Source: Lentimicrobium saccharophilum
GTDB taxonomy: Bacteria > Bacteroidota > Bacteroidia > Bacteroidales > Lentimicrobiaceae
Direction of reading: 5' to 3'
Length of the DNA: 64,000 nucleotides
Assembly (NCBI RefSeq): GCF_001192835.1
Contig: NZ_DF968182.1
Location: 1,552,968 to 1,616,967 of the forward strand
Shown here: piece after piece, positions 1-64,000 of the stretch
Layout: each line of letters opens with the position of its first letter
Position numbering within the stretch: position 1 is the first letter of the stretch
Notes under the pieces: generated by a model
Told to the model about the DNA's origin: nothing
Database searches by the model: none
Seen by the model: only the letters and a program-made list of their open reading frames with translations
Position numbers and translations under genes: made by a program

Positions 1-99
1 GTTTCCTGGGCACTGAGACCGGAGATAAAACAAAAAAGGAATAAAAGCCGGATGAAGGTTCTTTTCAAGACCATAGTTCACTGTGTTTACGAACGGGGA

Positions 100-1629
100 T
101 CATTCCCATTCAATGGTAGCCGGGGGCTTTGAACTGATGTCATATACCACCCGGTTGACCCCTTTTACTTTATTGATGATGTCGTTTGACACTTTTGCCA
201 GAAAATCATACGGAAGGTGCGACCAGTCGGCGGTCATGCCATCGGTGCTGCCAACGGCCCTGAGCGCCACCACATATTCATAGGTACGTTCATCTCCCAT
301 CACACCGACTGATTTCACAGGCAACAATATAACGGCCGCCTGCCACACTTCCTTGTATAGTCCTGAAGATTTCAGGCCGTCAATGAAAATGGCGTCGGCC
401 TCCTGCAGAATACGGATTTTTTCGCGGGTAATTTCCCCGAGGATGCGTATGCCTAAACCCGGCCCCGGAAATGGATGACGGTTCAGAATATCGGGATCAA
501 TGCCCAGGGTGGTACCCACGCGCCTTACCTCATCTTTAAAAAGGCTTTTCAACGGCTCAACCACCTTAAGTTTCATATAATCGGGCAGCCCGCCCACATT
601 GTGGTGCGATTTGATGGTGGCCGAAGGTCCATTAACCGAAACGGATTCGATGACATCCGGATAAATCGTGCCCTGTGCCAGCCATTTTACATCACTGATC
701 AGGTGGGCTTCATGGTCAAATACATCAATAAAGGTTTTTCCGATGGCCTTTCTTTTCTGCTCGGGTTCGCTGATACCATGCAGCGCTTCGAGGAAGCGTT
801 CCGCAGCATCCACGCCCTTCACGTTGAGCCCCATGTGCTGATAGGAATCCAGCACCCTGGCAAACTCATCTTTGCGCAACAACCCGTTATCCACAAATAT
901 ACAATGCAGGTTACGGCCAATAGCTTTGTGCAGCAATACGGCAGCCACCGAGGAGTCAACACCGCCCGAAAGCCCGAGCAGCACCTGGTCGTTGCCCAGC
1001 TGAGCCTTCAATTCTGCAACCGTTGATTCTATAAAAGAAGCCGGAGTCCAGTCCTGATGACAACCACAGATGCCCACAATAAAATTCTTCAGCAACACTG
1101 CGCCTTCGGTTGAGTGATAGACTTCTGGATGGAACTGAATGCCCCAGGTAGGCTCGCCCTCAACCTGAAAGCCTGCAATATCCACATCAGCGGTACTGGC
1201 GATTACCTTAAAATGATCAGGTTTGTGCAAAATGGTATCGCCGTGTGACATCCACACCTGACTACCCTGGCTTAAGCCCTTCATCAGCAGATTGGTGATG
1301 TCGATAAAGCCAAGGTTAGCCCGGCCGTATTCCCTGATTTTTGAAGGCATAACTTCGCCCCCCGACGTCTGGGCCAGGTATTGAGCGCCATAGCACACGG
1401 CAAGCAAGGGTACTTTGGACCGGATCTGTGAAAGATCAGGATAAGGTGCATTCTTATCGCGCACCGAAAAAGGGCTGCCCGAAAGGATTACTCCCTTGAT
1501 CCACGGAGTAATCTCAGGGATTTTATTGAAGGGATGAATTTCACAATATACATTTAACTCCCTGACCCTGCGTGCGATGAGCTGAGTGTACTGGGAGCCG
1601 AAATCGAGAATAAGAATGGTTTCCTGCAT
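100..1629 (-). CDS. guaA: GMP synthase (glutamine-hydrolysing)
   Basis: Converts XMP to GMP using glutamine and ATP, the last step of guanine nucleotide synthesis in the cytoplasm. The 509 residues have the usual full-length order. The N-terminal class I glutamine amidotransferase has its nucleophile Cys79 in CYGAQ and its His-Glu pair in FHPE. The ATP pyrophosphatase domain carries the P-loop SGGVDSS, and the C-terminal dimerisation domain carries [11 protein letters not shown]. The ATG lies only 4 nt after a TATCTTTG -7 box, so the mRNA should be leaderless or nearly so. It is transcribed alone, with galK upstream on the same strand but about 140 bp away. The call is secure. Confidence 0.98.
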
Positions 1630-1633
1630 GCCG

Positions 1634-1641
1634 CAAAGATA
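1634..1641 (-). promoter_or_regulatory. -7 box of the guaA promoter
   Basis: On the minus strand this reads TATCTTTG, matching the Bacteroidota -7 consensus TAnnTTTG. The guaA ATG begins 4 nt downstream of the box, which leaves almost no leader. Confidence 0.65.
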
Positions 1642-1770
1642 GAAAAAAGCACTCAGACAATCCTTCGGACATCAGGTTGAATATTCTCTGCTGACGGGCG
1701 CCGCCTTAACTGATTATTCCTTATGTCTTTCAGACCGGTATAAGTCAACCCGGTCAAACTGCACAACCAA

Positions 1771-2931
1771 TCAGCAGATGCGTTTACCGCCATCGCTGGT
1801 TTCAGCCACATAAAACGCGGGGGTCAGACCGGTTTTTTCCTTGTATCCGGCACCTGCACGGCTGATAAATTCTTCTATTGCCTCATCTTTCACCAGGCTT
1901 ACCGTGCACCCTCCAAAACCGCCGCCGGTCATGCGTGAGCCAAGCACTCCTTCAATGCCAAGAGATGATTCCACCATGGCATCAAGCTCCGGTCCGGTAA
2001 CCTCGTAATCATCGCGCAGGGAATCATGAGAAGCAATCATCAGTTTCCCAAAAGCCTGAATATTTCCGGCTTTCAGAAATTCAACAGCCGCGCGGGTACG
2101 CTCAATTTCAGAAACCACGTGCCGTGCACGCCGCATCACGGTGGAATCCTGAATATGAACACTCAATCCTGAAAATTCTTCAACACTGATATCGGCGAGC
2201 TGGCGGATCGCTTTGTAAGGCTGAAGCGCGGCAACTGCAGCGCGGCATTCTCCGACCCGTTCATTATACTTTCCCGAATCCAGCTTATGCGGGCTGTTGG
2301 TATTGGCAATCACGATCTTCACGCCTTCCAGCGTTAAGGGCACCAACTCATATTCAAGGGTATCGCAATTCAGATAAACCGCATGCCCTTCCTTTCCCAT
2401 GGCGGAGGCAAACTGATCCATGATACCACACATGACCCCGGCAAATTCATGCTCGGCTTTTTGCGCCATCTTTACCAGATCGATTTCTGAATAACCGGTT
2501 CCGTAAACATTGTTTATGGCCACAGCAGTAACCACTTCGATGGCAGCCGAGGAGGATAGGCCAGCCCCTGCCGGTACATCTCCGTAAAAAAGCAGATCGG
2601 CCCCCTGTGCAAAACGTACCCCCTTCTTAAGAAACTGGGCAAAAACACCTACCGGATAATTTACCCATTCCCTGCCCACCGGTTTGTCAAGGTCCTCAAC
2701 GCTGACTTCGGTTTCAAATTTCATATTCAGGGAGGAAAACCGCACATACGGCCGGTCCGTCCTGCGGATCAGGCAGTAATTGCCAAAACTTAGCGCACAG
2801 GGCAGCACAAAGCCCCCGTTATAATCGGTGTGTTCACCAATCAGATTGACCCGGCCGGGCGCAAAAAATCCCTGAACGGATCCCGGTCCGTATTTTTCCA
2901 GAAACCTTGCTTTTAAAACATCGATGTCCAT
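1771..2931 (-). CDS. galK: Galactokinase
   Basis: Phosphorylates alpha-D-galactose with ATP, the first step of the Leloir pathway. The 386-residue protein shows the three GHMP-kinase motifs in order: the galactose-binding signature NLIGEHTDYNGG near the N-terminus, the glycine/serine-rich ATP loop GLSSSAAIE, and the C-terminal MTGGGFGGCTV. I start at the ATG at 2931 (MDIDVLKARF). A longer reading to 2979 adds a hydrophobic stretch absent from the family. galM diverges from it on the other strand with about 210 bp between, so the two genes share an upstream region. galT and galE are not in the window. Confidence 0.96.
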   Translation of the reverse strand: MDIDVLKARFLEKYGPGSVQGFFAPGRVNLIGEHTDYNGGFVLPCALSFGNYCLIRRTDRPYVRFSSLNMKFETEVSVEDLDKPVGREWVNYPVGVFAQFLKKGVRFAQGADLLFYGDVPAGAGLSSSAAIEVVTAVAINNVYGTGYSEIDLVKMAQKAEHEFAGVMCGIMDQFASAMGKEGHAVYLNCDTLEYELVPLTLEGVKIVIANTNSPHKLDSGKYNERVGECRAAVAALQPYKAIRQLADISVEEFSGLSVHIQDSTVMRRARHVVSEIERTRAAVEFLKAGNIQAFGKLMIASHDSLRDDYEVTGPELDAMVESSLGIEGVLGSRMTGGGFGGCTVSLVKDEAIEEFISRAGAGYKEKTGLTPAFYVAETSDGGKRIC

Positions 2932-3120
2932 GATACAATATTTGTTCAAAATAATCAGATAGCTGATTTCCAGCCACAAATTTCTTAAATCTTACGAATC
3001 CTTCCTCAGCTGAAGAAATGATTTTGCTGTCGTAAAAGTAAGTCATATCAGCCAGACATTTTTTATCCGGCAAAGAAGGCTCAGAATTTTCCGGAACTTT
3101 AGTGATTAAAATCAACCGCT

Positions 3121-3128
3121 TATCTTTG
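3121..3128 (+). promoter_or_regulatory. -7 box of the galM promoter
   Basis: TATCTTTG lies 15 nt before the galM ATG at 3144 and matches the Bacteroidota -7 consensus. It supports the downstream ATG over the longer reading from 3102, because the longer reading would start upstream of the promoter. Confidence 0.65.
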
Positions 3129-3143
3129 CTGAAAAACCACATT

Positions 3144-4199
3144 ATGAAACAAGTGTTCAGGCCATGGGGGCGCGACAGAGAAGGCAGAGACCTTGTGCTG
3201 TACACCCTGGATGACGGGAAAGGCACGGTAGTCAGCATCAGCAATTATGGCGGAATCATCACTTCAATACGTACGCCGGACCGGTACGGACAATCCGGCG
3301 AGGTTGTGCTGGGCTTTGATTCAGCAGATGCCTATCTGGATGAACGCTATCTTACCGACTGCCCCTATTTCGGGTGTATTACCGGCAGGTACGCGGGGCG
3401 GATCGCTTGCGGGGAATTCAGCATCGACGGGGAAAGAGTCCGTTTGCCGGTTAACAACGGAGGCAATACCCTGCACGGAGGATTCAGGGGATTTGACAAG
3501 CGAACCTGGAATCATCAGCTGATAATGGCGGAAGATAAATACGGACTAGAACTCAGTTATCTCAGCCCCCACCTCGAGGAAGGATTCCCGGGAAACCTTC
3601 AGGTAAAGGTCACCTATTTCATGTCATCTCCCGGCACGCTCACCTTAAAATATCAGGCAACCACCGACAGACCGACCGTGGTCAACCTGACCAATCACAC
3701 CTATTTTAACCTGAATATGCGCCAACCTGATATCCTTGATCACCGGCTCAGGATACTCAGCAAAAAAAATATAGAAAGCAACAACCTGATCCCCACAGGG
3801 CAGATTATTGATATTACGGGCACCGCCTTTGATTTTTCGGAGCCCAAAACCATTGGCCGCGACATAGGTCAGCTGCCTGACGGATACGACCACGGTTACG
3901 CGCTTGACAACGATAAAGGAGGTCTTATTCCGGCGGCAGTGCTTTCGGAACCGGTTTCCGGCCGGCAGGTGGAGATATTCACCGACCAGCCGTCCGTACA
4001 TATCTATACAGGCTATTATATACCTGCCCTGACCGGGCACGAAGGGGTGCAATATGGGCCATACAAGGGCGTAGCCATCGAAACGCAGCATTATCCCGAT
4101 TCGCCGAACCATCCCGGTTTCCCGTGCACCCTGCTGAGGCCGGGCGAGGTTTTCGAAAGTATAACGAGTTACCGCTTCAGCGCCGGAGCCAGTATGTAA
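3144..4199 (+). CDS. galM: Aldose 1-epimerase (galactose mutarotase)
   Basis: Interconverts alpha and beta anomers of galactose so that galactokinase receives the alpha form. At 351 residues it has the usual length. The family motifs are present: NNGGNTLHGG with the substrate-binding His, NHTYFNL with the catalytic His, and the C-terminal VAIETQHYPD that holds the catalytic Glu. No signal peptide is seen, so it should act in the cytoplasm. It is divergent from galK, and together they form a minimal galactose-entry module. The start at 3144 is chosen because a -7 box lies at 3121-3128. Confidence 0.94.
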   Translation: MKQVFRPWGRDREGRDLVLYTLDDGKGTVVSISNYGGIITSIRTPDRYGQSGEVVLGFDSADAYLDERYLTDCPYFGCITGRYAGRIACGEFSIDGERVRLPVNNGGNTLHGGFRGFDKRTWNHQLIMAEDKYGLELSYLSPHLEEGFPGNLQVKVTYFMSSPGTLTLKYQATTDRPTVVNLTNHTYFNLNMRQPDILDHRLRILSKKNIESNNLIPTGQIIDITGTAFDFSEPKTIGRDIGQLPDGYDHGYALDNDKGGLIPAAVLSEPVSGRQVEIFTDQPSVHIYTGYYIPALTGHEGVQYGPYKGVAIETQHYPDSPNHPGFPCTLLRPGEVFESITSYRFSAGASM

Positions 4200-4215
4200 A
4201 AGGCAGAAGCGCCGG

Positions 4216-6255
4216 CTATAATCCCAGGTATTCTTTTACCTGTAAGGCTACATTTTCAGGGGTAAATCCGAACTTTTCATCCAGCACTTTTGCCGGAGCA
4301 GAATAACCGAAGTGATCGAGGCCCCATGCCCTGCCTTTTTCACCAACCAGCCCCGAAAGGGTTACCGGTAATCCGGCGGTCAGTCCGAATACGCGGACCC
4401 CGGGCAGTATAACTTGCTGCTGATAAGCCTGATCCTGCTGACGGAACAAGCCTTCAGATATCACCGAAACAATCCTGATTTTCAGATTCTTTTCAGCCTT
4501 CAGCAATGCTGCACCTGCAACCAGGGTTGAAACTTCGGATCCGCTGGCCAGCAGGATAACGTCGGGAGTTCCTTCGCAATCCTGAACAACATAGGCTCCT
4601 TTTGCAGCACGAAGCGCCGAATTGTATGGCGTTATCCCCTCTGCTACAGGCAGATCGCTGATATTTTGCCGTGAAAGAATCAGCGCGGTGGGCGTTGAGG
4701 TATTCTCCATGGCAAGTTTCCAGGCCACCGAGGTTTCTGCGGCATCGGCCGGGCGCAGGGCCAGCAGGCTCATGGCGCCGTGGTGATTTTTCATCTGTTC
4801 CAGCAAACGGATCTGGGCTTCCTGCTCAACAGGCTGATGCGTGGGGCCGTCCTCTCCCACCCTGAAAGCATCGTGCGTCCAGATAAATTTAACAGGCAAT
4901 CCCATCAGTGCCGAAAGCCTGACGGCTGGTTTCATATAATCGCTGAACACGAAGAAAGTGCCGCAGGCGGCCCACACCCCGCCATGCAGGGCAATGCCGT
5001 TACAGATGGCCGCCATGGTCAGTTCACTGACGCCCGCCTGGAGAAATGCTCCGCTAAAATCGCCTTTTGCCAGGGCTTTGGTTTGCTTCAGGAACCCGTC
5101 GGTTTTGTCGCTGTTGGCAAGGTCGGCGGATGAAACAATCATATTCCCTATGTGCTGAGCCAGGTATGAAAGTATTGCCGAAGAAGCGGCACGGGTAGCA
5201 ATTCCCTGTTTCTGGTTTACGCTGCCGAAGTCGAGTTCAGGCAGTTTTCCTGAGAGATATTGTAAAAGTTTTGCGGCAAGTTCAGGATGTTCGTTTTCCC
5301 ATTGCTGTTGCAAAGCTTTCCTTTGGGCGGCCGAAGCAATCTTTTCAGTCCGCTTCAGGGCATACCATCCGGCAACTTCCGGAAAAACGGCAAACGGATC
5401 TTCAGGATTCCCTCCGAGATTGGCGACGGATTTCTCAAAAGAAGCGCCCGATTCGCCCAGGGGCATACCGTGCGTGGCACATTTGCGCTCGAAACTCTCT
5501 CCATCTGCCGTGAGCGCCCCTTTGCCCATTACGGTTTTCCCGATGATCAGGGTAGGCCGCTCCTGCTCAAGCAGGGCAGCATCCAGTGCCGCCCGGATGG
5601 CTGAATGATCATTTCCGTCAATGGTCATTACTTTCCAACCCCAGGCTTCATACTTCATCGCGGTATTTTCGCTGGTAACCACATGGGTATCGGTCGACAG
5701 CTGAATGTCGTTGCTGTCGAAAAACATAATAAGGTTGCTCAGCCCGAGGTGACCGGCAATCCTGCCGGCTGACTGCGAAATTTCTTCCTGAATCCCGCCA
5801 TCCGAGATGTAAGCATAAGTCTTATGCGACATCCATTCGCCGAAGCGGGCGCATAAAAAACGCTCGGCGATGGCAGCGCCGATGGCCATGGCATGTCCCT
5901 GACCCAGCGGGCCGGATGTATTCTCCACTCCACGGGCCTGATCCACCTCAGGATGGCCGGGCGTAACGCTGCCCCATTGCCTGAAACTTTTCAGATCATC
6001 AATGCTGTAGTTCCCCGAAAGGGCCAGCACCGAATAGAGCATGGGTGACATATGCCCGGGATCGAGAAAGAAACGGTCGCGCATGTGCCACGTCATATCC
6101 GAAGGATCATACCTGAGATATTCCGTGTAAAGGATATGAATAAAATCGGCTCCGCCCATCGCGCCACCGGGATGCCCCGACCTGGCCTTCTCAACCATTG
6201 CTGCAGAAAGGATGCGGATGTTATCGGCAGCCAGAGTGGTAAGATTCTTGCTCAT
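4216..6255 (-). CDS. tkt: Transketolase
   Basis: Thiamine-diphosphate enzyme of the non-oxidative pentose phosphate pathway that moves two-carbon units between sugar phosphates. The 679 residues cover the whole family length. The N-terminal ThDP domain has SGHPGGAMGGAD and the cofactor segment around SDGGIQEE. The pyrimidine domain has EDGPTHQPVEQ, and a C-terminal regulatory domain ends the protein. It is convergent with galM (16 bp between stops) and may simply be a neighbour rather than part of the galactose module. No promoter box was recognised. Confidence 0.96.
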   Translation of the reverse strand: MSKNLTTLAADNIRILSAAMVEKARSGHPGGAMGGADFIHILYTEYLRYDPSDMTWHMRDRFFLDPGHMSPMLYSVLALSGNYSIDDLKSFRQWGSVTPGHPEVDQARGVENTSGPLGQGHAMAIGAAIAERFLCARFGEWMSHKTYAYISDGGIQEEISQSAGRIAGHLGLSNLIMFFDSNDIQLSTDTHVVTSENTAMKYEAWGWKVMTIDGNDHSAIRAALDAALLEQERPTLIIGKTVMGKGALTADGESFERKCATHGMPLGESGASFEKSVANLGGNPEDPFAVFPEVAGWYALKRTEKIASAAQRKALQQQWENEHPELAAKLLQYLSGKLPELDFGSVNQKQGIATRAASSAILSYLAQHIGNMIVSSADLANSDKTDGFLKQTKALAKGDFSGAFLQAGVSELTMAAICNGIALHGGVWAACGTFFVFSDYMKPAVRLSALMGLPVKFIWTHDAFRVGEDGPTHQPVEQEAQIRLLEQMKNHHGAMSLLALRPADAAETSVAWKLAMENTSTPTALILSRQNISDLPVAEGITPYNSALRAAKGAYVVQDCEGTPDVILLASGSEVSTLVAGAALLKAEKNLKIRIVSVISEGLFRQQDQAYQQQVILPGVRVFGLTAGLPVTLSGLVGEKGRAWGLDHFGYSAPAKVLDEKFGFTPENVALQVKEYLGL

Positions 6256-6417
6256 GAATTGCTGTTATAGAGGTTATTATCAAAAGAATATACATGCCAT
6301 TTTCGACAGGCAAACTTAAGGCATTCAAAGGGAAATATAAAATGAATGCGAAAAATCCATCCGGCAAACGTTTTCCTGAAGGTATTCTCAGCCAGGTTAA
6401 AACTTTCAGACAAGCAT

Positions 6418-8388
6418 TTATAAACCAATCACCGGACTCATTATGACGGTAAACCCTCCGCCTGGTGCAAGGGTAATTTTCAGCTTGTCCTTTGCAGTGA
6501 CATGTTGCTGATCAATAGAAAAATCCGCAGCGTTTTTATCCGCATTGGGCCCATCCTTAAAAATGGTCGCCTGATAGACTCCCTCCCCGAGAAAAGACAG
6601 ACCGGTTTCCAGATTCCGTGACGACCAGTCGGTCATGGCGGCCAGATACCAGGTGTCCCCGCTTCGCCGGGCAATCAGAATGTAATCACCAACCTCCCCC
6701 TGCAACACCCGGGTTTCATCCCACACAACCGGTATACTGCTGATAAACTCCGGAACTTCCGGCTCGCGGAGGTAAAGCGAGGGAGCATCGCACAGCATCT
6801 GCAGCGGGCTTTCATAAACCACATACATGGCCACCTGATGCGCGCGCGTACCCAGGCTTGAAGGATTGTCGAAGTTAATGCAGAAGCCGTCCTTCTGTGC
6901 ATTCCGCATGGCTCCGGGGGTGTAATCCATAGGGCCGGCCACCATCCGGATAAACGGCAGGGTGACGTTATGCTCCGGGTTGGCGTAAGTGCTCCATTTG
7001 TTGTTTTCGTTGCCCATCACACCTTCGAACGACAGCACATTCGGATAAGCCCTGTTCAGTCCGGCAGGCTTGTAAGCCCCGTGAAAATCGACCAATAAAT
7101 GGTTGGCCGCCGCCACCGCGGCAATTTTTTCATACGAACTGACCATTCCCTGATCGGCGCGCTGCATGAAATCGACCTTCACCCCCTTAACACCCCAATC
7201 CCTGTATGTTGAAAGGATTTTCTCCTCATTTCCGTTGAGCGGATGCCACAATAACCACAGAATAATCCCCACCGGCTTCGACGCTGCATATTCAATCAGC
7301 TCCGGCAAATCAATTTCAGGATTAGTTTCCAGCACATTTGATGTGGTTTTCGACCAGCCTTCATCCAGAATTACATATTCAAGTCCGTAAGCAGCCGCAA
7401 AATCAATGTAATACCTGTAGGTTTCCGTATTGATGCCCGATCTGAAATCCACACCGGTGATATTGCTGGCATTGTACCAGTCCCAGGCAACCTTGCCGGG
7501 ACGGATCCATTCCGTATCTTTAAGCTCCGAAGGTCGCGACAGCCGGTAAACCAGATCGTTTCCGGCAAGGGATGCATCATTCTGTGAAACTGCAAATACC
7601 CTCCAGGGAAAACTCCGGTCGCCCTGTATCTCAGCGATATAACCGGCCTGTTCCGCAATATCCTCCGAACGGTCAGAGGTTCCGCCAAGCGGAAGGGCTT
7701 TAAGCACAACCTCAGGAAACACAGCATGAAAGCCATTGTCATTATCTTTCTTCAGAAATGCATTCGGGTAATCAAACAGATCGGCTTCCGTAAAGAGCAC
7801 CCGGATTCTTCCGGGGGCTGTAAATAAAACCGGCAGGGAGCAAAAATCATCAGGGGCGATGCTGTCAAGGGGCTGATGCAGGTAAGGCCGCTCGTAATGC
7901 GAATACATGCTGTTTTCGCGGGGAAAATACGCATCTGAACCTTCCGGAAAGTTCAGCCTCATCCCTTCGTTCTTTACTTTAAGCACGCCTTTACGCGAAG
8001 TGATAAACCTGTATGCCACTCCGTCATTATAAACCCTGAATTCAATGGATGATCCGCTGCGGTACTTCAGCTGCAGGCGGTTGAAAGGATAGGATGCCTG
8101 CCGGTACTTTACCGGGACCACTGCCTGATACTCAGTTAATCCGCTACTCCGGGAGATTGCGGGCTTTGTGCCGGGTGCCGGCAGCTCTTCCCCTGATTCC
8201 AGTTCCAGACCCAGCCCCGATACAGTAAAAGTTTCCTTACCTTCCATAAAAACGGTAAAACCAGTGTTGCCGGCATCGTTAACCTGTAAGGCAAGCTTTC
8301 CGTCGGGGGATATAACCCTGGGCTGGCCCACTACAGAAATAACCACCATCAAATTGAACGCGGTTATAATAGCAGAGAATCGGTTCAT
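6418..8388 (-). CDS. GH97 glycoside hydrolase, probably a retaining alpha-galactosidase
   Basis: The 656-residue protein has a hydrophobic N-terminus compatible with a signal peptide, the GH97 beta-sandwich, then the TIM barrel (from about residue 295, VAWDWYNASN, LDEGWSK) and a C-terminal beta domain. GH97 contains inverting alpha-glucosidases (SusB type) and retaining alpha-galactosidases. Here Asp406 in GVKVDF sits where the retaining subgroup has its nucleophile, and Glu461 in GNENNKW lies 55 residues later as candidate acid/base. That is the spacing I recall for the Bacteroides thetaiotaomicron alpha-galactosidase, and the length is also close. The nearby galK and galM support galactose as the product. 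The family call is firm, while the substrate is inferred. Confidence 0.9.
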   Translation of the reverse strand: MNRFSAIITAFNLMVVISVVGQPRVISPDGKLALQVNDAGNTGFTVFMEGKETFTVSGLGLELESGEELPAPGTKPAISRSSGLTEYQAVVPVKYRQASYPFNRLQLKYRSGSSIEFRVYNDGVAYRFITSRKGVLKVKNEGMRLNFPEGSDAYFPRENSMYSHYERPYLHQPLDSIAPDDFCSLPVLFTAPGRIRVLFTEADLFDYPNAFLKKDNDNGFHAVFPEVVLKALPLGGTSDRSEDIAEQAGYIAEIQGDRSFPWRVFAVSQNDASLAGNDLVYRLSRPSELKDTEWIRPGKVAWDWYNASNITGVDFRSGINTETYRYYIDFAAAYGLEYVILDEGWSKTTSNVLETNPEIDLPELIEYAASKPVGIILWLLWHPLNGNEEKILSTYRDWGVKGVKVDFMQRADQGMVSSYEKIAAVAAANHLLVDFHGAYKPAGLNRAYPNVLSFEGVMGNENNKWSTYANPEHNVTLPFIRMVAGPMDYTPGAMRNAQKDGFCINFDNPSSLGTRAHQVAMYVVYESPLQMLCDAPSLYLREPEVPEFISSIPVVWDETRVLQGEVGDYILIARRSGDTWYLAAMTDWSSRNLETGLSFLGEGVYQATIFKDGPNADKNAADFSIDQQHVTAKDKLKITLAPGGGFTVIMSPVIGL

Positions 8389-8583
8389 ATTTATTGATCT
8401 GTATGGAAACTATCCGGCATATCCCGGAAAAGACTAACTTCAGTCAGTGACAAGAAATTATCACTTACCAAAGTTAAGAAAAACAACAAACGGATGCACA
8501 GCCCGGAAAACGGAAAATCCCTGTGAAAACAGGTTGGCTGCTGCAAGGTCAGACGGTGAGGATGTCAGACACCAAATTATCTG

Positions 8584-9720
8584 CTACTCAACCCAGTCAG
8601 CGATAAACAGATTGGTATCGCGGGTTCCGCCGTTATTCCGGTTAGAGGAAAAGATAAGTTTCCTGCCGTCGTATGAAAACATCGGGAATGCGTCAAATAC
8701 CGGATCCCAGGTGATGCGCTCAAGACCGGAGCCATCGAGGTTGATCATATACAGATTAAACTCGAAGCCTCTCGCTCCTGCGTGATTTGAGCTGAACAGG
8801 ATTTTCTCTCCCGAAGGGTGAAAAAAGGGCGCCCAGTTTGCTTTGCCCAGGCTGGTAATCTGCCTGAGGTCACTGCCATCCACATTGCAGACATATATTT
8901 CCATATTGGTAGGGGCAACAAGTCCTTCCTTAAGCAAATCCTTGTATTCTTTGATCTCTTCAGGCGTTTTCGGACGCGATGACCTGAACACCAGCTTTGT
9001 TCCGTCGGGAGAAAAGAAAGCGCCCCCATCGTAGCCAAGGTCGAAAGTAATCTGTTTTACATCACTTCCATCGATTTTACAGGTATACAGCTCCAGGTCA
9101 CCTGAGCGGTCGGATGTAAATACGATCAGGTCACCTTTGGGTGAAACCGTTGCTTCGGCATCGTAACCGGGCGATTTCACAAGGGTATCGATCAGCTGAC
9201 CTTTCAGATTTGCCACATAAATATCAAAATCGGGATAAATCGGCCATAAGTACTTGCCGTCGGCCCTTCTTTCAGGTTCAGGAGGACATTCACTGCCACC
9301 GGAGCGGGTGGATGCATAAAGGATGCTGGTATCCCCCGGCATAAAGAATGAACAGGTGGTCCGGCCCAGGCCCTCGCTGATAAGCCCGGGAATGTGATTC
9401 TTCATATCTCCGTCCTTGAAAGGGAAATAATAAATGTGGTCGCATTTTGTTCCCCATTTCGCGCTTTTTGCCTGAAAAGCGATCATGGAATCATCGAAAC
9501 TAAAATAGGCTTCGGCAAAATCGCCACCATTGGTGAGTTGCCGGATATTTTTCAGATGTTTCTCCTGAGGATAGTGAATGGTGGTATCCGGTTGCGAAGA
9601 CACCGGAGCAGGCACATCATGACCACAGAGCTTACAGGGTTCAGCGGGATTTTCCGCTGAGACAGCCGCAGCGGCAATAATCATCGAAAATGTGTAAACG
9701 TTAATTAAAAACCTCATCAT
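8584..9720 (-). CDS. Exported TolB-like (PD40) beta-propeller protein
   Basis: 378 residues from the ATG at 9720; two Met codons stand side by side there and a longer reading adds 14 charged residues before the signal peptide. A hydrophobic export signal is followed by a CKLC pair near residue 32. Repeated propeller blades of the PD40/WD40-like type follow, with phrases such as SPDGTKLVFRSSR, SPKGDLIVFTSDRS and SYDGRKLIFSSNR. Such propellers usually bind proteins or sugars in the periplasm; no catalytic residues are seen. The substrate or partner is unknown. It stands alone, with no operon partner on its strand within 190 bp. Confidence 0.85.
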   Translation of the reverse strand: MMRFLINVYTFSMIIAAAAVSAENPAEPCKLCGHDVPAPVSSQPDTTIHYPQEKHLKNIRQLTNGGDFAEAYFSFDDSMIAFQAKSAKWGTKCDHIYYFPFKDGDMKNHIPGLISEGLGRTTCSFFMPGDTSILYASTRSGGSECPPEPERRADGKYLWPIYPDFDIYVANLKGQLIDTLVKSPGYDAEATVSPKGDLIVFTSDRSGDLELYTCKIDGSDVKQITFDLGYDGGAFFSPDGTKLVFRSSRPKTPEEIKEYKDLLKEGLVAPTNMEIYVCNVDGSDLRQITSLGKANWAPFFHPSGEKILFSSNHAGARGFEFNLYMINLDGSGLERITWDPVFDAFPMFSYDGRKLIFSSNRNNGGTRDTNLFIADWVE

Positions 9721-9931
9721 GTAACAATTAATTTTAGTTTTATCAGATTTGTTTTCCTGCAAAGACTCTCAAAGCAAGGGCACTTGTTATAAACCTCTTT
9801 TCGCCTGAATGGTTCAACTTCCCGGGCTGCTTTCGGGTATCAGTCATAAAATCTGCATAAAACGTGACGGAGACCTGTTTAAATCATAAATTAGCAAAAG
9901 CATTTTCAGCATAAATCATACCGCTTCAACC

Positions 9932-10534
9932 ATGGAAGTCATGTATTTTCGTGAAAGCAGTGAATTCAGGGAGTGGCTCGAAGAAAACCACAGCCATGTA
10001 AAGGAAATCTGGCTGGGATTTTTAAAGAAACGCAAAGGGGTTATACATGGATTTTATTACCCGGAAGCGGTTGAGATCGCCCTTTGTTATGGCTGGATCG
10101 ACGGGCTTACCCGGAGCGTGGATGAGTCGCGGTACAAAGTCAGGTTTACCCCCAGAAAAACCAAAAGCGTCTGGAGCAGTATCAACATCAAACGGGTTGA
10201 AACGCTGAAGGAAGCCGGACTAATGCATCCGGCAGGGCTTGCGGTTTATGAAGCCCGCAATAAAAAGCGAACGGATTCCGCAAATTTTTTGCGCGAAAAT
10301 GGCCGCTTAACTCCGGAAATGGAACAGGAATTTATGAAGCACCCCAATGCTTACGCATGGTTTTGCAATACATCTGCTTCATATCGTAAAACCTGCATTT
10401 ACTGGATCCTCAATGCCAGGCAGGAAGTGACCCGGGCAAAAAGACTCGGGATTTTAATAGAATGTTCCGGCCAACAGGTCAGAATTCCTTTACTGAGGAC
10501 AGATCCGGGGCATCGAAAACCTCGCGAAAGCTAA
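9932..10534 (+). CDS. YdeI/OmpD-associated family protein
   Basis: This 200-residue cytoplasmic protein carries the family phrases EIWLGFLKKRKG, ALCYGWIDGLTRSVD and TPRKTKSVWSSINIKRVE. The family is widespread and poorly characterised; some members were linked to bacteriocin or antimicrobial peptide resistance, but nothing here shows that role. The start could also be the Met at 9941. The next gene begins 13 bp after its stop, so the two may be co-transcribed, though the products look unrelated. Confidence 0.85.
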   Translation: MEVMYFRESSEFREWLEENHSHVKEIWLGFLKKRKGVIHGFYYPEAVEIALCYGWIDGLTRSVDESRYKVRFTPRKTKSVWSSINIKRVETLKEAGLMHPAGLAVYEARNKKRTDSANFLRENGRLTPEMEQEFMKHPNAYAWFCNTSASYRKTCIYWILNARQEVTRAKRLGILIECSGQQVRIPLLRTDPGHRKPRES

Positions 10535-10547
10535 TATCCGACATGCT

Positions 10548-12119
10548 ATGAAAAAAATCCTTATAATAGGAATCATAAGCCTTCTGGGCAATGTAACCCT
10601 GGCACAGAATTCAAACCTTTCCGGTGGGGTTGTTTTCGACGGGGAGCCATTTTTAGCGGTAAATCCTCAAAATCCGCGGCACATGGTGGTTGCCTGGATG
10701 GGTTATGTTTTTCTCAACCGGATAATGATCCGCACCAGGGTCAGCACCGATGGCGGAATAAACTGGAGCGCTGCAGCCAATGTACCTCATGTACAAAACG
10801 GTCATACTTCAGCCGACCCTTCCCTGGCATTTGACATCCAGGGAAACGTATTTCTCTCCTGTATTGATTATGATCCGTATTTTACGTCCGGCGCCGTCTA
10901 TGTAAGGAAATCGACTGACGGGGGGCTTACCTGGGAGCAGGCCGCTGAAGTAATTGCTTTTGATGATGATCCCGGGCGATTCCCGATCGACCGCCCCTGG
11001 ATTACCATTGACCGTTCGGGAGGCGCATTCAGCGGTAACATTTACATCACCACCATGAATGCCAGCCCTGCAGGTGCACCGCCATATCATCCTTACTTTA
11101 CCAGGTCAGTGGATCAGGGCCAGTCTTTTCAGGCATGGCGTTATGCCGATACAACAGGATGGCTGTCGGGCCCCTTTATCGCTAAACCGATGCCAACTCC
11201 GGCCACCAGTTCAACAGGCATTTTCCATTGTATCTATCCCAGCCTGGTCTTCTCACAGAACCTGCTTCCACAGTTTATCCTTGCATCTTCTGCCGATGCA
11301 GGAATCAGCTTTACGCATCGCAGTGTGATTGCTGCACCTTCTACAATCGCCGTCAGCGATACATCCGCGAAAAAAGGCTACCTGCTCCGCGTGAATCCTT
11401 CCGATCCACTGCATCTTGCATTCATCCATCTGCGCAATGAATCCGGCGACGCTGACGTCTTTCTGATGGAATCAGTTGACGGAGGCGAAACCTGGAACGA
11501 AGGGATAAGGATTAATGATGATCCCGCCGGAAATGGCCGGATGCAGGACCTTGTCTGGGCTGCTTTCGATACCGACGGGGACCTTGCTATTGCCTGGCGC
11601 GATCGCCGGAATGCTGCAGACACGGGATATGCCGCGGCATATGAGATTTATGCCGCCGTCAGGCTGAAAAACGAACCGGATTTCTCTCCCAATTTCAGGC
11701 TGAGCAGCGAAGCAATCCCTTTCGACGAAATCCTTTTTCAGAATGGCAATGATTTTATGTGCCTGGAATTATTCAACGACACCCTCAGTGCCGTATGGGG
11801 CGACACCCGGAACGGGGCGCTGAATATCTGGTTTCAGCGATCGCACCTGAACGGAACACTGCTATCTCTTACCAGACTGACAGACGAAAAACTTCCGCCA
11901 CTTAAGGTTACAAAAATCAATCATGAACAGGTCCTGATCGAGGGTGATGAAATTACAGGGATCGCGTTCTTCAGCATCAAGGGCGCTGAAGTGCTCAGGG
12001 TAAAGAATCTCCCGGGAAATTCCCATGAAATTATCAGCCTTCGAAACTTCCCTCCCGGAACCTACCTCATCCGTGTCCAGACTGCCCATGGAAGTATCAC
12101 AGCCAAAATGATACGTTAA
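10548..12119 (+). CDS. T9SS-exported sialidase-like (BNR) propeller protein
   Basis: The 523 residues start with a clear signal peptide (MKKILIIGIISLLGNVTLAQ). A six-bladed-type propeller with Asp-box/BNR phrases follows: STDGGINWS, STDGGLTWEQ and SVDGGETWNEG. The last 70 or so residues form a type A T9SS sorting domain ending in GTYLIRVQTAHGSITAKMIR. The fold is shared by sialidases and many non-enzymatic propellers. I do not see the full arginine triad of sialidases, so I call only the fold. It is probably anchored at or released from the cell surface. Confidence 0.85.
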   Translation: MKKILIIGIISLLGNVTLAQNSNLSGGVVFDGEPFLAVNPQNPRHMVVAWMGYVFLNRIMIRTRVSTDGGINWSAAANVPHVQNGHTSADPSLAFDIQGNVFLSCIDYDPYFTSGAVYVRKSTDGGLTWEQAAEVIAFDDDPGRFPIDRPWITIDRSGGAFSGNIYITTMNASPAGAPPYHPYFTRSVDQGQSFQAWRYADTTGWLSGPFIAKPMPTPATSSTGIFHCIYPSLVFSQNLLPQFILASSADAGISFTHRSVIAAPSTIAVSDTSAKKGYLLRVNPSDPLHLAFIHLRNESGDADVFLMESVDGGETWNEGIRINDDPAGNGRMQDLVWAAFDTDGDLAIAWRDRRNAADTGYAAAYEIYAAVRLKNEPDFSPNFRLSSEAIPFDEILFQNGNDFMCLELFNDTLSAVWGDTRNGALNIWFQRSHLNGTLLSLTRLTDEKLPPLKVTKINHEQVLIEGDEITGIAFFSIKGAEVLRVKNLPGNSHEIISLRNFPPGTYLIRVQTAHGSITAKMIR

Positions 12120-12162
12120 TCATCAAATTTAGTATTTATCGAAAAATCCATTCATTAAAGAT

Positions 12163-12873
12163 ATGAAGAAGGTAACCAGCAGTCAGGGAACCAAGATTTT
12201 CAGCATAGCCAGCGGTCGCAGCAATGTATTTCTGGTTCTTTCGGGTAACAATAAAATTCTTGTTGATACCGGTCCTGCATTTATGCAGAAAATCATTTTC
12301 AGACGTCTGAGGAAACTCAGCATCCGGACCATCGATTATCTTGTGCTGACACACACCCATTTTGATCATGCAGCCAACGCCCGGGCTATCAAAGACTTCT
12401 TTAATACCAGGGTAATTGTGCATGCATCTGAGGAGGAGTATCTGAGGTCGGGCGACAGTCCGGTTCCCGCCGGCACCAACCTGTTTACCGGATGGCTCAC
12501 CGGAACTTTCGGTAAAATGGCCAACCAAATGGTGAAATATCAGGGCTGCGAGGCAGATATAACCATTGATCATCAATTAAATCTTTCAGAAGACCTTAAA
12601 AATATTCAGATCATTCACACCCCGGGGCATTCTGCAGGTTCTGTATGTGTGATTATTGACAATGAAATTGCACTTGCCGGCGATACCCTGTTCGGCACCT
12701 ATCCCGGAAGTTGCTTTCCTCCCTTTGCCGATGACCGGAAATTGTTGTTCAAAAGCTGGGAACTGCTGCTGAAAACCGGATGCAGCATTTTCTTTCCATC
12801 ACATGGTAGCGTCAGGACCCGTGAACAGGTCAGCCGGGAACTGAATAAAAGAAAACGAAGTCTTTCCGCTTAA
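12163..12873 (+). CDS. Metallo-beta-lactamase-fold hydrolase
   Basis: A 236-residue cytoplasmic metallohydrolase with the metal ligands His64, His66, Asp68 and His69 in THTHFDHA. A later His lies in IHTPGHSAGS, an Asp in ALAGDTLFG, and a final His in FPSHG. This is the glyoxalase II/beta-lactamase superfamily, which hydrolyses thioesters, lactones or phosphoesters. The substrate cannot be told from the sequence. It lies 43 bp after the BNR gene on the same strand. Confidence 0.88.
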   Translation: MKKVTSSQGTKIFSIASGRSNVFLVLSGNNKILVDTGPAFMQKIIFRRLRKLSIRTIDYLVLTHTHFDHAANARAIKDFFNTRVIVHASEEEYLRSGDSPVPAGTNLFTGWLTGTFGKMANQMVKYQGCEADITIDHQLNLSEDLKNIQIIHTPGHSAGSVCVIIDNEIALAGDTLFGTYPGSCFPPFADDRKLLFKSWELLLKTGCSIFFPSHGSVRTREQVSRELNKRKRSLSA

Positions 12874-13103
12874 ACAACACCTTAAATGCACCATTCAGCC
12901 TATTCCCGAACCGGGTAATCCGTTCAACAATTACCCTGATTTCCGGTAAATGTGGTTTTGGTTTTTCCCGGACTGTGGAGTTAATTACCCAATACGTATC
13001 AGCAACCTTTCTATTATTTAATTGATATACAAGTATTTAATAAATCAGCTCTTTTTTGGTTTGTATTTTGAATGAACATGGCAAAACCAAAACCCAATAA
13101 AAC

Positions 13104-13976
13104 ATGAAAAACTTTTTGCTTATTCTGCTCGCGCTTCCATTGCTTTTCGCTTCCTGTGAAAACAAAAAGCAAACTGAACAGATTAATCTGCTTATCCAGG
13201 AAAAGAACAAGATGCTGAACGATGCCGCTGTGAAAGATTCCCTTGTCAACGACTTTCTTATGACGATCAATGAAATAGAAACCAACCTTGCAGAGATCAA
13301 AAGCCGCGAAAAACTGATCAGCTCCCAGACCGCGCAGGGTCAGGAACTCAGCAAACCAATCCGCGACCGCATCAATGAGGATATCCGCATGATTAATGAA
13401 CTCATGCAGTCAAATAAAAATAAAATTGCTGCGCTCAACCGTAAAATCAAAGATTCTGATTTAAAAATCAAGGAGTTTGATAATATGATTGCGCTTGCCA
13501 ATCAGCAGCTTGCCGAACGGGATAACGAAATACTGGCGCTGAAGGAAGAGCTTGCCGGGCTCAATTTCTCGATTGCTATCCTTAATGACACCATTTCAGT
13601 GATTAAAGATAAGAACAGGGCGCTGACCGGCGTAATCAATGATAAAACCAACGAGTTGAATACAGCCTATTTCATTGTTGGAGAACGTAAGGCATTAATT
13701 GAGAAAAAAATACTCAATAAAGAAGGTGGTTTTCTGGGTCTGGGCAAATCACAGAAGATTGCCGCTGATGTAGATCTGAATGAATTCACAAGAATAGATA
13801 TCCGCAACCTGAAATCAATTCCGCTGGGTGTAAAAAAGGCCACCTTAATGTCGGTTCATCCGGCAGGCTCTTACGAATTGATTATGACAGAAAAGAAAGT
13901 TGAAGAAATTGTGATAAAGAATCCGGCATTATTCTGGGAAAAGTCACGCATGCTGGTGATCTCAACCGAAGTATAA
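13104..13976 (+). CDS. Coiled-coil lipoprotein of unknown function
   Basis: 290 residues with a lipoprotein signal peptide and lipobox LLFASC, so the mature protein should be lipid-anchored at Cys18 or so. Residues about 25-190 are a long charged coiled coil rich in Lys, Glu, Asn and Leu. The C-terminal 100 residues are globular and include GGFLGLGKSQKI and DLNEFTRIDIRN. I do not recognise the family beyond a general resemblance to Bacteroidota lipoproteins annotated as hypothetical. The gene is closed by a strong terminator at 14035-14072. Confidence 0.85.
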   Translation: MKNFLLILLALPLLFASCENKKQTEQINLLIQEKNKMLNDAAVKDSLVNDFLMTINEIETNLAEIKSREKLISSQTAQGQELSKPIRDRINEDIRMINELMQSNKNKIAALNRKIKDSDLKIKEFDNMIALANQQLAERDNEILALKEELAGLNFSIAILNDTISVIKDKNRALTGVINDKTNELNTAYFIVGERKALIEKKILNKEGGFLGLGKSQKIAADVDLNEFTRIDIRNLKSIPLGVKKATLMSVHPAGSYELIMTEKKVEEIVIKNPALFWEKSRMLVISTEV

Positions 13977-14034
13977 GCAATCATTTAATTAACAACCAGC
14001 TTCAATTAACGGACAGGAAACTGTTATGAAGCAC

Positions 14035-14072
14035 AGCCCCCGCAACCACAAAGCGGGGGCTTTCTGTTTTTT
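14035..14072 (+). terminator. Rho-independent terminator of the lipoprotein gene
   Basis: A perfect 9-bp stem AGCCCCCGC / GCGGGGGCT (14035-14043 with 14053-14061) is followed by a T-rich run. Confidence 0.9.
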
Positions 14073-14142
14073 CTGAAGCTGACTTATTCAGTTATTCCGG
14101 AAAAACAACGGAGAAAAAATGATGAACAATACCAAATTAAAT

Positions 14143-14280
14143 CACTGTTGTCCGGTTAAATTATGAGATTCTTCTCCCGCAAAATGCGGGATAGTGAAGT
14201 GAAAAACCGATCCTCCAGGGGTGGAGAGCTCACCGAAGGTAATCTCATAACTCTTTCCAAAGGTTTACCGGACAATAATG
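14143..14280. repeat. MITE-like inverted-repeat element, copy 1
   Basis: The outer arms are TTGTCCGGT near 14147 and ACCGGACAA near 14267, with TTATGAGATT (14161-14170) pairing with AATCTCATAA (14241-14250) inside. A small CCCGC/GCGGG hairpin lies at 14176-14190. The right half, from GAGCTCACCG to CCGGACAA, resembles 45088-45149. No coding capacity is seen. Confidence 0.7.
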
Positions 14281-14341
14281 AATCTAAATAGCTACTTTAC
14301 AGATTATTTGAACTCATCTAACAACATACCGCATTAGACCT

Positions 14342-14349
14342 TATTTTTG
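14342..14349 (+). promoter_or_regulatory. -7 box of the histidine kinase promoter
   Basis: TATTTTTG ends 5 nt before the ATG at 14355 and matches TAnnTTTG. The transcript would have essentially no leader. Confidence 0.55.
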
Positions 14350-14354
14350 CAGGA

Positions 14355-16907
14355 ATGAACAGAAAAAATAACCCGGAGGGGGTAAAAGGGAAAGTGGTCA
14401 CGGGATTCCTGTTGATTCTTTTTTTGGCACTGGCTGCAGTTTTTGCCATGATTCATCTCGCTGCCCAACTCACGCCGCCTGACACCGGGATTTCACAATC
14501 CGTTACGAAGCTCACCCTGGTGAGCAATATGCTCTCCAAGCTGATAGATGCCGACGGACAGGCACGGGCGTATATTACAACAGGTCAGCGTCGCTACCTT
14601 AAAAAGTACCGCGACGATGAAAAAGAAATCAGGTCCATCGCCGACTCACTCAAGTATACCAGTGTGATGCATACCGATCAGTATCTGAGGATGTTGGTTG
14701 TTGACAGTCTGCTTGATCTGAAAAAGGCAACACTGGAGAATTTCTTCAGGCAGGGCAAAACGGCAGGATCACCCATTCTGAGTACAGAAAGGCTGAATCA
14801 GGTGCTTCAGCGCTTCAATGATACTGTTGCATTCTCAACAAAAACCATTGCACATCCGGTAACGCCCCCCCTAACAAAACCCCGTGAATCGGAACCTGCA
14901 AAGAAAGAGAATATTTTTAAGCGCTTATGGTCGGGTTTAACCGGCAGAAGCCCTTCCACTGACAGCATCCCGGTGATTCAGCATTCAGTCGGTCAGATGC
15001 CTGACACCATCCAGACCTTTACCCGGCTGCATGATTCTACCATTGCCCAGGTGCGGACACAGCTTGAGCAGATGGGCGAAGAGGAACGCATAGAGCGGCA
15101 GATGGCCATCGAACGCGAATTGCTGCTGCTCAGGACTGACCAGGTAATCCTCGATGAAATCCGCAATGTGCTGATCCTTTTCGAGAAAGAGGAGATCAAC
15201 CGGGCAATTGAAGGTTCGGAAAAAGCCAATTTGCTTGTAAAGAAATTGTGGAACACCGCATTAATCCTTGCCACAGTGGGCCTGCTCACCATGTTGGTTT
15301 TTATCGTACTTATCTGGAAGGACCTGGCCCGTAGCGCATTTTACCGGCGGCAGCTGGAAAAAGCCAGACTGCTGGCAGAAAAACTGTTAAAAGTCAAGGA
15401 ACTGTTTCTGGCCAATATGAGCCATGAAATCAGAACACCGATTACCAGTATCATCGGATTTTCAGAAAGGCTGTCCAATACGCAACTTTCAAGTGAGCAA
15501 CAGGATTACCTGAAATACATCAATACTTCTTCAGAACATCTGCTCGGCCTGATCGACGACCTGCTCGACTACTCCAGAATAGGCAGCGGGAAACTCAGTC
15601 TTGAATCACAACCACTTGTCCCTAAAGAACTTCTCGGTGAAGTTTATGAAACCCTGAGGCCAAAAGCCGGGAAAAAAGGCATAGAAATGCTTTATACTGT
15701 AACCGGCGATACCGGGAAAGCGGTAAAAGGGGATCCTCTCAGAATCAGGCAAATAATTTATAACCTGCTGAATAACAGCCTTAAATTTACCGAACAGGGC
15801 ACCATAAAACTGGAACTCGATTCCAGGCAGGTCAATGAAATGACAACGTTACACATCAGGGTGTCCGACACCGGAATTGGCATTCCGGAAGAGAAACAGC
15901 AGGAGATTTTTGAGGAATTTACGCAGGTGGATGAAGGAATTACCCGCAAATACGGCGGTTCAGGTCTCGGACTGGCCATTTGCCGCAAACTCACCGAAAT
16001 GATGAACGGCACCATCAGCCTGCAAAGTACACCCGGTGAAGGTACCACGGTGGAAATTACGCTGCAGTTGCCCGGATACAGCGGTGATATCAGCAATCCT
16101 GAAAATGAGCGCTTTACCGGCATACCCCGGCTGGAAGGGAAAAAGATATTGCTGGCAGAAGATGATGAAACAACCAGGCTTTTGCTCATCAGTCTGCTCC
16201 AGGAAACCGGGGCAAAGGTAGATGCCGTGCCCGACGGAGATAAAGCGTGGCAGCTGTATGCAGAGCATGCAGAAGATTATGACCTGATTATCACAGATAT
16301 TCAGATGCCCCTGCTGAGTGGCCCGGACCTGATCGAAAAAATCAACGGTTTTATCCGGGAAAAGGGCTGCAAAGCCCCTATGGCAATCGGGCTTACTGCC
16401 CATGCAACTCCCGATGACTTTGAACTTTACCGGCGCAAAGGATTGGATCGTTTCCTGATTAAGCCATTCAGACAATCCGCACTTTATCAGGAGCTTAATA
16501 TTATCCTGGGCTTCAATTACAGGCATAAGGATCCGCAGCACGAAGAAATTTCCACACCAGGCAAAGAACTGAATCTGGAAATCTTCAAAGATTTTTCAGG
16601 CAACGACCCTGAAGCCTTGAAAAAAATCCTTGAGTCGCTGGTAAACAACATCAGCACGACGGTCCTTTCGATGAAAGAAACTTTTAGCAACGGGGATTAC
16701 AGGCAACTCTCACTGCTGGCCCACCGTATGCTTCCCAATATCAGAAATCTCGGAGCCTCAACCGAATCGGAACTGCTGAAACAGATTGAAATGGCCGGCA
16801 GGCTGGATTCACCTGACCGGGAAATAATTAAAGCATTGCTTGAAAAGGCCGTAGACGGACTGCTTGCCATTGCAAAAGCCCTGAAAGATGAATTAATGAA
16901 TTACTGA
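14355..16907 (+). CDS. Hybrid histidine kinase with receiver and Hpt domains
   Basis: An 850-residue inner-membrane sensor. TM1 is at about 15-37, followed by a periplasmic sensor of about 260 residues that resembles a helical CHASE3-type domain, and TM2 is at about 298-320. The HisKA domain has the phospho-acceptor His357 in NMSHEIRTP. The ATPase domain shows NNLLNNSLKF, DTGIGIP and GGSGLGLAI. A receiver follows with Asp648 in ITDIQMP, then a C-terminal Hpt domain with His790 in LLAHRML. It therefore carries a complete internal phosphorelay. The stop overlaps the convergent sigma54 regulator gene by 7 nt, which makes that regulator its likely output. The ligand is unknown. Confidence 0.93.
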   Translation: MNRKNNPEGVKGKVVTGFLLILFLALAAVFAMIHLAAQLTPPDTGISQSVTKLTLVSNMLSKLIDADGQARAYITTGQRRYLKKYRDDEKEIRSIADSLKYTSVMHTDQYLRMLVVDSLLDLKKATLENFFRQGKTAGSPILSTERLNQVLQRFNDTVAFSTKTIAHPVTPPLTKPRESEPAKKENIFKRLWSGLTGRSPSTDSIPVIQHSVGQMPDTIQTFTRLHDSTIAQVRTQLEQMGEEERIERQMAIERELLLLRTDQVILDEIRNVLILFEKEEINRAIEGSEKANLLVKKLWNTALILATVGLLTMLVFIVLIWKDLARSAFYRRQLEKARLLAEKLLKVKELFLANMSHEIRTPITSIIGFSERLSNTQLSSEQQDYLKYINTSSEHLLGLIDDLLDYSRIGSGKLSLESQPLVPKELLGEVYETLRPKAGKKGIEMLYTVTGDTGKAVKGDPLRIRQIIYNLLNNSLKFTEQGTIKLELDSRQVNEMTTLHIRVSDTGIGIPEEKQQEIFEEFTQVDEGITRKYGGSGLGLAICRKLTEMMNGTISLQSTPGEGTTVEITLQLPGYSGDISNPENERFTGIPRLEGKKILLAEDDETTRLLLISLLQETGAKVDAVPDGDKAWQLYAEHAEDYDLIITDIQMPLLSGPDLIEKINGFIREKGCKAPMAIGLTAHATPDDFELYRRKGLDRFLIKPFRQSALYQELNIILGFNYRHKDPQHEEISTPGKELNLEIFKDFSGNDPEALKKILESLVNNISTTVLSMKETFSNGDYRQLSLLAHRMLPNIRNLGASTESELLKQIEMAGRLDSPDREIIKALLEKAVDGLLAIAKALKDELMNY

Positions 16908-18286
16908 AGCGGAATCCCGTATTGCTTCATTTTGTTGTAGAGGGTTTTCCTGTCCACATTCAGCAATTTGGCGGCTTTCGATTTATTGAACCGCACTTTT
17001 TCGAGGGTGGTAATAATCAACTCTCTTTCACTCCGGCGGGAGGTTTCCCTGAGGTCAATATCTTCGGCCGGTTTTTCATCAACAGGCCCTTTTTCGACCG
17101 GCTGGACAATTGCGCTTGCATCAGCCTCTGCAGTCAGTTCGTCGGGTAGTGTTCCGGCTGTAATCACAGGCCCTTTTGACAAAAGCACGGCCCGTTTGAT
17201 GATATTCCTGAGTTCACGCAGGTTGCCCGGCCAGGAATAACGCTTGAATATCTGCATTACATCCGGTGCAAAACCATCCACATCGCGCAAAAGTTCTTTA
17301 TTTGCCTGAGCAAGAAAATGCCTGGCAAACATGAGCATATCCTCAGGTCTGTCTCTGAGCGGTGCAACCTGAATGGCAAATTCATTGATGCGGTGATAAA
17401 GGTCTTCCCTGAAATCGCCGCGTAAAACAGCCTGTTTCAGGTCTTCGTTGGTAGCTGTAATAATTCTGACATCCACCTGTATTTCCACCGTGGAACCAAC
17501 CCTTCTGATTTTACGTTCCTGAATGGCCCGGAGCAATTGAATCTGTATATCATAGCTAAGGTTACCGATCTCATCCAGAAAAATGGTTCCCCCGTTGGCA
17601 ACTTCAAACTGCCCTTGTTTATCGGCAATGGCGCCGGTAAACGCGCCTTTCATATGCCCGAACAACTCGCTGCCAGCAAGATCGCGCGGCAGGGCGCCGC
17701 AATCAATGGCCACAAAAGGCTTGTCGCTTCGCTGACTGAGGGCATGAATCCTCCGGGCAACAAACTCCTTCCCTGTTCCGCTCTCGCCCATGATCAGCAC
17801 CGACATCCCCGTGGGAGCCACCAGGGTGGTATGTTCCAGAATTTTCAACGAGGCATCACTAACCCCTTCAATATATGACTCTTCACTTACCTGCAGGTTA
17901 ACCTCTGTGGAAGCCTTGTTGCGCGAGTTCACCGCCCTTTGGACTGTCGACAGGATTTCGTCAGGGTTCACGGGCTTGGTAACGTAATCGAAGGCGCCCA
18001 TTTTCATGGCCCGTACTGCAGTCCGGATATCGCCGTAGCTTGTCATCAGAATAACCGGGACTTCAGGCACATCGCGCTTCACCAGCTGAAGTATCTCCAG
18101 CCCGTCGTGATCAGGCAACCTCAGATCAGTAAGGACAATATCAGGATTAAAATCGGCTAATTTCTTTCGGCCATCGGCATAGGTATACGAATGTGCCACC
18201 TCATAATCATGCTTCCGAAGGAGGGTTTCCAGCATCATGCAGAATGTAACATCATCGTCAACGACCAGGATTTTGCTTACTGACAT
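16901..18286 (-). CDS. Sigma54-dependent response regulator (NtrC/AtoC type)
   Basis: 461 residues in three domains. The receiver has Asp54 in VLTDLRLPD. The AAA+ activator domain has Walker A GESGTGKE, the sigma54-contact loop GAFTGA and FLDEIGNLS. The C-terminal Fis-type helix-turn-helix is in NKSKAAKLLNVDRKTLYNKMK. It should bind upstream activating sites and drive RNA polymerase with sigma54. It is convergent with, and overlaps by 7 nt, the hybrid kinase gene, its probable partner. A -7 box at 18307-18314 suggests that the gene itself is read by the housekeeping sigma factor. Confidence 0.95.
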   Translation of the reverse strand: MSVSKILVVDDDVTFCMMLETLLRKHDYEVAHSYTYADGRKKLADFNPDIVLTDLRLPDHDGLEILQLVKRDVPEVPVILMTSYGDIRTAVRAMKMGAFDYVTKPVNPDEILSTVQRAVNSRNKASTEVNLQVSEESYIEGVSDASLKILEHTTLVAPTGMSVLIMGESGTGKEFVARRIHALSQRSDKPFVAIDCGALPRDLAGSELFGHMKGAFTGAIADKQGQFEVANGGTIFLDEIGNLSYDIQIQLLRAIQERKIRRVGSTVEIQVDVRIITATNEDLKQAVLRGDFREDLYHRINEFAIQVAPLRDRPEDMLMFARHFLAQANKELLRDVDGFAPDVMQIFKRYSWPGNLRELRNIIKRAVLLSKGPVITAGTLPDELTAEADASAIVQPVEKGPVDEKPAEDIDLRETSRRSERELIITTLEKVRFNKSKAAKLLNVDRKTLYNKMKQYGIPLQ

Positions 18287-18306
18287 TTACTTACGAATTG
18301 CATCAG

Positions 18307-18314
18307 CAAAGATA
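18307..18314 (-). promoter_or_regulatory. -7 box of the response regulator promoter
   Basis: TATCTTTG on the minus strand, 20 nt before the ATG at 18286. It stands back to back with the box for the next gene at 18371. Confidence 0.6.
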
Positions 18315-18370
18315 AAAAGATATCATTTCCGGCATACTTTTCTGTGTAATCAACCGAAATTGTAAATTGC

Positions 18371-18378
18371 TATTTTTG
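18371..18378 (+). promoter_or_regulatory. -7 box of the flavoprotein promoter
   Basis: TATTTTTG ends 6 nt before the ATG at 18385. It rules against the upstream Met at 18367. Confidence 0.55.
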
Positions 18379-18384
18379 CTGACC

Positions 18385-19611
18385 ATGGATAAAGTGCCTG
18401 AATACGATACCATCATCACCGGAGCAGGACCGGCCGGACTGTTTGCTGCTGCAAATATTGTAAAAGGCAGGACATTAATTTTAGAAAAGAAAGAACTTCC
18501 GGGCCGCAAACTGATGATTTCAGGCACAGGGCAGTGCAATTTCACCCATAACGGCCCGCTGAACGATTTTTTCACGCATTACGGAGATAATTACAGCTTT
18601 GTGAAACCCGCCCTGAAAGTATTCACTAACCAGGACGCCATTGCCTGGTTCGGGAAGAGGGGCGTTGAAACCGTTACCGATAAAAACGGGAAGGTATTCC
18701 CCCGAAGCCTCAGGGCAGGTGAAATTCTGAACGCTTTATTAACGGCCATCGGAGAAAGACAGACCTTGATCAGGACCGGAACTCAGGTTGCAGACATTTC
18801 ATTGAAAAACGGCTTCTTTTCAATAAAAACCGCTCACCGGACTTACACATGCAAAAACCTGATACTTGCCACCGGCGGTTTATCCTACCCTTCAACCGGC
18901 TCAAGCGGAGATGGATATGCATTTGCCGAAAAGATGGGGCATACCCTTGTTGAACCCAGGCCAGCCCTGAGTCCTGTTTTTGTCAAGGACTATCAATTTG
19001 CATCTCTTGCCGGCGTATCGCTCGACAATGTCCTGATCAGGCTTTTCAGGGAAAACCGGGAAATCAGAAACCACAGGGGTGATACCGGATTTACCCATAA
19101 AGGGCTAAGCGGTCCGGGCATTCTGGATTTCTCGCGCTATTTCAGAATCGGAGACACCCTGAAGATCAACCTGTGCAATCTTGAAGAGGCAGCGTTTGAA
19201 AAACAATTTACCATTCATGCCAGTTTAAACGGAAAACTGCCGGTGCTTTCTTTCTTCAAAAATTCCTCTATGCCCCGCAACCTTGCCAGGGCCATCATAG
19301 GAATATCGGGAATTTCCCCGGAGAAACCCATGGCTGAAATCTCAAAAAAGAGCCGCAAGACCCTCACAGAACTGTGTTGCAGCCATCCGTTTGTTATTGA
19401 TAAAATTGCGGGGTTCAGCACAGCCATGGCAACCAGCGGCGGCATTTCACTAGATGAAGTCGATCCGTTAACCATGGAATCCAGGTTAGTTAAAAACCTG
19501 TTTTTTGCCGGCGAAGTGTTGGATATTGACGGGGATACCGGCGGATACAACATCCAGGCGGCGTTCTCAACGGCCTGGATGGCCGCACAGGCAATTAACA
19601 AAAACGGTTAA
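18385..19611 (+). CDS. BaiN/HI0933 (YhiN) family flavoprotein
   Basis: 408 residues from the ATG at 18385, placed just after a -7 box. The FAD Rossmann motif ITGAGPAGLFAA is at the N-terminus, followed by LEKKELPGRKLMISGTGQCN, which is typical of the family. ATGGLSYPSTGSSGDGY lies in the middle, and GGYNIQAAFSTA at the C-terminus closes the FAD site. Family members are NAD(P)/FAD oxidoreductases, and BaiN is linked to bile acid transformation in gut bacteria; the physiological substrate of most members is not known. It is monocistronic. Confidence 0.92.
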   Translation: MDKVPEYDTIITGAGPAGLFAAANIVKGRTLILEKKELPGRKLMISGTGQCNFTHNGPLNDFFTHYGDNYSFVKPALKVFTNQDAIAWFGKRGVETVTDKNGKVFPRSLRAGEILNALLTAIGERQTLIRTGTQVADISLKNGFFSIKTAHRTYTCKNLILATGGLSYPSTGSSGDGYAFAEKMGHTLVEPRPALSPVFVKDYQFASLAGVSLDNVLIRLFRENREIRNHRGDTGFTHKGLSGPGILDFSRYFRIGDTLKINLCNLEEAAFEKQFTIHASLNGKLPVLSFFKNSSMPRNLARAIIGISGISPEKPMAEISKKSRKTLTELCCSHPFVIDKIAGFSTAMATSGGISLDEVDPLTMESRLVKNLFFAGEVLDIDGDTGGYNIQAAFSTAWMAAQAINKNG

Positions 19612-19694
19612 AGCATTTGCCAATGCTTAATCAGGGGTACTTTCATAAAGCCAGCAGATCGGCCATACCAGACTTTCCAGTAACTATCCGGAAT

Positions 19695-19723
19695 AAAAAA
19701 AGCCACTCCCGAATGGAAGCGGC
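19695..19723 (-). terminator. Terminator of the dihydroorotate dehydrogenase-like gene
   Basis: On the minus strand a 9-bp stem with wobble pairs (GCC..TCC with GGG..GGC, 19702-19723) is followed by seven T. It lies 20 bp past the stop codon. Confidence 0.75.
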
Positions 19724-19743
19724 AATACCTTAAAAATACCCGA

Positions 19744-20730
19744 TTATTCTATTCCGGCAAAATGTTTCATAAACTGGACCCTTTCGTAGGCTCCCGGATT
19801 TTCCACCTTTTTAAAGCTCATTTTACCGATGAAATCTTCTGTTTTTTCAAATCCATGTTTCTCCATCCAGGCCTTTAAACCGGCATTCATTTCATCAATG
19901 CGGCCGAACCCGTTTTTGTAAAGGGTTGAGGCGATCTGAACCGCTTTGGCACCTGCCAGCAACTGCTTGATCATGCCTTCACTGTCGTGGATTCCGGTGG
20001 ATGCACAAACATCGCAATACAACCTGTCGCTGAGCATGGCCACCCAGCGGAGGGAAGTTGAGATTTCTTCCGGAGAACTGAAGACATTGGTAGCAACCAC
20101 TTTCATGGTATCAATGTTTATATCCGGAGAATAAAACCGGTTAAACAACACAATGCCCTTGGCACCGGCCCATGAAAGCTTAAGGGCCATCTTGGCGAGT
20201 CCCGAGAAGTAATAACTGATTTTCAGTGCAACGGGAATGCGAACCTGTTTTTTCACTTCATCCAGGATGGTAAAATAAAGCTTCTCATTCTGTTCGGCCC
20301 CATGGGTAGGGTCACTGGGCATAACAAATATGTTCAGCTCCAGGGCATCCGCACCTGCATCTTCGATTTTCCGGGCAAATGTTGTCCATTCGTCTGAACT
20401 GATGCAGTTTATGCTGGCAATAATGGGGATCTGAACGGCATGCTTGGCATCCCTGATCAGCGTAAGATACTCTTCGAGCCGGTGGTTACGGCTGTAGTTC
20501 GAAATATAATCCAGCGCTTCGGGATAGATGTTTGAAGTGGTATCATGGGAGGATGTATGCGCGATTTCATGCATAATCTGTTCCTCGAAAAGCGATTTGA
20601 GCACCACCGCCCCCGCTCCCCTGCCGGCGAACTCTCTGATGTTTGCCAGTGAACTGGTTAGTCCTGAACTTCCAATAATTACAGGGCTGCTTAGTGTGAG
20701 GCCCATGTATTTGGTTTCGATATTTGCCAT
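19744..20730 (-). CDS. Dihydroorotate dehydrogenase-like FMN protein
   Basis: A 328-residue TIM-barrel flavoprotein of the dihydroorotate dehydrogenase/dihydropyrimidine dehydrogenase group. Evidence includes LSSPVIIGSSGLTSS at the N-terminus, ASINCISSDEW, DALELNIFV, PVALKISYYF (FMN-contact Lys) and LAGAKAVQIASTLY at the phosphate-binding end. It differs from true PyrD in the catalytic-loop region and is normally annotated only as PyrD-like. No pyr genes are nearby, so the reaction is unknown. It has its own promoter (20789-20796) and terminator. Confidence 0.87.
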   Translation of the reverse strand: MANIETKYMGLTLSSPVIIGSSGLTSSLANIREFAGRGAGAVVLKSLFEEQIMHEIAHTSSHDTTSNIYPEALDYISNYSRNHRLEEYLTLIRDAKHAVQIPIIASINCISSDEWTTFARKIEDAGADALELNIFVMPSDPTHGAEQNEKLYFTILDEVKKQVRIPVALKISYYFSGLAKMALKLSWAGAKGIVLFNRFYSPDINIDTMKVVATNVFSSPEEISTSLRWVAMLSDRLYCDVCASTGIHDSEGMIKQLLAGAKAVQIASTLYKNGFGRIDEMNAGLKAWMEKHGFEKTEDFIGKMSFKKVENPGAYERVQFMKHFAGIE

Positions 20731-20788
20731 AATACCCTGATTTAAATTCCAGTTATGCTGAAGGCTTCCCTTTCCGGATTTGTGTTAA

Positions 20789-20796
20789 CAAATTTA
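20789..20796 (-). promoter_or_regulatory. -7 box of the dihydroorotate dehydrogenase-like gene
   Basis: TAAATTTG on the minus strand, 58 nt before the ATG. Confidence 0.45.
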
Positions 20797-20902
20797 GTGA
20801 TAGAATTCAAAACTCCTAACAAGCCTTGATATTTCTATGTAAAAAGTTATATAAATCCTGCTTTTCAGAAGCTTCAACAAGGACCCTGAATTCGCCGGAG
20901 CC

Positions 20903-22522
20903 TTACATTGCTATGCTCAACTTCCTGAAAAGCATTTCGTTGTTCATTGCCTCGACAGCCTGCATCAGCTCATGATCAATGGGGCTGATCACTTCGAAAT
21001 AAGCGCTTACATCGAAAAGATTTCTCGCGATCAGGCCTTTAAGAATGTGCCTGATCTCATTACCGGAGCGCACCAGTCCTTCCTCATCGGCTGGCACCCC
21101 TTTCTCCGCTGCAAAATCAACAAATTGCTGTAAAAATGCATCATCAACCAAAAAACCTGTTTTAAAGGAAGCGATATCGGGATAAATAGCCTGAAGCTGT
21201 CCCCTGCGGCTATCCAGATAATCAATCACGTATTCGTTGAGCAGGCCTTTTCGCCATAAATCAGTATAATATCTCGAAGAGGTCGTTGTATCAAGCGGAA
21301 TAAATACATCGGGCATAATACCGCCACCGCCATAAACAACGCGTTTCGAAGGGGTAAAATATTTTATGGAGTCAGGAAATCTGATGCTGTCGGCCGATAC
21401 AAACTCTCCATGCCTGAACCTTTTGGTAAGGTCTGCGTAATAATCCTCCACTCCGTCCTCATATGGCTTCTGGATAGAACGACCCGAAGGAGTGTAATAG
21501 CGGGCAGTTGTCAGCCTCACCACAGAACTGTCGGGCAGATTGAACGGACGCTGCACCAGCCCTTTGCCGAAAGACCTGCGGCCGAGAACGATTCCACGGT
21601 CCCAGTCCTGCACTGCCCCTGCCACAATCTCACTGGCTGAAGCGCTGCTTTCATTCACCATAACGATCAGTCTGCCCTTTTCAAAACCACCCCTTGAAGT
21701 GGCCTTGAAATCCATTCGGGGACTGCGCAAACCCTCTGTATAAACGATCAGTTTATCCGTTGGAAGGAATTCATCCGAAAGGTCAATGGCAATATCCAGA
21801 AATCCGCCCGAATTGTTGCGCAGGTCGAGTATAAGGTTCTTCATCCCCTGTTTTTTCAGGGCCATAATCGATTCCTTCACTTCCTGGAGGGATGTGCGGG
21901 CAAAGCGGGTAAGCTTGATGTAACCGATATCGGCATTAAGCATGAAAGTGGCGTCAACGCTGTTGAGGGGAATTTTATCGCGGGTAATGACATATTCGAT
22001 CAGTTCTTTCCGGCCTTTCCTTTTAATACCCACCGTTACCTTGGTGCCTTTGGGCCCGCGGAGGCGTTCCATCACGTAGTTATTGGTCACTTTCTTGCCG
22101 AAAGCATCCTCTCCGTTAATGGTGATGATTTTATCACCGGCCAGAATCCCGAGTTTATCGGAAGGCCCTCCGGGAACCGCGGCAACAACAAGTATGGTAT
22201 CATGAAACAACTGAAACTGAATGCCTACCCCGTCAAAGTTTCCCTGCAAAGGTTCATTGGCTCTTTTTACCTCTTCCTTGGAGAGATAGACCGAATGAGG
22301 ATCCAGCTCTTTCAGCATGGCCTCAATGGCACTCTCGGTAAGCTTCGCTGAATTGGCGGTGTCAACATAGTAATAACTGATTATCTGCAGCAAAGAAGAG
22401 AACTTCTGGGAGGTTGACCGGGAATCAATCCGCTGCTGGGCATGGAGGGATTCAGCAGGTAAACCGGCAACAAACAGGAAAATAATGAAAAGTGCGGAAA
22501 ATCCGGAACGTTGAACAGACAT
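20903..22522 (-). CDS. S41 C-terminal processing peptidase
   Basis: A 539-residue periplasmic serine protease of the CtpA/Prc family. It has an N-terminal signal peptide or membrane anchor, then a helical segment (YYYVDTANSAKLTESAIEAM). A PDZ domain follows with GGPSDKLGILAGDKIITINGE. The catalytic core has Ser in NESSASASEI and Lys in SFGKGLVQ, the Ser-Lys dyad. An extra C-terminal region of about 150 residues follows, as is common in Bacteroidota members. It trims C-termini of envelope proteins or takes part in their quality control. It is monocistronic with a promoter at 22563. Confidence 0.94.
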   Translation of the reverse strand: MSVQRSGFSALFIIFLFVAGLPAESLHAQQRIDSRSTSQKFSSLLQIISYYYVDTANSAKLTESAIEAMLKELDPHSVYLSKEEVKRANEPLQGNFDGVGIQFQLFHDTILVVAAVPGGPSDKLGILAGDKIITINGEDAFGKKVTNNYVMERLRGPKGTKVTVGIKRKGRKELIEYVITRDKIPLNSVDATFMLNADIGYIKLTRFARTSLQEVKESIMALKKQGMKNLILDLRNNSGGFLDIAIDLSDEFLPTDKLIVYTEGLRSPRMDFKATSRGGFEKGRLIVMVNESSASASEIVAGAVQDWDRGIVLGRRSFGKGLVQRPFNLPDSSVVRLTTARYYTPSGRSIQKPYEDGVEDYYADLTKRFRHGEFVSADSIRFPDSIKYFTPSKRVVYGGGGIMPDVFIPLDTTTSSRYYTDLWRKGLLNEYVIDYLDSRRGQLQAIYPDIASFKTGFLVDDAFLQQFVDFAAEKGVPADEEGLVRSGNEIRHILKGLIARNLFDVSAYFEVISPIDHELMQAVEAMNNEMLFRKLSIAM

Positions 22523-22562
22523 CTTGGGTAGTTTTTAAAGTTCTTTTTCAGGAAAAGAGTGA

Positions 22563-22570
22563 CAAAAATA
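22563..22570 (-). promoter_or_regulatory. -7 box of the S41 peptidase gene
   Basis: TATTTTTG on the minus strand, 40 nt before the ATG at 22522. Confidence 0.45.
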
Positions 22571-22704
22571 AGCATAAAATCAGGTCACATCATAAACAAT
22601 TGGCAATCATATGGGTTTAATAGAGTTAAATAAATATAAAATCCGGCCGGACAGACCAGACCTGACCTGACACACTCAGTTTACAATCCTTAACCACATC
22701 GGGC

Positions 22705-23418
22705 GTGAAAAGAAGTTTTCTTTCTGCTATAACGCTGCTTATATTTTCAGCTTTTGTTATTCTGTCGTGTAAACATGAACCGGAAGTTATCCCTGAACAA
22801 CCGGATCCGACAGATACCATCGCTGCAGGCATTCCCTGCAGTCCTGACACAGCCTATTTTGTCAATGATGTGCTTCCCATTCTCGTTTCAGGTTGTGCCA
22901 TGTCAGGTTGCCACGATGCCGCTTCGGCGAGCGACGGCGTGGTGCTTACCTCCTATAACAGTGTAATGAATACTGCAGATATCCGGCCGGGCAACCCGGA
23001 CGACAGCGACCTGTACGAACGGATTACCGATAACGACCTTGATGACCGTATGCCCCCGCCTCCCATGGCTGCGCTTTCACCGGAGCAGATACAGACCATC
23101 AGGCGCTGGATTACCCAGGGTGCCAAAAACAATTACTGTGACAACAGCTGCGATACTACAGCATTTACTTTCAATGCCATCATTCTTCCGCTGATAAACA
23201 ACAACTGCAAAGGTTGTCACAGCGGAGCCCAGCCTTCCGGAAATATCAGGCTTGAGGATTATGCGACCATCCGGCAGGCTGCGGTAAACGGATCACTTTA
23301 TGGTGCGGTCAGTCATCAGCCCGGGTTTTCGCCCATGCCTCAGAATGCCGCAAAACTGCCCGATTGCAACATCACCCAAATCAGAAAATGGATAGAAAAT
23401 GGAACGCCGAATAATTAA
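22705..23418 (+). CDS. Cytochrome c-like lipoprotein with CX4CH and CXXCH motifs
   Basis: 237 residues from a GTG start. The lipobox VILSC places the anchor at Cys22. Two candidate haem-binding units follow: CAMSGCH at 64-70, a CX4CH spacing, and CKGCH at 168-172, the normal CXXCH. Each is followed by a MP segment (MPPPP at 116, MPQN at 211) that could supply the distal Met, and by a conserved R-W-I-x-x-G helix end (RRWITQGA, RKWIENGT). The protein is an internal duplication of this small cytochrome module. Electron transfer at the cell surface is inferred, not shown. The next gene overlaps its end by 20 bp. Confidence 0.82.
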   Translation: MKRSFLSAITLLIFSAFVILSCKHEPEVIPEQPDPTDTIAAGIPCSPDTAYFVNDVLPILVSGCAMSGCHDAASASDGVVLTSYNSVMNTADIRPGNPDDSDLYERITDNDLDDRMPPPPMAALSPEQIQTIRRWITQGAKNNYCDNSCDTTAFTFNAIILPLINNNCKGCHSGAQPSGNIRLEDYATIRQAAVNGSLYGAVSHQPGFSPMPQNAAKLPDCNITQIRKWIENGTPNN

Positions 23419-23803
23419 TTCCGGGCATCGTGTTTTTGCGAAGATAATCCCGCTTGCATTCCTCCTGATATTTGTCAGTTCCTGTTATTACGATAACGAA
23501 GAATATCTCTATCCCGGTTTACCCGGAAGTGAATGCGACACTACCGGAGTTACTTATTCCGGCACAGTGGCACCATTGATGGCTTCAAACTGCAACGCCT
23601 GTCACAGCCCTGTTGCTCCTTCGGGCAATGTAGTTACCAGCACCTTTGACGGATTAAAGACCGCAGTAAACAGCGGGATATTCTGGAAAGCCATCAATCA
23701 TGAAGCAGGCGCTTCTCCCATGCCCCAGGGGGGCAATAAACTGCCCGCCTGCGACCTGAAAAAGATAAAAGCCTGGATCGATGCCGGTGCACCACAGAAC
23801 TAA
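23399..23803 (+). CDS. Small cytochrome c-like lipoprotein
   Basis: 134 residues with a lipobox FVSSC (Cys29) and one CXXCH motif, CNACH at 65-69. A MPQGGNKLPAC segment and KIKAWIDAGAPQN at the end follow. It is a single copy of the module that occurs twice in the preceding protein, and its start lies inside that gene (20-bp overlap), which suggests coupled translation. The two and the following DUF5777 barrel gene (18 bp later) look like one operon. Confidence 0.82.
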   Translation: MERRIINSGHRVFAKIIPLAFLLIFVSSCYYDNEEYLYPGLPGSECDTTGVTYSGTVAPLMASNCNACHSPVAPSGNVVTSTFDGLKTAVNSGIFWKAINHEAGASPMPQGGNKLPACDLKKIKAWIDAGAPQN

Positions 23804-23821
23804 CCCTATAAATAGCCAGCA

Positions 23822-24724
23822 ATGAGCAGAACGAATGCTATTTTCATCCTGATTCTTTTGCTTCTCACAGGTAAATTTTCGTCACTGCGCGCGCAGGAGC
23901 TTATGGATCTGTTCGGAGAAGAGGAGCCGGTGACCGAATATACCTATGCAACTTTCAAAACAACCCGGGTCGTCAGCGGACATTCAGTTGAAAATCCGGC
24001 CAACGGAGTATTGTTGTTTATGATCTCGCACCGTTTTGGCAAACTCAACTCAGGCGCTTATGATCTTTTCGGGCTAGACCAGGCAACCATCAGGCTCGGT
24101 TTCGAATACGGCATCAACGAATGGCTGAGTGCAGGATTCGGCCGGAGTTCATATCAGAAAACCTACGACGGGTTTCTCAAGGCAAAAGTATTAAGACAAA
24201 GCAGCGGAAAGAAAAGCATGCCGCTAAGCCTGACATATTTTACTTCCATGGATCTGTTTTCGCTGAAGTGGCAGGATAAAGAGCGAAAAAATTACTTCAC
24301 CTCCCGCATGACTTTTGTGCATCAGATATTGCTTGCGCGCAAGTTTAACGACAACCTTTCATTACAGTTCACTCCGACATTTATTCACAAAAACCTGGTT
24401 GCAGGCACCAACGATGACAATGACACCTTTGCCATGGGGCTGGGCGGCCGGATTAAGCTAACCCGAAGGACCAGCCTGAATGCAGAATATTTTTACCTCA
24501 TGCCCGGCAGCACTGCAGATAATTTCGTCAACCCGTTGTCACTGGGATTCGATATTGAAACCGGAGGCCATGTATTTCAGCTGCATTTTACCAACGCCCA
24601 GCCTATGTTTGAGCGGGGACTCATTACAGAAACCAGAGGTAAATGGACAAACGGGGATATCTATTTCGGATTTAACATCAGCAGGGTCTTTACACTGAAA
24701 AAGCCCGCTGAATTCAGGGAATAA
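23822..24724 (+). CDS. DUF5777 beta-barrel protein
   Basis: 300 residues with a signal peptide ending near LRAQ, then alternating amphipathic strands typical of an outer-membrane beta-barrel. The start of the mature protein (LFGEEEPVTEYTYATFKTTRV) and phrases such as NPANGVLLFMISHRFGKLN match the DUF5777 family. Family members often lie next to cytochrome-like lipoproteins, as here. The role is unknown; holding or serving the two lipoproteins at the outer membrane is an inference. Confidence 0.85.
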   Translation: MSRTNAIFILILLLLTGKFSSLRAQELMDLFGEEEPVTEYTYATFKTTRVVSGHSVENPANGVLLFMISHRFGKLNSGAYDLFGLDQATIRLGFEYGINEWLSAGFGRSSYQKTYDGFLKAKVLRQSSGKKSMPLSLTYFTSMDLFSLKWQDKERKNYFTSRMTFVHQILLARKFNDNLSLQFTPTFIHKNLVAGTNDDNDTFAMGLGGRIKLTRRTSLNAEYFYLMPGSTADNFVNPLSLGFDIETGGHVFQLHFTNAQPMFERGLITETRGKWTNGDIYFGFNISRVFTLKKPAEFRE

Positions 24725-24772
24725 TTTTTGATACATTCGCAGAAGTATCTTATTCACATTAAAACAACTATT

Positions 24773-25513
24773 TTGGTACTTCAGGATGAAAAACGCAGGC
24801 TGGTAACCGGTGTAGTCACTTTTGCCATTATAACCGCCGTTCTGTGGCTTGTGAAAGGCGTAGAACTGGCGGGTGGCTTTTCTTTCGGTACGCTGGGTAT
24901 CTTACCGCTCCAGGCCAGGGGATTGCCGGGAATTATCTTTTCGCCCCTGATTCATGCCGATTTGGCACATCTGACTGCCAATTCGGCTCCGTTTTTTCTG
25001 CTTGGGGCCGCCCTGGTTTATTATTACCCTAAAGAAGCCATGAAGATTTTTATCCAGCTCTGGCTGATAACCGGGCTTTGGGTGTGGCTCTTTGCCAGGG
25101 GCAACAGTTTTCATGTGGGCGCCAGCGGGGTGGTTTATGCCCTGGCATCTTTTCATTTCACCAATGGCCTGATCAAGCGCGAACCGCGTCTGATGGCTTT
25201 CGGACTGCTGGTCATTTTCCTTTACGGAAGTATGATCTGGGGGTTCTTTCCCGATTTCTTCCCTGAAAAGAACATTTCATGGGAATCGCACCTGATGGGC
25301 GCAGTAGCCGGTTTTGTAATGGCTCTTTACTACCGGAAAAGCGGCCCGCAGCCAAAGCAGTATGACTGGGAAGATGAAGAGGAGGATACGGAAACCCCGA
25401 CCACGGATATCCCTGATGACATTGCACCCGGAGCAACAGACCAAACAGCACCTGCAAAGGAAATACAAATCAGCTACGAATACTCCCCGGATAAAAAACC
25501 CAAACCGGAGTGA
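24773..25513 (+). CDS. Rhomboid family intramembrane serine protease
   Basis: About 246 residues with six membrane segments. Counting from the longer TTG start at 24728, the catalytic Ser is 133 in HVGASG and the catalytic His is 188 in WESHLMG. HADLAHLTANS at 76-86 gives the His/Asn pair of the oxyanion site. A hydrophilic acidic tail of about 60 residues ends the protein. No ATG fits the frame: TTG at 24773 (giving MVLQDEKRR) leaves a normal short N-terminus, while TTG at 24728 is the longer choice. It follows DUF5777 directly and may be read with it. The substrate is unknown. Confidence 0.88.
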   Translation: MVLQDEKRRLVTGVVTFAIITAVLWLVKGVELAGGFSFGTLGILPLQARGLPGIIFSPLIHADLAHLTANSAPFFLLGAALVYYYPKEAMKIFIQLWLITGLWVWLFARGNSFHVGASGVVYALASFHFTNGLIKREPRLMAFGLLVIFLYGSMIWGFFPDFFPEKNISWESHLMGAVAGFVMALYYRKSGPQPKQYDWEDEEEDTETPTTDIPDDIAPGATDQTAPAKEIQISYEYSPDKKPKPE

Positions 25514-25619
25514 TCCAGGTCAACCGGAGCTGTTGAACAATGCTTATACTAAAGCGGATGAATCAGTACATTTCAGGAAAACACGCTGACATCGTTTACC
25601 AATCCGATGGCATCTGCCA

Positions 25620-27002
25620 TTATAACCTGCGTTGCCTGCTGATCAGGTTCATGGCCCGTTTCTGAAAAGCCCTCAACCTTACGAACAGCAGGATCGACAT
25701 CATCGCGAAAAATGCGAGCAATCCCGCCAGCAGATAATAACCGGCTTTACCACTGATCAGCTGATTTTGACCGGTCTCTTGCTGCGATGCCATGGCTTTT
25801 TCTGCATTTATTGCGGCATACCATGACGAATCTGCTGTTGCATTGTAATTTGTCAGATATACCTGGGCACTGTCGAACTCCTGCAGCGCCGCATAGCTCA
25901 GCATGGTATTGGCATACATCACCCTGATTTCCTGCCTGAGGGCAAGGTCACGGGCAATGGAGACGGCTTTTGTAAAATATCCGATCGCTCCGTGGAAGTC
26001 ATGTTTCTTCATCAGCAACTCACCGATTGAATTAAGGCAGATCGCCGTGCTCCGCTTATCTTCAAGCTGCTGGTTGTTTTTCAGTGCCTGAAAAAAGTAA
26101 CCGAGCGCTTTATCGTATTCGCCGAGCCTTGTGTACATTTTCCCCAGGTTATCAAGGGTGGTAGCCATACCGGCCACATCTCCCAGATCATCACGCAGGG
26201 CCAGCGCCTGACTGAAGTAATTGACCGCCTTGGTATCCTGACGGGTATTCTGGTAAACTCCTCCAATATTGTTATAGCAATAAGCCAGGCTGTAATTGTC
26301 CATGGTTATCTTCGAAAGGGAAGCCGCCTCCAGTAAAATTTCCAGCGCTTTATCGGGCAACTTATCATTAATATAGACCGTACCCATATTGATTTTCACA
26401 TCAATAATCCTGGCTGTATCGCGGTTTTCAGATGCAATACGCAGCACATCACCAAAAATCTGAAGAGCTTTACCATTATTACCCATATAACTGTAAATGG
26501 TTCCCGTGTTGATCATTCCGCTGGTTGCTCCTGCAGTATCACCCAAATCAAGCTTTAAGCGGACCGACTCATCAAAACAGTCAATTGCACGGGAATAATC
26601 GCCCCTCTCCTGATAAATCACCCCGAGGTTATTGAGACTGGCAGCAATTCCCTTGTCGTCTTTGACCTTTTCGTATAAAATAATGGCGGAATCAAACTGC
26701 CGGGCTGCAGTTTCCAGATCTCCGGTCATAAAATTCAGCACCCCGGTGAACCTGTATACCCTGGCAATTGAAGGAATATGGTTTACCCTCCGGGCCTCGT
26801 TCATCGCCATTGTTGCCAGTTGCATGGCCTGATCCGGGTTGCTGTTACGCAATTCATTTGCCCGGCTGACAAGATTTTCAACACCGGGCAACACCTGCGT
26901 AACGCCCCTGAAAGGACTTAAAACAGGCAGCAAAGCAAGCAAGGCAGGCAATAATTTACCGCGGGAAAACTTCAGAAAAATATTTAAAACCCCTTGTTTC
27001 AT
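25620..27002 (-). CDS. TPR protein with C-terminal membrane anchor
   Basis: 460 residues: an N-terminal signal peptide or TM, then about eight tetratricopeptide repeats (for example ASLNNLGVIYQERGDYSRAIDCFDESV and TTLDNLGKMYTRLGEYDKALGYF type units). One TM lies near the end, followed by only about 20 basic residues. Related Bacteroidota proteins often carry a kinase or a DNA-binding domain after this TM, and here none is present. It starts 5 bp after the helix-hairpin-helix gene and is the last gene of the NSS operon. It probably acts as a periplasmic protein-binding scaffold. Confidence 0.88.
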   Translation of the reverse strand: MKQGVLNIFLKFSRGKLLPALLALLPVLSPFRGVTQVLPGVENLVSRANELRNSNPDQAMQLATMAMNEARRVNHIPSIARVYRFTGVLNFMTGDLETAARQFDSAIILYEKVKDDKGIAASLNNLGVIYQERGDYSRAIDCFDESVRLKLDLGDTAGATSGMINTGTIYSYMGNNGKALQIFGDVLRIASENRDTARIIDVKINMGTVYINDKLPDKALEILLEAASLSKITMDNYSLAYCYNNIGGVYQNTRQDTKAVNYFSQALALRDDLGDVAGMATTLDNLGKMYTRLGEYDKALGYFFQALKNNQQLEDKRSTAICLNSIGELLMKKHDFHGAIGYFTKAVSIARDLALRQEIRVMYANTMLSYAALQEFDSAQVYLTNYNATADSSWYAAINAEKAMASQQETGQNQLISGKAGYYLLAGLLAFFAMMSILLFVRLRAFQKRAMNLISRQRRL

Positions 27003-27007
27003 AAGTA

Positions 27008-27931
27008 TCAGTTCACAGTCAGATATGGTCTGAGTTTAATATAAAGGTCCTCGTATATCAGCGGAATTTCGAGCAATTCATCAGGGGAAGCATAACTTCC
27101 TTTTCGTATCCGTTTATCTATGATGGCTTTTGCAATGTAATAGTCAATGTATGGATGGGCCCGCAGTTCGTCCATGGTTGCCGTATTGATATTTACTTTT
27201 CTGATGAGCGAGGCATCGGCAAAAACGCCTTTGCTGATCTGACTGAACCTTATACTGTCCATGCCATATACTTCGAGCAACTGCCGGGCATCGGAATAAC
27301 CTCCCAGCTTCTCGCGGTAACGGATGATCCTGCGTGCAAAAGCCGGGCCTATTCCCCTGACCTTTACCAGGCCCGCCGAATCGGAGCTGTTCAGTTCTGT
27401 GTGCTCATCTGCAAACCGGTTTAACGGATAAGAACGTTCCGGCTGATTTTCACTCCCGGGAGCCGGAGAACTGGCAGATTCAATCCTGACAAAAGGTTCC
27501 AGAAGAGCATAAATCTCATCATTGACAGCATAAAGTTTCCGCAGGTCTTCCTTTTTGAAGAACCTCCCGCCCTTCTCCCTGAACTTCAGAATGCTACCGG
27601 CCTGTTTTTCAGTGAATCCGAGCCTGACCCAGCCTGCCTGATCCAAAGTATTAGGGTCAAAATCAAAAGGATGGAACCTGTCCCTTAATGCAGACCTGTC
27701 GGGTCGTGTAAAATCAAAACTGTGCTGATCCGCCTGCGCCACCGATGCTTCCTGTTTCAGGAAAGCATCAATTTCGGCCGCAAATGAGCCATCGCTAAAC
27801 GGCTCGGGCGTTCTGTACTTAATGTAAATGCGAGGCACAAGCACCAGGATAACAACCAGCAGAATCACGATCAGAATGGCATTGCGTTCCGATTTGCCAA
27901 AATGAAAATACTCTTTCAGCCGGTTATTCAC
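27008..27931 (-). CDS. Membrane-anchored helix-hairpin-helix protein (ComEA-like)
   Basis: 307 residues: a short cytoplasmic N-terminus (EYFHFGKSERNA), one TM at about 17-34, then three helix-hairpin-helix units. The clearest are VKVRGIGPAFARRIIRYREK and VNINTATMDELRAHPYI, which match the ComEA-type DNA-binding HhH. In this phylum such proteins are common and only some act in DNA uptake. It lies 10 bp after the 47-residue membrane peptide and 5 bp before the TPR gene. Its link to the transporter is unexplained. Confidence 0.87.
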   Translation of the reverse strand: MNNRLKEYFHFGKSERNAILIVILLVVILVLVPRIYIKYRTPEPFSDGSFAAEIDAFLKQEASVAQADQHSFDFTRPDRSALRDRFHPFDFDPNTLDQAGWVRLGFTEKQAGSILKFREKGGRFFKKEDLRKLYAVNDEIYALLEPFVRIESASSPAPGSENQPERSYPLNRFADEHTELNSSDSAGLVKVRGIGPAFARRIIRYREKLGGYSDARQLLEVYGMDSIRFSQISKGVFADASLIRKVNINTATMDELRAHPYIDYYIAKAIIDKRIRKGSYASPDELLEIPLIYEDLYIKLRPYLTVN

Positions 27932-27941
27932 GGGACGGAGA

Positions 27942-28085
27942 TTATCGTTCTACATCATCATTTTCAATATAGGAATCAGGTTCAGGTTTTGGTTTCGACA
28001 CCAGCACACGATAGAAAAAGTATACGGTGAGCACTACCACAACCAGCTGGACAACAATCATAAGTATCAAAGCTGAAGCATTCAT
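27942..28085 (-). CDS. 47-residue single-pass membrane peptide, candidate NSS transporter small subunit (MetS-like)
   Basis: This gene is small and easily missed. Read from the ATG at 28085 it gives MNASALILMIVVQLVVVVLT followed by VYFFYRVLVSKPKPEPDSYI and ENDDVER. Residues 5-29 are one membrane helix, followed by a short charged tail. Its start shares one base with the transporter stop (TGATG), which implies coupled translation. This layout and size match the small subunits found after some bacterial NSS transporters, of which MetS next to MetP in Corynebacterium is the described case. The homology is inferred from position and topology only. Confidence 0.75.
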   Translation of the reverse strand: MNASALILMIVVQLVVVVLTVYFFYRVLVSKPKPEPDSYIENDDVER

Positions 28086-29917
28086 CAGGAAACCCTCCCT
28101 TCTTTGGTTCGTTTACGCCAGGCGATATATACAAGCAGCGATATCAGCAGAAATAAGGAAACAAGCAGCAGCCTGGCCATATCAACAAAAAATACCCTGT
28201 TTACAACTTTACCGGTATAAAGTTCTGTACCTGCTTCAATTTTATCACCCGGGGTCAGGGACAAACTATGCTTTTCAGGATTAAATCTGTAATCACGCGA
28301 TACAGGCTCACCACCCGGGTTGAGCCGGGAAACTCTTATATAATGCTTTTCGCGCAGGACGAATACAGAATCGACCCTGCCATCGGCTTCAGCATAAAAC
28401 GCACCCGCAAACCACGTTTTATTCGGCCCGACGCCTTTATGCTGCAGTTGTCCGATTATGCTTTCGTTATGGAACTCCCACTTCCGCGGGTTAAGGTTGC
28501 TCCAGTCGTCATTTACAGGGCGGATAAGGGCGCCTGTAAATACAAGAATCAACACAACCGGGGTAATGTATTTAATAATGAACCTGTATATCAGCGGAAT
28601 CTTTATATCGGCTCCTTCGGTGATTTCACGCCAGCCTTTTTTCAGGCCAAACACCCAGGAGAAGAGGATGGCTTCGAGCAAAGCAAATACGACCAGCGAT
28701 ACAGTTCCGGCCCAATAGTCGTATTCATCGAAGACCCCCTCATTGAAAAAGAAGATGGTGGGCAAGCCCAGCAAAAGTACAACGGTGCCAAAAGCAAACG
28801 CTGCCTTGGGTCGCGACCAGTTAAACTCATCCATCAGGAATCCCATACCCGGCGTACCCATTGCCAGGGAGGAAGTGATACCGGCAAAAAACAAGAGTCC
28901 GAAAAAACTTACTCCGGCAATGGCAGAAAGAACAGGCCCCCATTGCTCAAATAAAAACGGCATGGTACGGAAACCCAGCCCGAGCCCGCCGATTCCGGTA
29001 AGTTCCACCACCCTGTCGATACCCAGGTAGCCGATGGAGATCGGGATAATCACCGCGCTTCCCAGCACTATTTCCACAAATTCATTCATCCAGCCGGCCG
29101 ACATCGCGTTAAGTGCGATATCGTCGCGTTTTTTCAGGTATGAGGCATAACACTGAATAGATCCCATGCCCACCGACAGGGTAAAGAAAATCTGTCCGGC
29201 AGCAGCCAGCCACACCTTGGGGTTGGCCAGGGAGGAGTAATCAGGCGTCCATAAAAAATTAAGGCCTACCGTTCCATTGTTGATCGCCCCTTCGTGTCCG
29301 GCCTTCAGGGTGATGCCCCTGTAGGCCAGAAAAATTCCGAAAATAATCAGCATTGGGACCCCGATCTTGGCCACCTTTTCCACGCCACCGCTCAAACCGC
29401 GGCTAAGTATCCAGGTGTTCAGGGCAAGACAGAGCACAAAAAAAATCAGGGCTTCATAAGGTATGCCAGTGGTAGAAGTGGTTACATCCAGATAATTGCT
29501 GAAAAATCCGGCTACCTCATGCTGGTCCATCCCGTTGAAGGTCCCGAAAAGGGAGTGAAAGATGTAGGAGATTGTCCAGCTTTCGATGTAGCAGTAATAA
29601 GCGGCAATGGCAATGTTCGAAAAAATACCGAAGACTCCCACATACTTCCATATCCAGCGTTTATCCATCGAACCCATGATAAAAGGGGTGGAGTGATGGC
29701 CAAACTGTCCGCCGAACCTGCCGGAGGCCCATTCTATCATCAACAGTGGAATGCCCAGCACCAGAAATGATACCAGATAAGGGATGATAAAGGCCCCGCC
29801 TCCATTCTGCACGGCCTGCACCGGAAACCTTAAAAAATTACCAAATCCAACGGCATTTCCTGCCATAGCCAATACCAGCCCAACCCTGGACCCCCATGCT
29901 TCAGTGTTTGTGCTCAT
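28085..29917 (-). CDS. Sodium-dependent transporter, NSS (SNF) family
   Basis: 610 residues with about 12 membrane helices. The N-terminus WGSRVGLVLAMAGNAVGFGNF holds the unwound TM1 sodium/substrate site, and GGGAFIIPYL the TM2 start. These families carry amino acids or related amines with Na+. A soluble insert of about 100 residues (about 469-571, rich in charged and beta-forming residues) separates the penultimate and last helices, which is longer than in LeuT-type members. It heads an operon with a 47-residue peptide, a helix-hairpin-helix protein and a TPR protein. The substrate cannot be told. Confidence 0.94.
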   Translation of the reverse strand: MSTNTEAWGSRVGLVLAMAGNAVGFGNFLRFPVQAVQNGGGAFIIPYLVSFLVLGIPLLMIEWASGRFGGQFGHHSTPFIMGSMDKRWIWKYVGVFGIFSNIAIAAYYCYIESWTISYIFHSLFGTFNGMDQHEVAGFFSNYLDVTTSTTGIPYEALIFFVLCLALNTWILSRGLSGGVEKVAKIGVPMLIIFGIFLAYRGITLKAGHEGAINNGTVGLNFLWTPDYSSLANPKVWLAAAGQIFFTLSVGMGSIQCYASYLKKRDDIALNAMSAGWMNEFVEIVLGSAVIIPISIGYLGIDRVVELTGIGGLGLGFRTMPFLFEQWGPVLSAIAGVSFFGLLFFAGITSSLAMGTPGMGFLMDEFNWSRPKAAFAFGTVVLLLGLPTIFFFNEGVFDEYDYWAGTVSLVVFALLEAILFSWVFGLKKGWREITEGADIKIPLIYRFIIKYITPVVLILVFTGALIRPVNDDWSNLNPRKWEFHNESIIGQLQHKGVGPNKTWFAGAFYAEADGRVDSVFVLREKHYIRVSRLNPGGEPVSRDYRFNPEKHSLSLTPGDKIEAGTELYTGKVVNRVFFVDMARLLLVSLFLLISLLVYIAWRKRTKEGRVS

Positions 29918-30125
29918 CGCTTCTCTTAGTGAGTTTAACTTTAGTATGTAAATGTCGCAATCCTGACGACTTTAAAAGCAACTTATATTCTGACACTTAA
30001 GAACTATGCACAAGAAATGTAAACTCCAGCCGCACCTTTTCACCTGCATTACTTTCAACCATCTCAAAGGGTTCAGCCATTAAACCTGCCGGTCCGGTCT
30101 GGTAGATGCAATATTAAAAAATAAA

Positions 30126-31403
30126 TCATCTTTCGCCAACTGTTATTTTAAGCAGGTAATTACCTATCCGGCAATCGAGGCATCGCTTTTTATCACAATA
30201 ATCCGATTTCATACCGATCAGGGCCTGGGTATTGAAGGCGCTGGATACATCCATGCCGGCGGCTTTCCAGCGGCTGATCTGTGTATTTTTCTCACCGTTT
30301 AGCCGGCTGAAAAATTCCAAAGCCCTGTTACACAGGCTATCGTTGTCGATGGAACGGCCATAAACAAAGAGAAATGGCAGCACGGAATTGATCAAAAGTA
30401 AACTCACCGCATCCTTTCCGAGGTGTTTCTTCCGGCCGGGCGTTAACCGGTCGAAAATAAAGTGGTTGTCCCAATATGCAGAGGCGCTGACACCGGAAAA
30501 GTGCACGGTCAGTTCATCGGTGGTTTTGCACTCCAGTGCGCGCGAAAGCAATCCGCCGCCGGTACAGAGCAGGGCTGAGAACTGGGCCAGGCGAATGGTT
30601 GGAAAGTTCACGGGTCTTAGCCGCATAAAGCGCCAGAGATGCGGTGCAATTGGCACCAGATGATACTTTTGGCGCAAAAAGGAATACTCATTGAACAACT
30701 CCTGCGGCCAGGGATCTCTCAGGTCGTGCGAGAGCAGTCCGGCCTGACCGAATACCAGCGCTTCCACCTGCATGGGCTGATCCAGATGCCTGGCGATTAC
30801 GCGATACGGCAGCGACCTGGCCATCATCTCGAAAGGCAGGGCGTTCACACTGAAACCGAAACTGCGGGCGAGGGTATGATAAAAGGCCTCCTCCCAATCG
30901 TTGTTCCCCAGCTTGAGAAAACCCTGAATCAACTCAGCTTTGTGCTCAAGCCTTTCAACCAGCATTCGCTCCAGCCAGAGATATGTTTCATGTGCAGGCA
31001 CCTCATTCAACTGGTTGATGCAAGGCACCCAAAGCTTCGAATTTATAAACTGCTGATAGTTTGAATACAACGACAAATCGAAAAACTCCTTCAGCTGCAG
31101 AACCGGAAACCGGCTTTCAGAAGGTTTATCATCATGATGATAAACCACGTGCAACACCACATTCTCATAGGCCGGATCATGCTGATGGCCATGGCGGTAC
31201 CAGTCGGAACTGTTTACATGTATTTCGACATTGCCGGCCCACATGGCCTCACCGATCCTGAGCCGGGCATCGGAAAAATCAGGCCCGGCGTTATGATTGT
31301 GGATACCCGGAGAAATCACTTCAACATACTCATTTTCAATTGTTCTTAACGGCTTATTGTATAGCCTGTACTTCCAGATATAATGCAGGAATTCCTCTTT
31401 CAT
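30126..31403 (-). CDS. DUF2851 family protein
   Basis: 425 residues from the ATG at 31403; the longer reading to 31421 begins with TTG. The N-terminal phrases LHYIWKYRLYN, GIHNHNAGPDFSDARLRIG, WAGNVEIHVNSSDWYRHGH and VVLHVVYHHDD identify DUF2851. The C-terminus has a possible metal cluster, CDKKRCLDCRIG. The family is confined largely to Bacteroidota and has no known function. No partner gene is adjacent on its strand. Confidence 0.92.
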   Translation of the reverse strand: MKEEFLHYIWKYRLYNKPLRTIENEYVEVISPGIHNHNAGPDFSDARLRIGEAMWAGNVEIHVNSSDWYRHGHQHDPAYENVVLHVVYHHDDKPSESRFPVLQLKEFFDLSLYSNYQQFINSKLWVPCINQLNEVPAHETYLWLERMLVERLEHKAELIQGFLKLGNNDWEEAFYHTLARSFGFSVNALPFEMMARSLPYRVIARHLDQPMQVEALVFGQAGLLSHDLRDPWPQELFNEYSFLRQKYHLVPIAPHLWRFMRLRPVNFPTIRLAQFSALLCTGGGLLSRALECKTTDELTVHFSGVSASAYWDNHFIFDRLTPGRKKHLGKDAVSLLLINSVLPFLFVYGRSIDNDSLCNRALEFFSRLNGEKNTQISRWKAAGMDVSSAFNTQALIGMKSDYCDKKRCLDCRIGNYLLKITVGER

Positions 31404-31771
31404 AATTTTAGTATATATCAATAATTAAAAATGGACACCTCCATACATTATCGCCTGAAAACATGTTGATTCCGGCAGATTGCCTTGATTTTTCATCAAT
31501 TGCCTGATTCGTTCTATAACCTTACTAAATCCTTAAGATAACCGATAATATTTTTAATTCGTTGTTCTGAGGTGACCGGATCGCAGCATCCGCCATGATA
31601 CCCTGAATGAATCAACCATCACAATGGAGAAATTTTAATTAAAATTAAGAAAAAAGATGGATGTATTCATGAAATTGTTTATATTTGAAGAAAAATGACC
31701 AAAGGCAGCCCGGCAGCCTGCTTGCGGATGTCAAACTTTAAACTAACTTTGCCGCTCTTAAAGAGGATTTC
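31404..31771. other. Intergenic region before the zapA operon
   Basis: 368 bp, AT-rich, no gene, tRNA or repeat recognised. The only signal seen is the -7 box at 31744-31751. Confidence 0.6.
31744..31751 (+). promoter_or_regulatory. -7 box of the coiled-coil/zapA operon
   Basis: TAACTTTG, 20 nt before the ATG at 31772, matches TAnnTTTG. Confidence 0.6.
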
Positions 31772-32059
31772 ATGAAAAGTGCCGTTACGCTTGTTGCAGG
31801 AATTGACTACAAAGTGCGTAAGCTTATTGAAAAAAACGGCATACTAAAAGGCGAGAACCAGCGTTTAAATAATGAGGTGAACTCGCTGAACAAGAGGATT
31901 GAAGACCTCCAAAAGGAGATCAATGAAATACACGAAAAACTAACTGCATTAAAACTGGCGAAATCACTGAACAGAGAAGAGAGCCGGACAAATGTCAAAC
32001 TAAAGATTAATGAGCTTGTGCGGGAAATTGACCATTGCATCGGACTTTTAAATAAATAA
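31772..32059 (+). CDS. Short coiled-coil protein upstream of zapA
   Basis: 95 residues, almost wholly one alpha-helical coiled coil (residues about 10-75, with NQRLNNEVNSLNKRIEDLQK). No signal peptide is seen. It resembles the small coiled-coil proteins that precede zapA in Bacteroidota and lies 16 bp before zapA, so a role in division-ring assembly is a reasonable inference. I know of no characterised family name for it. Confidence 0.75.
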   Translation: MKSAVTLVAGIDYKVRKLIEKNGILKGENQRLNNEVNSLNKRIEDLQKEINEIHEKLTALKLAKSLNREESRTNVKLKINELVREIDHCIGLLNK

Positions 32060-32075
32060 ACTGTTAAACTACCTG

Positions 32076-32357
32076 ATGGATGAACTATCGATAACTGTAG
32101 TAATTGCTGACCGGCCCTATAAACTGACGATACAGAGGGAAGAAGAGGAAGCGGTCCGCAATGCAGCCAGGTTGATCGATGAACAAATGAAAAAATATGC
32201 AAGTTACTTTCAATATAAAGACAAACAGGATCTGTTGGCGATGGTTGCCCTTCAATATGCAACCAGTACCGTTGAACTGGAGAACCAGTTAAGGTATCGC
32301 GACAATGAGCTGCTTGACAAACTTGCTGAAATTGACAGGGTTTTAACAAATGATTGA
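32076..32357 (+). CDS. zapA: Cell division protein ZapA
   Basis: 93 residues. The N-terminal globular part (SITVVIADRPYKLTIQREEEEAVRNAARLI type) is followed by a C-terminal helix for tetramer coiled-coil formation (LATSTVELENQL region). ZapA binds FtsZ and bundles protofilaments at the division ring. The 6S RNA gene follows within 50 bp, the same gene order (zapA then ssrS) as in Escherichia coli. Confidence 0.9.
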   Translation: MDELSITVVIADRPYKLTIQREEEEAVRNAARLIDEQMKKYASYFQYKDKQDLLAMVALQYATSTVELENQLRYRDNELLDKLAEIDRVLTND

Positions 32358-32399
32358 CCTTATTTGAAAGTCTGCAACAAGTTCTTTGAAAAAATTAAT

Positions 32400-32600
32400 G
32401 ACATCCCGCATTGATTCTACCAAGTTTGTAAACTCAACATTTTCAACTTTGGGACAACGCTCAGTACGGATGTAGAACAGGCCTTACCCTGGTTTCGGCC
32501 AGGTCCCTCTCCGGAGGGCATTGGAAGTTTGAAGTCCCTGGCAGTTCCATTTATGTAGTTTTGGGGTTTACCAAAACTATTGAGTCAATGCGGGTTTTTT
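32400..32600 (+). ncRNA. ssrS: 6S RNA, regulator of RNA polymerase
   Basis: A structured RNA of about 190-200 nt between zapA and rny. The closing stem is 13 bp: 32405-32417 (CCCGCATTGATTC) with 32582-32594 (GAGTCAATGCGGG), one U-G pair, followed directly by TTTTTT. On the 3' side of the central region an 8-bp hairpin AGTTTTGG/CCAAAACT lies at 32557-32578. The apical arm holds CCCTGG/CCAGG and CCCTC/GAGGG hairpins at about 32488-32518. The long terminal stem, open central region and position after zapA fit 6S RNA, which traps the housekeeping holoenzyme by mimicking an open promoter. The family call rests on architecture and synteny, not on an alignment. Confidence 0.78.
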
Positions 32601-32654
32601 ATTGTCCGTCCCTTCCTCCGTTTCTACATAACCACAATTAACTCTTGTAAAAAA

Positions 32655-34196
32655 ATGGATACACTGATGATTATTCTGGCCGTTGTTGCCGGAATTGTAG
32701 CAGGCGGGCTGGTAACCAGCACGCTACTGCGGAAGGCCATCGAAAAAAAGAGCGAACACCTTCTGAAAGACGCCGAAGAAAAGGCTGAAATGGTCAAAAA
32801 GGATAAAATCCTTCAGGCCAAGGAGAAGTTCCTCCAGATGAAAACCGATTACGAAAACACTTACCAGGAAAAAAACAAAGAAATACTCAAGAATGAAAAC
32901 AGGCTGAAACAAAAAGAAGCCACCCTGTCACAAAAATTTGAAGAATTACAACGCAAACAAAAAGAAGTAACCACCATTAAAGACAACCTGACTTCGCAGC
33001 TTGAGCTGCTGAACAAGAAGCAGGCAGATCTTGACAAAGCTGTGAAACAGCAGGTTGAACAGCTCGAAGCTATATCGGGCATGTCGGCGGAAGAGGCAAA
33101 AGCACAAATGATTGAGGCGCTCAAGGACGAGGCCAAATCCGAAGCCATGGTCCATATCAAGGACATTGTGGAGGAAGCAAAGCTTACTGCCAATACCGAA
33201 GCCAAGAAAATCGTTATCGAAACCATACAGCGTACGGCTGCCGAGCACGCCATTGAAAACAGCGTTTCGGTCTTCAACATCGAAAGTGAAGAGATCAAGG
33301 GGCGCATCATCGGCCGCGAAGGGCGCAACATCCGCACCCTTGAAGCCCTTACCGGAATTGAGATCGTGATTGACGACTCCCCCGACGCCATTATCCTTTC
33401 GGGGTTCGACCCCGTACGCCGAGAAATCGCCCGCCTGTCACTGCACAAACTGGTGACCGACGGCCGCATACACCCGGCCCGCATCGAAGAAGTGGTTGCC
33501 AAAACCCGCAAACAAATCGAACAGGAAATTGTGGAAACCGGCAAACGTACCGCCATCGACCTTGGCATCCACGGCCTGCATCCCGAGCTCATCCGTATGA
33601 TCGGTAAAATGAAATACCGTTCCTCTTACGGGCAGAACCTGCTGCAGCATTCCAAGGAGGTCGCCAACCTTTGCGCCACCATGGCTGCTGAACTTGGTCT
33701 CAGTCCTAAAAAGGCCAAACGTGCAGGACTGCTTCACGATATCGGAAAAGTGCCCGACAATGAACCGGAACTGCCGCATGCAATCCTTGGCATGAAGCTG
33801 GCCGAACGCTACAAGGAGCCCGCCGACATCTGCAATGCCATCGGCGCCCACCATGATGAAGTGGAGATGGAAAGCCTGATTGCACCCATCGTGCAGGTTT
33901 GCGACGCCATTTCGGGCGCACGCCCAGGTGCAAGGCGCGAAGTAGTGGAAGCGTATATTCAAAGGCTCAATCACCTCGAAGAGCTGGCCCTCTCCTACCC
34001 CGGCGTGGTAAAAACATACGCCATACAGGCAGGCCGCGAACTCAGGGTAATTGTGGGTGCCGACAAGGTCAGCGACGACGAGGCAAACAAAATTTCGTAC
34101 GACCTCTCTAAGAAAATCCAGGACGAAATGACCTACCCCGGACAGATTAAAATTACCGTAATCCGCGAGACCAGAGCGATCAGTTTTGCAAAATAA
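32655..34196 (+). CDS. rny: Ribonuclease Y
   Basis: 513 residues from the ATG at 32655; the longer reading from 32580 would begin inside the 6S gene. An N-terminal membrane helix ([15 protein letters not shown]) anchors it. A long coiled coil runs from about 25 to 190. The KH domain is [21 protein letters not shown], and the HD endonuclease domain has HSKEVANLC and LLHDIGK. RNase Y starts mRNA decay at the inner membrane. An 11-bp hairpin follows its stop (34216-34245). Confidence 0.96.
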
Positions 34197-34215
34197 CTAT
34201 TGAATCTTATTTCTG

Positions 34216-34245
34216 AAGGAGTGTTATCTGTTGGTAACACTCCTT
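34216..34245. terminator. Hairpin between the convergent rny and DUF493 genes
   Basis: Perfect 11-bp stem AAGGAGTGTTA/TAACACTCCTT with an 8-nt loop. T-runs are weak on both sides, but the position between convergent stops suggests a bidirectional terminator. Confidence 0.65.
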
Positions 34246-34249
34246 TCTG

Positions 34250-34561
34250 TTATAAGGCAATTATCCCCTCAATCACCGAAGCCTTCCGGTATCTTTCCAC
34301 GATTTCGGCGGGGCTGAGCATCATTTCCTTTACTGTTACCGAGATATACTTCCCACCTGAGGAATGGCGGGTAAAAATGCGCGCCTCATCGCCGAACAGG
34401 CGGCGCAACAATGCGTAATCGCGGTTTGAATCCGTAATTATGAATTTAAACATATACACCGCCGGCCAGTTTCCCTGCCGGGATAGCTGGTCTTCCAGCC
34501 GTTTCAGAAATTCCTCGTTAATATGTCCGGGCACAATGGATTGGTTTAGAAAACGGTTCAC
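34250..34561 (-). CDS. DUF493 family protein
   Basis: 103 residues with a GTG start at 34561; an in-frame GTG at codon 9 is an alternative. The core WPAVYMFKFIITDSNRD and SSGGKYISVTVKEMM give the YbeD/DUF493 ferredoxin-like fold. The function is unknown in this phylum; the E. coli relative is a small cytoplasmic protein that may regulate an enzyme by an ACT-like fold. It diverges from the purine nucleoside phosphorylase gene. Confidence 0.82.
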   Translation of the reverse strand: MNRFLNQSIVPGHINEEFLKRLEDQLSRQGNWPAVYMFKFIITDSNRDYALLRRLFGDEARIFTRHSSGGKYISVTVKEMMLSPAEIVERYRKASVIEGIIAL

Positions 34562-34610
34562 TATTTTGCCGTACTTTCGGCAACAGAATCAAGCCAAATT
34601 AATCATAATC

Positions 34611-35420
34611 ATGATACAATTTACCGAAGCCCTTAACTATCTGAAATCACGGGGGATCAAAAGCCCGGATACCGGAATTATTCTCGGCACCGGGCTGGGT
34701 GATCTTGCCCGGCATATTGAGGCTGAAGTCATTATTAACTATGAAGACATTCCCGGCTTCCCCGTTTCTACAGTAGAAACGCACCATGGCCGCCTGATCT
34801 GCGGGTTGCTGAGCGGGAAAAAAGTCCTGGCGATGCAGGGACGTTTTCATTACTACGAAGGTTACAGCATGCAGCAGATCGTATTGCCCGTCAGGATCAT
34901 GAAGCTGCTGGGGGTGTCGGCCGTGCTGCTATCGAATGCGGCGGGCGGGATCAATCTGAAAATGACAAAGGGGAGCCTGATGCTGATCGACGATCATATC
35001 AACCTGCTGCCGGCCAATCCGCTAACCGGCCCCAACCACGACGGACTGGGTACCCGGTTTCCCGATATGAGCCGGCCCTACGATCCCGCAATCAATGCTT
35101 TGTTTGCAAAAGCGGCTGTAGAAGAAGGCATTGAGTTGCACACCGGCGTTTATGCTGCCGTTGCCGGACCTAACCTCGAAACCAGGGCCGAATACCGCTT
35201 TCTTCGAACCATAGGCGCCGATGTGGTGGGCATGTCGACCGTACCGGAGGTGATCGCCTGCAACCACATGAAACTGCCCTGCGCAGCCGTAAGTGTGATT
35301 ACTGATGAATGCGATCCTGACAACCTGGCCCCTGCCGACATCGGCGACATCATAGCAACCGCAGCCAAAGCTGAAAAGTTATTGACCCGCCTGTTTAAGC
35401 ATGTGATTGGAAATTTATAA
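34611..35420 (+). CDS. punA: Purine-nucleoside phosphorylase (type I)
   Basis: 269 residues from the ATG at 34611 (MIQFTEALNYLK); the longer reading from 34440 would run antisense through DUF493. It splits inosine or guanosine with phosphate to the base and ribose 1-phosphate. Motifs are IILGTGLGDL, VETHHGRLI, GRFHYYEGY (phosphate site), and GPNLETRAEYRFLRTIGADVVGMSTVPE (base and ribose site). It is monocistronic and convergent with the DUF58 gene. Confidence 0.94.
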   Translation: MIQFTEALNYLKSRGIKSPDTGIILGTGLGDLARHIEAEVIINYEDIPGFPVSTVETHHGRLICGLLSGKKVLAMQGRFHYYEGYSMQQIVLPVRIMKLLGVSAVLLSNAAGGINLKMTKGSLMLIDDHINLLPANPLTGPNHDGLGTRFPDMSRPYDPAINALFAKAAVEEGIELHTGVYAAVAGPNLETRAEYRFLRTIGADVVGMSTVPEVIACNHMKLPCAAVSVITDECDPDNLAPADIGDIIATAAKAEKLLTRLFKHVIGNL

Positions 35421-35460
35421 AAAGAGATAACAGTGGCAGGGTCGAAGCCTTTGCCGGAAA

Positions 35461-36396
35461 TCAGTGCATTTTCACGCGTTTCAGCAGATAGGGCAGCAGC
35501 ACCTGTTTGTAACCCAGGTTGATATCGGCTTCCACCAGGTCAATGTGGTACTGCGCACAACGAAGATAAAGTTCTGATTTAAAGTTATTCATCTGCTCAC
35601 GGTAACCGGCCCTGACCTCGTTGGGGCAGATTTTTACCTCTTCGCCGGTCTCCATATCGATGAAACGATACGGTTTGTTGTCGAAGGCGAAGTCAATCTC
35701 ATGCTTCTTATCAGCCACATGAAACAGGATTACCTCGTGCTTGTTGTGTCTGAGGTGCTGAAGGGCCGGGAACAACTCATCGCGCGAAGCGTCGCTGTCG
35801 AGCATATCACTGAAAATCACCACCAGCGACCGCTTATGAATGTTTTCGGCAATCTGGTGCAGGGCGCTGGCGGCTGAAGTTGATTTACCCGACTTATTCT
35901 CCGGGGCATCCAGCAGGTGTTCCAGTTCTTTATACAGCCTTTTTTGATGAACCTGGCTCGAATGCGCACCGGTATGAAGCACCACTTCGTCATTAAAAAT
36001 ACTCAATCCCGAGGCATCACGCTGACGCCGGAGCAGATACATAATGGCAGCCGCCGAATAGACAGAAAAAGTCATCTTATCCGGATCCTCAGGGGAAGGT
36101 TTGTCCTTAAGCGGATAGTACATGGATGAAGAACCGTCTATCACGATCTGGCAGCGCAGGTTGGTTTCTTCCTCGTACTTTTTGACATACATACGGTCGG
36201 TACGGCCGTATAATTTCCAATCGATGTGCTTCACCGATTCTCCCTGATTATAAAGCCGGTGTTCGGCAAATTCAACCGAAAAACCATGAAACGGGCTCTT
36301 GTGCAGGCCTGTAATAAACCCTTCCACCACCTGGCGCGCCAGCAGCTCAAGCGGACTCAGGTCTTCAAAACCAGACTGATCAATCGTAACGGGCAT
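35461..36396 (-). CDS. DUF58 domain protein (MoxR-associated type)
   Basis: 311 residues from the ATG at 36396. The DUF58 signature FSVEFAEHRLYNQGESVKHIDWKLYGRTDRMYVKKYEEET type block is at residues about 40-85. A von Willebrand A-like fold follows with DGSSSMYY, a MIDAS-like motif. In Bacteroidota DUF58 proteins normally lie after a MoxR AAA+ ATPase; no moxR or BatA-type gene is adjacent here. A TAACTTTG -7 box ends 7 nt before the ATG, so the leader is very short. Confidence 0.9.
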   Translation of the reverse strand: MPVTIDQSGFEDLSPLELLARQVVEGFITGLHKSPFHGFSVEFAEHRLYNQGESVKHIDWKLYGRTDRMYVKKYEEETNLRCQIVIDGSSSMYYPLKDKPSPEDPDKMTFSVYSAAAIMYLLRRQRDASGLSIFNDEVVLHTGAHSSQVHQKRLYKELEHLLDAPENKSGKSTSAASALHQIAENIHKRSLVVIFSDMLDSDASRDELFPALQHLRHNKHEVILFHVADKKHEIDFAFDNKPYRFIDMETGEEVKICPNEVRAGYREQMNNFKSELYLRCAQYHIDLVEADINLGYKQVLLPYLLKRVKMH

Positions 36397-36403
36397 GGAC
36401 AAA

Positions 36404-36411
36404 CAAAGTTA
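36404..36411 (-). promoter_or_regulatory. -7 box of the DUF58 gene
   Basis: TAACTTTG on the minus strand, 7 nt before the ATG at 36396. It supports the ATG over the TTG two codons upstream. Confidence 0.55.
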
Positions 36412-36416
36412 TCTGA

Positions 36417-36456
36417 AATAAAAACCGGGACACAAAGAGCGTTCCATGTATCCCGG
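36417..36456 (-). terminator. Terminator of trxA
   Basis: On the minus strand a CCGGGA/TCCCGG stem (36425-36430 with 36451-36456) is followed by TTTTTATTT. It lies between trxA and the DUF58 promoter. Confidence 0.7.
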
Positions 36457-36474
36457 CTGATCTGTCAAAGCAGT

Positions 36475-36792
36475 TTACAGAAGCTTTTCGAGCTTGGCAA
36501 CCAACACCGACTTGGGCACTGCCCCTACCTGTTTGTCGGCCACTTCTCCGTTTTTGAAAAAGAGGATGGTGGGAATATTACGGATACCGTATTTAGCGGT
36601 GGTTCCCGGATTGCTGTCAACATCCAGCTTACCGATCACTGCCCGGCCGTCATATTCCTTGCTCATTTCTTCAACGAGGGGTCCAACCATCCGACAGGGT
36701 CCGCACCACTCAGCCCAGAGATCGACGATGGCCGGTTTGTCTGACTTCAGTACAAGTTCTTCAAAATTAGCATCGGTTAATTCAATTGCCAT
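36475..36792 (-). CDS. trxA: Thioredoxin
   Basis: 105 residues, the standard length, with the redox motif WCGPC at 29-33, the buried Asp at VDLWAEW, and the cis-Pro in RNIPTILFF. It is the general cytoplasmic protein disulfide reductant. A TATCTTTG -7 box lies at 36835-36842 and a terminator follows, so it is a single-gene unit. Confidence 0.97.
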   Translation of the reverse strand: MAIELTDANFEELVLKSDKPAIVDLWAEWCGPCRMVGPLVEEMSKEYDGRAVIGKLDVDSNPGTTAKYGIRNIPTILFFKNGEVADKQVGAVPKSVLVAKLEKLL

Positions 36793-36834
36793 GATGAAAT
36801 AAGATTTTTAGGTTAAACAATTCAGCTAAGGGTT

Positions 36835-36842
36835 CAAAGATA
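36835..36842 (-). promoter_or_regulatory. -7 box of trxA
   Basis: TATCTTTG on the minus strand, 42 nt before the ATG. Confidence 0.6.
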
Positions 36843-36933
36843 ACGCATTTTTCTCCCGACAGTTTACAACTGTCGTCATTTTCTTTAAATTTTTATAGCA
36901 GTCACCGCGCGGTTGATCCAGCGCAAATGCTGA

Positions 36934-39900
36934 TCAGGCAAGGCTTATTTCAAGCATTGTCCATTGTTTCAGTTTCCCGGCCAGTTCCCTGGGGTTGACC
37001 CGGTAGCGCGACATCATCTTCAGGTTCCGGGTCATTTCATCGGAAACCTGAAATTCTAGCGAGGCCTGACCCGGCGAGGATGTTACCGCTTCCTTCAGTC
37101 TCTCCACAAAAGATTGATCCACTCCTGCCCCTTCCAGATGAATGGTCACCGAACTGGTAAGCTTGTTGGTAACCTCAGCCAATAGCAGAATGTTTGAAAC
37201 CTTCAGCTCTATCATATCCGAATCGCGAAAGCGCTTCTGCACCGAGCCACTGATCATCAGCGACATCCCGGGAACCAGTAAATGCCTGAATTTCAGATAA
37301 TCATCCGAGAACAGCATGAGTTGCACGGTGTCGTTGTGGTCTTCGATGGTGAAACTCCCGAAAAGGGTGTTGTTTTTACTCATCCTTTCATTGGCGGCAG
37401 AAACGATACCTGCAACACTCACCGTTTTTCCGAGAAAACGCCGGATATTCTCCTCCCGGATATCGCTTACCTGATTTTTACAGAATGATTTGATTTCCAA
37501 CCTGTAATCATCGAGCGGATGGCCGGACATATAGAAACCGGTAACCTCCTTTTCGTGCCTGAGTTGTTCAAAGTTGCTCCAGGCTTCACATTCAGGCATT
37601 TCAACTTCCGGCATTTCCACCTCCGATTCGCCACCAAAAAGGCTGACCTGCATTCCAAGCTTTTGTGCCTGGTAATCAGAAGCATGCCGCAGCACCTTAT
37701 CAAGAAAAGTCGGGCCGTCAGGCGCTTCCTGGAAAAAATACTGCGCCCGGTGCGATCCTTCAAACGTATCGAAAGCTCCGGCTTTGGCCAGCGCCTCCAG
37801 GCTGCGGCGGTTGATGGTACGCAGGTTTACCCGGCGCGTCAGGTCAATGATATCCTTAAACGGACCGTTGGCCGTTCTTTCTTCTATAATAGCCATCACC
37901 GCGTTTTCGCCTACGCCTTTCACAGCACCCATCCCGAAACGGATCTCCCCGTTTCTGTTCACAGCAAAATGGTATCCCGACTCATTCACATCGGGACTAA
38001 GGACCGGAATGCCCATCCGGCGGGTTTCATCAATAAAGAAAGTAATCTTTTTGATGTCGCTCAGGTTGTGCGTCAGCACGGCCGCCATATACTCTGCAGG
38101 ATAGTGCGCTTTGAGGAATGCAGTCTGGAATGCCACAAAAGCGTAACAAGTGGAATGCGACTTGTTGAATGCGTATGCGGCAAACGCTTCCCAGTCGGTC
38201 CAGATCTTTTCGCAGGCTTTCAGATCCAGGTTGTTCTTTTTACAACCCTCAATATACTTTCCCTTCTTCTCATCCAGGGTTTTCTTATCCTTCTTTCCCA
38301 TGGCCTTGCGGAGGGTATCGGCATCTCCCTTGGTAAAGCCGGCAAGTTTCTGGGAGAGGAGCATCACCTGCTCCTGATACACCGTGATGCCATAGGTTTC
38401 TTCAAGATACTCCTCAAGTTCGGGCAGGTCGTAAACCACTTTTTCGCGCCCGAATTTCCGGCTGATAAAATTGGGGATATATTCCATGGGCCCCGGACGA
38501 TAGAGGGCGTTCATGGCAATCAGGTCCTCGAACTTATCGGGCTTCAATTCCCTGAGATGCTTCTGCATCCCGGCCGACTCAAACTGGAAAGTGCCGTTGG
38601 TTTCGCCCTTCTGGTAAAGTTCAAGGGTTTTATTATCATCGAGCGGCACCTCATCGATATTGATTTTTTTTCCATGATTCTCTTCTATCAGCCTCAGCGC
38701 ATCCCTGATGATGCTGAGGGTTTTCAGACCAAGGAAGTCCATCTTGATCACCCCCGCGCTTTCGATTTCCTTTCCTTCGAACTGGGTAATCAGCAGATTG
38801 GTTTCCTTTGAAGTGTGCACCGGGATAATATCGGTCAGGTCCGAAGGGGCGATGATGATTCCTGCGGCATGAATGCCTGTGCTGCGGACGGAACCCTCAA
38901 GTTTCACGGCTTCACGGAGCACCTCCGCCTGCAGGTCTTTTCCTTTGGCAATCTCCCGGAGTTTCTTTACATCTTCCAGGTCTTCCGCAACCAGACTTTC
39001 TTTTTCCTTCAGGCTTCCGGGCCCCTCGAGTGGCGCCTGCATCAATCTTTTCAGTTCAATGCCCGGCTTATCGGGGACAAGTTTGGCAAGGTTATTCGAA
39101 TCGTTGAGCGGAAGATCAAGCACCCGCGCCACATCCTTGATGGAGCTCTTGGCCGCCATGGAACCAAAGGTGACAATCTGCGCCACCTGGTTGTGGCCAT
39201 ATTTGTCAACCACATAATCAATCACCTTCTGACGGCCTTCATCATCGAAATCGGTATCTATATCAGGCATGCTCTTGCGGTCCGGATTCAGAAAACGCTC
39301 GAACAGTAACTTGTACTTGATCGGGTCAATGCTGGTAATACCGATACAATACGCCACAACAGAACCCGCTGCCGAACCGCGGCCCGGGCCGATAAACACC
39401 CCGAGATCCCTGCCCGCCTTGATAAAATCAGACACAATCAGAAAATACCCGGTAAATCCCATCTGACGGATTACACCCAGCTCAAATTCAAGACGGTCGG
39501 TAATCTCAGGGGTCAGCTCGGCATACTTCTGACGGGCACCTGCATACGTCAGATGGTGCAGATATTCAAACTGATCGGTATAACCTTTTGGCAGGGCAAA
39601 ATGCGGGAGCATAATGTCTTTCTTCAGGTTCAGCAGCTCCACCTTACCCACAATATCATTGGTATTGTCAATGGCCTCCGGCAGGTCGGAGAACAATTCC
39701 GACATTTCCTGCGTGGTCTTGAAATAAAACTGATCATTGTAAAACGCAAAACGCCTGCCCTTTACCGACGAATCTTCATCGTTGTAATCCTTGTTGGTGG
39801 GAGTGCTTTTCTTTTCGCCTGTATTTACGCATAGGAGGATGTCATGGGCTTCGTAAAAGTCCTGCTCAACATAATGAGAATCGTTGGTGGCAATGATTTT

Positions 39901-40521
39901 TACATTGTATTTGCGGGCGAACTTCACCAAAACTTCATTCACTTTGTTTTGCTCGGGGATCTGGTGACGCTGAAGTTCAACATAATAATCCTCCCCGAAA
40001 ATATCCAGCCACCATTTAAACAGCTTTTCACCTTCCTCCTCGCCCTTATTCAGGATAGCCCTTGGTACTTCGGCAGCCAGGCAGCAAGTGGTGGCGATCA
40101 GTCCCTTGTGATGACGAAGCAGCAATTCTTTATCGATGCGCGGATACTTGCTGTAAAAGCCCTCCATATAGCCCAGTGAACATAACTTCACCAGGTTGTT
40201 ATAGCCCTCCTGATTTTTGGCAAGAAGCAATTGATGAAAGCGCATATCTTTCAGGTCTCTTGTAAACTGCTTGCGATGCCGGTCTTCAACAAGATAGAAT
40301 TCGCACCCCACGATGGGCTTGATTACCGGGGGCTCCCCCTTCTTATTGTACTTTTCAGCCTCTGCCACAAATTTGAAAACCCCGAACATGTTACCATGAT
40401 CGGTAAGCGCAACAGCCGGCATATTGTCTTTTACGGCCTTTTCGTACATCTGGCTGATTTCGGCAGCCCCGTCGAGAATGGAATACTTTGAATGAACGTG
40501 GAGATGAGTGAATTTATTCAT
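36934..40521 (-). CDS. dnaE: DNA polymerase III alpha subunit
   Basis: 1195 residues, full length. The N-terminal PHP domain has LHVHSKYSILDGA. The polymerase core holds IGPGRGSAAGS and the catalytic acidic motif PDIDTDF, with YQEQVMLLSQKLAGF in the fingers. A helix-hairpin-helix region and an OB fold (VSVAGIVSAANERMSKNN) complete the C-terminal part. It is the main replicative polymerase. trxA follows 140 bp downstream on the same strand but has its own promoter. Confidence 0.98.
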   Translation of the reverse strand: MNKFTHLHVHSKYSILDGAAEISQMYEKAVKDNMPAVALTDHGNMFGVFKFVAEAEKYNKKGEPPVIKPIVGCEFYLVEDRHRKQFTRDLKDMRFHQLLLAKNQEGYNNLVKLCSLGYMEGFYSKYPRIDKELLLRHHKGLIATTCCLAAEVPRAILNKGEEEGEKLFKWWLDIFGEDYYVELQRHQIPEQNKVNEVLVKFARKYNVKIIATNDSHYVEQDFYEAHDILLCVNTGEKKSTPTNKDYNDEDSSVKGRRFAFYNDQFYFKTTQEMSELFSDLPEAIDNTNDIVGKVELLNLKKDIMLPHFALPKGYTDQFEYLHHLTYAGARQKYAELTPEITDRLEFELGVIRQMGFTGYFLIVSDFIKAGRDLGVFIGPGRGSAAGSVVAYCIGITSIDPIKYKLLFERFLNPDRKSMPDIDTDFDDEGRQKVIDYVVDKYGHNQVAQIVTFGSMAAKSSIKDVARVLDLPLNDSNNLAKLVPDKPGIELKRLMQAPLEGPGSLKEKESLVAEDLEDVKKLREIAKGKDLQAEVLREAVKLEGSVRSTGIHAAGIIIAPSDLTDIIPVHTSKETNLLITQFEGKEIESAGVIKMDFLGLKTLSIIRDALRLIEENHGKKINIDEVPLDDNKTLELYQKGETNGTFQFESAGMQKHLRELKPDKFEDLIAMNALYRPGPMEYIPNFISRKFGREKVVYDLPELEEYLEETYGITVYQEQVMLLSQKLAGFTKGDADTLRKAMGKKDKKTLDEKKGKYIEGCKKNNLDLKACEKIWTDWEAFAAYAFNKSHSTCYAFVAFQTAFLKAHYPAEYMAAVLTHNLSDIKKITFFIDETRRMGIPVLSPDVNESGYHFAVNRNGEIRFGMGAVKGVGENAVMAIIEERTANGPFKDIIDLTRRVNLRTINRRSLEALAKAGAFDTFEGSHRAQYFFQEAPDGPTFLDKVLRHASDYQAQKLGMQVSLFGGESEVEMPEVEMPECEAWSNFEQLRHEKEVTGFYMSGHPLDDYRLEIKSFCKNQVSDIREENIRRFLGKTVSVAGIVSAANERMSKNNTLFGSFTIEDHNDTVQLMLFSDDYLKFRHLLVPGMSLMISGSVQKRFRDSDMIELKVSNILLLAEVTNKLTSSVTIHLEGAGVDQSFVERLKEAVTSSPGQASLEFQVSDEMTRNLKMMSRYRVNPRELAGKLKQWTMLEISLA

Positions 40522-40739
40522 AGAAAATCATCCGGCAGGTAATAAATACCTGTAATATAAAAGGTTAGTTCTGATTCGGATTCTGATTAAGGAACCAAAA
40601 ACAGCTACCCGATTAACAGAATCAACGGTAACTGTGGTGGGTAAAATTAGTCAAATCAGCCGAGGGGGTTTGTATTGTTGATAAATTTTATCATTCTCAA
40701 TCAGGGTGCCTTTAAACGGGAGAACGCTACATTATGACT

Positions 40740-40747
40740 TATCTTTG
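40740..40747 (+). promoter_or_regulatory. -7 box of the transglycosylase gene
   Basis: TATCTTTG, 23 nt before the ATG at 40771. Confidence 0.6.
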
Positions 40748-40770
40748 CACTCTCTAAACCGCAGCATCAG

Positions 40771-42729
40771 ATGTTTCAAAACCGGAAATTACAAAGGATA
40801 GCCCTGGTCGCGGTATTTTTACCGGCATTGATCCTGCTTGCCGGTTTTGCTTTCAGAAATGTACTGCTCAACCGGATGCTGAGCGACCGGATTGAAAAGC
40901 TTGAAACCAGGACCGGTATGGATATCAGCTTTCAGAAAGCCGGTTTTACCGGGATCAGCACCATCAACATCCATCAGCTTTGTCTGCTTCCTCCTGAAGG
41001 CGACACCCTGATGACAATGCAGCGCATAAGAGTGAATATCAGTCCTTTGGCATTGCTGACATTCCGGCTTAAATTCGGGTTTGCGGAGATCAACAAACCA
41101 AAACTTACCCTTTGGCGCGAAGGGAGTGAAAGCAATTACCTTTTCCTGCTGAACCATGGTTCCGATTCTGTCAGCAGCACCGCACCCGACGCTCAGCGAC
41201 GCAATTACAAAGCATTTACCGATCGCATATTCAGTCTGATATTCAACTACATTCCAGCAAATATCCGCATCACGGGCCTTCAGGCAAGCGCCCTGATCAA
41301 CCGCCACCACCTTGCATTCAGGATGGATGACCTGTTGATTGACGACCGGGCATTCAGCACCAGGATTTATGTGGCTGAGGACAGTACAGTAAATCAATGG
41401 AACCTGGGCGGTTTGATTCAGCCCTCTGCAGGCTCGGCAGGATTCAGCCTCACAACCACCGGACTGTCGCCGGTGAAAATCCCGTATCTGCAGCACCGCA
41501 GGGGATTGCTTCTTGCCTTCGACACCCTGAAGCTTGATCTGAAATATAAAAAAGAGTCCGACAGTTGTTCAAGATTAACCGGAAATATGCGGACTTCAAA
41601 TCAGCGCATCAATCATGCGCGCATCTCCCCTTTTGACGTGATACTTTCATCAGGCAGCGCGGAATTCAGCATTAAGACCGGCAAAACCTGGGTCGAAATT
41701 GACAGCGCCACCCGTATCAGCTTCAACGGACAGGATTTCAGGTTGTTTGCACGTTATGATCAATCGCCCGAAAAAAGGATACAAATACGGATCAATGAAC
41801 CTGATTTTGATGCAGCCGTCTTTTTCAACGCCTTGCCTGACGGACTTTTCACAAACCTGGCAGGCATCAGGGTAAAGGGCCGGCTGGGTTTCAGCCTTCA
41901 TTTTGACCTCAATCCGGATTTACCTGATTCACTGACATTTAACGCCGCATTGAAGCAAAAGGGATTTTCAATCCAGTCTTTCGGAGTCACCGATTTCAGA
42001 AGAATCAACGGCGACTTTCCTTACACGGCTTACGAAAAGGGCGTGCCCGTGCGGACCTTCATGGTCGGACCTGAAAATCCAGACTTCCGCCGCCTTGATC
42101 AGATCCCGGATTACCTGAAATATGCGATCATGACATCGGAAGACGGTGCATTTTTTCACCACAACGGATTTATCCCCGATGCCATCCGCGAAAGCATCAT
42201 CACCAACATCAGGGAAAAACGCTTTGCCCGTGGCGGAAGCACCATCAGCATGCAACTGGTAAAAAATGTGTTTCTGAACCGCAACAAAACAATCACACGG
42301 AAACTTGAGGAAATGCTGATCACCTGGCTGATCGAATCGCAGCGGCTGACAGGTAAGGAGCGGATGCTTGAGGTCTATCTCAACATAATAGAAACCGGGC
42401 CTATGGTTTACGGCGTAAATGAAGCGGCCCGTTTTTACTTCGCCAAAGATGTTTCAAAACTGACGCTGGCAGAATCCATTTACCTGGCAAGCATCGTGCC
42501 CCGCCCGAAAGCATTCAGGTATTCATTCGACAGCAAGGGAGATTTACGGGAGCACCTGAAAGCCTATTATGAACTTGTGTCATCCAAAATGCTTAGAAAG
42601 GAATGGATCACACAGGAAGATTATGACCGCCTGGCTCCGGCTGTCGAGCTGAAAGGTCCCGCCCGTGAGTTGGTGGTGATGACGGATACGATTCCGGCAG
42701 GAGAAATAGAGGAGCCGGAGGAGTTTTAA
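40771..42729 (+). CDS. GT51 peptidoglycan transglycosylase with AsmA-like N-terminal region
   Basis: 652 residues. After one N-terminal TM (about 9-29) comes a periplasmic region of about 400 residues that resembles AsmA/DUF-type beta-rich repeats (TGISTINIHQLCLLPPEGDT). The C-terminal GT51 domain has the catalytic Glu in TSEDGAFFHHNG, then RGGSTISMQL, the second Glu in LEVYLNIIETG, and GVNEAARFYF. No transpeptidase domain is present, so it is a monofunctional glycan-strand polymerase. The long N-terminal region sets it apart from the short MtgA of proteobacteria. Confidence 0.88.
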   Translation: MFQNRKLQRIALVAVFLPALILLAGFAFRNVLLNRMLSDRIEKLETRTGMDISFQKAGFTGISTINIHQLCLLPPEGDTLMTMQRIRVNISPLALLTFRLKFGFAEINKPKLTLWREGSESNYLFLLNHGSDSVSSTAPDAQRRNYKAFTDRIFSLIFNYIPANIRITGLQASALINRHHLAFRMDDLLIDDRAFSTRIYVAEDSTVNQWNLGGLIQPSAGSAGFSLTTTGLSPVKIPYLQHRRGLLLAFDTLKLDLKYKKESDSCSRLTGNMRTSNQRINHARISPFDVILSSGSAEFSIKTGKTWVEIDSATRISFNGQDFRLFARYDQSPEKRIQIRINEPDFDAAVFFNALPDGLFTNLAGIRVKGRLGFSLHFDLNPDLPDSLTFNAALKQKGFSIQSFGVTDFRRINGDFPYTAYEKGVPVRTFMVGPENPDFRRLDQIPDYLKYAIMTSEDGAFFHHNGFIPDAIRESIITNIREKRFARGGSTISMQLVKNVFLNRNKTITRKLEEMLITWLIESQRLTGKERMLEVYLNIIETGPMVYGVNEAARFYFAKDVSKLTLAESIYLASIVPRPKAFRYSFDSKGDLREHLKAYYELVSSKMLRKEWITQEDYDRLAPAVELKGPARELVVMTDTIPAGEIEEPEEF

Positions 42730-43101
42730 TTTCGGATTTCGGATTTCGGATAGTGGATTGCGGTCCCGATAGCTATCAGTGATCTTATTTACAATATTTG
42801 ATTTAGTTCTTTGTATGTAACAGGATAAGATTTTTCCCAAATACATTTGAATAGCTATTTATTATAGGCAGTTTAGATCTTTCTATTGTGAATTTGGGTC
42901 TTGGAATGATTTATTATAACTATAATTAAATATGGCGGTGATTAATGTCATCCAATGAACTGCGCTAATTAGTTTATCCTCTATTTAATAGTAATTATGC
43001 ATAAATGTATTCTTGTTATAGGTTGTTCTAATGAAAATATTGTGTATATTTACCGCCATATATAATTTTAGTTTTGTTTAATCAAACCAAAAATTGAAGC
43101 G
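42730..43101. other. Intergenic region with repeats and the left part of an insertion sequence
   Basis: 372 bp. It starts with three TTTCGGA units (about 42731-42751), then CCCGATAGCTATC (42765-42777). A very AT-rich stretch follows with a perfect 10-bp inverted repeat ATATGGCGGT/ACCGCCATAT (42930-42939 and 43052-43061). No gene is seen before 43102. Confidence 0.65.
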
Positions 43102-43503
43102 ATGAAAATCTCAATCAAGGGCCTAAAGGGCAGCGATTTTTTTATTGACCAAAACGATAGTCTTGGAAAGAAACTAGCTATGCTGATCGAAGGTCATTGC
43201 ACCATTGGGGTAAAGGCAGCAATAAAAAAGTACGGATATACCGAACAACGTTACTATCAGTTATTGAAGAAATATCACGAAAATGGCTCATTAGCATTGG
43301 TTGACAAGAAAACAGGCTCGGAAAAGCAGCCTGTCAGAACAAAGGAAGTTTTAAACCAGATAATCAGGCTTCGGTTTTTAGATCCATTTGCCGATGCTGT
43401 TGTAATCTCCCAGAAGCTGAATCAACTTGGATACAAAGTAAGCAAACGCAGTGTTGAGAGGACAATTACGGAGTTTGGGCTCCAAAAAAAACGCATGTTC
43501 TGA
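43102..43503 (+). CDS. Transposase ORF A (winged helix-turn-helix part)
   Basis: 133 residues in the zero frame. It holds two helix-turn-helix units: TIGVKAAIKKYGYTEQRYYQ and YKVSKRSVERTITEFGLQKK. It ends at a stop just after a run of eight A (43484-43491). The -1 frame is open from that run through to 44876, so this ORF is probably the short product, and also the N-terminal part of a frameshift fusion of about 591 residues. A GGAG lies 11 nt before the slippery heptamer. Confidence 0.8.
   Translation: MKISIKGLKGSDFFIDQNDSLGKKLAMLIEGHCTIGVKAAIKKYGYTEQRYYQLLKKYHENGSLALVDKKTGSEKQPVRTKEVLNQIIRLRFLDPFADAVVISQKLNQLGYKVSKRSVERTITEFGLQKKRMF
43484..43491 (+). promoter_or_regulatory. Candidate -1 ribosomal frameshift site
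   Basis: In the ORF A frame the run reads A AAA AAA (43485-43491), a classic slippery heptamer. GGAG at 43470-43473 can act as the internal stimulator. No stop occurs in the -1 frame from here to the ORF B stop. Confidence 0.7.
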
Positions 43504-44876
43504 ACCCTAAAAATGAGAAGCAAAGGGAAGAAATCAATATCCGGGTCTCTAAGAGGGAAACATCATCCATCAAAATAAACAATGCCGGAACAGAGAGATT
43601 TTTCAGGGAAAGCCTTTCAAAAAAGGTAAGTGGTACACTTGTCGGATTGTGGTTTCTGGTTGCCGAGCACCTTCGACTTGGAAGTTGGGATTTGATACAA
43701 GGTTATACCAGAAATACAGACAAGGCTATTGAATCCAGAATAGCTATGCAGATTGTTAACGAAGCTGCATTATGCAATAACCGAATAAGAAGAAATAACT
43801 ATATATCGCATCAGGGTTTTGAACTGCTTAATGGACTTGGATTCCTGGCTACCGATGAACAAGTTCATAAACTCCTTAATAAGCACACTGTTCAGGATTG
43901 CATTGAGTTACAGGAAGCATTGGCCTTGATTCGTTCCAATAACGGTCATTACCTCAGCAATCAGATAGCCATAGACCCTCATCGTATTCCATCAACAACT
44001 CAAAGAATAATGCCAAAAAAGAAAAAACAGCCCGATGAGCCATCCAAAAAAATGTTACAAACATTTTTTGCACTGGATACACAAACCGGCCAACCCATAG
44101 GGTGTGGCATAGGCTCTCCCGGTGTAAATACATCAAAGGCAGCAATAGCATTGATGAAACTAGTAGAAAAGGTAAATAAAAACGCATTGGTTTTAGCTGA
44201 TAAAGAACACTTTACCGATCATCTAATCCAAAGCATTGACCAAAATAGCAGTTTTCAATTACTCGTACCTGCAATATCTACCGAGAGAATTAAGAAAATA
44301 GAAAGATCTCTGGAATACCAAAGAAAATGGGCAGGATATGCCATTGCAGAAACAACGTTCAATTTTAATGGGTCAAAGGAAAAATACAGGCTTATTTGTC
44401 AGCGTGAAGGTGAAACCCACAAAGATTTTTCATTCAAATCATTCTTGACTTTATCTGATAAACCGGTTGAAGAACTGCTTACTGAAGTATACCCTGAAAG
44501 ATGGTCAATAGAAGAGTTTTTCAATTTTGATGGGGCAATGGGCTTCGACAGGGCTTCAACGTTTAACCTCAATATCAGGTATGGGAAAATGTCCTTGGCC
44601 TTGTTGGCTCAAGCGGCAACACATGAGTTTCGAAAAAAATTGCCCCAACCCTATAAAAAATGGAAGTCAACTCACCTGGCTGATGCAGTATTCTCAAAAA
44701 TTGACGGAGATATAAGAGTAAAAGAAGACACCATAATTGTAACATGCTATAATGCCCCAAATGAGTTAAATTTACAACAAAACTACCAAGGACTACCGGA
44801 AAAGCTTATAAGTGAAGGCATCAATCCTAAAATCCCATGGCTTTATGACTTTAAGCTGGATTTTAGGTTCAAATAG
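43491..44876 (+). CDS. Transposase ORF B (DDE catalytic part, made as A-B frameshift fusion)
   Basis: Reading the -1 frame after the A8 run gives 461 residues; the first 52 codons lie upstream of any good independent start (TTG at 43647 is the only candidate for the 409-residue form). Candidate DDE residues are Asp in FFALDTQTGQPIG, Asp in ALVLADKEHFTD and Glu in YPERWSIEEFFNFD. The latter fits the Y-(2)-R-(3)-E signature of IS4-type transposases, though the final Lys is not evident. The long distance between the second D and E suggests a beta-strand insertion. The frame is intact, so the element may be active. Confidence 0.8.
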   Translation, partial: THVLNPKNEKQREEINIRVSKRETSSIKINNAGTERFFRESLSKKVSGTLVGLWFLVAEHLRLGSWDLIQGYTRNTDKAIESRIAMQIVNEAALCNNRIRRNNYISHQGFELLNGLGFLATDEQVHKLLNKHTVQDCIELQEALALIRSNNGHYLSNQIAIDPHRIPSTTQRIMPKKKKQPDEPSKKMLQTFFALDTQTGQPIGCGIGSPGVNTSKAAIALMKLVEKVNKNALVLADKEHFTDHLIQSIDQNSSFQLLVPAISTERIKKIERSLEYQRKWAGYAIAETTFNFNGSKEKYRLICQREGETHKDFSFKSFLTLSDKPVEELLTEVYPERWSIEEFFNFDGAMGFDRASTFNLNIRYGKMSLALLAQAATHEFRKKLPQPYKKWKSTHLADAVFSKIDGDIRVKEDTIIVTCYNAPNELNLQQNYQGLPEKLISEGINPKIPWLYDFKLDFRFK

Positions 44877-44934
44877 CCTTTTACTAAAATGAATACTCGC
44901 CAGAAAATCTTTGATAGCTATCGGGATCGGGATC

Positions 44935-45079
44935 GGTTCTTCGCTAACGCTCAGAAAGACTGCAATTTGCATGTGTTTTTTAAGGAGGGGGCTTGGTGGC
45001 GGCTTCGCCGCCACCAAGCCCCCTCCTTTGAATTCTAAAACATTGTCTTTCTGAGCGTAACATCGTGGAGCGAAGAACC
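44935..45079. repeat. Nested inverted-repeat element with perfect 47-nt hairpin
   Basis: The outer arms are GGTTCTTCGCT plus ACGCTCAGAAAGAC on the left (44935-44960) and their complement on the right (45045-45079). The right arm has about 10 extra bases between the two blocks. The centre, 44982-45028, is a perfect palindrome with 22-bp arms and a TTC loop, rich in G and C. No coding sequence is present. Confidence 0.8.
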
Positions 45080-45149
45080 GACCAAAGGGAGCTCACCGGA
45101 AGTAATCTCCAAGTTCATTATCCGGTTTTTCCGGACAACAATGATTTTT
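45060..45149. repeat. MITE-like element, partial copy 2
   Basis: It shares with 14200-14280 the order AACCGA, GAGCTCACCG, AATCTC and CCGGACAA-AATGA. It directly abuts the nested element, so the two may be parts of one larger repeat family. Confidence 0.6.
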
Positions 45150-45335
45150 TAAATACCCACTTCCTTCTGCTTACTGCTTACTACATACTTCTTACTGGCA
45201 GCTTCAACCTCAGCCTTAGCCTCATCATAGAAAATCAAAAGAAATCCCTTCCAACTCTTTGATATGTCAGAAATTATCCGTTATTTTGCACCCCTGTTTC
45301 AAAAATCACAGTTTTAACTACTTAATTTAAGATTT

Positions 45336-45914
45336 ATGCCAACAAAAATGAGATTACAACGTCATGGTAAAAAGGGCAGGCCTTTTTATCACATTGTAAT
45401 TGCGGACGGTCGTGCACCCCGGGATGGAAGATTCATCGAAAAGATTGGCACGTATAACCCAGTTGCGAAACCTGCCGAGATTGATCTCAATTTCGAAAAA
45501 GCTTACGACTGGTTTGTTAAAGGAGCTGACCCCACCCCAACCGTGAAGGCTATCCTGAGCGAAAAGGGCGTCCTGCTCTACAACCACCTGATGAAAGGCG
45601 TTGCAAAAGGCGCATTTACCAAGGAAGTTGCTGAAGTTCGTTTCAACGAATGGAAAGAATCCAAGGAAAACAAGACCAGCAGTGCTGTGAAAGCCATTGA
45701 ACTGAGCGAGAAGGAAGCTGCCAAGAAGCGTCTGGAAGCCGAAGCCAAGGTTAACGAAGCCCGCGCTGAAGCCATCGCCAAAAAACGCATGCAGGAAGCT
45801 CAGGCCGCTGCCGGCGAAACCGAAGAAGCCGCTGCCGAAGCCGCCGAAGAAGCCGCCGAAGAAGCCGCCGAAGAACCTGCAGCAGAAGCTGCCGAAGAAA
45901 CCGCCGCCGAGTAA
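45336..45914 (+). CDS. rpsP: 30S ribosomal protein S16 with acidic C-terminal tail
   Basis: 192 residues. The first 80 or so are the S16 fold (MRLQRHGKKGRPFYHIVIAD type start, GRFIEKIGTYNP). The remaining 110 are a charged helix that ends in Ala/Glu repeats. Long S16 tails are usual in Bacteroidota. Three perfect tandem copies of the 12-mer GCCGCCGAAGAA lie at 45840-45875 and encode part of the tail. rimM follows after 20 bp, the usual order. Confidence 0.95.
   Translation: MPTKMRLQRHGKKGRPFYHIVIADGRAPRDGRFIEKIGTYNPVAKPAEIDLNFEKAYDWFVKGADPTPTVKAILSEKGVLLYNHLMKGVAKGAFTKEVAEVRFNEWKESKENKTSSAVKAIELSEKEAAKKRLEAEAKVNEARAEAIAKKRMQEAQAAAGETEEAAAEAAEEAAEEAAEEPAAEAAEETAAE
45840..45875 (+). repeat. 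12-bp tandem repeat inside rpsP
   Basis: Three exact copies of GCCGCCGAAGAA in frame, each coding AAEE. Slippage here would change tail length by four residues without breaking the frame. Confidence 0.85.
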
Positions 45915-45934
45915 TTCCGGCCATTTCCGGGACT

Positions 45935-46456
45935 ATGGAAGGGTATTTCTATCTGGGCAGAATCCTCAAACTTTTTGCTTCCAAAGGAGCCCTTCTGGTC
46001 AATCTTGATGCTGACAACCCGGAAGACTACATAAATCTGGAATCAGTTTTCGTTCGTATGAATGAACAACTGATTCCATTTTTTATTACCGATATTCAGC
46101 TCCGGCACAACAACAACGCGGTATTCACCTTTATGGATATCGACTCGCCCGAACAGGCTTCCCTGCTCACCGGCTGCGAATTATATCTGCCTGTGGAAAT
46201 GCTGCCTCCCCTCACGGGTAACCGGTTTTATTACCATGAAATCAAAGGGTGGCGTGTCGTTGATGAAGCATTCGGCGATACCGGAATTGTGGAAGAAGTG
46301 CTGGAATACCCCCACCAGGCCATACTGCGCATCATGCGTGGCGAGAAAGAAATCCTCGTCCCCGTCAGCGACGACATCATTACCGGCGTCGACCGTGAAA
46401 ACCGAACCCTCAGCATCCGTGCCCCGGAAGGACTGATAGAGATGTACCTGGAATAA
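45935..46456 (+). CDS. rimM: Ribosome maturation factor RimM
   Basis: 173 residues with the two-domain family layout. The N-terminal barrel starts at YFYLGRILKLFASKG, and the C-terminal PRC barrel is FYYHEIKGWRVVDEAFGDTGIVEEVLEYPHQ and EKEILVPVSDDIITGVD type. It helps assemble the 30S head around S19. It forms an operon with rpsP; trmD, often next, is absent. Confidence 0.93.
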   Translation: MEGYFYLGRILKLFASKGALLVNLDADNPEDYINLESVFVRMNEQLIPFFITDIQLRHNNNAVFTFMDIDSPEQASLLTGCELYLPVEMLPPLTGNRFYYHEIKGWRVVDEAFGDTGIVEEVLEYPHQAILRIMRGEKEILVPVSDDIITGVDRENRTLSIRAPEGLIEMYLE

Positions 46457-46765
46457 ATCCGGACAAAAGCCTGCATTCCTTAACTATATAACCGGTTCGT
46501 AATCCCATCCATAATTCCAGCAATCTTATTTCCCGTTAACCACAAGCACTGATCGTTTTACAGATTCAATACTGCATAGCGGGAATAACCATAACTAACT
46601 AATTATCATATTTTTATTAATATAAATCACACAATTTACTGCAGCAGAAATTACTGAATACTTATTTCGCCCCGCATTAGTTCTGATAAAACAATAAAAT
46701 ATTGCATTCATTTCAATATCTTTGATCGAGCAAGAAAAAAATCCATACGTTTATTCAAATCCGTT
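46457..46765. other. Intergenic region after rimM
   Basis: 309 bp, AT-rich. Only the -7 box at 46717-46724 is recognised; there is no clear terminator for rpsP-rimM. Confidence 0.55.
46717..46724 (+). promoter_or_regulatory. -7 box of the T9SS repeat protein gene
   Basis: TATCTTTG, 41 nt before the ATG at 46766. Confidence 0.55.
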
Positions 46766-48967
46766 ATGAAGCAAATACAATTATTTCTGATCAGCCTTAT
46801 CATGCTCTATATCCCGGCTACCGGACAATTGCCCTGGTCACGCGTCTCTCCGGTACCCCAGGAAAACACCATCAACGACATCGCACAGATTCCGGGCTCC
46901 GGCAGGCTGATGGCTGTGGGCGCAGGCGCTACCGTAATGCGTTCTGACAATGGCGGAACCAGCTGGACGATAATGCTTAATCCCGCCGGAATGAATAATT
47001 TTTACACGGGGAAAGGCATACGTTTCATTGATGAAACTACCGGATTTATAAACGGCGGCAGGGAAACCATATTAAAAACCACCGATGCGGGAGATTCCTG
47101 GTCATTGAAATACCAGGGAAACACCATGTATGAAACACAATACATCAACCATCTGCAGTTTATTAATGACTCCGCCGGATTTGCATGCGGCGAAAACGGA
47201 CTGCTGTTAAAAAGCAACGATAAGGGCGAAACATGGATCCCTCTTGAAAGCGGCACAACGGCGGGGCTCAAAAAAATCATTTTTCCCGACAGTTTAAATG
47301 GCTTCATTTATTCTGGAACCGACGGATTGAAAACCTGTGACGGAGGCAGCACATGGACCTGGGACACCATCTTCCGGGACCTGCCGGTAAACCGGGTTGA
47401 CGACTGCATATTTACAAATGACTCCACAGGATTTGTATTTGTATATTCAAGTCAGCCAGACTACGAAAGTTACATTTATAAGACTACAGATGCCGGCAAC
47501 ACCTGGACTCAGGTTTATGAAGATCCGGGTAGTGCTTATACGGGAAAATTCGCCTTTTTTAATGAGCAGCAGGGCATGATCGCCTGTGCCACCTGGATGT
47601 ACCAGACAAAAATACTGCTAACCAATGACGCCGGCGAAACCTGGAATGAGATAGCGCAGCCCTGGCTTCCATGGTACTCAACCAATGCATTTACATGTAC
47701 CGGAGAAACCTCCGCTATCGCAGCAGGAAATAATGGAATGATCTATCATTCATCGAACGGAGGACAAAGCTGGGAAGCCGGATACGAAAGGATTTTTACA
47801 GGAGCAATCTACAAGGCACAGTTTACAGATCCCCTTACGGGATTTGTTCTTACCAACACAGGAAGCGGCGGGGTGGCAAGCATCAGCCTTTTAACAACAA
47901 GCGATGGGGGCAGCACATGGGCAAATATCTTCCAAAACAGCTGGTCAGCAACCCTGGATTTCCACTTTATCAGCAATTTAACGGGCTATCTCTTCACAGA
48001 GCAGTTCAGCGATACAATGTCTGTCTTTAAAACCACCGATGGGGGCGATACCTGGACCATTTGTCCGGGCAGCCTCAGCTTTTCCATTGATCAAAAAGAC
48101 ATTTTATTCTATGATGAAGAAACAGGGATCGTAACCGGAGATTTTGAGGTATATAAAACTACTGATGGCGGACAGAACTGGGCCAATATTGCTCCGGGAA
48201 ACGGAATTTTCAACAAAATAGCACTCCGGTCAGCAGAAGAAATTTTGATCACCGGGTCATACAACAATCAGGCAGCACTCTTCCAGTCCATTGACGGCGG
48301 AGACAGCTGGACCATCCGGACCATAGACGAGGCTGATTTTGCCGGCGAGATTGCCTTACCGGGCGATGAAACCATAGTGGTCACCTGCGGGACCAAAATC
48401 ATGAAGTCGGATGACAATGGCAATAACTGGTCGCAAGCAGCGACCGGGGCAACCCCCATCGAATATAAAGCCCTGTTCTTCCCCTCTTTGCTTACCGGGT
48501 ATGCTATGGGCGAAGGCCCGTTCAGCACCATAGAAAAAACCACCAATGGCGGAAACACCTGGTTTCCTTTGAACACAAATACCTCATCCGCCCTGAATGC
48601 CGCCTGGTTTCCGGACGATGACAACGGATTTGTCTTCGGGGAAAGGGGGCTGATGATAGAAACTTCAACCGGAGGGGTGACGGATGCAAACCTCCAGGTA
48701 ACCGAAGAAAACTCAGCCTTGTTTATAATCTCTCCCAATCCGGTTTCCGGTGGTTTTATCCTCAGTGCAAAGCCGGGAAGCAACCTTCAGGGTTCTGCAA
48801 CACTCTCCGTTACCAGTCTGACGGGAAGTCTTATCCGGGAGCAAATCATCCGTGATCCGGGCCAGCCTGAATATGTTTCAACGGACATGCTGAAACCGGG
48901 CATCTACCTTATTACCATCCACACCAAAAACGGAATTCAGGAGACGCACAAACTAGTGAAACTTTAA
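46766..48967 (+). CDS. T9SS-exported BNR/YCF48-type propeller protein
   Basis: 733 residues with a signal peptide (MKQIQLFLISLIMLYIPATG). About 11 Asp-box repeats follow, for example SDNGGTSWT, TDAGDSWSL, SNDKGETWIP, TTDGGDTWT and TTNGGNTWFP, like the photosystem II stability factor YCF48 propellers. A type A T9SS sorting domain ends the protein (SPNPVSGGFILSA through TLSVTSLTGSLI to GIYLITIHTKNG). It is probably a surface or released adhesin or binding protein. No enzyme residues are seen. Confidence 0.9.
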   Translation: MKQIQLFLISLIMLYIPATGQLPWSRVSPVPQENTINDIAQIPGSGRLMAVGAGATVMRSDNGGTSWTIMLNPAGMNNFYTGKGIRFIDETTGFINGGRETILKTTDAGDSWSLKYQGNTMYETQYINHLQFINDSAGFACGENGLLLKSNDKGETWIPLESGTTAGLKKIIFPDSLNGFIYSGTDGLKTCDGGSTWTWDTIFRDLPVNRVDDCIFTNDSTGFVFVYSSQPDYESYIYKTTDAGNTWTQVYEDPGSAYTGKFAFFNEQQGMIACATWMYQTKILLTNDAGETWNEIAQPWLPWYSTNAFTCTGETSAIAAGNNGMIYHSSNGGQSWEAGYERIFTGAIYKAQFTDPLTGFVLTNTGSGGVASISLLTTSDGGSTWANIFQNSWSATLDFHFISNLTGYLFTEQFSDTMSVFKTTDGGDTWTICPGSLSFSIDQKDILFYDEETGIVTGDFEVYKTTDGGQNWANIAPGNGIFNKIALRSAEEILITGSYNNQAALFQSIDGGDSWTIRTIDEADFAGEIALPGDETIVVTCGTKIMKSDDNGNNWSQAATGATPIEYKALFFPSLLTGYAMGEGPFSTIEKTTNGGNTWFPLNTNTSSALNAAWFPDDDNGFVFGERGLMIETSTGGVTDANLQVTEENSALFIISPNPVSGGFILSAKPGSNLQGSATLSVTSLTGSLIREQIIRDPGQPEYVSTDMLKPGIYLITIHTKNGIQETHKLVKL

Positions 48968-49022
48968 GTAGTGCGCTAAAAGCAGACTGCGTTCCGCTGA
49001 AATCCGTTGGCCGGATAATGCG

Positions 49023-49030
49023 TATCTTTG
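49023..49030 (+). promoter_or_regulatory. -7 box of trmN6
   Basis: TATCTTTG ends 5 nt before the ATG at 49036. It rules out the in-frame ATG at 49018, which lies upstream of it. Confidence 0.65.
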
Positions 49031-49035
49031 CCGCC

Positions 49036-49740
49036 ATGGCATTCCGTTTTAAACAATTCAGCGTTGAGGACACCGCATGTACCATGAAGGTGGGTACCGA
49101 CTCCGTATTGCTCGGCGCCTGGGCCGCGGTAAACGGCAGCAGCAAGATATTGGATATTGGCACCGGTTGCGGCATCCTCGCGCTAATGGCGGCTCAACGG
49201 AGCGGAGCGGGCATTATCGGGATTGACATTGACACAGCTTCGGTTGAGGCTGCACACATTAACTTCAGCCGTTCACCCTGGAGCGAAAGGCTTACGGCCT
49301 TTAACCTGAGCCTGCAGGACTTTTGCTCCAAAAATCCCCCGCAGTTTGACCATATCCTTACCAATCCGCCTTTTTTTATCAATTCGCTGAAAGCCCCCCT
49401 GCCTTCGCGTAACAGGGCCAGGCACAACGATGAACTGCCTTTTCCGGAACTGGCAAAACACTGCCGGCAGTTGTTGAAACCGGAAGCCAAGTTAAGCCTG
49501 GTGCTGCCTGTTCAGGAGGCTGCCCTGTTTTTGAATACTGCCAGGGAAAACGGATTATATCTTAGCCGGACGCTGGAGATCCGTCCTTACACTCACCGCC
49601 CCGTCAACCGCATGCTGATGGAGTTTAGGAGAAATCCGGCCAATGAAACTGCAACCGACAGGTTGGGTATTCGCGGAGAGGACAATTCATATACCCCTGA
49701 ATACAGGAACCTTACCAAAAATTTCTACCTCAATTTCTGA
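49036..49740 (+). CDS. trmN6: tRNA1(Val) A37 N6-methyltransferase family (YfiC)
   Basis: 234 residues. The SAM-binding motif ILDIGTGCGILALMAAQ and the N6-methylase catalytic motif NPPFF (in ILTNPPFFINS) are present, with KVGTDSVLLGAW at the N-terminus typical of YfiC. It methylates A37 of tRNA1(Val) in E. coli; the target here is assumed. The gene seems leaderless. A small NRYD-repeat gene begins 43 bp later. Confidence 0.9.
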   Translation: MAFRFKQFSVEDTACTMKVGTDSVLLGAWAAVNGSSKILDIGTGCGILALMAAQRSGAGIIGIDIDTASVEAAHINFSRSPWSERLTAFNLSLQDFCSKNPPQFDHILTNPPFFINSLKAPLPSRNRARHNDELPFPELAKHCRQLLKPEAKLSLVLPVQEAALFLNTARENGLYLSRTLEIRPYTHRPVNRMLMEFRRNPANETATDRLGIRGEDNSYTPEYRNLTKNFYLNF

Positions 49741-49783
49741 CGTAAAGGCATTGTTTTTGATCGGTATTGAAAAACATTTCACC

Positions 49784-50119
49784 ATGAAAAGGCTCCTTCT
49801 CTCCCTGATTTTAGCCGGTTTGATGCAAGGCTTTGTCCATGCCCAAAAAATATTTTCCTGCGAAAACCGATACGATGCTGATTTTAAGGTATATGTAGTA
49901 AAAAACCGATACGATGCCGATCTGCTTGTTTACAAAGTCTCCAACCGTTACGATGTTGACACCGATGGCCGCTGGTATTTTGTGGAAAACCGCTACGATG
50001 CCGATAAAAAAATCTGGTTTGCCGAAAACCGTTATGATGCCGACCTGCTGATCTTTTTTGTTGAAAACCGCTACGATGCAGGCTGGAGAAACCGGAGTAA
50101 GATGCACCTGGTTTTTTGA
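49784..50119 (+). CDS. Small secreted NRYD-repeat protein (DUF6150-like)
   Basis: 111 residues from the ATG at 49784, which gives a clean signal peptide (MKRLLLSLILAGLMQGFVHA); the longer frame from 49643 runs through trmN6. The mature part is six repeats with NRYD at 28, 41, 54, 69, 82 and 95, a period of 13 with one of 15. Each reads roughly NRYDADxxVYxV. A single Cys26 precedes the first repeat. It resembles short Bacteroidota repeat proteins annotated as DUF6150. A small beta-solenoid or beta-sheet stack is likely, and the function is unknown. Confidence 0.8.
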   Translation: MKRLLLSLILAGLMQGFVHAQKIFSCENRYDADFKVYVVKNRYDADLLVYKVSNRYDVDTDGRWYFVENRYDADKKIWFAENRYDADLLIFFVENRYDAGWRNRSKMHLVF

Positions 50120-50123
50120 TTGC

Positions 50124-50345
50124 GGTCCCGATCCCGAATGCTATCAGGACTATCGGGAGCGGATTTCGGATTTCGGATTTTGGATTGCACTTGTCTCGTA
50201 AGACGGCGATAGCAGGATAACGAAAGATTGCGGAACAATCAAAACCTCAGCCTTAGCCTTAGCCTCAACCTTGGTTACTGAGCAGCTTGTGGTGAGTATA
50301 GCCGAACCAAGCCAAAGCACAACCTCAACCTTAGCCTAAACTTAA
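50124..50345. repeat. Intergenic stretch of dispersed repeats
   Basis: It holds a CCCGAT..CTATCGGGA palindromic unit (about 50127-50160) related to the insertion site at 42765, a TTTCGGAT series (50163-50180), and low-complexity CTTAGC/CTCAGC runs (50243-50272 and 50320-50342). No gene is seen. Confidence 0.6.
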
Positions 50346-50346
50346 A

Positions 50347-51027
50347 TTAAAACTGTGGCTGCGGGCCCTGACGTCTCGATTCACGGCTCAGTCGTTCGTT
50401 GAATACATAGATCAGTCTGAAGGAAAACAGTCCGTTGTATTGATCACGGATATTGGGGCGCCCTGTTTTGGAATCAATGATTTCGCGGGTGGCAATGGGG
50501 CGTATGGAATAAGCGTAGCGGGCATTGAACCGCAGGCGTTCGAATACCCGGAACCTGACATCAAGCAGGAAATTTAAATCACTGCTTCGGTAGATGCCAC
50601 TTTCGAGGGTGGTGGCGGGCATCTCGTAACCGTTGCGTTGCTCCCACACCTTGACCAGGCGGCCCCACGACATCCCTGCTCCGAAGGTAACAATATCTTT
50701 ATCCGTAAAATGAAGCAATACAGGAACTTCTAAATAATTCAATTTCAGATCATAAGAGCCATCCAGAGAATCGAGATATTTAACCCGCTGATGAGCACCC
50801 TTTTCGCTGTAAATATTTTCGATACTCACCGACCATTTGTTGTTGAATGGCACAATGGCCGACAACCCGGTATTCAATCCGAAATTCTTATAGCCATATA
50901 CCTCGTCACCGTCAACCTGCGTAGCGTTCAGCCCGACGATGGCCGCCCCCATAATCCGCTGTCCATAACCGGTCTGCACCGAAATCACGGCAATAAACAA
51001 CAATACCCCTGTAATTCGCTTTATCAT
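50347..51027 (-). CDS. PorT family outer-membrane beta-barrel protein
   Basis: 226 residues with a signal peptide, then an eight-stranded-type barrel: GAAIVGLNATQVDGDEVYGYKNFGLNTGLS type opening and FSFRLIYVFNERL at the C-terminal end. This family (PorT/OMP_b-brl_2) contains PorT of the type IX system and many unrelated barrels. It is shorter and less conserved than true PorT, so I call only the fold. Confidence 0.83.
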   Translation of the reverse strand: MIKRITGVLLFIAVISVQTGYGQRIMGAAIVGLNATQVDGDEVYGYKNFGLNTGLSAIVPFNNKWSVSIENIYSEKGAHQRVKYLDSLDGSYDLKLNYLEVPVLLHFTDKDIVTFGAGMSWGRLVKVWEQRNGYEMPATTLESGIYRSSDLNFLLDVRFRVFERLRFNARYAYSIRPIATREIIDSKTGRPNIRDQYNGLFSFRLIYVFNERLSRESRRQGPQPQF

Positions 51028-51152
51028 TTCACATTAAAAACAAAAACCTCAAATCAAACGGGATCCCGCCTTTTTTCGTATAAACTGCATTTAAATTACC
51101 ATCACCTCCCCGGCCCATGATCAATTGACTGGCGGCGAATCTGTTTTACAAC

Positions 51153-51253
51153 TAACAGGTTAGAATATAACCTGTTAAGATAACTCCGGTACTTTACTCC
51201 CGGTTAAAGCGCCTCTTTTACACCTAACAGGTTAGAAGAAAACCTGTTAGGTG
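51153..51253. repeat. Two copies of a TAACAGGTT hairpin repeat
   Basis: Copy 1 (51153-51177) has 9-bp arms TAACAGGTT/AACCTGTTA. Copy 2 (51221-51253) has perfect 13-bp arms CACCTAACAGGTT/AACCTGTTAGGTG with a 7-nt loop. Both are preceded by TTTTACA and start about 69 bp apart. They lie between the PorT-like and tex genes, where they could end or protect transcripts. Confidence 0.8.
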
Positions 51254-51294
51254 AATATTACTTCATATATACAACCTTAACCTCAGCCTCCCCT

Positions 51295-53442
51295 CTACCC
51301 TGCGGCTTCCTTCATCGACAGAGAAATCCTTTTCCGGGCTACATCTACATCCATTACCTTTACACGGACTTTCTGGGTAAGTTTTACCACTTCATTCGGG
51401 TCGCGCACAAAACGGTTAGCCATCTGGCTAACATGTACCAGACCGTCCTGGTGGACGCCGATATCCACAAAAGCACCAAAAGCAGTAATATTGGTAATGA
51501 TGCCGTTTAAAATCATCCCGGGCTTCAGGTCCTCAATGGAGTTGATGCTGTTATCAAATTCAAAAAGATCAAATTGTTCTCGCGGGTCCCGGCCGGGTTT
51601 GGCCAGTTCCTGCAAAATATCATTGATGGTTGGCAAACCCGCTGACTGGGTAACAAAATGCTCCGGCATGATTTTCTTCCTCAGTTCCTCCTGTTCTATC
51701 AGGTTCTTCACAGTACACCCAAGGCTATCGGCCATTCGTTGCACAATATCATAGCTTTCAGGATGCACAGCGCTCCGGTCGAGAGGATTTTCGGCATCGC
51801 GTATCCGCAGAAAGCCTGCTGCCTGCTCAAAAGCCTTATCCCCAAAACGTTTCACCTTCAGCAGTTCCTTTCTCGAACGGAAGGCTCCGTTTTTGTTGCG
51901 GTGTTCCACGATGTTGCCGGCAATTGAAGGTCCAAGCCCCGAAACATAACTCAGCAATTGTTTACTGGCCGTATTCAGCTCCACCCCAACCTGGTTCACG
52001 CAGCTGATTACGGTATCCTCAAGACTGTGTTGAAGCGACTGCTGATTCACATCATGCTGATACTGACCGACTCCAATGGATTTAGGATCAATCTTCACCA
52101 GTTCGGCCAGGGGGTCCATCAGACGCCGGCCAATGGAAACGGCTCCGCGGACCGTTACATCATATTCAGGAAACTCCTCGCGGGCGACTGCTGAAGCCGA
52201 ATACACGGATGCACCACTTTCGTTCACCATAATTGAAACCAAGGGCCTGTCGAAGGGAATTTTTCTGATGAAATTTTCCGTTTCCCTTCCGGCAGTGCCA
52301 TTTCCGATAGCAATCGCTTCGACACCGTAGGCCGAAACCAGGTTCTTCACCTTGGCAACCGCTTCACGCACTTCGTTTTGCGGTGGATGCGGATAAATGG
52401 TTTCGTTATGCAGCAGACGGCCCTGCCGGTCGAGACATACAAGTTTGCATCCGGTCCGGAATCCGGGATCGATGGCAAGCACATTTTTCTGTCCCAGCGG
52501 AGCTGCCAGCAACAGTTGCCTCAGGTTGCCCGCAAAAACCTTAATGGCTTCATCGTCGGCCTTTTGTTTGGCCAATTGCCGCATTTCCGTTTCCATCGAA
52601 GGCTGCAGCAATCTTTTATAGGCATCTTTCACTGCCATCTCCACCTGGCGGGTCACCTCATTATCACCTTTCAGAAATATCCTGTTGAGGCGCGCAATCG
52701 CCTTTTCTTCGGCAGGCTCCACTGCCAGGCGCAGAAACCCCTCCTCTTCTCCCCTGAACATTGCCAGAATGCGGTGCGAAGGGGCCCTGAGAATCTGCTC
52801 AGTGGTATCATAATAATTCTGATAGTGGATGCCTTCAAGTTCCTTGCCTTTAACCGGGCGTGATGAAATCATGGCCTCCCGGGTAAACAGATTACGCACC
52901 TGTTCCCTTGCCGGAAGACTTTCATTGACCCATTCGGCAATGATATCCCTGGCGCCTGCAAGGGCGTCTTCGGCACTGTTTACAGATTTCTCCGGATCAA
53001 TAAAGGCTTCCGCTTTTTCTTCAGGATCAACCGGATTTTGCGCCATAAGAATCTTTGCTAGGGGTTCAAGTCCTTTTTCCCTGGCAATGGTCGCGCGGGT
53101 TTTGCGTTTGGGCTTATAGGGAAGGTAAAGATCTTCGAGCGCAGTGAGTGTAGTGGCTTCCCGGATCTGCTTTTCAAGCTCCGGAGTCAGCTTTTCCTGT
53201 TCCTGAACCGAACCCAGAATATACTCCCGGCGCTTCTCAAGCTCCATAAGCTGTTGGTGACGGTCGCGAATGGCCGCAAGCTGCACTTCATCAAGACTGC
53301 CGGTCATCTCCTTGCGGTAACGGGCCATAAACGGGATGGTTGCCCCGCCTTCCATCAGCTTGATGGTATTGAACACCTGCCAGGGCTGAAGATTCAGTTC
53401 CCGGGCAATCATCTCAGCAAATTGATTATTCTGATCTGTCAT
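51295..53442 (-). CDS. tex: Tex family RNA-binding protein
   Basis: 715 residues from the ATG at 53442; the longer reading to 53463 begins with TTG. The N-terminal Tex helical domain is followed by the YqgF-like nuclease fold (VLAIDPGFRTGCKLVCLD). Helix-hairpin-helix motifs (YVSGLGPSIAGNIVEHR) and a C-terminal S1 domain (ITAFGAFVDIGVHQDGLVHVS) follow. Tex binds RNA and RNA polymerase and affects transcription. It is probably monocistronic. Confidence 0.95.
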   Translation of the reverse strand: MTDQNNQFAEMIARELNLQPWQVFNTIKLMEGGATIPFMARYRKEMTGSLDEVQLAAIRDRHQQLMELEKRREYILGSVQEQEKLTPELEKQIREATTLTALEDLYLPYKPKRKTRATIAREKGLEPLAKILMAQNPVDPEEKAEAFIDPEKSVNSAEDALAGARDIIAEWVNESLPAREQVRNLFTREAMISSRPVKGKELEGIHYQNYYDTTEQILRAPSHRILAMFRGEEEGFLRLAVEPAEEKAIARLNRIFLKGDNEVTRQVEMAVKDAYKRLLQPSMETEMRQLAKQKADDEAIKVFAGNLRQLLLAAPLGQKNVLAIDPGFRTGCKLVCLDRQGRLLHNETIYPHPPQNEVREAVAKVKNLVSAYGVEAIAIGNGTAGRETENFIRKIPFDRPLVSIMVNESGASVYSASAVAREEFPEYDVTVRGAVSIGRRLMDPLAELVKIDPKSIGVGQYQHDVNQQSLQHSLEDTVISCVNQVGVELNTASKQLLSYVSGLGPSIAGNIVEHRNKNGAFRSRKELLKVKRFGDKAFEQAAGFLRIRDAENPLDRSAVHPESYDIVQRMADSLGCTVKNLIEQEELRKKIMPEHFVTQSAGLPTINDILQELAKPGRDPREQFDLFEFDNSINSIEDLKPGMILNGIITNITAFGAFVDIGVHQDGLVHVSQMANRFVRDPNEVVKLTQKVRVKVMDVDVARKRISLSMKEAAG

Positions 53443-53527
53443 TATTACTTTATTTTCTTCCAAACAAAATTTCAGTCCCTAAATCTTTCCTTGCGACGGC
53501 ATTTCAAGCGCTTTCCGGGGGTAACAA

Positions 53528-54211
53528 TTATCTGGTTCCGGTTATCATCAGATTTGGGGCCCGCTTATTCACTGCTATCCTGAAAGTGCTAGTGTTGCTG
53601 AATATTTCAGCAAAGCGCTTCTCCAGTGCCGAAGCCTCCTTCTCCAGGCCGGGTGAACCGGCGAATTTATTGAAAACCACCTTTCCGCCCGGCACAATTA
53701 TGCGATACAGGTTCCGGATAAAGGCTTCATTTTCAAATTGCGGAGGCACAAAGCGGTCCAGGTAGATATCCACAACGATCAGTTTGAAATACTGCGTACA
53801 ACGCTCAATATAAGCCAAAGCATCATCCCGGATGATTTCAAGTGCCGGCAGCCGCCCGATGTTGAAATGCTCCTGTGCAGCCCTCAGCACAACGCCATCA
53901 AGTTCAACACCGGTAAGCGGATTATCAAACCCTAACTCTTCACGAAGGATAACTGCCACGCTTCCCGCGCCGAAGCCAAGAATCAACACCTCATCATCTG
54001 GATTCAGGTCAGGAGGGTCCAGCCGGAAATACTTTCTGAATGCATCGTGCAACGGCCCGTACGAATAGTTTACATTTTCAGCATTCAGCTGATAACGGCC
54101 GTTCACGAGGGCAACCTCAATCACAGGATTAACATCGCCTGTATATTGCTCAATGATCTGCCCGCCGGCAAAACTGGATAGATACCTGAAGGCATCACGG
54201 CTGATTTTCAC
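53528..54211 (-). CDS. Spermidine synthase-like methyltransferase-fold protein
   Basis: 227 residues from a GTG start at 54211. A TATCTTTG -7 box at 54230-54237 excludes the longer reading to 54295. The Rossmann core has EVLILGFGAGSVAVIL, GVELDGVVLRAAQEHF and DDALAYIERC, and FKLIVVDIYLDRFVPPQFE follows. It resembles polyamine synthases, but the usual catalytic and putrescine residues are not clear, and the N-terminal beta domain is short. No speA-type gene is nearby, so a methyltransferase or polyamine role is open. Confidence 0.8.
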   Translation of the reverse strand: MKISRDAFRYLSSFAGGQIIEQYTGDVNPVIEVALVNGRYQLNAENVNYSYGPLHDAFRKYFRLDPPDLNPDDEVLILGFGAGSVAVILREELGFDNPLTGVELDGVVLRAAQEHFNIGRLPALEIIRDDALAYIERCTQYFKLIVVDIYLDRFVPPQFENEAFIRNLYRIIVPGGKVVFNKFAGSPGLEKEASALEKRFAEIFSNTSTFRIAVNKRAPNLMITGTR

Positions 54212-54229
54212 GATGGATAAAGCTTTATG

Positions 54230-54237
54230 CAAAGATA
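54230..54237 (-). promoter_or_regulatory. -7 box of the spermidine synthase-like gene
   Basis: TATCTTTG on the minus strand, 18 nt before the GTG. It overlaps by one base the T-run of the terminator of the preceding gene. Confidence 0.65.
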
Positions 54238-54260
54238 AAAAAAGCCGGTATGAACCGGCT
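54237..54260 (-). terminator. Terminator of the downstream T9SS mosaic protein gene
   Basis: On the minus strand AGCCGGT/ACCGGCT (7-bp stem, 4-nt loop) is followed by seven T. It lies 120 bp past the stop at 54382 and just before the next gene's -7 box. Confidence 0.8.
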
Positions 54261-54381
54261 GATGCATTTTCTGTAAACCAAAACCGGTCTTTCAACCCTG
54301 TTCGCTCAGATAAGAACCGCAGTTTAAAAGCAGCGCTTAAATATATCTTTCACTTTTTTGATGACTCCCCGTTAACAGGGC

Positions 54382-57300
54382 TTACATCTGCTGAATGATA
54401 AGTTTTCGTACAATTACCGCCTCATCGCTGGCCAGTCTCAGGTAATACATTCCTGGTTTGCAGTTACGCAATGAAAGGGTGGATGAAAATAAATTTCCGT
54501 GAACCAGCGAAATTACTTCAGTATAAATTCGTTTACCCTGTAATGTAAACACTTCAAGATCAGCTATTCCCTTCAATCCTTCAATATGAATGCTGAATTC
54601 TCCGCTGGAAGAAGGATTCGGATATACCTGCATGCGGTTATCCTCATTCATCTCATCGATTCCATAACTGCAATTCTGAAAAGTGAAATACACTGCAATT
54701 TCGCCCTGATTAGAGCATCCGGTAACCGGATCGTCAACTGTTACATTATACTCCTGAATATCAAAACTGATTCCTGAAGTTTTGATGTCTATGGTCTGTG
54801 TAACTGCACCATTGCTCCAGAGGTAAGAAGATCCGGGATTTCCCGCATTCAGGGTTATGGTATCATACACGCAGACACCGATTTCGACCGGACTGATATA
54901 CTGAATCCTCGGGTCATTGGCTGGTGGGAGACTGATGGAAGGCAAAGGATTTACCCTGACCCTCACACTGCCCGACGTGGAATTGAAACCGTCATATACT
55001 TCAACCGAATAAACAGTCTCGACCAGAGGCTCCACAACAGGGTTGGGATCGTTCGAGGTAAATCCCGGCGGGTTGGAAGTCCATAAATATGACTCATACA
55101 GTCCTGAACCTCCACCCGGAAGAGCCTGTATCTGAGTACTCTCGCCACGGCATATTACAGAGTCTACTGCCGTAGGGTTCACATGAAGCGGCCCTCCTTC
55201 AACAATTACAAGTGTTTGTGAATCGGAGGCGCATCCATTATGATCCGAAACTTCGAGGGTAAAACTCTGACTTACATAAAGGTTTAAAGTAGGGGTTACT
55301 GGCATGGTGGGAGCCAGTACCATATCGGCCGGACTCCACTGGTAAGTATAAGGGCCTGTACCTCCGGTAACGGATGAAATCAGCATAGCGCTGGTGCCAT
55401 GTGGAATAATCTGATCAGCACCGGCGGAAACCACCGGCAACGGATGTATGGTCACGACAACATTTCGGCTGACCGAAGATTCTCCATCGTTTACAATCAC
55501 CGTATAGGTTGTCGTCTGAAGGGGTGCTACTGTAGGTTCAGGAAGGGTTGAGCTGAATCCGGGAGGATTTGAAGTCCATTCATAAGTATATTGCCCGGTA
55601 CCACCATAGGCAAGCACTGTAAGCTGAGTCTGATCACCCAGACAAACAGCTGGAGGGCTGGCGTAAGCATTGCAGCTCAGCACCCCGCCTTCAACAGTAA
55701 TCAGCACCTGGTCCTGACCAATACAACCTGTCTGATTGTCGGTTACCGTGAGTGTAAAAACAGTAGTCGTGTTCATAACAACCGTGGTCGGTTGCAACAC
55801 ATTGGGATTCAACAACAAGGCAGCAGGTTCCCAATGATAGGTATAACTTCCTGATCCTCCGGCAACACCAGCCGGTATGGTATAGGAGGTTCCTTCCGGA
55901 ATACCGGTATCCGGTCCGGCATTTACTTCAGGATTCGGATTTACTGTAAGATAGATGGAGTCTGTGGCTGTGCATCCCCATTCATTGGCTACCGTGCATC
56001 TGTACCAACCTGTGGTATCTCCGAGAATGGTCTGCGAAACCGAGCCGTCATGCCAGATATATGAATTGTACTGCCCGGGATCCAAATAAAACGCTTCACT
56101 CGCACAAATTGTCGTATCATTCCCCAGCGATACAGTTGTTGAAGGATGAATCCTTATAAACCGGTTTACGGTTTTCGACTGGCCATAAAGGTAGACAACC
56201 AGCCCTACGCCGTACAGACCGGGACCTGGAAATGTATAGGAAGGATTCATCACCGTTGAATTTGACCCGTTGGGAAAGGTCCACTTCAGTGAGTCCGGAG
56301 TATCGGAAGCACTGGCATAAAACTGGATCACATTGCCGTCGCACGCCGGCTCGTCCCAGTAAAAGTCAACGGTCAGATAGAAAAATGATTGTATAAATGG
56401 CGGAAGTCCATACCGGCATTCCCTGCCTCCAAGGTTAACAGCATTTTCAACAAAATCACAAGCTGAGCCCAATGCATTGGGTTGGTTTATCCTGGAAAGA
56501 TAAGGAGATCCATACCTGGCAATATAAAGTCTGTTATCAGGGCCTAACTGCAGGGCACCAATGGGATCAGAACTCTGTCCAACAGAAGCCACAACTGTTC
56601 TTGAATTCAGAATGGTGGTCGGATCTCCGGAAGAGAGATCATACTGATGGATTTTTCTGTTTGACTTCCATTCACCTATGTATAATCTTGAACTGTTGGG
56701 AGAAAATTCAACCCCATAAGGACCGCCCGGATCCCCCCCTCCCGGATTTGTATAAGTATTATCAGTAACCAGATGAGTAATGATCCCGGTAGAGTTATCA
56801 AAATTATAAATTCCTACATCAAAGGCAGTATTATTTGCTGCAGCGATTTTTGTCCCGTCGGGTGACACCTTCAGGTAACCTTTCGAAGCCTGACCAATGT
56901 TTCCGACAAGCGGCGGGCCTGTTGAACTGATAACAGGTGTGGTATTTACCCCGTCCCAGGTGATACGATAAGCATAAAAATCAGAATTTCCCCATTTTTT
57001 TGTGATCACCCAGAATGTCTGTCCATCGGCATGCCCGACCGCTGTAACCTTTTCGCAGGCCAGCGGGACCAGTGAGATATTTTTTTCAGTCGTCACCACA
57101 TCGCCCAAACCGTCATTGAGCAACATATCAACCTTGGTATAGGAAAGCCCGTTGGCCAGGCCATTATCTGCAGCATCTACCGTAAAGATATAGTATTCTG
57201 TAGTGCTGCCCGGCTTTGGAACTATGATCCCGGACTGGGTACTGGACGAATGCCCCCACAATCCAAAACCATTGGGCATCTGCGCGTGATTCTTATTGTA

Positions 57301-57528
57301 CACAAAACGGCCATCTGTATAGAATTCGAGTGCTCCAGCAGCAGTGGATATGGACGAACACCCTTCTCCTGTATTCAGCGCACCGTTGTTTAAGGGCACC
57401 GGGGGACCCATTGCAAAACTTATCCCGGCATACTGGCCAAAGTACCAGTAATTGGCCTGTTTCTGAGCATTGACTGTTAAAAACGAGGTGAGCAATGCTA
57501 GGAATATTGCAATATTTTTATAGTTCAT
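54382..57528 (-). CDS. Large T9SS-exported propeller/Ig-like protein (type A sorting domain)
   Basis: 1048 residues with a signal peptide. Residues about 20-390 form a WD40/lactonase-like propeller (QANYWYFGQYAGISF, EFYTDGRFVYNKNH, SPDGTKIAAANN). About 390-960 are PKD/Ig-like repeats (TFPNGSNSTVMNPSYTFPGPG, then Ig units each with Q..GG..Y.WS). The last 80 residues are a type A T9SS sorting domain (VYPNPSSSGEFSI to YYLRLASDEA). The N-terminal region matches the gene at 57.9-59.8 kb and the C-terminal region matches the gene at 59.9-63.0 kb, so it looks like a hybrid of its neighbours. Surface binding is likely. Confidence 0.88.
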   Translation of the reverse strand: MNYKNIAIFLALLTSFLTVNAQKQANYWYFGQYAGISFAMGPPVPLNNGALNTGEGCSSISTAAGALEFYTDGRFVYNKNHAQMPNGFGLWGHSSSTQSGIIVPKPGSTTEYYIFTVDAADNGLANGLSYTKVDMLLNDGLGDVVTTEKNISLVPLACEKVTAVGHADGQTFWVITKKWGNSDFYAYRITWDGVNTTPVISSTGPPLVGNIGQASKGYLKVSPDGTKIAAANNTAFDVGIYNFDNSTGIITHLVTDNTYTNPGGGDPGGPYGVEFSPNSSRLYIGEWKSNRKIHQYDLSSGDPTTILNSRTVVASVGQSSDPIGALQLGPDNRLYIARYGSPYLSRINQPNALGSACDFVENAVNLGGRECRYGLPPFIQSFFYLTVDFYWDEPACDGNVIQFYASASDTPDSLKWTFPNGSNSTVMNPSYTFPGPGLYGVGLVVYLYGQSKTVNRFIRIHPSTTVSLGNDTTICASEAFYLDPGQYNSYIWHDGSVSQTILGDTTGWYRCTVANEWGCTATDSIYLTVNPNPEVNAGPDTGIPEGTSYTIPAGVAGGSGSYTYHWEPAALLLNPNVLQPTTVVMNTTTVFTLTVTDNQTGCIGQDQVLITVEGGVLSCNAYASPPAVCLGDQTQLTVLAYGGTGQYTYEWTSNPPGFSSTLPEPTVAPLQTTTYTVIVNDGESSVSRNVVVTIHPLPVVSAGADQIIPHGTSAMLISSVTGGTGPYTYQWSPADMVLAPTMPVTPTLNLYVSQSFTLEVSDHNGCASDSQTLVIVEGGPLHVNPTAVDSVICRGESTQIQALPGGGSGLYESYLWTSNPPGFTSNDPNPVVEPLVETVYSVEVYDGFNSTSGSVRVRVNPLPSISLPPANDPRIQYISPVEIGVCVYDTITLNAGNPGSSYLWSNGAVTQTIDIKTSGISFDIQEYNVTVDDPVTGCSNQGEIAVYFTFQNCSYGIDEMNEDNRMQVYPNPSSSGEFSIHIEGLKGIADLEVFTLQGKRIYTEVISLVHGNLFSSTLSLRNCKPGMYYLRLASDEAVIVRKLIIQQM

Positions 57529-57559
57529 CTGACAGCTGTTTTTTTTTACCTCTCATATA

Positions 57560-57567
57560 CAAATGTA
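57560..57567 (-). promoter_or_regulatory. -7 box of the 57.5 kb T9SS gene
   Basis: TACATTTG on the minus strand, 32 nt before the ATG at 57528. Confidence 0.45.
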
Positions 57568-57835
57568 AATATTTTTAAAACATGCAATAAGATTCCCCTG
57601 CAAAACTGAACGTTTATATGCTGACAACAAGGCAAAAATCGAAATACCCGGCCATAGCATTCAGGTGGCTTGTTCCCCGCTAACCCTGATTGCCGAAATC
57701 TCCAGGCGTAATAGAGGTAAAGGGATCCGGATAATTTAACAAATATCGCTGACAGGTGAAAGAGTACATTCAGGAAACAGATCTAATGGCTTATCCTGCC
57801 CAAAAAATTAACTGATAAGGAATCAGGTCCTGAAG

Positions 57836-57858
57836 AAAAAAAGCCGGTCAAAGCCGGC
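57836..57858 (-). terminator. Terminator of the gliding-motility-type T9SS protein gene
   Basis: On the minus strand GCCGG/CCGGC (57843-57847 with 57854-57858) is followed by seven T. It lies 24 bp past the stop at 57882 and resembles the terminator at 54237. Confidence 0.75.
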
Positions 57859-57881
57859 CTTATTAAGTAATTGCAGATAAA

Positions 57882-59819
57882 CTACCGGAACAGCATAACG
57901 CTTCCTTTGTATTTTACCTTACCAATGGAGGATACATTCCCGATCACATTAAAGGTCATATACCATGCATAAATTCCGGCCGGAGCCTGTTCTCCGTTAA
58001 AGGTGCCATCCCACTGGTCAGCAAAGTTTGTCGTCTCCCATACTCTTTGTCCCCAGCGATTATGAATCACAAGTGCATAATCAGAGATTCCGTCACTGGG
58101 CCCCAGGGGCCTAAAGTAATCATTTAACGCGTCTCCGTTCGGTGAGAAAGCTGTGGGCAGAGATATATCCAGGGCGATGATTCTAAGGCTGTCAGTGTTC
58201 AGGCAACAGTTAATATCAATATATTCTGCAATATACAACCCGGGATCGGTAACATTATAATAACGTCCATCGCTCCCGTCCTGCCATAGGTATGAATACA
58301 TATCTGCACCGGCATCAAGCGGAATGGTTGAACCCGGGAAAATATACAGGCTGTCAGGAAGAAAACTTTTGGGTGGCAGGTTATTGATTACCACCTGGGA
58401 GGTAGTCGAAAATGATTGTCCGCCGAAAGTTTCAGTAAGTGTAACATTATAGGTGCCCGGGCCGCTGAATACATGCACCGGATTAAGCCCGGTTCCGGGC
58501 GTGGTATTACCCGGGTCGCCGAAATCCCATGTTGCCTGATCGATATTGGAGGTGTTCAGGATGGTAAACAGGGTTTCATCCCCGTCGCATTTGGTGTCGT
58601 AGTCAAATGGCGGGATATCGAAGAAACTCTGGATAAATGTGGGCAGGCCATTCTGTCCGCGTTTACCGCCAAGTGAGAATCCGGACTCATTGTAGTTGCA
58701 ATACACACCCGGGCGGTTGGGATTTTCTATTACACCAAGAATATCGCGCTGATAACGGGTTACATATATTTTACCATCACGTCCCAGCTGCAACGCGGAC
58801 ACATCAGCTTCGAGCGGGGCGATATTAATCTCAGTCATCAGATTACCATTGGAAAGATCGTATTGATAAAGATGATTATCCCTCCCGGTACTAAGGTTAG
58901 TCACGGTTACGTACAATTTACTGCCGTCCGGTGAAAATTCGACATAATAAGGCCCTTGGTTTGGTGACAGAAGCGGAGGCGTAAGTGCTACAGCTCCACT
59001 GACAGATCCGCTGCCATTGTTGAAAGAAAACACTTCAACGACGCCTTTACCGAATGAAGCATACGCCAGTTTATCCCCTTTAGGGCTGATTTTCATGGCT
59101 CCTACACTTTCCCTCGCGTTGTAATCATCACTCAGTACCGAGCCGGCACTACTCACAACAGGTGTGGTATTAACACCTTCATTGGTAACCTCGTAAGCAT
59201 AGAAATTATTGTTACCCAGGCCGTGGGTAACCACCCAGTAGCCTTTCCCATCAGCCTTTTTCACACCCGATATCATTTCGGCCGACTTCGGCAACAGGTT
59301 AATATCCCGGTCAGCGGTTACCGCTCCCGCTCCGTTACCAAGGGTAAGGTCAACCCTTGAATAATTGAAACCTTTGGTTGTTCCGAAAGCGGCAGGATAT
59401 TGGATGTCCGTGGTAAAAACATAGAGCATCTGAGGAGTTCCCGGATTCTGCACAATCAGCGAGGATTGCGTTGAACCCAGGTCACCTGCCAGGTTAGGGC
59501 CAAAATTAATCAGGTTATGATTGCCGTTCCAAACCCTGATCCCATCCGTATAGAGCAGAAGATTCCCATCCTCGTCAGAATAAACGGCTGTACCTTTTCC
59601 TACAGGCAGGTTATTGTTTGACAGATTATTCAGCGAAACACCGGCATCGCTAAACCGCAATCCGGCATTCTGAAAGAAAAACCAGTTATCGGCCTGCCGG
59701 GGCGGGACATATGAACATCTGTTAACAGCACGGCTTTGGGCCAACATCATCATCGGGAGACCGATGATAAGCATCAGCAGCGAAATAGGCAGATTTCTTT
59801 TCATTAAGGAATTCTTCAT
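57882..59819 (-). CDS. T9SS-exported propeller protein with gliding-motility type B C-terminal domain
   Basis: 645 residues. The signal peptide follows MKNSLMKRNLPISL; the inner ATG at 59804 is an alternative start. A propeller domain (about 35-410) is like that of the next gene downstream: QADNWFFFQNAGLRF, LLYTDGIRVWNGNHN, SPKGDKLAYASF. A PKD repeat follows (DQATWDFGDPGNT). The C-terminus is the CHU_C/gliding-motility-associated domain: LPTAFSPNGDALNDYFRPLG, NRWGQRVWE, WDGTFNGEQAPAGIY. This is a type B sorting signal, unlike the type A ones of both neighbours. Confidence 0.9.
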   Translation of the reverse strand: MKNSLMKRNLPISLLMLIIGLPMMMLAQSRAVNRCSYVPPRQADNWFFFQNAGLRFSDAGVSLNNLSNNNLPVGKGTAVYSDEDGNLLLYTDGIRVWNGNHNLINFGPNLAGDLGSTQSSLIVQNPGTPQMLYVFTTDIQYPAAFGTTKGFNYSRVDLTLGNGAGAVTADRDINLLPKSAEMISGVKKADGKGYWVVTHGLGNNNFYAYEVTNEGVNTTPVVSSAGSVLSDDYNARESVGAMKISPKGDKLAYASFGKGVVEVFSFNNGSGSVSGAVALTPPLLSPNQGPYYVEFSPDGSKLYVTVTNLSTGRDNHLYQYDLSNGNLMTEINIAPLEADVSALQLGRDGKIYVTRYQRDILGVIENPNRPGVYCNYNESGFSLGGKRGQNGLPTFIQSFFDIPPFDYDTKCDGDETLFTILNTSNIDQATWDFGDPGNTTPGTGLNPVHVFSGPGTYNVTLTETFGGQSFSTTSQVVINNLPPKSFLPDSLYIFPGSTIPLDAGADMYSYLWQDGSDGRYYNVTDPGLYIAEYIDINCCLNTDSLRIIALDISLPTAFSPNGDALNDYFRPLGPSDGISDYALVIHNRWGQRVWETTNFADQWDGTFNGEQAPAGIYAWYMTFNVIGNVSSIGKVKYKGSVMLFR

Positions 59820-59889
59820 TTAGTTCCGGTAAGCTTCAGAAGACCAAGCAGTTCCTATGAATTATACTTTACCAGGAAGCAGTAAGTTA

Positions 59890-62800
59890 TTATTGAATGA
59901 TCAGTTTCTTAAGAATTACAGCCTCATTGTTGGTTAGCTTCAGGTAATAAATTCCGGATGTTCCCCGCTTAAGCACCAGCGATGAGCTGAAGTCACTTCC
60001 CGGCAAGAGAGAAATTTCCTCATTATAAACCATCTTCCCTTGTGCTGTATATACTTCAAGCAGTGCTGAACCTTTCAATCCCTTAATCATGTAATTAAAT
60101 TCCCCATCATCCGAAGGATTCGGATATATCAGCAACCGGTTGTCGGAATCCCTTTCATCAATGCCATAACTGCAATTCTGGAATGTGAAATAAGCAGTTA
60201 TCCCTGCAGTATTCTCACATCCGGTCTGCGGATTAATGACGGTTACCTGAAATTCCTGAACGTCGAAGCTGATGCCCGAGGTTTTGATATCAATGGTCTG
60301 ATCAGTGGATCCATTGCTCCAGAGATATTCTGACCCTGGGTTTCCTGCATCCAGGGTAATGGTATCATAAACACAGGCGCCGATTTCAACCGGGCTGATC
60401 ACGAGCACCCTTGGGTCATCAGGGACAAGACTAATCTGCGGAAGCTGGTTTACAGTTACAATCACACTGCCTTCGGTGGTATTATAGCCATCATCTACAA
60501 CCACTGTGTAAGTGGTTGTGATGGTTGGATTCACCAAAGGCTCCGCTTCGGAGGAGGTGAATCCCGGAGGAACGGATGTCCATGTATAGGATTCATAAAC
60601 GTTGGATCCACCGCCAGGGATAGCCCTGAGCCGGGTTGAACCATTCCGGCAGATAACCGGATCATCTGCCACAGGATTCACCTGAAGGGGACCTCCTTCG
60701 ATGGTAACAATTGTCTGCCCCGTTGAGACACATCCTTTGCTGTCGGTTACCTGCATGGTAAAGTTCTGAGAGGCATAAAGATTTTGCGTCGGAGTTACCC
60801 ACATGGTGGGCGCTACAACAAGATTTGCCGGACTCCATTGATAGGTGTAAGGTGAAGTTCCTCCGGTTACCTGAGAAGTCAGCATGGTGCTGGTACCGTG
60901 GGGAATTGTCTGATTGGGGCCTGCATTGGGCACAGGAAGGGGATTAACAATTACCTGAACCTGCACCTGGAAGGTATTAAACCCATCGTAAACCGAAAGA
61001 TAATATGTTGTTGTAACATCAGGATTTACAGTAACATCTTCAAGGGTTGAATTGAAGCCAGGGGGATTGGATGTCCATGTAAAAGTATAGTTTCCTGAAC
61101 CGCCGGAAATCATTGAATTCAGCATGGTACTCCCGCCTAAGCAAATTTCTGCGGGATTGGCCTGAATAATTCCCGCCAAAGGTCCGCCGGTGATGTTCAC
61201 CGTCATGTTATCAGATTTCTGACAGCCATTCCCGTTGTCGGTTGCAGTAAGCGTAAAGTCAGTGGTTGCAGCAAGCAATACGGTAGTCGGTGTCAGTGCC
61301 GATGGATTATCAACTTTGTCGGATGGAATCCACTGATAAGTATGGCTACCGGATCCGCCGGAAGCAGAGCCGTTCAGTTGGGTATTGGTTCCGTATGCAA
61401 TGGTTTTATCCGGCCCGGCACTCACATTTGGAGTCGGAGAAATGGATACCGGCTGGATTATGGATTGTTCACATCCGTTGTTACCGGTCACGGTAAGTCC
61501 GACGTTGTAAAATCCGGCACTGGTATAGGAATGCTGCGGATTCTGAAGGTTAGAGGTATTTCCGTCTCCGAATGACCAGGCCCAGGAAGAAATTCCTCCG
61601 ACAGGGACTGTAGTTTGATCGGTAAACTGTGTCTGTTGCTGGGTACAGGGATTTGAAGTGGTAAAAGCCGGAACCGGTTTGGGCCTTACGGTTACCACAG
61701 CCTGACCGGTTGCTGTACCCGAACAGGCATTATTCTGCACCGAAGTAAGCGTATAGGTGGTGGTTTGGGTAGGGTAAACCCAGAAAGTATGAGTGGTTTG
61801 CCAGAAGTTAATCACTGTCGGGATTCCACCGAAACCATTGGACATCGTTACCCTGAAAGGACCCACGCTGGTTGCATTGATGGTCAGCAAAGCAGAATCA
61901 CCTTCGCAGATACTTGTTGTACCGCTCAGGGTTGCTGTAGGCGGATCGTAAACAAATACCTCGGTGTTTGTAGGGTCACTGGTGATACCATTGTATGTAA
62001 TCGTAAGAGAATATACGCCACCATTACTGTGGGTAATTCCATTGATGCTGGGATTCTGCATATTGCTGATAAATCCGGCCGGGCCTGTCCATTGGTAGGA
62101 AGCTCCGGGCACGCTGGCTGCATTTAACTGGAGTGTACCACCAACGCAAACCGGAGAATTGCTGGTTGCCGGAGGGGGAAGAATGGTGCAATCGGTGGTA
62201 CCTGTACCGCTCTGCTGCTGGAATGTAATATCGCAGGGCTGATTACTGAAATTCGTGATTATCAGGATATAGTATTCTCCGGTCTGACCGTTGGGAATAT
62301 TGGCAGTTTCGGTAGGTGCAGGCGAATAGCTACAGTCAACAACCTTGCTGCCGGTAAGCCCTCCATTGGTATTATTCATGGGGCATGGAGTAATCGGATC
62401 GGCAAAAGGCCCCCACAAACAGAAGTCAATGTCCCGCGAAGGGGTACTGTACATGTAGATACCGATGGGACCAGGATCTTCAATTTTAAGATGATACCAA
62501 GCCGGATTGGGCCTGGTGGATAAGCAGCTGTAATTGGGGCCTGCCTGTGCCTGGGTATTTGTTCCGGCCGGAAATGTATAAATAGTTCCGGTACAGAATG
62601 GCATTGATTTATGACAGGAATCATTCTCAGTATCACGCTGCCCAGTCAGGGCATAATATTCAAGCCACTCACCATGCTGTGATCCAAGCTGTAGAATCAT
62701 GGCAGTCTGCGCATCCTTGTCAAGTTCCTCATCCAACGAACAGGCCTTGCTCATAATGCCTGAAACTGCCGTTTCTATCCGGTCGAAACTACTGGCAACC

Positions 62801-63048
62801 GGATAAATATAAATGATTCCGGTCTCTTCTGAAATCACCACCTTGGCATCGGTTAGTGAGTTAAATTCGCTCACCATTACCATTCGCTCAAAGTAAGAAT
62901 AATTCATCAATTCAACCCGAATATGCTGATCTTCAGCACCCCGGCTGATAACCTGCTGAGAGTTCACACCGTTCAGGAAAATAAATAATCCCGCTAAAAG
63001 CAATCCTGTTTTAGTCAGTGCAACTTTCAGTTTGGCAATTGTTTTCAT
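59890..63048 (-). CDS. Large T9SS-exported PKD/Ig-like repeat protein (type A sorting domain)
   Basis: 1052 residues with a signal peptide. The N-terminal 270 residues are a unique domain (QHIRVELMNYSYFERMVMVS, SMPFCTGTIYTFPAG, PSRDIDFCLWGPF). PKD and Ig-like units follow (PGASYQWTGPAGF, SSWAWSFGDGNTSN, GSHTYQWIPSD, SPYTYQWSPAN). A type A T9SS sorting domain ends it (IYPNPSDDGEFNYMI to IYYLKLTNNEA). The last 400 or so residues are closely similar to those of the gene at 54.4-57.5 kb. It is likely a surface adhesin-like protein. Cys pairs in the N-terminal domain could form disulfides. Confidence 0.9.
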   Translation of the reverse strand: MKTIAKLKVALTKTGLLLAGLFIFLNGVNSQQVISRGAEDQHIRVELMNYSYFERMVMVSEFNSLTDAKVVISEETGIIYIYPVASSFDRIETAVSGIMSKACSLDEELDKDAQTAMILQLGSQHGEWLEYYALTGQRDTENDSCHKSMPFCTGTIYTFPAGTNTQAQAGPNYSCLSTRPNPAWYHLKIEDPGPIGIYMYSTPSRDIDFCLWGPFADPITPCPMNNTNGGLTGSKVVDCSYSPAPTETANIPNGQTGEYYILIITNFSNQPCDITFQQQSGTGTTDCTILPPPATSNSPVCVGGTLQLNAASVPGASYQWTGPAGFISNMQNPSINGITHSNGGVYSLTITYNGITSDPTNTEVFVYDPPTATLSGTTSICEGDSALLTINATSVGPFRVTMSNGFGGIPTVINFWQTTHTFWVYPTQTTTYTLTSVQNNACSGTATGQAVVTVRPKPVPAFTTSNPCTQQQTQFTDQTTVPVGGISSWAWSFGDGNTSNLQNPQHSYTSAGFYNVGLTVTGNNGCEQSIIQPVSISPTPNVSAGPDKTIAYGTNTQLNGSASGGSGSHTYQWIPSDKVDNPSALTPTTVLLAATTDFTLTATDNGNGCQKSDNMTVNITGGPLAGIIQANPAEICLGGSTMLNSMISGGSGNYTFTWTSNPPGFNSTLEDVTVNPDVTTTYYLSVYDGFNTFQVQVQVIVNPLPVPNAGPNQTIPHGTSTMLTSQVTGGTSPYTYQWSPANLVVAPTMWVTPTQNLYASQNFTMQVTDSKGCVSTGQTIVTIEGGPLQVNPVADDPVICRNGSTRLRAIPGGGSNVYESYTWTSVPPGFTSSEAEPLVNPTITTTYTVVVDDGYNTTEGSVIVTVNQLPQISLVPDDPRVLVISPVEIGACVYDTITLDAGNPGSEYLWSNGSTDQTIDIKTSGISFDVQEFQVTVINPQTGCENTAGITAYFTFQNCSYGIDERDSDNRLLIYPNPSDDGEFNYMIKGLKGSALLEVYTAQGKMVYNEEISLLPGSDFSSSLVLKRGTSGIYYLKLTNNEAVILKKLIIQ

Positions 63049-63510
63049 GCTTTTTTACTTTTTCAATCAATACTGAATATTGACTACCATATTTCCGGGA
63101 AATATCAGGGAAATTCAGGCTAATGACCGGTATAACAGCAGAATAATAATCAGCATTCAGATAAGTTTTTATCTGATGCAGCAGTTCTACTGACTAATGA
63201 CAAATCCCCGGAACAAAACCCCTCCCCAAAAAATGGCGATCAATGCAGTCCCAAAATTATAAATTTATTAATAAGTAACGGACATTACAATGAATTTATT
63301 AATAATTTTTCAAATCAGGGTTGGAGATTGCCGGCATAAAAGCGGCAATATGGAGTACCAGGCAGCTCCTTTGATCTGTGCTTTTTCCTGACAATGTTTC
63401 ATATATTGCAGGATTTCTAAAGATAATATTCCCGGAAAGCACAGAATCAATGCCTGTTAACGGTTGAAATTACGTTTTTCAATACCAGGGAATTCAGCAG
63501 GCCGGACAGA
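63049..63510. other. Intergenic region upstream of the large T9SS gene
   Basis: 462 bp without a gene. It holds a 13-bp direct repeat AATTTATTAATAA (63262-63274 and 63293-63305) and a 7-bp hairpin ATTGCCG/CGGCAAT (63327-63349). No -7 box was recognised with confidence. Confidence 0.55.
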
Positions 63511-64000
63511 TCAATTTATTTGTTTCGTTGATGACTCAGATTCAATTTCTTCATCTGAAACGGCAAAACTGATTGCGAAAGAAGGAGTCTGGCCGAAATT
63601 TCCGGTATTTGCCGCGGACGGACCGGACATTTTTATCCTGTCGGCAGATATTCCTTTGGATATCAGATAGTTTTTAACATTCCGGGTCCTCTCCTCTTCA
63701 ATTGCTGAAATCCTTGTCTCTAGATGGGCCCTTCCTGAAAGCTGAACTGACTTTTCCTGAACAGAAGCAAGGGCTGCACTGACACCCGACTGCTCTCCGA
63801 GCCATGCCGTAAAACCGGGATCACGGTTTGAAATCTGCCTGATTCGCAAATCATCTTCAGGAGACAGACTGTCACTAAAACCGAGCCCAAGGAATTTCTG
63901 TTTTGCCATATAGGTGGCCAGGAATTCTATTTCTGCCTCCCGGCTGTTACCCGGTGTAAAATGAACGCTGAGTTCAGGCTTATTCAATATCACTTCAGCA
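63511..64000 (-). CDS. OmpA-like peptidoglycan-binding protein, partial (N-terminus beyond the window)
   Basis: The frame is open through the window edge, so the annotated GTG at 63993 is probably internal. The visible 160 residues resemble the C-terminal OmpA domain: SVHFTPGNSREAEIEFLATYM at the start and RAHLETRISAIEEERTRNVKNYLISKGISADRI type near the end. The usual NxxLSxxRA motif is altered to RISAIEEERTRN. It lies upstream of the T9SS genes on the same strand, but 460 bp separate them. Confidence 0.65.
   Translation of the reverse strand, partial: AEVILNKPELSVHFTPGNSREAEIEFLATYMAKQKFLGLGFSDSLSPEDDLRIRQISNRDPGFTAWLGEQSGVSAALASVQEKSVQLSGRAHLETRISAIEEERTRNVKNYLISKGISADRIKMSGPSAANTGNFGQTPSFAISFAVSDEEIESESSTKQIN

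Follow-up and report, generated by a model that had tools for sequence, protein, structure and literature searches.

Among NSS transporters, MetP of Corynebacterium glutamicum needs the tiny protein MetS, and the two jointly import methionine and alanine. LeuT of Aquifex aeolicus, the structural reference for work on neurotransmitter transporters and on drug binding, has to our knowledge been studied so far without such a partner, which counts against reading a peptide beside one of its relatives as a subunit. MetPS has been termed a two-subunit NSS system (PMC3219685), and a review describes small proteins with stabilising, inhibiting or retuning effects on other transporters (PMC10710835). 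According to that review and to abstracts of other papers, AcrZ, MgtS, MgtU, KdpF and CydX are likewise small, span the membrane once and either bind larger membrane complexes or form part of them (PMC10710835), with partners that differ from that of the peptide analysed here. No description of such a partner for LeuT-type transporters was found among the titles and abstract openings listed from the open-access literature.

The window, i.e. the whole stretch of 64,000 nucleotides analysed, carries on its reverse strand a LeuT-type NSS gene (P0002, 610 amino acids, 28085..29917) directly followed by a frame of 47 codons with an ATG start (P0001, 27942..28085), recognised as a gene from its homologues and dN/dS values and proposed here to encode a single-span small subunit. 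The frame translates as MNASALILMIVVQLVVVVLTVYFFYRVLVSKPKPEPDSYIENDDVER. The two genes overlap by one base in a TGATG (28083..28087, minus strand), the A at 28085 being both the end of the transporter TGA and the beginning of the peptide ATG. The peptide has a single hydrophobic stretch, a predicted transmembrane helix at residues ~5-28 (28002..28073, minus strand), whose N-out/C-in orientation is deduced from fusions and the positive-inside rule, and a predicted cytosolic tail (residues 30-47, SKPKPEPDSYIENDDVER; 27945..27998, minus strand). Ten base pairs separate the frame from the next gene (27008-27931, minus strand). An earlier note on this DNA had described a 47-codon frame with one transmembrane helix, starting on the last base of the transporter stop codon, and a following gene 10 bp further on, and the coordinates bear out both descriptions (27931 against 27942). 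The same note had called the peptide fused to the transporter, which does not apply to the window, where there is only the one-base overlap, but does apply to other genomes in which true fusions occur. A scan for promoters and terminators returned a number of sites not above that of shuffled sequences.

The transporter belongs to Pfam SNF (175.9 bits) and its closest solved structure was LeuT (PDB 2a65, 3qs6 and others; E 2.9e-113, 382 bits), with 200 identities in 449 aligned positions (44.5%); the next kind of structure, 4us3, which we take to be MhsT, scored 161 bits and GAT1 97. For the LeuT residues checked, which we presume to have the Na1, Na2, gate and substrate roles, P0002 was identical at 4/4 Na1 and 5/5 Na2 positions and at R30/D404, and kept LeuT E290 as E282, while 5/9 substrate positions were identical and two of the four differences lay at sites mutated in the entry compared (3qs6). 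Both the nearest structure and the sodium and substrate residues thus assign the window transporter, by sequence comparison, to the LeuT subfamily. Two features set it apart from LeuT as so far studied, namely the proposed peptide partner and a beta domain of six strands (residues 503-572; 28202..28411, minus strand) that AlphaFold2 models between the last two transporter helices. In this model (mean pLDDT 74.6, pTM 0.79) the pLDDT of the beta domain was 75-92 in 10-residue blocks, and in the alignment with LeuT just 18 residues fell in this region. The domain is presumably periplasmic. In many shorter P0002-like members the last helix follows directly and ends the protein, and these likewise have the peptide.

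The same arrangement, with a small frame behind this transporter, recurred both within the genus and further afield. For a census, the distinct P0002-like (LeuT-type) transporters among the fetched loci were considered wherever 170 nt or more lay downstream (n=84), nine further loci being excluded because their downstream DNA was too short. The peptide was detected downstream by profile in 77 of these 84 and by eye in one more (L045), so that the conserved short frame that the earlier note had proposed to look for directly after NSS genes in relatives does exist. The six remaining loci comprised two fusions (L054, L058), one peptide gene upstream with a GTG start (L121), two peptide genes at other genomic positions (L150, L166) and one locus in which none was found behind the transporter despite sufficient downstream DNA (L234, genome G590, locus only). 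The commonest spacing among the 77 profile-detected loci was a 4-base overlap (43), followed by a 1-base overlap (8).

Selection was examined in 14 homologues of 47 codons, in which pooled pN/pS was 0.25 in the peptide frame. The two alternative frames, each with 3-7 stops, gave 1.2 and 1.5. The four closest pairs gave dN/dS values of 0.03-0.05, and the median was 0.134 over the 20 of 91 pairs that were usable by dS. The peptide frame is under purifying selection and encodes a conserved protein. That the frame is no gene, being open by chance or spacing its neighbours for translational coupling, could have been suspected since it is short and the window peptide lies below every family cut-off; with purifying selection confined to this frame, conservation of the peptide across the phylum sample and its occurrence fused to the transporter, such an explanation is exceedingly improbable, and sequence conservation speaks strongly against it.

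Co-occurrence was assessed in a sample of 247 genomes from the phylum of the window with two peptide profiles, A1 (27 members, the window peptide being its only overlap with the sample) and A2 (32 members, including peptides from 23 of the 34 genomes positive for the transporter, that of the window among them; the 11 positive genomes outside A2 were G116, G124, G194, G053, G171, G051, G059, G113, G149, G220 and G236). A P0002-like transporter was present in 34/247 genomes (BLAST scores of 387 bits or more, against 191 for the next match). At E<=1e-5 the A2 profile matched in exactly those 34 genomes and in 0/213 others, an absence valid to the depth of the best 30 or fewer candidates scored per genome (Fisher p 1.4e-42, genomes not being independent), and the 34/34 agreement is partly built in because A2 was made in part from 23 of those genomes. 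With A1 the figures were 23/34 and 1/213 (Fisher p 4.5e-23, with the same non-independence), the sole outside match being within a 513-aa frame of G212, and this is a chance hit. Six weaker A2 matches (E 0.0017-0.008) were excluded, five of them from transporter-free genomes (G129, G231, G200, G094, G052) and the sixth from G264, where it lay behind a different NSS gene. No relative was found in viral contigs.

In 30 of the 34 genomes the peptide was encoded downstream on the same strand, 3-465 bases beyond the point where the transporter match ended (often short of the gene end); in one it was just upstream (G113, GTG start) and in three elsewhere (G188, G256, G149), the non-adjacent peptide being the sole copy found in these three. 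Copies away from the transporter occurred in 7/34 genomes. G059, G114, G264 and G224 had second, solitary copies, that of G059 without an ATG start, and these second copies may serve other partners. Solitary copies, with no NSS gene in the DNA covered, were seen at L076/L247, L079/L246, L080/L250, L082/L249, L085/L251, L203/L248 and L245. By-eye naming of neighbours placed the solitary peptide of G188 and of G256 next to a phosphofructokinase-like gene, and that of G149 between a thioredoxin-like and a yajC-looking gene.

Copies away from the transporter would suit a regulator that is no fixed subunit and binds at need, affecting activity, substrate range or FtsH turnover in the manner of AcrZ, MgtS, MgtR and MgtU, and the review cited above describes transporter regulation of these kinds by small proteins of 28-55 aa (PMC10710835). 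We regard such a role as unlikely because in most loci examined the peptide start overlaps the transporter gene or lies close to it, which together with the 34/34 co-occurrence and two covalent fusions suggests a constant partner.

These fusions were found in a Saprospiraceae MAG (L054) and in a Bacteroidota MAG (L058), whose transporters begin with the peptide and behind which none was found downstream. The A1 profile matched residues 1-38 of the L054 protein (i-E 7.8e-11) and 1-33 of the L058 protein (i-E 1.6e-7), and no segment of either beyond the N-terminal one matched A1. Neither contains a methionine from the peptide helix to the transporter part, methionine starts alone having been considered. 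NSS proteins of the LeuT fold have a cytosolic N-terminus, so the N-terminal position of the peptide in the fusions predicts an N-out, C-in topology. A class-level search for further fusions matched 75 of 395 genomes, and none of the 30 transporter N-termini read was fused. An AlphaFold2 model of the L054 fusion, computed from an alignment of fusions and transporters only (A5), had a pTM of 0.83 and a TM-score to LeuT of 0.90 (normalised by target), with the peptide helix at a pLDDT of only 58-67 in 10-residue blocks. An alignment that took in the peptides besides fusions and transporters (A4) was dropped, the short peptides apparently having been placed on other helices with 3-19% identity to the first row. 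Covariation analysis of 78 pairs yielded scattered top pairs.

The gene beyond the peptide encodes a helix-hairpin-helix (HHH, ComEA-like) protein of 307 aa with a GTG start at 27931 (27008..27931, minus strand; Pfam HHH_3, 122.6 bits). An HHH homologue was encoded within 4 kb downstream in 28 of the 33 loci, among L023-L060, for which at least 1 kb of downstream DNA was available, and a domain of DNA-binding type thus travels with an amino-acid symporter. This recurrence could indicate that the peptide works with the HHH protein and that its place behind the transporter is incidental, which we consider highly unlikely: the fusions are to the transporter, and L054 and L058 have no HHH gene in the flanking DNA covered. 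In addition, in a Bacteroides finegoldii plasmid record an NSS gene overlaps the next HHH gene by one base, leaving no room for a peptide, so the NSS-HHH link does not require it. The HHH protein is a neighbour, rather than the proposed subunit.

The distribution of small partners among NSS transporters in general was surveyed in 80 fetched NSS regions with 82 NSS frames. The sample was not random: regions were taken mostly down the PF00209 list, with many later entries skipped and two entries merged into one region, and it favours class II (defined below) because four regions (G180:C15, G102:C43, G192:C39 and G044:C9) were chosen partly for adjoining weak PF16951 matches. Frames were assigned to classes by our own rules, based on tail motif and score, and a downstream peptide was counted as a match to A2 or to A3, a profile of 11 MetS-type peptides encoded beside class II NSS genes of the same phylum. 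Class II frames, with a WWNP tail, had a downstream MetS-type peptide in 12/14 cases in this non-random sample. Peptides with a WGG motif lay directly downstream at the class II loci L139, L142, L158, L161, L162, L169, L173, L174, L179, L184, L185 and L186. Six of nine class IV (P0002-like) frames had a downstream peptide, and for the other three it was elsewhere (L150, L166) or upstream (L121). No downstream peptide was detected in the 39 class I frames (all the rest, mostly short) or in the 20 class III frames, which have a PDTWYNP-like tail. The class III loci (L145, L146, L148, L149, L153 and 15 others) have a similar last helix and no such peptide, so the twelfth helix alone is no predictor of a partner. 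A testable rule as to which NSS classes carry a small subunit follows from this survey.

The comparison with MetS was made at the level of profiles. In hhalign, A2 aligned to A3 at 95.7% with a score of 38.3 over 39 columns, the start, the helix and the basic end being matched. Controls with 36 transmembrane-window decoys from the transporter's own helices reached at most 16.1 (11.6%) against A2 and 23.2 (77.5%) against A3, and reversed profiles gave 10.4 and 11.4. The best decoy against A3 was the last helix of the transporter (77.5%), so that helix likeness by itself can yield a fair score. NF033493 matched all 11 members of A3, the first at 39 bits against a cut-off of 25, and gave weak matches to 14/27 members of A1 (best E 0.0096) and to 7/32 members of A2 (best E 0.012); other NCBIfam families matched three or fewer members of the peptide family. 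The window peptide matched no NCBIfam family and passed no Pfam cut-off, and PF16951 was absent from its listed matches; PF16951 was likewise found above its cut-off in none of the 247 genomes. Pfam A13L, ASFV p17, DUF4083, DUF6768 and DUF4576 were rejected for the window peptide as sub-cut-off matches typical of hydrophobic helices. Two weak matches to membrane proteins were obtained in PHROGs, and no solved structure was close to the peptide profile (best E 0.26).

Like MetS, the window peptide is tiny, spans the membrane once and has its gene directly behind that of an NSS transporter, and its family shows homology to MetS-type peptides in the A2-A3 alignment. Unlike MetS, it accompanies a LeuT-type transporter, its family stays below the curated NCBIfam and Pfam cut-offs for MetS (NF033493, NF033494, PF16951), and the WGG motif, which is invariant in A3 and which we take to be the helix motif of MetS, is absent from the window peptide. 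An AWG or AWGG occurs in some distant relatives, and hhalign does not place it on the WGG of A3. The profile match, together with the weak NF033493 matches, indicates that the peptide is likely a relative of MetS beyond the bounds of the curated family. The earlier note's proposal, a MetS counterpart in Bacteroidota whose shortness makes it easy to lose, gains support from the conservation of the frame, purifying selection, co-occurrence with one transporter class, the two N-terminal fusions and the MetS-type profile match. Two limits apply to it: judged by the closest solved structure the transporter is of the LeuT and not the MetP type, and the peptide falls short of the formal MetS cut-offs.

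Because a conserved peptide that the family models tried do not recognise lies behind a LeuT relative, co-occurs with this transporter type across the phylum and is fused to it in two cases, the LeuT-type transporter very probably has in it a second subunit that has been overlooked. The peptide is best read as a divergent relative of MetS that serves LeuT-type symporters as a single-span subunit. We think it quite probable, from these comparisons of sequence, that peptide and transporter make up a two-component, sodium-coupled LeuT-type amino-acid symporter with the peptide as its small subunit, their association and the function of the peptide being what we infer. Its single helix, with the N-terminus periplasmic and the C-terminus cytosolic, would pack on the lipid-exposed face of the transporter, close enough to reach the cytosolic N-terminus ahead of TM1, and coupled translation would provide roughly equal amounts of the two proteins. 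By analogy with MetS and MetP, the peptide may help the 12-TM core to fold, stay stable or cycle, whether by stabilising it, by assisting its insertion or by tuning transport. A wider reading, in which the whole LeuT branch of the NSS, Aquifex LeuT included, would be natively heterodimeric with a one-helix subunit, and twenty years of structures and kinetics would have been obtained without the partner, is rather doubtful.

If a one-helix partner constantly accompanies the LeuT relatives across the phylum, experiments on this branch in vitro may be missing a component, and the natural fusions are ready single-chain constructs for locating the helix. The peptide profile gives annotation a handle on a gene missed by the family models tried. 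A further difference from MetS is the acidic PEPDSY.END tail of many Bacteroidia members of the peptide family, which may be a docking or regulatory site and, more speculatively, may contact the cytosolic face of the transporter. The motif, in the form PEPDSY/F.(E/D)ND, was common to many Bacteroidia homologues, and the PEPDSY.END tail varied little across many Bacteroidia and was missing from other lineages of the phylum.
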